Virus record (IMG/VR): IMGVR_UViG_3300034198_001704
Location: 1-21,693 of that record
Source of the DNA: a virus
DNA length: 21,693 bases
Direction: 5' to 3' (one strand)
In this document: piece after piece, positions 1 to 21,693 of the stretch
Layout: the number at the start of each line of letters is the position of its first letter
Numbering within the stretch: position 1 is the first letter of the stretch
Notes under the pieces: model-generated
What the model saw: only the letters and a program-made list of their open reading frames with translations
Told to the model about the DNA's origin: nothing
The model's database searches: none
Program-made: the position numbers and the translations under genes

Positions 1-207
1 CAGGAAAAGAAAAGGCTTGAGATATCAGCTAAGATCGAAAAGCATACTCAAGAACTTAAAGAAATGGTCGACTATAGCAAACTCACAAAATATAACTATA
101 CAGACCTTATCAAGAAGTATCCTGAAATAAAGCCTAATACGACTGTGGCTGAAGCGTTACATATCATAGATCTAGCAGATAAAGCCGCTGGTACTATGAC
201 GGCTTGA
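1..207 (+). CDS. C-terminal fragment of an unrecognised phage protein
   Basis: An open frame runs in from the left edge and stops at TGA 205-207, giving the last 68 residues of a gene that begins outside the window. The fragment is very hydrophilic and rich in Lys and Glu. Its first 25 residues look helical and possibly coiled-coil, and it ends in an Ala-rich helix-like stretch (AEALHIIDLADKAAGTMTA). I see no catalytic motif and do not recognise the family. Its place immediately upstream of gp25 suggests another tail or baseplate gene or a small late gene, but this is inference from position only. Confidence 0.6.
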   Translation, partial: QEKKRLEISAKIEKHTQELKEMVDYSKLTKYNYTDLIKKYPEIKPNTTVAEALHIIDLADKAAGTMTA

Positions 208-232
208 TACAAATCATATTATAATGGTCACG

Positions 233-255
233 TTGACATTCGTCAAGACTTTTTT
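233..255 (+). terminator. Possible weak intrinsic terminator before gp25
   Basis: TTGAC (233-237) and GTCAA (242-246) form a 5-bp stem with a 4-base loop. It is followed after three bases by six T residues (250-255). It sits 26 bases after the stop of the upstream gene, where a terminator would be useful. The stem is short and the T-run is slightly displaced, so this is only a candidate. The same bases contain TTGACA (233-238), a perfect sigma-70 -35 hexamer, but no good -10 box lies 16-18 bases downstream. Confidence 0.3.
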
Positions 256-258
256 GTG

Positions 259-266
259 AATAAATA
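259..266 (+). promoter_or_regulatory. Candidate T4-type late promoter for gp25-gp6-gp7
   Basis: AATAAATA differs in one base from the T4 late promoter box TATAAATA. It lies in the only non-coding gap upstream of gp25, 16 bases before the start codon. A Shine-Dalgarno-like AAAAAGGA lies between box and ATG, ending 5 bases before it. Position supports a late promoter feeding the baseplate operon. The single mismatch and the AT-rich context keep confidence moderate. Confidence 0.45.
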
Positions 267-282
267 AAGAAAAAGGATACGT

Positions 283-702
283 ATGATAAAGAGACCATTA
301 CCAGCTTCGCTTAAAAGAGTCGTTAATAGAGACTTCGATTTGCAGTTTCGCGCGCATCCGTCAACTGGTAAGTTGCTGATGAAAAAAGATGACGACACGG
401 TAAAGCAAGCTCTTAAGAATTTGGTGTTAACAAATCAATACGAGCGCCCGTTTCGACCAAATTATGGTGGTAACGTTCGTAAGAGACTATTCGACCTGCA
501 TACTTCAGTCACTAAATCCGATTATGAAAACTTAATCGAAACTGCGATAAAGAACTATGAACCAAGAGCATTGTTGGATGGAAATTCGATAAACATAACA
601 GAGTATCCAGACGAAAATGGTTTAAAGATAAACATACAATTCAAAAACCAAACGACTCTAAACGATATTCAGTTAGACGTCAACTTAAATAGGGTTCGCT
701 AA
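283..702 (+). CDS. 25: Baseplate wedge protein gp25 (GPW/gp25 family)
   Basis: This 139-residue protein has the length and pattern of the gp25/GPW family (T4 gp25 is 132 residues). The lysozyme-like, non-enzymatic wedge subunit sits at the sheath-baseplate junction and helps start sheath polymerisation. The diagnostic stretch is NQYERPFRPNYGGNVRKRLF at residues 51-70, matching the family's E-x-P-F...G signature. It is preceded by a predicted helix that ends in the usual 'L.NLVLTN' pattern. The C-terminal half alternates beta strands (ISINITEYPD-like and IQFKNQ-like segments). ATG 283 is chosen because an AAAAAGGA ribosome site lies 7 bases upstream. The stop overlaps the next start (TAATG), so gp25 and gp6 are translationally coupled. 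In T4 these genes lie in separate clusters; here they are adjacent, as is common in other contractile-tail phages. Confidence 0.93.
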   Translation: MIKRPLPASLKRVVNRDFDLQFRAHPSTGKLLMKKDDDTVKQALKNLVLTNQYERPFRPNYGGNVRKRLFDLHTSVTKSDYENLIETAIKNYEPRALLDGNSINITEYPDENGLKINIQFKNQTTLNDIQLDVNLNRVR

Positions 703-2594
703 TGGCTTCCAGCACAGATCTTATTGTAGCAGGACTAGATTTCGACACCATTCGTGCGAATCTTCGTAACTACATTTCATCGAAACCAGAGTTCACCGAT
801 TACGATTTCACTGATTCTGCTCTTGGAACTTTGCTAGATCTATTAGCATATAACACATACTATAATTCATTCTACGTTAATATGGCAATGAATGAGTCGT
901 TCTTAGATACTGCTCAGACATACGATAGTGTGGTTTCTCATGCTAAGAAACTAGGCTATATGCCTACTTCTGCTCGTGGCGCTAGAGCCAACGTACAATT
1001 AATTTTCACCAACTCTTTCGCGAATGCAACATTTCGTGCTATCGTAGTTCCTAAAGATACGAAATTCACAACAGTCGTTAATGGTTCGGCTTATACTTTT
1101 GTGACGCCACAAACATACACGATTACTGCAAATACTGGTAATGGTTTTGCTGAATATATCAATATTGTAGAAGGTAATCCATTATCTCATAGATATATAT
1201 TTAATCGTACTTCGAACACTTCGTTCGTTCTACCAAATCAGTTTGTAGATACAACAAGCATTACTGTTTCTGTAAATTCGGGAGGTAATGTTCAAACCTA
1301 CACGTTAGGTAGCGATATTCTTTCTGTGAATTCTAGCTCTAGTGTCTACTATCTAGAGGCTGACCAACAACAGAAATATAAGATTGCCTTTGGGGATGGT
1401 GTTCTAGGACAACAACCAACAACAGGTTCTATTGTTACCATAAATTACAGAGTATGTAATGGGGAAATTGTCAATGGTTCTAATAATTTCACGTTGGTGA
1501 ACCAAACGATCGGTGGTCAAAGCAGTATAGTTATCGCTCCCGTGGGTCGCGCGAGCGGGGGAGCAAACATCGAAGATATTGAGTCTGTTCGTTTTAATGC
1601 GCCTAAAATGTATGAAACTCAGAATCGAACTGTAACTGCTGAAGATTATAGAAGATTGATAATGGACCAAAATCCAGATATCTCATCTATTAATGTTTGG
1701 GGTGGAGAAGAAAACGAACCGCCGATTTACGGCAAAGTTTTTGTTGCGGCAAAACCAAAAACAGGCACATTGTTTTCATCTAATCGTAAAGCTGAAATCG
1801 TTCAGAAAATTAAAAAGTATAACGTACAGTCTATCGAAGTTGATATGATAGATCCAACATATTTGTATATTGTTCCTTTCGTTAACGTCAGATACGATCC
1901 GACAAAAACAACAAGAACTCCAGGCGAGCTTGCGAGCGCGGTATCTTCAAAAATTATCGCGTATGAGCAAAGTTATCTAGGAAATTTTGGTCAAAGTTTT
2001 AGATATTCTCGTTTTCTTGATTATGTAGATGGAACAGATGAGGCGATTGTTGGAACAGACTCACAGATTCGTTTAAGAAAAACATTTACGCCGAATCTTA
2101 GCGGAATCAATAGTTATACTCTACGATTCAATAATTCCTTACAAAGACTCGGTACAAAAGAGCTAATCAGTGGTGTGTCTCGTCATCCAGGATTTGGTTC
2201 AGTGACTTCATCTACGTTCACATTCGCAGAACATGATTCATATTTTGACGATAATGGTTTCGGTGTGCTTAGAACATATTATCGTTCTGGAGCTGGTAGA
2301 CTAGGTCGTGTCTATACGAATTACAATTCAGGCGTAATAGATTATGATGCTGGCATAGTAGAAATAACAAATTTCTTGCCTACCGCATACAATGGTGATA
2401 CATTATCAGTTATTGCTGCGCCATTGAACCCTAACATTAATCCTATTCGAAATCAAATTCTATTGTTGTCACAATGTGTGGTTAACATTATCAACGACAA
2501 TAGTAACCAAACAGTTGCTACTGCTTCTAACGTAGAAACGATAGGACAAATTTCAACATTAGTAACACCTTCACTCAAGTTGTATAATTTCTAA
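702..2594 (+). CDS. 6: Baseplate wedge protein gp6 (baseplate J-like)
   Basis: This 630-residue protein corresponds to T4 gp6 (660 residues). Gp6 dimers form the continuous inner ring that links the six baseplate wedges. The N-terminus carries the typical features: a helical start (GLDFDTIRANLRNYISSK, residues 11-28), then DYDFTDSALGTLLDLLAYNT (residues 33-52) and a Tyr/Asn-rich helix with FLDTA and LGYMP. These are conserved at the head of gp6/J-like proteins. A central beta-rich portion contains FGDGVLGQ and a Gly-rich loop near ASGGANIED. The pattern NRTVTAEDYRRLI (about residues 308-320) begins the J-like core. The start ATG overlaps the gp25 stop by one base and the end overlaps the next gene in the same TAATG way, so the three wedge genes form a coupled set. 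No break or oddity was seen. Confidence 0.93.
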   Translation: MASSTDLIVAGLDFDTIRANLRNYISSKPEFTDYDFTDSALGTLLDLLAYNTYYNSFYVNMAMNESFLDTAQTYDSVVSHAKKLGYMPTSARGARANVQLIFTNSFANATFRAIVVPKDTKFTTVVNGSAYTFVTPQTYTITANTGNGFAEYINIVEGNPLSHRYIFNRTSNTSFVLPNQFVDTTSITVSVNSGGNVQTYTLGSDILSVNSSSSVYYLEADQQQKYKIAFGDGVLGQQPTTGSIVTINYRVCNGEIVNGSNNFTLVNQTIGGQSSIVIAPVGRASGGANIEDIESVRFNAPKMYETQNRTVTAEDYRRLIMDQNPDISSINVWGGEENEPPIYGKVFVAAKPKTGTLFSSNRKAEIVQKIKKYNVQSIEVDMIDPTYLYIVPFVNVRYDPTKTTRTPGELASAVSSKIIAYEQSYLGNFGQSFRYSRFLDYVDGTDEAIVGTDSQIRLRKTFTPNLSGINSYTLRFNNSLQRLGTKELISGVSRHPGFGSVTSSTFTFAEHDSYFDDNGFGVLRTYYRSGAGRLGRVYTNYNSGVIDYDAGIVEITNFLPTAYNGDTLSVIAAPLNPNINPIRNQILLLSQCVVNIINDNSNQTVATASNVETIGQISTLVTPSLKLYNF

Positions 2595-5455
2595 TGGCTA
2601 TATCAGGCACAGAAAATACACTCAAAAAGATTTCATCGCAGATAGAATCCCAGTTTCCTGGGTTCATTCGTGAGGAAGGCCCGCAGTTTGTTGCCTTTAT
2701 GAAAGCCTATTTTGAGTATATGGAGCAGGAAGGGAACCCAGTAAATGCGGTTCGTTCTTTGCGCGACAACTTAGATATTGATAGAACCGTAGATTCTTTC
2801 GTAGAGTATTTCCGTAAAGAATTTATGATTAATATCCCACAGAGCGCTTTGGCTGATAAGCGACTATTAACTAAACATATCAAAGAATTTTATAGAGCCA
2901 AAGGTTCTCAGGAATCATATCGTTTCCTATTTCGTGCTCTTTTCAATTCGGAACTAGAATTCTATTATCCAGGCGAAGACATACTTCGTGCGTCTGATGG
3001 TCGTTGGATTCGCGAAACAAAACTTCGTGTTGGTAAGCCATATTCTATTAATCCTAGATTGATGGGCGGAACGAACGTTAGAGGTCTAATATCTGGCGCT
3101 TCTGCTCTGGTACAAAGCATAACTTCTACAATTGCTTCGGGTCTTACGATTTATGATATGGTCGTAGAAAATGTTTCTGGCATATTTCTTGACGGCGAAA
3201 GAGTTGTTGATGACGCCGGAAATTATGTAACTGTTAGTGCTCAGGTTGGTTCTCTTTCCGGTGTCGAAATTAGAAATGGTGGCGCATTTCATAATATAAA
3301 TGATATCATAGAAATTGGTGGTGCTGGTTCTACTGAAGCTGCTCAGGGTATTGTTATTTCAACAACAAACGATAGTGCCGTAGAAATTCGTATAACTAAC
3401 AGCGGTTCTGGTTATACTAAAGAAAACACTAGACTATATGTTAGTGGTGGAAATGGGACTGGATTTCAAGCAAGAGTTTCTTCTTGGACCAGAGAACCTA
3501 TCGCTACAACATTGGGCGTTGATATTATATCACCATTAAAAAACGTACAAATTGGCGCTGGTCCCTTTTTTGTTGCTGGTGGTGCTAACACTGCATCTGT
3601 TCGTCAAAGATTATCTGGTACAGTAAGTACGAGTACGACTTCCAATATCATTACTGGAATTTCTACTCAATTCGTAGATCAATTGAGCGTAGGAAAATAC
3701 GTTCGTGTGCAGGGTTCTAGTGATAAATTTAAAGTGACGAATGTTCTAAACAACCTTCAAATTCAAGTTCTCACCAACCCAACAACAACATTATCGGGCA
3801 AATTTATCTACACTGGTCTTGCTGCCGCAAACGCATACAGCACGATTAATGAAGCACTAGAGTTTAGCGCCAACAGTTATTATGCTATTAATGCAATTTC
3901 TATTTTGAATCCTGGATATGGTTATACTACTATGCCTACGATTTCTATCGTAGACTTGGAAACTTCGCCATTGAATGTGTTTGATGGTCATGGCAATTAT
4001 CTCGGTAGAAATGCTACAGTTCTTGCAGTTAATGCGCCAGGCACAATTAAAACGATGAAACTATTGTCTCCTGGACAAAATTTCAACAAATTTGATGAAG
4101 CCACGCTAGTTAATACGACTCAAGGCAATAATGTTATAGTTAGATCATTTTCTGCAGCGAATGTTTCTGGTGGTTCAACAGCTCGTTATCAAAGACGTCA
4201 AAAAACTTTCGCGGGAACAGCTGGTCCTAAACCATCTGGTGTTGTTACTTTCCCAGGACGTTATGTTGATACAAAAGGTTTTCTAAGCTGGAACAATAAG
4301 CTTCAGGACAATTTTTATTATCAGGAATTTTCATATGTTCTAAGAGTCGGCGAGCTTCTTGAGAAATATAGCGATATCGTTAAGAAAGTATTGCATCCAT
4401 CAGGCACGAAAATATTTAATGAGCTCGTTATCAATTCTAGTGCTCCAGAAATCGTAATCATAGGGCTCTCAACTTCTAACATTCAAGATGTTGGCGTAAA
4501 AGAAGTTGCTGCTGCGACAGATGTTGTTGTTGGTAGAAATAATCTGGCTGCGGTTGCTGCCGCAACTCAATCTGTTACCGCAACAGATGCGTTGCCGACA
4601 GCTATTACTACAAAGAATGTTGGTCATCTAGAATCCGTATCTACTTCTGATAGTTTCGCTGCAACATATGTTGGTAATCACTCAACTGGTTCTGAATCAG
4701 TAACAGCTGCCGAAACGATAGGTGCTACATATAATTCAGTTGTCCTGAATACGGGAACTGAATCCGTAACATCAACTGATATTGTTGTTGGTGGCTATAG
4801 CTCAGTTCTATTGAGTTCTGGTACACAATCAGTAACATCTACCGATAACGTAGTTGGAAATAATAATCTAGGTGAAGTATCGGCTACTACTCAGTCAGTA
4901 ACTGCAACAGAAACTGTGGTAGGTAATAATAATCTAGGAAATGTTGACACTGGAACTCAGTCTGTAACAGCTGATAATAATCAAGACGCTACATATGTTG
5001 GTAATCATTCAACTGGAACTGAATCAGTAACGTCAACCGATAGTCAAAATGCTTCGTATGTCGGTAATCACTCAACTGGTTCTGAATCAGTAACAGCTGC
5101 CGAAACTATCGTTGGAACTTATAGATCAGTTGTTATAAACTCTGGTACTGAATCTATAACACCTATTGATAATGTGGGTGCAACATATAGCTCTGTTCTT
5201 CTAAATTCTGGCTCTGAGTCGATTACCGCAATAGATACCAGTGAAGCTATTGTTACACTTGGTGCATATCTAACAGAAACAGTTACCGCAACCGATACTA
5301 ATGTTGGTTCCGTATTTATCGTTCGTGATATCGTAGAAAATAATGGTCTAATTTCACCATATGCTTCGACTCTAATTTCAGCTTACCAGTCAACAAATAT
5401 TGGAGATTTCGTATATCCAGTATTGAATATCGATGATGCTGTAAACAGATCGTGA
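2594..5455 (+). CDS. 7: gp7-like baseplate wedge protein with C-terminal repeat domain
   Basis: This is a 953-residue structural protein. T4 gp7 is 1032 residues and follows gp6 directly, so length and place fit the wedge protein gp7, but I infer this more from synteny than from motifs. The N-terminal 150 residues are the conserved part. They include FPGFIREEGPQFVAFMKAYF (residues 21-40), a helical EYMEQ segment and ADKRLLTKHIKEFYRAKGSQ (residues 86-105), features seen at the start of many phage baseplate proteins. The middle is beta-rich, with 'SGSGYT' and 'NPGYGYTT' modules and a GTVSTSTTSN module (residues 340-408) also found in the next large proteins. Residues 635-906 are about 13 copies of a 21-22 residue unit centred on E/Q-S-V-T-x-T-D. 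The final 45 residues are unique. Start and stop of gp6/gp7 overlap as TAATG. The repeat arm may be an extension or decoration not present in T4. Confidence 0.72.
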   Translation: MAISGTENTLKKISSQIESQFPGFIREEGPQFVAFMKAYFEYMEQEGNPVNAVRSLRDNLDIDRTVDSFVEYFRKEFMINIPQSALADKRLLTKHIKEFYRAKGSQESYRFLFRALFNSELEFYYPGEDILRASDGRWIRETKLRVGKPYSINPRLMGGTNVRGLISGASALVQSITSTIASGLTIYDMVVENVSGIFLDGERVVDDAGNYVTVSAQVGSLSGVEIRNGGAFHNINDIIEIGGAGSTEAAQGIVISTTNDSAVEIRITNSGSGYTKENTRLYVSGGNGTGFQARVSSWTREPIATTLGVDIISPLKNVQIGAGPFFVAGGANTASVRQRLSGTVSTSTTSNIITGISTQFVDQLSVGKYVRVQGSSDKFKVTNVLNNLQIQVLTNPTTTLSGKFIYTGLAAANAYSTINEALEFSANSYYAINAISILNPGYGYTTMPTISIVDLETSPLNVFDGHGNYLGRNATVLAVNAPGTIKTMKLLSPGQNFNKFDEATLVNTTQGNNVIVRSFSAANVSGGSTARYQRRQKTFAGTAGPKPSGVVTFPGRYVDTKGFLSWNNKLQDNFYYQEFSYVLRVGELLEKYSDIVKKVLHPSGTKIFNELVINSSAPEIVIIGLSTSNIQDVGVKEVAAATDVVVGRNNLAAVAAATQSVTATDALPTAITTKNVGHLESVSTSDSFAATYVGNHSTGSESVTAAETIGATYNSVVLNTGTESVTSTDIVVGGYSSVLLSSGTQSVTSTDNVVGNNNLGEVSATTQSVTATETVVGNNNLGNVDTGTQSVTADNNQDATYVGNHSTGTESVTSTDSQNASYVGNHSTGSESVTAAETIVGTYRSVVINSGTESITPIDNVGATYSSVLLNSGSESITAIDTSEAIVTLGAYLTETVTATDTNVGSVFIVRDIVENNGLISPYASTLISAYQSTNIGDFVYPVLNIDDAVNRS
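4496..5311 (+). repeat. In-frame tandem repeat, about 13 units of 63-66 bases
   Basis: The coding sequence repeats a unit of 21-22 codons with consensus E/Q-S-V-T-x-T-D/E followed by a variable patch. The patch is of three types: ATYVGNHSTGS, VVGNNNLG, or YSSVLLNSGT. One pair is nearly identical at the DNA level (around 4668-4717 and 5056-5106, sharing GGTAATCACTCAACTGGTTC and what follows). This points to recent internal duplication or exchange between units. The units are in frame, so length changes would not disrupt the gene. Confidence 0.9.
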
Positions 5456-5462
5456 ATTCTTT

Positions 5463-5470
5463 TATAAATA
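5463..5470 (+). promoter_or_regulatory. T4-type late promoter box
   Basis: TATAAATA is an exact match to the T4 late promoter core recognised by a gp55-type sigma factor. It sits in the short gap between the gp7-like gene (stop at 5455) and the next ATG at 5503. It is the only exact copy in a non-coding gap in this window. The downstream genes to 17697 have no comparable intergenic promoter, so this box probably feeds the long structural operon. Confidence 0.75.
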
Positions 5471-5484
5471 AACGTACCTAACCC

Positions 5485-5492
5485 AAGAGGAG
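5485..5492 (+). promoter_or_regulatory. Strong ribosome binding site of the 195-residue virion protein
   Basis: AAGAGGAG lies 10 bases before ATG 5503. It is the best Shine-Dalgarno match in the window. Together with the exact late promoter just upstream, it predicts unusually high expression of the following gene. Confidence 0.7.
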
Positions 5493-5502
5493 TACTATTA
5501 AG

Positions 5503-6090
5503 ATGTCTATCGAAAAAATTAATCCAGGTGATTCTACAAGCCTTACAGTAACTCGTGGTGCTGGGTCTGTAGAGGCTGTAGATATGCACGGTGTGTATAC
5601 TGCTTATTGCTATGACGCTACAGGAAAAGTAAAGTGGGCTGATGAATTCCCTAATGCTGTAACAACAGTCGGTAAGAACCTTCTGCTTGATACTCATTTC
5701 AAGACTTCGAACGTCACTGCTGCTACCACAACTTGGTATATGGGTCTTATTGCCGCTAACGGTTATTCTGCTATCTCAACCAGCGATACAATGGCTTCAC
5801 ATACAGGTTGGAAAGAATCAGGCGAAAATAACGCTTCTGCTCCTGGATATAGCCAATCAACTCGTCGTCAAATTACAATGGCTGCTGCGAGTTCTGGATC
5901 TAAGGCTACATCTAATGCTACCGTGTTCTCAATGAGCATCGCAGGAACTGTTAAGGGCGCGTTCATCGTAAATCAGGCAACTAAGGCAGGTTCAACAGGA
6001 ACTCTTTACTCTGCTGGCCTGTTCACAGTCGGTGATAAGGTCGTTACCGCAGGTGACACTCTGAACATCACTTACACTGCTTCTGCCTAA
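5503..6090 (+). CDS. Putative highly expressed virion structural protein
   Basis: This 195-residue protein has a Thr/Ser/Ala-rich, beta-sandwich-like sequence. The pattern FPNAVTTVGKNLLLDTHF (residues 49-66) followed by TTWYMGLIAANGYSAIS resembles a group of phage virion proteins with a 'N.vt..G.n.lLd' plus 'WyvGL' signature. They end in a 'GTLYSAGLF...V..GDTLNITYT' segment, seen here at residues 164-193. The molecular role of that group is, to my knowledge, not settled; fibre or decoration roles are usual guesses. It has its own exact late promoter and the strongest ribosome site in the window. Its codons include more C-ending choices (AAC, TTC, GTC, ATC) than the neighbours, which suggests a protein made in large amounts. 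It splits gp7 from gp8, which are adjacent in T4. It could be a baseplate or head decoration protein; the sequence alone does not decide. Confidence 0.65.
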   Translation: MSIEKINPGDSTSLTVTRGAGSVEAVDMHGVYTAYCYDATGKVKWADEFPNAVTTVGKNLLLDTHFKTSNVTAATTTWYMGLIAANGYSAISTSDTMASHTGWKESGENNASAPGYSQSTRRQITMAAASSGSKATSNATVFSMSIAGTVKGAFIVNQATKAGSTGTLYSAGLFTVGDKVVTAGDTLNITYTASA

Positions 6091-6092
6091 TA

Positions 6093-7895
6093 ATGACAGC
6101 TTTAATTACTCGTCATTTTAAAATACATAATGCGATTCAGCTTTTCGAATCGTTCAGTGAAACTGCATCTACGAAGTATTATTTCTTTATTGGAAAAAAT
6201 GCTCCGTATGCAAATGCTATTCCAATAACCGGAACAGTGAAAACGACGAGTAGTTCTAACACTATCATTGGTCAGGGAACTCTATTTGATTCTCAACTAG
6301 CTGTTGGTGATAGAATCGGAATAACAAACCAAACTGGTGTTGTTCGTGTCCATTCTATTTTTGGCGCACAAACTATAGTTGTTACGCCACGTCCTAGCAC
6401 TTCTATCACTTCTGGCGCTAACGCTTATGTTCGTAAGTTGTTTTCTGAATTGATTCCACCAGATGTAGACGCTTCATATCAAAACACATATTATGATATT
6501 TGGAGAAATATGATAGCACTGAAGAAATTCCAATCTTCAGATGTTTCTCATGCTGTGCCAAGATATCAATGGACTAGTGACACATATTATACCGAATATG
6601 ATGATTATGATGTTTCTTTATATGAAAAGCAATTCTATACAGTAACTACAGAAGGTAGAGTTTATAAGTGCATCGATAACAGTCGAGGTGTTGCATCAAC
6701 AGTAAAACCGACAACAACAGACTCTTCAAATATCGAATTGACTGGTGATGGTTATCGTTGGAAATATATGTATACGGTTTCTTCTGGAGAAGCGCTGAAA
6801 TTTCAGACAAATGCATTCATGCCTGTTAAAACTCTGTCTGCTAATGATGGTTCTGCTCAGTGGTCTGTTCAGCAGAATGCGAGTAACGGCGCTATCCAGC
6901 ATATCAAAGTGTTAGCTAACGGCACTGGATACATAAGCACAACAAATACGTTTCAGACTGTAGTGAATTCTACACTTTTTGTTATAAAGAGTAATGCGAG
7001 CCCTATCGACGGTTCTTATGTAGGTTCGAGCCTATATATCAGTGAAGGTGCTGGTTCAGGGCAACTTCGTAAAATTATTAAGTATTTTGGTGCTAATAAT
7101 ACTCTTATTGTTAACACTGCATTCACTAGCACACCAAACACAACTAGTCGATATGTAATTTCTCCTACTGTAACGATTCGCGGAGATAGTGGATTAACAC
7201 CTGTTTCTAGAGCCACTGCATTTGTTTCTAATACATTTGGTGGTCAGGTTCGCAGAATCACTATTGCTTCTCAGGGTCGTTCTTATTCTACGGCAAATGT
7301 TATTATTACAGCCAATTCAGTTTATGGAAAAGGTGCAGCTGCACGTCCGGTCATTTCGCCTAGAGGTGGACATGGTTCAGACCCAGTCGATGAATTGTTT
7401 GGCACAAATATCATAATGAACATAAAGGTCACTGGTTCTGAGTCTAACTCATTCCCAACTAACAACGATTTTAGAATTATAGGTATCGTCAGAGATCCTG
7501 TGTTAAATAATGGAAATTATGCCAATTCTTCTGTTATTGACCAAACAACAAGAATTTCACTGAAGGAAGTAAGTGGAGATTTTGTTGCGGATGAAGTTGT
7601 TGTAGGTCGGTCAAGTGGTGCTAAGGCCCGTGTAGTTTATTTCGCAAACAATAATACTGCTAAATCTAATGGGATATTGAAAGTTGTTCGTGTTAGCACT
7701 AGTGGAGTTGGTCAATCGTTCCTACAGAGCGAAATTATCGTAGGGTCAACTTCAGCTGTAACAGCCAACGTACAACTGGTAACTAAACCTGCTCTTAAAC
7801 CATTCAGTGGTATCGTAATATATACTGAAAACAGAACTCCTATCACTAGAAGTCCCGAGCAAACAGAAGATTTCAAGATAGTCGTAAAGTATTAA
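6093..7895 (+). CDS. 8: Baseplate wedge protein gp8
   Basis: This 600-residue protein is nearly twice T4 gp8 (334 residues) but typical of the longer versions in marine T4-like phages. The conserved core includes YYFFIGKNAPY (residues 29-39), DASYQNTYYDIWRNMIALKK (about residues 126-145), YDDYDVSLYEKQFYT, VYKCIDN and GDGYRWKYMYTVSSGEALKF. This is the recognisable gp8 signature. A Gly/Arg-rich motif, KGAAARPVISPRGGHGSDPV (about residues 416-435), follows in the second half. Residues 45-113 are an inserted 'GTVKTTSSSN...GTLFDSQLAVGD' module shared with two other baseplate proteins here. The last 120 residues hold two 'E-V/I-V-G...S-A...A-x-V' modules. ATG 6093 lies two bases after the previous stop, so the gene is read from the same late transcript. 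Gp8 forms dimers in the wedge that contact gp7 and gp10. Confidence 0.88.
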   Translation: MTALITRHFKIHNAIQLFESFSETASTKYYFFIGKNAPYANAIPITGTVKTTSSSNTIIGQGTLFDSQLAVGDRIGITNQTGVVRVHSIFGAQTIVVTPRPSTSITSGANAYVRKLFSELIPPDVDASYQNTYYDIWRNMIALKKFQSSDVSHAVPRYQWTSDTYYTEYDDYDVSLYEKQFYTVTTEGRVYKCIDNSRGVASTVKPTTTDSSNIELTGDGYRWKYMYTVSSGEALKFQTNAFMPVKTLSANDGSAQWSVQQNASNGAIQHIKVLANGTGYISTTNTFQTVVNSTLFVIKSNASPIDGSYVGSSLYISEGAGSGQLRKIIKYFGANNTLIVNTAFTSTPNTTSRYVISPTVTIRGDSGLTPVSRATAFVSNTFGGQVRRITIASQGRSYSTANVIITANSVYGKGAAARPVISPRGGHGSDPVDELFGTNIIMNIKVTGSESNSFPTNNDFRIIGIVRDPVLNNGNYANSSVIDQTTRISLKEVSGDFVADEVVVGRSSGAKARVVYFANNNTAKSNGILKVVRVSTSGVGQSFLQSEIIVGSTSAVTANVQLVTKPALKPFSGIVIYTENRTPITRSPEQTEDFKIVVKY

Positions 7896-7907
7896 TCGGA
7901 AGGTATC

Positions 7908-10900
7908 ATGGCAGCAGAAGCTAATAACGTAACGCTCTCAACAAATTTCAACGTAGCACCTTTCTACGATGATTTCAATGAGACAAAAAACTTTCATCGC
8001 ATTCTGTTTCGTCCAGGACTAGCTGTACAAGCACGCGAACTCACGCAAATGCAGACGATCCTTCAGAATCAGATTGATCGTTTTGCTTCTAACATTTTTA
8101 AAGAAGGTTCGTCTGTAACTGGATTCACACCTTCTGTAGATATTTTCTATAACTACGTTAAAATTCGCGATAATACAAGTACAGGAACTTCGGTTACTGT
8201 TGATAATCTTCTGAATAAAACTCTTCGTGGTACAACATCGGGTGTTCGTGGTTTAGTCATCAAGGTTAATGATGGTTCTGAAGCAAACACACCTAATTTC
8301 AAAACACTATTCGTTAAATATATCAGCGCCAATACGAATGGCACTAAGCGTTTTTCTAACAATGAAATTCTCACTGATGTTTCTGGTTCCGGATTAACAT
8401 GTAATACGATTACTGCTACACAAGGTGGAACAGCTGGATATTCATTTGTTGTTAATTTTGACGCCGGAGTTGTTTACGCTAAAGATCACTTTATTCGTGT
8501 TCCTTCTCAAACTGTTGTTGTTGGCAAATACACAAACACACCAACAGCAAAAGTTGGTTTCGATATCAGCGAACAGATTATAACCGAATTATCAGATTCA
8601 TCTCTACTTGATCCTGCGTCTGGTTCTTATAATTATGCTGCTCCAGGTGCTTCTCGCCTAAAGCTAGTTGTTAATGTCGCTTCTTATGCTATCACCGCTC
8701 CTGTATCGAACACATTCGTAGAAATCCTTCAAGTAAAAGAAGGTATTCTACAATCAATCAATGATCGTCCGCAATATGCTGCTATTCGTGATTATATAGC
8801 GAGCCGTACATCAGACGAGTCTGGTGATTATATCGTAAATGGATATGGTATTTCATTGAATGAAAGCCTTAAGACTTCTACGAATTTTGGTTATTCCGTA
8901 ACAGGAAATTCAAACTATTTGATCGCCACAGTACAACCTGGAAAAGCTTATGTAAAAGGATATGACGTAACTCGTTTAGTTCCTACAAATCTAGGTGTTC
9001 GTAAAGCAACTGATTATGCTTCTGTTCAATCGGCAAAATCTCTTGTTGATTATGGTAACTATCTTATCTGCGATAACGTTGTTGGTGCTTGGGACTTAAA
9101 TTATCAGACTCGCGTAACACTACGCGATACACAAGCTAACTCTGTTTCTCAGAAAACATATTCACTAACCACATTCCCAGGCGCGCAAATTGGTACTGCT
9201 CGCGTGCGCGGCATTGAATATTACTCAGGTACGCCTGGTGCTCCAGACGCTCAGTATAAAGTATATGTAACCGACATTAAAATGAACGCAGGTAAGTCTT
9301 TCGTTCAGGTTCAGTCTCTTGCTGCTAATACAGGAACTGGATCTGCTAACGGTAAGGCTGACATTCTTTACTCAAATGGTCTTAATGCAAACACATATGA
9401 TGCATCATTTGATCGTGCTATATTTAAGCTTCCTGCTAATTATGTTCGTCGTTTAAGAGATACGAGCGGAAACGTAAACAATGACTACAGTTTCTATAAG
9501 TCTTTTGATATTACGTTCAATACGAGCGGTGTAGCAACAATCAACACAGGTGATACTTCAGAAACATTTGACGGTTCTGGTGTACTTAGTGATGATGGAA
9601 CTCGTACCGACTTTTATATCGTTGCTCGCACTGCATCAAATACTGCTACTCTAACAGGTAAAGTTAACGTAACAAACGCAGGTAACACTATCACTGCGTT
9701 TGGTGGTACAGGTACAGCATTCTCGACTCAGGTCAACAAAGGTGATATCATTTCTGTTGCTAATAGTGGTGATTATGTCGTAAGTTCTGTTAATAGCGAT
9801 ACTTCTCTTAATATCTACGGAACGATTTCTGGAACCAAAACTAATATGCCTTATTTCAAGAAATTTAAGGCTGGTCAGGTTCTTGATTTCGCTGGAACAG
9901 GTAAAGCAGGCAATCGTACTATCACAATTTCTGGCACACCTTCGACAGTAGCAACACTTGCGCTGAATGAAGGAACTATCGGTTCGACTCTTTCTGCTAA
10001 AGCTATCGTAACGCTCAACAAGATTGATGGACAAGAAGCTGCAAAAACAGTTGTTCGTAATCGTCTTGTTCAGGTTAACGTAGGCGTTGGTGGTGGAACT
10101 TCTTATACTGCCAACACAACTGGTCCGTGGCCTCTTGGTATGTCTGATGGTTTCCAGCTCATTTCTGTTCGTAAGAAAACAGGAACAACTTGGTCAACAA
10201 CAACTGATGGTACAGACGTAACAAGTCATTTCACGCTTGATACAGGAATGACAGATAACTATTATGATCACGCTAAACTTGTTAAGAAACCAGCAAGTTC
10301 GTTGACAATTACAAATGGCGAATCGATATTAGTCAAGTTTGACCATTTCACACACAGCTATTCATCTGGTGTCGGTTATTTTTCTGTAGATTCTTATCCA
10401 GTGAACGATTCTACAGCTGGAACAGATACGACAAAAATTTATACGTATCAAATTCCTTTATATACTTCTAAAAACGACGGAACTACTTACGACCTAAGAA
10501 ACTGTATCGACATTCGTCCTCGCGTTTCAGATTCTGCGAATAGCGTTTCTGCGTTGACTAACATTTCTAAAAATCCTTTGACAGCTATCACATTTGATCA
10601 GCCATCTGGTGGGTTGCATTTCTCTCCTCCAGGACAAGATTTTACAACAGATCTTGATTATTATCTAAGAAGAAAAGACATAATCACACTAAACAAAGAT
10701 GGTTCGTTTAAAGTAACTGAAGGCATTCCTGAAGTACAACCAAGAACACCAAATATCGTTTCTGATGCTATGACTCTTGGTGTAGTCAATCTTGCTCCAT
10801 ATCCTTCGGTTTCTCAGGAAATTGGTCGTCAAGTAAATCGTCTTGATTTAGCTTCAACACTAACAAAAGTTAAGAACGAACGTTTCACTATGCGTGATAT

Positions 10901-13900
10901 CGGTGTAATCCGTGATCGCGTTGATAATTTAGAATACTATACTTCACTTAATGCTCTTGAAAAGAATGCGAAAGACCTATTGATACCTGATACTAATGGT
11001 TTAGATCGCTTTAAGAATGGTATTCTGGTAGATTCGTTTAGTGGTCACAATATAGGTAATGTTCACGACGCTGATTATAAAATTTCTATCGACGCTTCCG
11101 CAAAAGAAGCTCGTCCTCTATTCGACGTACAGAACGTAGAATTCCGTTATGCTTCGGCTAACTCTTCTAATGTTGTTCGTACTAACGTAACAACTTCTGG
11201 TGTTTCGAAAGATCAGTGCGTCACTCTTAACGTGCAGTTAAGCAATCAATATAAGCCAGAAGCAACAGTTTCCTCTGGTGGAGCTACTGCTACAATTCGC
11301 AATACTGTATATCTACCAACTGGATATACTGCTTTGTATCTAGAAAACGCCACTGGTAATTTTGCTGTAGGTTCGAATCTTTCATCAAGTGATGGTGTTG
11401 CTTCGATGACGATTCAGCAAGTATTCACAACTACTCCAGGCGATCTAGTAACACTACCTTATTCTCATAAGGTTCTAGTCGAGCAACCATTTGCCACAAC
11501 AACAAGAAACGCTATCGGTACTTTCTATAACTATGTTGGTGAAATTCAGCTTAATCCTGATAGTGATTACTGGTGCGACACAACAAATCGTCCTGATGTT
11601 AATGTTAACGTAGATCTTAACACCGATAACTGGATGTGGTTGTCTAATTCATGGCAAACAGATTGGAATAACTGGACAACTATATGGACAGGTCAGGAAA
11701 ATCTTACTTCGTCCACAACTTCGGTGACTGGTCAATATAATAGACCAAACGCAGACGGATCGCAAGATATCGTCCAAACTTCCGTAACACAGAATTTATA
11801 CACAACACCAACAACTGAAGCTAGAACAGGTACGAAACCTGTAGTTACTGCCGTAAACGACAAACAGTCTTTCGGTAAAGTAATTAGAGACGTAAATGTT
11901 CAACCTTATATGCGTTCTAAGCGCATATTGTTCAAAGCTGTCGGTCTTAAGCCTAGTAGCCGCGTGTACGCTTTCTTTGACAACGTAAAGGTTGGTGATT
12001 ATGTCACACCTCTGACAGAAACAGAATATAACAATGGCGGCAACGGAAAATCAGCCGGTAAACAAGCACCATTGACTTACTCAGCTGGTTCAAATCTAGT
12101 CACAGATTCTAGTGGAAATGTGTATGGATTCTTTGATCTGCCTAACGATACAAGTTTGAAATTCCGTACTGGTCAACGTAAATTCCGCATAACAGATAAT
12201 CCAACAAATTCTCTTGTATTTGGAACTCAGACAACTTCTGCCGAAACATATTACACAGCAGAAGGTTTGATGGCTGGAACTTCAGAACTAACTCTTTCTA
12301 CTCGTCGACCTGTAATTACCAATCAGTCTTTGGTAGAAAATCGTACTGGAGCGCTGAATCGTTGGACTTCTAGTAATGGCGAACAAGTTATCGGTCTTGT
12401 TCCTGCGCCAATCGGTGGTGATGGTGATGCTGGTTCTTCTGGTGGTGGTGGTGGATGTGGTGGTAGTTGTGGTGGCTCAGACCCAATTGCTCAGTCGTTC
12501 TTGATTACTGGTCTACTTAAGACTAAGAATCAAACTTCTGGTATGTTTATCACTAAGGTAGATTTGTTCTTCGCTACTAAGGATAACACATTCCCTGTAA
12601 CTATTCAGTTGCAAGAATTAGACCCTATCACTTCTGCTGTAACGAATCGTGTTGTTCCGTTTTCTCGTGTCATCATGCAACCTTCTCAGGTTAACGTAAG
12701 TGATGACGCTTCGGCTGCAACTCCAATATATTTCCCATCTCCAGTATATCTAGAAGAAAACAAAGAATATGCTATTTCGGTTATCCCAGCTGGATGTAAT
12801 CCAAACTACAGCTGCTGGACTGCGGTTCTAGGCGAAAAAGATATCACAACTGGAAATCGTGTTGCACAACAACCAGCTTCTGGGTTCTTATTCACCTCAG
12901 CCAATCAACGTACTTGGGTTCCTGTAGAATCAGAAGACCTAAAGTTCACAGTTTACTATGCTGAGTTTGACAAAACAACACCTGGAACTATGATCATTAA
13001 AAATGAAGGTCGTGATTATCTAACTGTATCTAATTCTACGGGAGTATTCAGTAAGTATGGTGAATTTATTCATGGAGAAACAACCCTAAGAGCTAAGACA
13101 ACTTTTGCAAATACGAAATCTGTAAATACAAATGTGACATACGTTCAGGGTATGGTTTCTGGTGCTACCGGAACGATAACTTCATTTTCTGTTGGTCAGA
13201 TTAATGTTAAGAATGTATCAACTAATGTGAAGTTTAAAGGTGGTGAAGCAATTCGTATTCGTAATACGAATTCAACAACCGGCGTTATTATCGGTAACAC
13301 AGCAGGAAGTACTCTGTACTCAACAACAACTCCTGTAGGTTCGTTACAGTATTACGATGTTGTGAATTTTTCTAATACGAAACTTCACGTTGCTAATATG
13401 TCATATACGAACAGCGGACCAGCATATGCTAACTCTCGTATATTCAAAGTGAATAGTTATGTTAAGGGTCAGACAAATGGATATAGTGCTAAGATCATAT
13501 CCATAGATAATTTGGTTGCAGATACGATTAATCTTCAGATTGATAGTATTCTGCCTTCAAACACAAATCTAACTGCATCAGCTAAGTATGCCACGAGCAC
13601 TAGTGCGCGCGATTCATCATTCTTTAATCTTAAGATTAATGATAATACCGAACTATCTTCACCTCGTTATATCCTAAGCCGAAGTGTAGAGTCTAACACA
13701 GCTGCTTCATCAGCAACTATGGCTACAAATAAATCTGGCGAAGTAAAGTTGACACTAAGAAGTTTCAACCTACACGGTTCTCCAGCAGTTGATATTCGTC
13801 GTATGGCAAATATCGTAGTAAACAACCTGATTAGTTCTAATGCTGAAATCGGTTCATCTGAAGATTGGGTGCAGTTTGGTGGTAGATCTAAATCACGCTA

Positions 13901-14369
13901 TATAACTCGTATCGTAACTCTTGCTGATGGACAAGATGCGGAAGACCTTCGCGTATATCTTGCTGCATATAAACCTCCTGGTTCTGATGTTAAGGTATAT
14001 GTCAAGGTTCTACATAGCGAAGACAGTGATGCATTTACAGCTACTCGTTGGGTTCCGATGAATCTAACCACAGGTGAAGGATATGCTACTGTAGGAAAGT
14101 ATTCAAGCAGCCAGAATCGTACAAACTATATCGAGTTTGTTTACGATATGCCTACTTTCCCGACAACTGCAATTACAGATTCTTCTGGTCGTGCTATCAA
14201 TCAGTATGGTGCTAATACTACGAATAATAGCATATTTGAGTATCGCAACTCTGGTAAAGCTCGTTTCACTGGATTCAAGCAGTTTTCTATCAAGGTTGTG
14301 TTGACAAACGATACGAGCTCTAATCCACCCCGTATTCATGAATTGCGAGCAATCGCGCTACAGAGATAA
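7908..14369 (+). CDS. Giant DUF4815/VrlC-like virion structural protein
   Basis: This is a 2153-residue protein, the largest in the window. The N-terminus has FHRILFRPGLAVQARELTQM (residues 30-49) then QTILQNQIDRFA, the hallmark of DUF4815 proteins of T4-like phages (called VrlC-like in cyanophages). These are virion proteins thought to belong to the baseplate or tail periphery. Later landmarks are a Trp-rich patch (W1242 to W1260, six Trp in 19 residues), MRSKRILFKAVGLKPSSRVY with FFDN (about residues 1335-1360), and KFRTGQRKFRITD (about residues 1417-1430). A Gly-rich hinge carries C1517 and C1521. Directly after it comes DPIAQSFLI (from residue 1525), which opens a beta-rich lectin-like segment. 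The C-terminal 300 residues are again beta-rich. Residues 582-650 repeat a module found in the gp7- and gp8-like proteins. AAGG 8 bases before ATG 7908 supports the start. It occupies the gp9/gp10 position, but I see no clear gp9 or gp10. Confidence 0.85.
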   Translation: MAAEANNVTLSTNFNVAPFYDDFNETKNFHRILFRPGLAVQARELTQMQTILQNQIDRFASNIFKEGSSVTGFTPSVDIFYNYVKIRDNTSTGTSVTVDNLLNKTLRGTTSGVRGLVIKVNDGSEANTPNFKTLFVKYISANTNGTKRFSNNEILTDVSGSGLTCNTITATQGGTAGYSFVVNFDAGVVYAKDHFIRVPSQTVVVGKYTNTPTAKVGFDISEQIITELSDSSLLDPASGSYNYAAPGASRLKLVVNVASYAITAPVSNTFVEILQVKEGILQSINDRPQYAAIRDYIASRTSDESGDYIVNGYGISLNESLKTSTNFGYSVTGNSNYLIATVQPGKAYVKGYDVTRLVPTNLGVRKATDYASVQSAKSLVDYGNYLICDNVVGAWDLNYQTRVTLRDTQANSVSQKTYSLTTFPGAQIGTARVRGIEYYSGTPGAPDAQYKVYVTDIKMNAGKSFVQVQSLAANTGTGSANGKADILYSNGLNANTYDASFDRAIFKLPANYVRRLRDTSGNVNNDYSFYKSFDITFNTSGVATINTGDTSETFDGSGVLSDDGTRTDFYIVARTASNTATLTGKVNVTNAGNTITAFGGTGTAFSTQVNKGDIISVANSGDYVVSSVNSDTSLNIYGTISGTKTNMPYFKKFKAGQVLDFAGTGKAGNRTITISGTPSTVATLALNEGTIGSTLSAKAIVTLNKIDGQEAAKTVVRNRLVQVNVGVGGGTSYTANTTGPWPLGMSDGFQLISVRKKTGTTWSTTTDGTDVTSHFTLDTGMTDNYYDHAKLVKKPASSLTITNGESILVKFDHFTHSYSSGVGYFSVDSYPVNDSTAGTDTTKIYTYQIPLYTSKNDGTTYDLRNCIDIRPRVSDSANSVSALTNISKNPLTAITFDQPSGGLHFSPPGQDFTTDLDYYLRRKDIITLNKDGSFKVTEGIPEVQPRTPNIVSDAMTLGVVNLAPYPSVSQEIGRQVNRLDLASTLTKVKNERFTMRDIGVIRDRVDNLEYYTSLNALEKNAKDLLIPDTNGLDRFKNGILVDSFSGHNIGNVHDADYKISIDASAKEARPLFDVQNVEFRYASANSSNVVRTNVTTSGVSKDQCVTLNVQLSNQYKPEATVSSGGATATIRNTVYLPTGYTALYLENATGNFAVGSNLSSSDGVASMTIQQVFTTTPGDLVTLPYSHKVLVEQPFATTTRNAIGTFYNYVGEIQLNPDSDYWCDTTNRPDVNVNVDLNTDNWMWLSNSWQTDWNNWTTIWTGQENLTSSTTSVTGQYNRPNADGSQDIVQTSVTQNLYTTPTTEARTGTKPVVTAVNDKQSFGKVIRDVNVQPYMRSKRILFKAVGLKPSSRVYAFFDNVKVGDYVTPLTETEYNNGGNGKSAGKQAPLTYSAGSNLVTDSSGNVYGFFDLPNDTSLKFRTGQRKFRITDNPTNSLVFGTQTTSAETYYTAEGLMAGTSELTLSTRRPVITNQSLVENRTGALNRWTSSNGEQVIGLVPAPIGGDGDAGSSGGGGGCGGSCGGSDPIAQSFLITGLLKTKNQTSGMFITKVDLFFATKDNTFPVTIQLQELDPITSAVTNRVVPFSRVIMQPSQVNVSDDASAATPIYFPSPVYLEENKEYAISVIPAGCNPNYSCWTAVLGEKDITTGNRVAQQPASGFLFTSANQRTWVPVESEDLKFTVYYAEFDKTTPGTMIIKNEGRDYLTVSNSTGVFSKYGEFIHGETTLRAKTTFANTKSVNTNVTYVQGMVSGATGTITSFSVGQINVKNVSTNVKFKGGEAIRIRNTNSTTGVIIGNTAGSTLYSTTTPVGSLQYYDVVNFSNTKLHVANMSYTNSGPAYANSRIFKVNSYVKGQTNGYSAKIISIDNLVADTINLQIDSILPSNTNLTASAKYATSTSARDSSFFNLKINDNTELSSPRYILSRSVESNTAASSATMATNKSGEVKLTLRSFNLHGSPAVDIRRMANIVVNNLISSNAEIGSSEDWVQFGGRSKSRYITRIVTLADGQDAEDLRVYLAAYKPPGSDVKVYVKVLHSEDSDAFTATRWVPMNLTTGEGYATVGKYSSSQNRTNYIEFVYDMPTFPTTAITDSSGRAINQYGANTTNNSIFEYRNSGKARFTGFKQFSIKVVLTNDTSSNPPRIHELRAIALQR

Positions 14370-14370
14370 T

Positions 14371-14589
14371 ATGACAAAAGTCGTAAAAGTAAAAGAATCG
14401 CCTAATCTAGTTCGTGATTTGTCTAGCCAGGCGATTCTTAATACAGATAAAACAGGGCTTATAGCATATAAAAAATCTCGTGAAAAGCAAAAAGAAATAA
14501 CGGCTGCTGTTGACGATATAAATAATATGAAGCAAGATATCAACGATCTTAAGACGCTTATGCAGCGCATTTTAGACAAGATAGGATAA
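14371..14589 (+). CDS. Small conserved-looking coiled-coil phage protein
   Basis: This is a 72-residue protein starting at ATG 14371, one base after the stop of the giant protein. An in-frame upstream ATG at 14338 would overlap that gene by 32 bases and is less likely. The N-terminal half (KESPNLVRDLSSQAILNTDK, residues 8-27, then YKKSREKQ) resembles small proteins encoded beside fibre genes in many T4-like phages, with a 'NLVRD...AILNTD...Y' pattern. The rest is a heptad-like helix (ITAAVDDINNMKQDINDLKT and following), suggesting an oligomeric coiled coil. The function is not known to me. Position suggests a baseplate or fibre accessory component. Confidence 0.75.
   Translation: MTKVVKVKESPNLVRDLSSQAILNTDKTGLIAYKKSREKQKEITAAVDDINNMKQDINDLKTLMQRILDKIG
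14517..14524 (+). promoter_or_regulatory. Possible internal late promoter ahead of the tail fibre
   Basis: An exact TATAAATA lies inside the 72-residue gene, 69 bases upstream of the tail fibre ATG at 14593. T4-like late promoters can lie within upstream genes, so it could give the fibre genes extra transcription. It also simply encodes Asp-Ile-Asn-Asn in an AT-rich frame, so chance is a fair alternative. Confidence 0.3.
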
Positions 14590-14592
14590 GCA

Positions 14593-16044
14593 ATGGCATT
14601 ACTCGCTAACGTCTCTCTTACTAATACATTTGATACGTGGCGTACTCGCACGAATCAACTTGTTACTCGTATCAATCAGTTCGCGATTAATGAGTCTTCT
14701 CTCTATGCTAACACGCTTACTTCTAACACGGCATTTACCGCTAAGGGAACTGCTACTGTAACAGGCTTACTTACTGCGTCTGGTCGTGCTACTATAGGAA
14801 CTAATCTGACGGTTTCTGGTAACACTACTATAGGTGCTGCTGGTAAAACTGCTAACGTAACTGGTTGGTTTGGCGTTCTTGGTCGTGCTTCAGTTTCAAC
14901 TAATCTTTGGGTATCAGGCAACACAAATTTCGGTGGTGTTAATAAGGTTTCTAATACAACTGGATGGTTCGGCGTCAATGGTCGCGCAACCGTAGCAACA
15001 AATTTGTTCGTAGGTGGAAATACTACGATTGCTGGTGCACTGAATATCAATGGTGCTATTAACCTCGGCGACGCTTCTACAGACCTTCTTACTGTAACTG
15101 GTCGCGCTACTATCGGACAAAATCTAAGTGTTTCCGGCAATACGACTCTTGGTGGTGCTAATAAAACTATAACAATGGGTGGCGCTGCTTCTACCCTAAC
15201 AATCGGTGGAGCTGGGCATACAACTAACACAACTGGTTGGTTCGGCGTTGCTGGTCGTGCGACAGTTTCAACCAATCTGTTTGTTGGTGCGAATACTACT
15301 GTTGTAGGCAGACTAGGTGTAGGAACCTCTTCACCTTCGGTAAAAATACACTCATCTTCAGTAAGTTCTGGCGACGGAATTATGTCCGAATACACCGGAA
15401 GTTCTCAGTATGCTTCGGCATCCGTGAGACTTAGAACAGGCGTAGGCACAACTAACCAAAGAGAAGTTCACCTTTATAACTATGTCCAAGATGCCAGTAA
15501 CCTTTATGGTAATTTTGCTATAGGTCAATTTAACGGGTCTGGAAGTTATATACAGACTTTAGCACAATATGATATGAATGGTAACATTTGGTCATTTAAT
15601 ACTGCGGGTGCAGAACGACTGCGTATCGCAGCAAGCGGTGAAGTAGTTGCTTATAATTCGATGACGGTCACAAAGAACCTAACAGTTTCTGGTAACACCA
15701 CGATTAACGGCACAACAACCGATAAGTCAAACGCTTTATCACAAACTCTAACAGACGGTGCTACAATCAACTGGGACGTATCACTTGGTCGTGTTGCTAC
15801 AGTAACTCTTGGTGCTGCTGGTCGTACAATGGCTGCACCAACCAATCTAAAGGTTGGCACATATATCCTTCGCGTGTATCAAGACGGTACAGGCTCGCGC
15901 ACGATCACGACATGGAACTCAGTATTCAAATGGACTGCTGCTGTTGCTCCTGTGCTTTCAACAGGTGCAAGTAAACTAGATATTATAACATTCTTTTCTG
16001 ACGGAACTAACCTCTATGGCTCATATCTACCAGATATGAGATAA
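14593..16044 (+). CDS. Tail fibre protein with GRAT/GNTT repeats
   Basis: This is a 483-residue fibre protein. Residues 1-60 (ANVSLTNTFDTWRTRTNQLV at 5-24) are the usual N-terminal attachment segment of short phage fibres. Residues 64-247 are five or six imperfect copies of a beta-helix-like unit, 'GRATxxTNLxVxGNTTxGGxNK', often followed by 'TGWFGV'. A further copy (LTVSGNTTING) lies around residue 370. After the first block comes a more varied region (residues 248-345) containing 'AERLRIAASGEV'. The C-terminal 100 residues (VTLGAAGRTMAAPTNLKVGT, then RVYQDGTGSRTI, KLDIITFFSDGTNLYGSY) form a globular tip domain common in phage and prophage fibres. I see no peptidase S74 chaperone. It lies between a small coiled-coil gene and a glycine-rich adhesin gene, so this is the host-recognition module. 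Repeat number and tip sequence are likely fast-evolving. Confidence 0.88.
   Translation: MALLANVSLTNTFDTWRTRTNQLVTRINQFAINESSLYANTLTSNTAFTAKGTATVTGLLTASGRATIGTNLTVSGNTTIGAAGKTANVTGWFGVLGRASVSTNLWVSGNTNFGGVNKVSNTTGWFGVNGRATVATNLFVGGNTTIAGALNINGAINLGDASTDLLTVTGRATIGQNLSVSGNTTLGGANKTITMGGAASTLTIGGAGHTTNTTGWFGVAGRATVSTNLFVGANTTVVGRLGVGTSSPSVKIHSSSVSSGDGIMSEYTGSSQYASASVRLRTGVGTTNQREVHLYNYVQDASNLYGNFAIGQFNGSGSYIQTLAQYDMNGNIWSFNTAGAERLRIAASGEVVAYNSMTVTKNLTVSGNTTINGTTTDKSNALSQTLTDGATINWDVSLGRVATVTLGAAGRTMAAPTNLKVGTYILRVYQDGTGSRTITTWNSVFKWTAAVAPVLSTGASKLDIITFFSDGTNLYGSYLPDMR
14782..15333 (+). repeat. Imperfect in-frame fibre repeats
   Basis: Repeated coding units give 'GRATxxTNLxVxGNTT' with variable spacers. 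Three of them are introduced by 'TTGWFGV' or 'VTGWFGV' (around 14860, 14960 and 15235). DNA copies are similar but not identical, including GGTTGGTT(T/C)GGCGTT before the unit. The pattern fits a triple-stranded beta-helical fibre shaft. Confidence 0.85.
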
Positions 16045-16051
16045 GGATGAA

Positions 16052-17248
16052 ATGACTTTCTTAGCTTTTCTACCTAAACCAACACAAGTCATTACTATCA
16101 ACAGTGCGACAAACAATGTCAATCTTCGCACACAAGCGGGTAGCCCAGCTTATCCGTTGAATCTGCTTGCGTTCATCAATGCGGCTGTTGGTTCAACATC
16201 TACAGCAACACCAGCTTTAGATACTGGTTCTGGTTGGACTGGTGGCACATTTATTTTCCTTCAAAATAATAACACAATCACAGGCGGAACTGGAACTCCT
16301 GGAAATCCAGGAAATTCTGGAACAACAGGAACTTCTGGAACAACAGGAGCAACAGGAAACCCAGGAAGTGCTGGAAATCCAGGCTCTAACGGAGCTGGTG
16401 GTGCTGGCGGCAATTCATCTTTTGGTTGGTTTTCCAATGCAGGAGCTGGTGGAGGGCCAGCCTCCGCAGGTAATCCTGGTGGAACTGGAAATGCTGGTGG
16501 AACTGGAAATGCTGGTGGAACTGGAAATGCTGGTGGAACTGGAAATGCTGGTGGTAGTGGAGGATCCTCACTAACTGTTCCTTCTGGAACGGGAGTTATA
16601 GTTGTTGTTGATAATGTTTCTACTATAGTAGGTGGTGTGGGTGGAAATGCAGGCCCAGGAGGTTCTGGAGGTCCAGGAGGGCCTGGTGGTCCGGGCGGTC
16701 CAGGAGGTCCTGGGGGCGGTGGTGGTGGAGGTGCTACAGGAGGAGGCGGTGGAGGAGGAGGATATACAGGTTATTATCCTAGTTACACACCAGCTCAAGG
16801 TTACACTCCTGCATATGCTTATTCAGGTATAACCGCAGGTGGCGGAGGTGGCGGACAAGGTGTTCCTGGCGGACCAGGCGGATCCGCTGGTGGTTATGGT
16901 GGAAATCCAGGAAATGCTGGGTCTCCTTCGGGAGCAGGAAATTCAGCCGTAGTAGTATTTAATGAAGGTGGGTATTCTGGATGGTATTGGACATATCCAG
17001 GAGGTAATGGTGGACCTCTAGGTACCGCTGGCGCTGGAACTGCTTATGTAGGTGGTGGTGGCGCTGGAGCTGGATCAGGCGGAGGTAATCCAGGAGCAAC
17101 AGGCTCTGCTGGACCAACAGGCGCTACTGGACCAACAGGAGCAACAGGCCCTGCTGGATCAGCAGGAGCAAGAGGCAATGCAGTAACTGGTAATGCAAAC
17201 ATTACCGCATACATAAACACAGGAACTAGAACAGGACCAGTAGCATGA
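16052..17248 (+). CDS. Glycine-rich, collagen-like tail fibre adhesin
   Basis: This is a 398-residue protein. Residues 1-75 (TQVITINSATNNVNLRTQAG, 12-31, then GGTFIFLQNNNTITGG) form the conserved N-terminal beta domain that precedes glycine-rich tips in many phage fibres. From residue 76 on, Gly is dominant and three textures alternate. The first is collagen-like G-x-y runs (GTPGNPGNSGTTG; near the end PTGATGPTGATGPAG). The second is four perfect GGTGNA hexapeptides. The third is PGG and poly-Gly runs (about residues 204-236), separated by aromatic patches (YTGYYPSYTPAQGYTPAYAY; GYSGWYWTYPGG). The last residues, GNAVTGNANITAYINTGTRT, match a common ending of such adhesins. This composition suggests a polyglycine-II bundle, as in the gp38 adhesin of Salmonella phage S16, with exposed aromatic loops as receptor contacts. 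The role in host binding is inferred. The stop overlaps the next start (ATGA). Confidence 0.8.
   Translation: MTFLAFLPKPTQVITINSATNNVNLRTQAGSPAYPLNLLAFINAAVGSTSTATPALDTGSGWTGGTFIFLQNNNTITGGTGTPGNPGNSGTTGTSGTTGATGNPGSAGNPGSNGAGGAGGNSSFGWFSNAGAGGGPASAGNPGGTGNAGGTGNAGGTGNAGGTGNAGGSGGSSLTVPSGTGVIVVVDNVSTIVGGVGGNAGPGGSGGPGGPGGPGGPGGPGGGGGGGATGGGGGGGGYTGYYPSYTPAQGYTPAYAYSGITAGGGGGGQGVPGGPGGSAGGYGGNPGNAGSPSGAGNSAVVVFNEGGYSGWYWTYPGGNGGPLGTAGAGTAYVGGGGAGAGSGGGNPGATGSAGPTGATGPTGATGPAGSAGARGNAVTGNANITAYINTGTRTGPVA
16478..16549 (+). repeat. Four perfect 18-base tandem repeats (GGTGNA codons)
   Basis: GGTGGAACTGGAAATGCT is repeated four times without a mismatch, encoding Gly-Gly-Thr-Gly-Asn-Ala. Such perfect in-frame repeats are prone to slippage and would change adhesin length by six residues without a frameshift. 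Confidence 0.95.
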
Positions 17249-17697
17249 ACATTCATTACAAAATTGTTGAACTATGGCCAGATGATCATCTTATCGTAGC
17301 AAGATATTGGACTGATAATATCACAGAAGAAATGCTTGCGTCTGATGCAAATCGTAAAGAAGATGGAACACCTGTTCGTTGTCGTTCAGATGTATCTATT
17401 AATCTTCCTGTCCCTATGCCAACAGATCCAGATGAAATAGATAAGCTGATCAAAACGGCCGGTCCTGTGGAATGGTTGAAAACCTTAGAAGACGTTAAAA
17501 ATCCAGACGTTGATACTTCTTTAACTGCCGTTGTTGGTCTTGTAGGTGTAACTAAGTCAACGAATAAACAAGAAATAGAAGAAATCAAATCAGCCATATT
17601 AGAAAGTGCTAAGATTCCGCAGATAGAAACAGTGAAAGAACTTACTGACGACGATATTCAAAAACTTATCGATGCGGTTGCTGCTAAACCAAATTAA
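17245..17697 (+). CDS. Conserved-type phage protein next to fibre genes, function unknown
   Basis: This is a 150-residue acidic protein. The N-terminal half (HYKIVELWPDDHLIVARYWT, residues 4-23; NITEEMLAS; CRSDVSINLPVPMPTDPDEI, residues 45-64) resembles a domain of unknown function often encoded beside tail fibre genes in marine phages: 'Iv...h.ivvRyyTD..TE.mLA...RcR.D..i.lPvP'. The middle has GPVEWLKTLEDVKNPDVDTS and the last 45 residues are helical and charged. It starts in an ATGA overlap with the glycine-rich adhesin, so the two are made together. A role as fibre chaperone or fibre-tip partner is reasonable but is inference from position. It is the last gene of the structural series before a change of content. 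Confidence 0.65.
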   Translation: MNIHYKIVELWPDDHLIVARYWTDNITEEMLASDANRKEDGTPVRCRSDVSINLPVPMPTDPDEIDKLIKTAGPVEWLKTLEDVKNPDVDTSLTAVVGLVGVTKSTNKQEIEEIKSAILESAKIPQIETVKELTDDDIQKLIDAVAAKPN

Positions 17698-17715
17698 CAA
17701 TAAGATTAGTATATC

Positions 17716-18762
17716 ATGTCCATTGAATTAAAAACGACGTTCTACTACGACGACAATTTTAATGTGTATATTACGCCGTATGATGCGTGGAAAAGCTCTA
17801 AAAAATGTTATTTTTATTATTATGACAATATGTTTTCGCAATTTGATTGGAAAACAGAACCTTCCGAATCTTTACAGCAACTATACAAAGAACGAGCGCA
17901 ACAGATTCGAGATGATTATGAGTACGTGATTCTTTGTTATTCTGGCGGAAACGATTCTACGAACATACTAGAAACATTCTATTATAATAACATTCATATT
18001 GACGAGATCGTTGTGGTTGGTGCTATATCACAGGATAAGACACAAAACACCGACGACAATCATAATGCTGACATATATTTCAATGCGTTACCTACTCTTA
18101 ATTCTATGAATCTACCCAATACGAAAATCACTGTAATAGACTACACGAAATATTTCCGGAACATTAATCAATTTTCATTAATTCAAACTCATGGTTCTGA
18201 TTATTTTAAGTACATAGGAAATCACAGTAGTCCACACAATTTATTTTGGCATGATTTTCGAAAATTCGTTGGAGAAACGAATACTAAAAAAACTGCGTGG
18301 ATTATGGGTAATGAAAAAGTCGAGCTATCATACGATAAGCGCAATAAACCATTCGTGTACTTTAATGATCTAGTTGTAAATAGTTACGGTATGAAATACG
18401 TAGATGAAAATTTTGAGCGTATAAATTTTTATAGCGGTTATCATGAGTCTGCCGTAAAAATACAGATAAAGCAAGGACACATTTTACACAGAGAATTGTC
18501 AGCATTAGCTGATGTAGCATTAAAACCAAAATTAATCAGAAGTCGTCATTACAAAAACAAATTGTTTTACGAAAAAAAATATATCAAATTGGCTCATCAA
18601 TCCGAAAAATCTAAAGCAAAATTTTTATCATTACGAGACACTTTTCTAAAAGATGTAACAGATAGCCAAATATATTCAGTTTATGTTGATGGACTAAAAA
18701 AACATAAAGAATATTGTAGAGACGGAATTATAGTCGGCACCAAACATTACTACATAACATGA
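17716..18762 (+). CDS. PP-loop ATP pyrophosphatase-like enzyme
   Basis: This is a 348-residue protein. After a beta strand (YEYVILCY) comes SGGNDS at residues 76-81, the SGGxDS PP-loop that binds the ATP phosphates in N-type ATP pyrophosphatases (asparagine synthetase, QueC, NadE and tRNA-modifying families). These enzymes adenylate a carbonyl or carboxyl so that ammonia, an amine or sulfur can attack. Residues 84-150 fit the Rossmann-like core (IDEIVVVGAI; NADIYFNALPTLNSMN). I see no glutamine amidotransferase domain and no zinc or thiolation cysteine pairs. The C-terminal 100 residues are Lys/His-rich and unassigned. There is no clear Shine-Dalgarno before ATG 17716, unlike the structural genes. 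The coding DNA is visibly AT-richer than the fibre genes (15 G/C in the 60 bases 18541-18600). It overlaps the next gene as ATGA. The substrate is unknown. A distant asparagine-synthase-like relation is possible. Confidence 0.72.
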   Translation: MSIELKTTFYYDDNFNVYITPYDAWKSSKKCYFYYYDNMFSQFDWKTEPSESLQQLYKERAQQIRDDYEYVILCYSGGNDSTNILETFYYNNIHIDEIVVVGAISQDKTQNTDDNHNADIYFNALPTLNSMNLPNTKITVIDYTKYFRNINQFSLIQTHGSDYFKYIGNHSSPHNLFWHDFRKFVGETNTKKTAWIMGNEKVELSYDKRNKPFVYFNDLVVNSYGMKYVDENFERINFYSGYHESAVKIQIKQGHILHRELSALADVALKPKLIRSRHYKNKLFYEKKYIKLAHQSEKSKAKFLSLRDTFLKDVTDSQIYSVYVDGLKKHKEYCRDGIIVGTKHYYIT

Positions 18763-19205
18763 CTTATTTACTGATATTTCTGCTATGGACATTCGTTGTG
18801 TATTGGATGCACAGACTCGCGCACCAGCTCTCGTTCATGCGCGAACATCACTTAGATCATCACGATCAGGTGACAGAACAAACTATACAAGGACTAAGCT
18901 GGAAAAACATATTTCTGTGGTTTGATTCTTGGAACAGCACAGTAGACCAGTGGATCACCGAAGTTATCCCAACTATAGTAATATCAGCAGTCACGGGACA
19001 TTGGTGGTTGTTTATTGCGTATTATGTTTGGGCTGCATTTATTCAAGAATCTGTTGAACATAACGATAAGATTAATCTTTATCCTTGGATAACTAGCGGC
19101 AAATGGCATCTTATACACCACAATGATCCTACGAAAAACTATGGTGTGTTTATTCCGTTATGGGATATAGTATTCGGCACAAGGAAATCACTTGATGGCA
19201 ACTGA
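18759..19205 (+). CDS. Compact membrane di-iron hydroxylase (fatty-acid hydroxylase/sterol desaturase class)
   Basis: This is a 148-residue membrane protein with the complete histidine-box pattern of the fatty-acid hydroxylase/sterol desaturase superfamily. The boxes are H18-x3-H22, H31-x2-H34-H35 and H117-x2-H120-H121, with an extra H101 in VEHND. They are followed by the typical end NDPTKNYGVFIPLWDIVFGT (residues 122-141). These histidines would hold two irons that use O2 to hydroxylate or desaturate a lipid-like or hydrophobic substrate. Hydrophobic segments lie at about residues 2-17 and 68-95. It is shorter than most relatives (about 200-300 residues), yet no box is missing. It is embedded between two PP-loop genes with an ATGA overlap upstream and an 11-base overlap downstream, so it is made with them. 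The substrate is unknown; relatives also include carotenoid hydroxylases. The call to superfamily level is firm. Confidence 0.85.
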   Translation: MTYLLIFLLWTFVVYWMHRLAHQLSFMREHHLDHHDQVTEQTIQGLSWKNIFLWFDSWNSTVDQWITEVIPTIVISAVTGHWWLFIAYYVWAAFIQESVEHNDKINLYPWITSGKWHLIHHNDPTKNYGVFIPLWDIVFGTRKSLDGN

Positions 19206-19920
19206 AAATCATTGGTTGCGAACAAATATCAAAGAACGATTAACCAACCCTAACGCGAATTTTGTTGTTACGTTTGATCATATAAATTATACTCCTACAT
19301 CATTTAATGAAGCATGTCAGCGAGTAGTTAAGAAAATTGTAGCAAAATACGATAACATTTATCTTCCGTTAAGTGGAGGAATGGATTCGGAACATGTGTT
19401 CAATTGTTTCTTAGGTCACAAATTTACCCCTATCATAGTAGATAGTCCAGCCAATAGAAAAGAATCTATTCGCGCATTTGAATTATGTGCGCAAACAAAC
19501 ATAACACCTATAGTCATAGAAAAGACCGAAAAAGAAATGGTCGAAACATATCATGAACAGATCTATAAAAAATTAAAAGGTTCTGGATTCAATTCTACTG
19601 CAACATATATCGCCGGTAAATATGCTGATGATAATGGTGGTGTTGCTGTGATAAGTGAACACGGATTTGATGGTATGAACGAATGGGATTTTTACAATGA
19701 TGCACTTATTCATGAAGAAAATAGCGTCTACTTTTTTCTTTACGACATAGAAATATTTTCTTCGATGCTATTAGAGTTTGCTAACTATTCGCATCATCAA
19801 GAATTCAAAAGCAGAATCTACAATATACCGATACGCAAAAAAATAAAGTATAACTATTCAAAAGATTATTACGACATAATCAAAAGTATGCTAAAGAATT
19901 TAACTAAAGGTGAACAATGA
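19195..19920 (+). CDS. Second PP-loop ATP pyrophosphatase-like enzyme
   Basis: This is a 241-residue protein from ATG 19195. A TTG three bases upstream would add one residue but is less likely, and AAGGA at 19181-19185 suits the ATG. The PP-loop SGGMDS lies at residues 60-65 after the strand DNIYLPL, with a following helix EHVFNCFLG and a second strand FTPIIVDS. This is the normal layout of an asparagine-synthetase-like or QueC-like adenylating domain. Further core elements are the segment IAGKYADDNGGVAVISEHGF (about residues 140-159) and an acidic patch, DGMNEWDFYNDAL. No glutaminase domain and no zinc cysteines are visible, so ammonia or an amine substrate would have to come from elsewhere. 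It differs strongly from the 348-residue PP-loop protein, so the two are not a recent duplication. It starts inside the hydroxylase gene and overlaps the amidoligase gene as ATGA. Confidence 0.75.
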   Translation: MATENHWLRTNIKERLTNPNANFVVTFDHINYTPTSFNEACQRVVKKIVAKYDNIYLPLSGGMDSEHVFNCFLGHKFTPIIVDSPANRKESIRAFELCAQTNITPIVIEKTEKEMVETYHEQIYKKLKGSGFNSTATYIAGKYADDNGGVAVISEHGFDGMNEWDFYNDALIHEENSVYFFLYDIEIFSSMLLEFANYSHHQEFKSRIYNIPIRKKIKYNYSKDYYDIIKSMLKNLTKGEQ

Positions 19921-20720
19921 GATCTTGGGGATTAGAATTAGAATTCGGTGACGTACCGAAATCATTGGTTTTGCCGAAAACGATTGGAAAATGGGAATAT
20001 CATGAGATTGATATTGTTAATGCGCTACCTCCATATCGAGGAGTTTCTGTCGACCCATTAGGAGTAAACCCTCCTGTAGGGGGAGAAATTAACACAGTTC
20101 CTACATACGGAATTGATAAACAAATGAATGTGGTGCGTGATCTGTTCGCATTTTTTGAAACAAACAACATAACACCCACATCAAACTGTATACAACAAAC
20201 ACACGTTCATGTTCATGATGATAAATTCAATGATCTATATTATCTCAAACAACTGTTCTTTTTTATCGCGGCTAATCAGCATGAACTTATAAAAGTTTCA
20301 GACTATAGCATAGACCCACGAATGACACCATTCGCAATAGACGTGTTTAAAGGATATAACAGCTACACATACTATCTAGATCAAGTTCGTTCTATGCTAT
20401 ACGCAAAAACGATAGATGATTTCCTAACACACGCCAGATTAGACGAAAATGATGTAGGCAAACGTAATTTCATTAATTTTTTGCCGCTGAAAGCTAATCC
20501 AGGTACAATTGAATTTCGTTGTTTCAATTGTACCGTGGATCTAGAAGAAATTGAAGCTTGTATGTTATTCGCCAACGATGTGTTAGATCTAAAGCTTCCT
20601 GTTGGTCACAAAACACCAAAATTTATCTACGATCACGAGTTGATACTAGGTTGGGAAAAAACTCGCAAACAAAGACCCGATATACGAAACAAACAATGGA
20701 TGAAAATGAATCCTATCTGA
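19917..20720 (+). CDS. Putative amidoligase (COOH-amine ligase, glutamine-synthetase-like fold)
   Basis: This is a 267-residue protein. The motifs and their order match the amidoligase_2 type: GLELEFG (residues 5-11), GGEINTVP (55-62), THVHVH (95-100), RNFINFLPL (183-191) and TIEFRCFN (197-204). In this fold the Glu, His and Arg residues bind metals, ATP and the carboxylate. Such enzymes join a carboxyl group to an amine, and the family has been predicted to build small peptides or to modify proteins. The length is normal for a stand-alone enzyme. It is coupled to the second PP-loop gene (ATGA), the last of four overlapping genes. The 3' end runs 8 bases into the convergent dioxygenase gene, leaving no room for a separate terminator. 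The acceptor and donor are unknown. Because its partners are two adenylating enzymes and an oxygenase, a biosynthetic role is more likely than nitrogen assimilation. Confidence 0.78.
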   Translation: MRSWGLELEFGDVPKSLVLPKTIGKWEYHEIDIVNALPPYRGVSVDPLGVNPPVGGEINTVPTYGIDKQMNVVRDLFAFFETNNITPTSNCIQQTHVHVHDDKFNDLYYLKQLFFFIAANQHELIKVSDYSIDPRMTPFAIDVFKGYNSYTYYLDQVRSMLYAKTIDDFLTHARLDENDVGKRNFINFLPLKANPGTIEFRCFNCTVDLEEIEACMLFANDVLDLKLPVGHKTPKFIYDHELILGWEKTRKQRPDIRNKQWMKMNPI

Positions 20721-21330
20721 ACTTGGGACCTAATACCCACACGACTAACGATCGTCTTGTTCCCATAGTTATAGGTTTGACTCGATGATTCATGAAAGAA
20801 GGAAACAAAACAATTCTTCCTTTTTTCATAGGCACAATATCACAGTTTTCTTCTGATCCTAAATTAACACAAAACTCTCCACCCTTAAAAGTATCGTTTA
20901 ATAACAACGATAATGATAGTTTTCGCATTTCTATATCTGGTGTATCACTTCTACCGACCGAAGTATCCATATGCCAATCGTACCGACCATTCTTTTCGCT
21001 GTTGTATGTGGTGTATTGAAATTTCGAATAACCATTTAAATCAAAGTTATAAAACTTTTCGTTTATGGCTTGAACGACAAAATTTAATCTATCAAATATC
21101 CAAGCGGTATCTAAATTTCTCTCATGAAACAACACATCAGATACTCTATGTTTTTCTACAATTTCTTTTTCAGAAGTATCCAATAAAGTTCCTTGTTTCA
21201 ATTCAAATGTTTCGCAGTATGAAACAATCTTTTCAAGTTCTTCTTCTGTAAATGCGTCGTCCCAATACACCCACGGTTCCATGAATTTAGCGCGAGCATA
21301 TGGGTCGTTGTAGATAGTTGTGTAACTCAT
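20713..21330 (-). CDS. 2-oxoglutarate/Fe(II)-dependent dioxygenase
   Basis: This is a 205-residue minus-strand protein. The iron triad is H120-x-D122 (in YDWHMDT) and H182 (in SFMNHRV), and R192 (in TMGTRRSLVVWV) would bind the 2-oxoglutarate carboxylate, the standard HxD...H...R arrangement. Strands KFQYTTYN and SLSLLLND, and the loop FKGGEFCVN, belong to the double-stranded beta helix. The PKHD-type (prolyl hydroxylase-like) subgroup is the closest match. It would hydroxylate a protein side chain, nucleic acid base or small molecule using O2. Related dioxygenases are common in T4-like marine phages, but targets are mostly unknown. It starts within the stop of the TctC-like gene (ATGA), so both come from one minus-strand transcript. 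It overlaps the amidoligase gene tail-to-tail by 8 bases. Confidence 0.88.
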   Translation of the reverse strand: MSYTTIYNDPYARAKFMEPWVYWDDAFTEEELEKIVSYCETFELKQGTLLDTSEKEIVEKHRVSDVLFHERNLDTAWIFDRLNFVVQAINEKFYNFDLNGYSKFQYTTYNSEKNGRYDWHMDTSVGRSDTPDIEMRKLSLSLLLNDTFKGGEFCVNLGSEENCDIVPMKKGRIVLFPSFMNHRVKPITMGTRRSLVVWVLGPKFR

Positions 21331-21693
21331 TTCATATCCCTCAAGTAGTTTAATGATGATTCGGGTGCGTTATATGTAGCACTGACGATAGCCTCAGATT
21401 CTTCCCAATCTATAGGATTTACTTCAATTTTTGATTTAGCAGCTTCTTCTAAAAACTCAGGGTCAGAAACAGCTTTATTGAAAGCCTCGCGTAGCTCGCT
21501 CGCGCGAGTAGGTGATATTCCTGGAGGAGCTGCGAACGGTCGTATCAATATGTTTTGAGATTCGTATACGCTTAGGATAGTCTTATCGTCAGTATATTCT
21601 TCGAGCGTAGGGACCGTAGGATATTCTTTGTGACGCACACGACCATTTCCAAACTGGACCAGCGGAAATACTTTACTGTCGGCAGTTAACCAA
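21327..21693 (-). CDS. TctC/Bug-family solute-binding receptor, C-terminal part
   Basis: The frame stays open to the window edge, so the gene continues beyond it. A GTG at 21638 could start a short protein, but in-frame residues upstream (FPLVQFGNGRV) continue the family pattern. About 121 residues are visible. YPTVPTLEEY, then IRPFAAPPGISPTRASELRE, and KAVSDPEFLEEAAKSKIEVN match the C-terminal lobe of tripartite tricarboxylate transporter receptors, which have '.P..PT..E', '..APPG.P.....LR.AF' and '..DP.FL.EA.K...e..p'. Those proteins bind organic acids in the periplasm for a TctAB membrane carrier. No TctA or TctB gene is in view, and the signal peptide end is outside the window. The stop overlaps the start of the dioxygenase gene. 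In a phage this is best read as a host-derived nutrient receptor used during infection, comparable in principle to phage PstS. Confidence 0.85.
   Translation of the reverse strand, partial: WLTADSKVFPLVQFGNGRVRHKEYPTVPTLEEYTDDKTILSVYESQNILIRPFAAPPGISPTRASELREAFNKAVSDPEFLEEAAKSKIEVNPIDWEESEAIVSATYNAPESSLNYLRDMK

Follow-up and report, generated by a model that had tools for sequence, protein, structure and literature searches.

In the relevant passage of a paper on OM43 phages, amidoligase, GATase and 2OG genes are itemised singly, and proposed roles in cell-wall or metabolite chemistry are cited (PMC10580990). The corresponding passage on SUP05 viruses notes tctA and 2OG genes, with their role given as unknown (PMC4164917). 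Neither passage describes the gene cassette analyzed here. By genome position, the closest described systems are the fibre-to-neck islands of HTVC008M and other Kyanoviridae. They occupy the same site as the cassette, and their 2OG genes likewise lie on the minus strand. In HTVC008M (KC465899.1, 57442-59681 and 63763-65157) the minus strand carries four 2OG/phytanoyl dioxygenases between fibre and neck genes, and a tryptophan halogenase is annotated between terminase genes. In contrast to the locus studied here, neither HTVC008M nor Melnitz has an annotated PP-loop, amidoligase, membrane di-iron hydroxylase (FAH) or TctC gene at the fibre-to-neck position.

The stretch of DNA analyzed (the window) spans 21,693 bases and is a virus record whose first part carries T4-type baseplate and fibre genes. 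By baseplate, its nearest cultured relatives are Kyanoviridae: gp6 is closest to that of Melnitz, a Methylophilales phage, and of the Pelagibacter phage HTVC008M, both filed in this family. An earlier note on this DNA had described four coupled genes after the fibre module. The reading frames, all on the plus strand, and the overlaps of 4, 11 and 4 bases between these consecutive genes were confirmed. The block at 17716-20720, however, is not the whole unit, as it continues on the minus strand with a 2OG gene and a TctC fragment that the note had left unconnected. The features are as follows.

14593..17248, plus strand: fibre genes (a 483-aa repeat fibre and a 398-aa Gly-rich protein), directly 5' of the cassette region
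17245..17697, plus strand: up150, a small protein with no function assigned, conserved directly 5' of PP1
17716-18762, plus strand: PP1, predicted AsnB-type synthetase-domain PP-loop enzyme with SGGNDS, by fold and motif (348 aa)
18759-19205, plus strand: FAH, a di-iron membrane enzyme that belongs to the fatty acid hydroxylase family (148 aa; PF04116, 1.3e-16)
19192/19195-19920, plus strand: PP2, predicted small AsnB-type synthetase-domain PP-loop enzyme with SGGMDS, by fold and motif (242/241 aa)
19917-20720, plus strand: AMID, COOH-NH2 amidoligase (Amidoligase_2), an optional member (267 aa; PF12224, 9.2e-9)
20713-21330, minus strand: 2OG-Fe(II) oxygenase, PKHD/YbiX-like, at the convergent end of the island (PF13640, 2.5e-14; phrog_61, 1.1e-33)
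21327-21693, minus strand: TctC-type periplasmic solute-binding protein, truncated at the edge of the window so that its C-terminal part is present (this fragment matches PF03401 at 0.011)

The family consensus opens MATxNNWL, which makes the ATG at 19195 the most likely start of PP2.

Scans of IMG/VR yielded 38 loci for PP1, 71 with a PP2 profile, 80 kept of 83 with an FAH profile and 80 kept of 98 with an AMID profile. Linkage was counted within 6 kb in distinct loci; as protein sequence was the criterion for distinctness, close relatives may still count more than once. The co-occurrence that the earlier note had proposed to check was readily observed: 61 of 72 FAH-seeded loci contained PP2, and 49 contained PP1 or its paralogue PP1b. 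PP2-seeded loci (n = 67) had PP1 or PP1b in 54 and FAH in 42 cases, and PP1-seeded loci (n = 34) had PP2 in 27, FAH in 25 and up150 in 24. The genes also recur as ordered and mostly overlapping pairs (FAH-PP2 47 times, PP1-FAH 28 times). In the gene maps the recurrent core is PP1-FAH-PP2, or FAH-PP2-PP1, in dozens of loci. The exact order PP1-FAH-PP2-AMID is found in the window and in 3300010885_005240, 3300016265_000241 and 3300021962_002735. One additional gene precedes AMID in 3300034198_002381, and the order in 3300009684_001705 is FAH-PP2-PP1-TctC-AMID. Thus, the four-gene combination in which the earlier note had seen the novelty does recur in independent contigs, but the defining unit is PP1-FAH-PP2 and AMID is optional (5 of 67 distinct amidoligase loci).

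Two trivial explanations were considered. Misassembly with host DNA is ruled out by the same order in independent contigs from several metagenomes, which shows that the arrangement is no assembly accident. Chance juxtaposition is ruled out by the linkage and ordered-pair counts.

PP1 and PP2 are new families without a Pfam model. Searched singly, neither gave a family above cut-off in Pfam, PHROG or NCBIfam; Pfam Asn_synthase was matched by 12 of 26 PP2 members (best 1.2e-4). The AlphaFold (AF2) models are confident (pLDDT 92.1 for PP1 and 94.3 for PP2). The PP2 model aligned with human ASNS at Z 14.2 and rmsd 3.3 over 236 residues. For PP1, VIA-align likewise returned human ASNS as top match (Z 11.9, 278 aligned), and beta-lactam synthetase fitted as well, both fits (Z 11-12, rmsd near 6) being weaker than that of PP2. 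A Foldseek search of the PDB with the PP1 model gave nothing below 0.001 and placed LarE, TilS and NAD synthetase above AsnB with weak E-values; AsnB was clearly separated for PP1 by the second aligner, VIA-align, only, at a high rmsd of 5.8. Alignment of the PP1 and PP2 profiles with a single E. coli AsnB sequence by hhalign gave no signal, and PDB sequence searches with the PP1, FAH and AMID profiles gave 0 matches. Based on the models, both proteins are predicted to have the synthetase fold of asparagine synthetase without the glutaminase domain, which is the outcome of the structure prediction that the earlier note had suggested. While E. coli AsnB starts MCSIFG, an N-terminal Ntn glutaminase with catalytic Cys is absent from both translations. 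AsnB-type synthetase domains without glutaminase make amide or amine ligation likelier than generic adenylation or thiolation.

In PP1, SGGxDS, K201, K252, K298 and R307 are invariant across 30 sequences. From reading the sequences, G-x-[DE]-K201 of PP1 would lie in the region where AsnB carries SGEGSDE, and E156-H157 of PP2 (24 of 26 members) would occupy the same place. Some loci contain PP1 without FAH or PP2 (L009/L010 and L025/L026, for example), so PP1 can work alone. FAH is well supported by Pfam (61.7 bits against a gathering threshold of 31). Its histidine boxes HxxxH/HxxHH/HxxHH are intact, and H18, H22, H31, H34, H35, H101, H117, H120 and H121 are invariant in 25 sequences. AMID scores 36 bits against a gathering threshold of 22, with the motifs GLELEFG/GGEINT/THVHV/TIEFR intact and the Amidoligase_2 residues E/E, E, H/H and E-R all present. 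Degenerate active sites can thus be ruled out, and intact motifs in all four genes are borne out by catalytic positions that vary little or not at all among relatives. For the cassette, dN is ∼0.18-0.28 while dS is saturated (2.74 for FAH), indicating strong purifying selection.

The amidoligase offers a link to DNA modification. A recurrent locus with the order Tet/JBP - class-II GATase - amidoligase - GNAT - ADDT - P-loop kinase was observed in L117, L121, L132 and ∼57 further loci (ADDT, amino acid:DNA transferase), apparently a DNA-hypermodification pathway of related aquatic phages. Among the 67 amidoligase loci, class-II GATase neighbours were found in 57, ADDT in 53 and Tet/JBP in 49. 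At least one of these three was nearby in 60 of the 62 non-cassette loci; two of the 67 showed neither setting. If the cassette served nucleic-acid hypermodification in the same way, the homology of AMID to the amidoligase of that locus would be explained, as every motif residue is in common and the catalytic residues are also present in 61-62 of 62 DNA-modification relatives. Moreover, both locus types occur on one contig (L114 and L121). Yet none of the 67 amidoligase loci combines both settings, and ADDT, Tet/JBP and GATase partners accompany 0 of 5 cassette amidoligases. The cassette also lacks a kinase gene, and FAH is membrane-bound. The six cassette AMIDs, window included, form a single clade (FastTree support 0.991). 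Judged from this tree and from the separate settings, the cassette AMID is a dedicated paralogue from a DNA-modification enzyme family. We consider hypermodification very improbable. Small molecule, peptide, virion protein, lipid and nucleic acid had all been named by the earlier note as targets, and gene co-occurrence disfavours the last of these.

The 2OG and TctC genes past 20720 are part of the same island, because relatives show them there. A 2OG gene is near PP1 in 19 of 34 PP1-seeded loci, and fibre-linked loci mostly end in a minus-strand 2OG oxygenase, often accompanied by a second 2OG and a TctC gene. Intact TctC equivalents in relatives have signal peptides, as read from the sequence, and one matches PF03401 at 3.7e-7; identity to proteobacterial copies (plasmid set) is at most 34%. 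Many relatives have in addition PP1b, a longer paralogue of PP1. A TctC-type gene adjoins PP1b in 46 of 69 cases versus 4 of 56 for PP1. Five loci (L056, L057, L061, L063 and L091) each have two PP1b-TctC8 pairs, in opposite orientations in L056/L057, which suggests duplication or exchange of the two genes together.

Further enzymes are added in some relatives, namely FA_desaturase, radical SAM/B12, P450, Rieske, nitronate monooxygenase (NMO), AMP-binding ligases and TctA. The TctA membrane-subunit gene (L038:2862-4361; PF01970, 4.8e-125) lies on a virus contig together with PP1, PP2 and a gene of the TctC type. Two AMP-binding-type ligase genes adjoin the cassette at L066:9688-12758, where an ORF at 13443-14627 looks like a host purine gene. 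In L245 (7192-9533) and its sister loci L238, L240, L243 and L246, FAH adjoins further ORFs with a TctC gene nearby; by eye, and in L245 only, the neighbours read as adenylylsulfate kinase and sulfotransferase. On a 348-kb contig (3300023174_000038, L251:2612-13973) FAH-PP2-PP1b lies among two desaturases, radical SAM/B12, P450 and GNAT genes, together with several small proteins of one family, a neighbourhood that resembles a natural-product cluster.

TctC receptors are carboxylate binders, and this would agree with ordinary auxiliary metabolism, in which the genes would raise the assimilation of nitrogen and carbon through asparagine- or glutamine-like amides and carboxylate uptake and would not form one pathway. 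The AsnB fold of PP1 and PP2 and the frequency of 2OG genes in cyanophages point the same way. On the other hand, PP1 and PP2 have no glutaminase domain and are not closely similar to true AsnB, the SGEGSDE region appears to be replaced in PP1, by our own reading, with invariant K201, and unlinked metabolic genes would not give a strict order with a membrane hydroxylase. This explanation is unlikely.

The position of the cassette bears on another alternative. In relatives its 5' neighbours are the fibre clusters fib4/fib6, and the orders fib6-up150 and up150-PP1 were each counted 29 times. In most fibre-linked relatives up150 comes after the Gly-rich fibre gene. Direct adjacency to fibre genes and these recurrent orders would be expected if PP1, PP2 and AMID amidated or ligated, and FAH and 2OG hydroxylated, residues of the neighbouring Gly-rich or repeat fibres and thereby altered adsorption specificity. 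The PP1 genes of L009/L010, beside up150 and 2OG, fit as well. Virion-protein modification is the main rival, though still an improbable one: FAH is a membrane enzyme, TctC proteins are left without a role, and no fibre gene was recognised near FAH-PP2-PP1b in L251.

A search for the late-promoter motif TATAAATA found it twice in the window, which is the chance expectation, and 0 times before the cassette. The position of the cassette would suggest late expression together with the fibre operon. PADLOC models of anti-phage defence matched no known system, giving just generic 2OG and a marginal CorA-like match. It is plausible, at slightly below even odds, that the genes are one end of an auxiliary biosynthetic island of T4-like aquatic phages between fibre and neck genes.

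The reading we prefer, with a probability of roughly 45%, is a phage pathway whose substrate, a small molecule or lipid with a carboxylate, becomes amidated and hydroxylated. Going by the chemistry of their families, PP1, PP2 and, where present, AMID would each activate a carboxylate with ATP and couple it with ammonia or an amine, acting without their own glutaminase, and FAH and the 2OG enzyme would add hydroxyls. More tentatively, the substrate may be a small molecule or lipid of the infected cell, in view of the membrane-bound FAH and the frequent periplasmic carboxylate-binding TctC proteins, with desaturases added in relatives. TctC might supply or bind this substrate, and the product might be an oxidised amide, probably altering the host envelope or serving as a metabolite. 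This pathway is favoured by linkage, gene order, folds, invariant residues, purifying selection, PP1b-TctC pairing, the added oxidative and activating enzymes, and a fibre-to-neck location where HTVC008M has its 2OG and phytanoyl dioxygenases. Against it, TctC could be a separate passenger, and the tie of PP1 to fibre-adjacent up150 also fits a virion role. A broader and more doubtful version of the pathway is a modular biosynthetic cluster. Its AsnB-type ligases (PP1, PP2, PP1b), with PP1b often having a periplasmic acid-binding protein as partner, and its membrane and 2OG oxygenases would assemble an amide that is lipid or resembles a natural product. Modules would come and go between phages much as in the natural-product clusters of bacteria, and the product would give control over the infected cell or rival phages.

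Relatives of PP1, PP2, AMID, PP1b and TctC were not found among 50,697 deposited phages, where FAH was matched by just two Acinetobacter phage records at 25% identity. A pattern-seeded scan of 84,980 prokaryote genomes, which could miss divergent members, gave no close PP1 or PP2 relative. Predicted structures of unnamed uncultured-Caudovirales proteins match PP1 at 45% identity, so the family is deposited though uncharacterised. A literature search found no paper describing the PP1-FAH-PP2(-AMID) gene set. The cassette is real, widespread and undescribed; its enzymes come from known superfamilies, and the variable region in which it lies is known as well. The earlier view of a conserved, biosynthesis-like phage cassette unlike any described system holds. 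Many uncultivated aquatic phages share this enzyme set, usually just 3' of tail-fibre genes, and it looks like a conserved pathway by which some molecule of the infected cell is made or modified. If a dedicated amide product is indeed made, aquatic phages would run their own multi-enzyme biosynthesis, and the stand-alone asparagine-synthetase-type ligases would represent a new class of enzymes and open up a large body of unexplored chemistry. The periplasmic TctC proteins and oxygenases of these genomes, now usually itemised as separate auxiliary genes, would then be accounted for too.

Compared with known enzymes, AsnB-type synthetases (AsnB, beta-lactam and carbapenam synthetase) have a synthetase fold that covers nearly all of PP1 and PP2, and the PP-loop SGGxDS is common to them; ATP-dependent amide chemistry is expected. 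PP1 and PP2 differ in lacking the Ntn glutaminase domain, in an identity of 6-15% and in other residues around the acceptor site. FAH shares histidine boxes and hydrophobic segments with the fatty acid hydroxylase superfamily (PF04116), whereas it has just ∼148 aa and is coupled to AsnB-type genes. AMID has the amidoligase family and motif residues in common with phage GATase-amidoligase and thymidine hypermodification loci (Amidoligase_2, ADDT), but it belongs to a separate clade, in a cassette without those partners. In the commonest cassette order PP2 lies upstream of AMID, in place of the GATase of the hypermodification loci.
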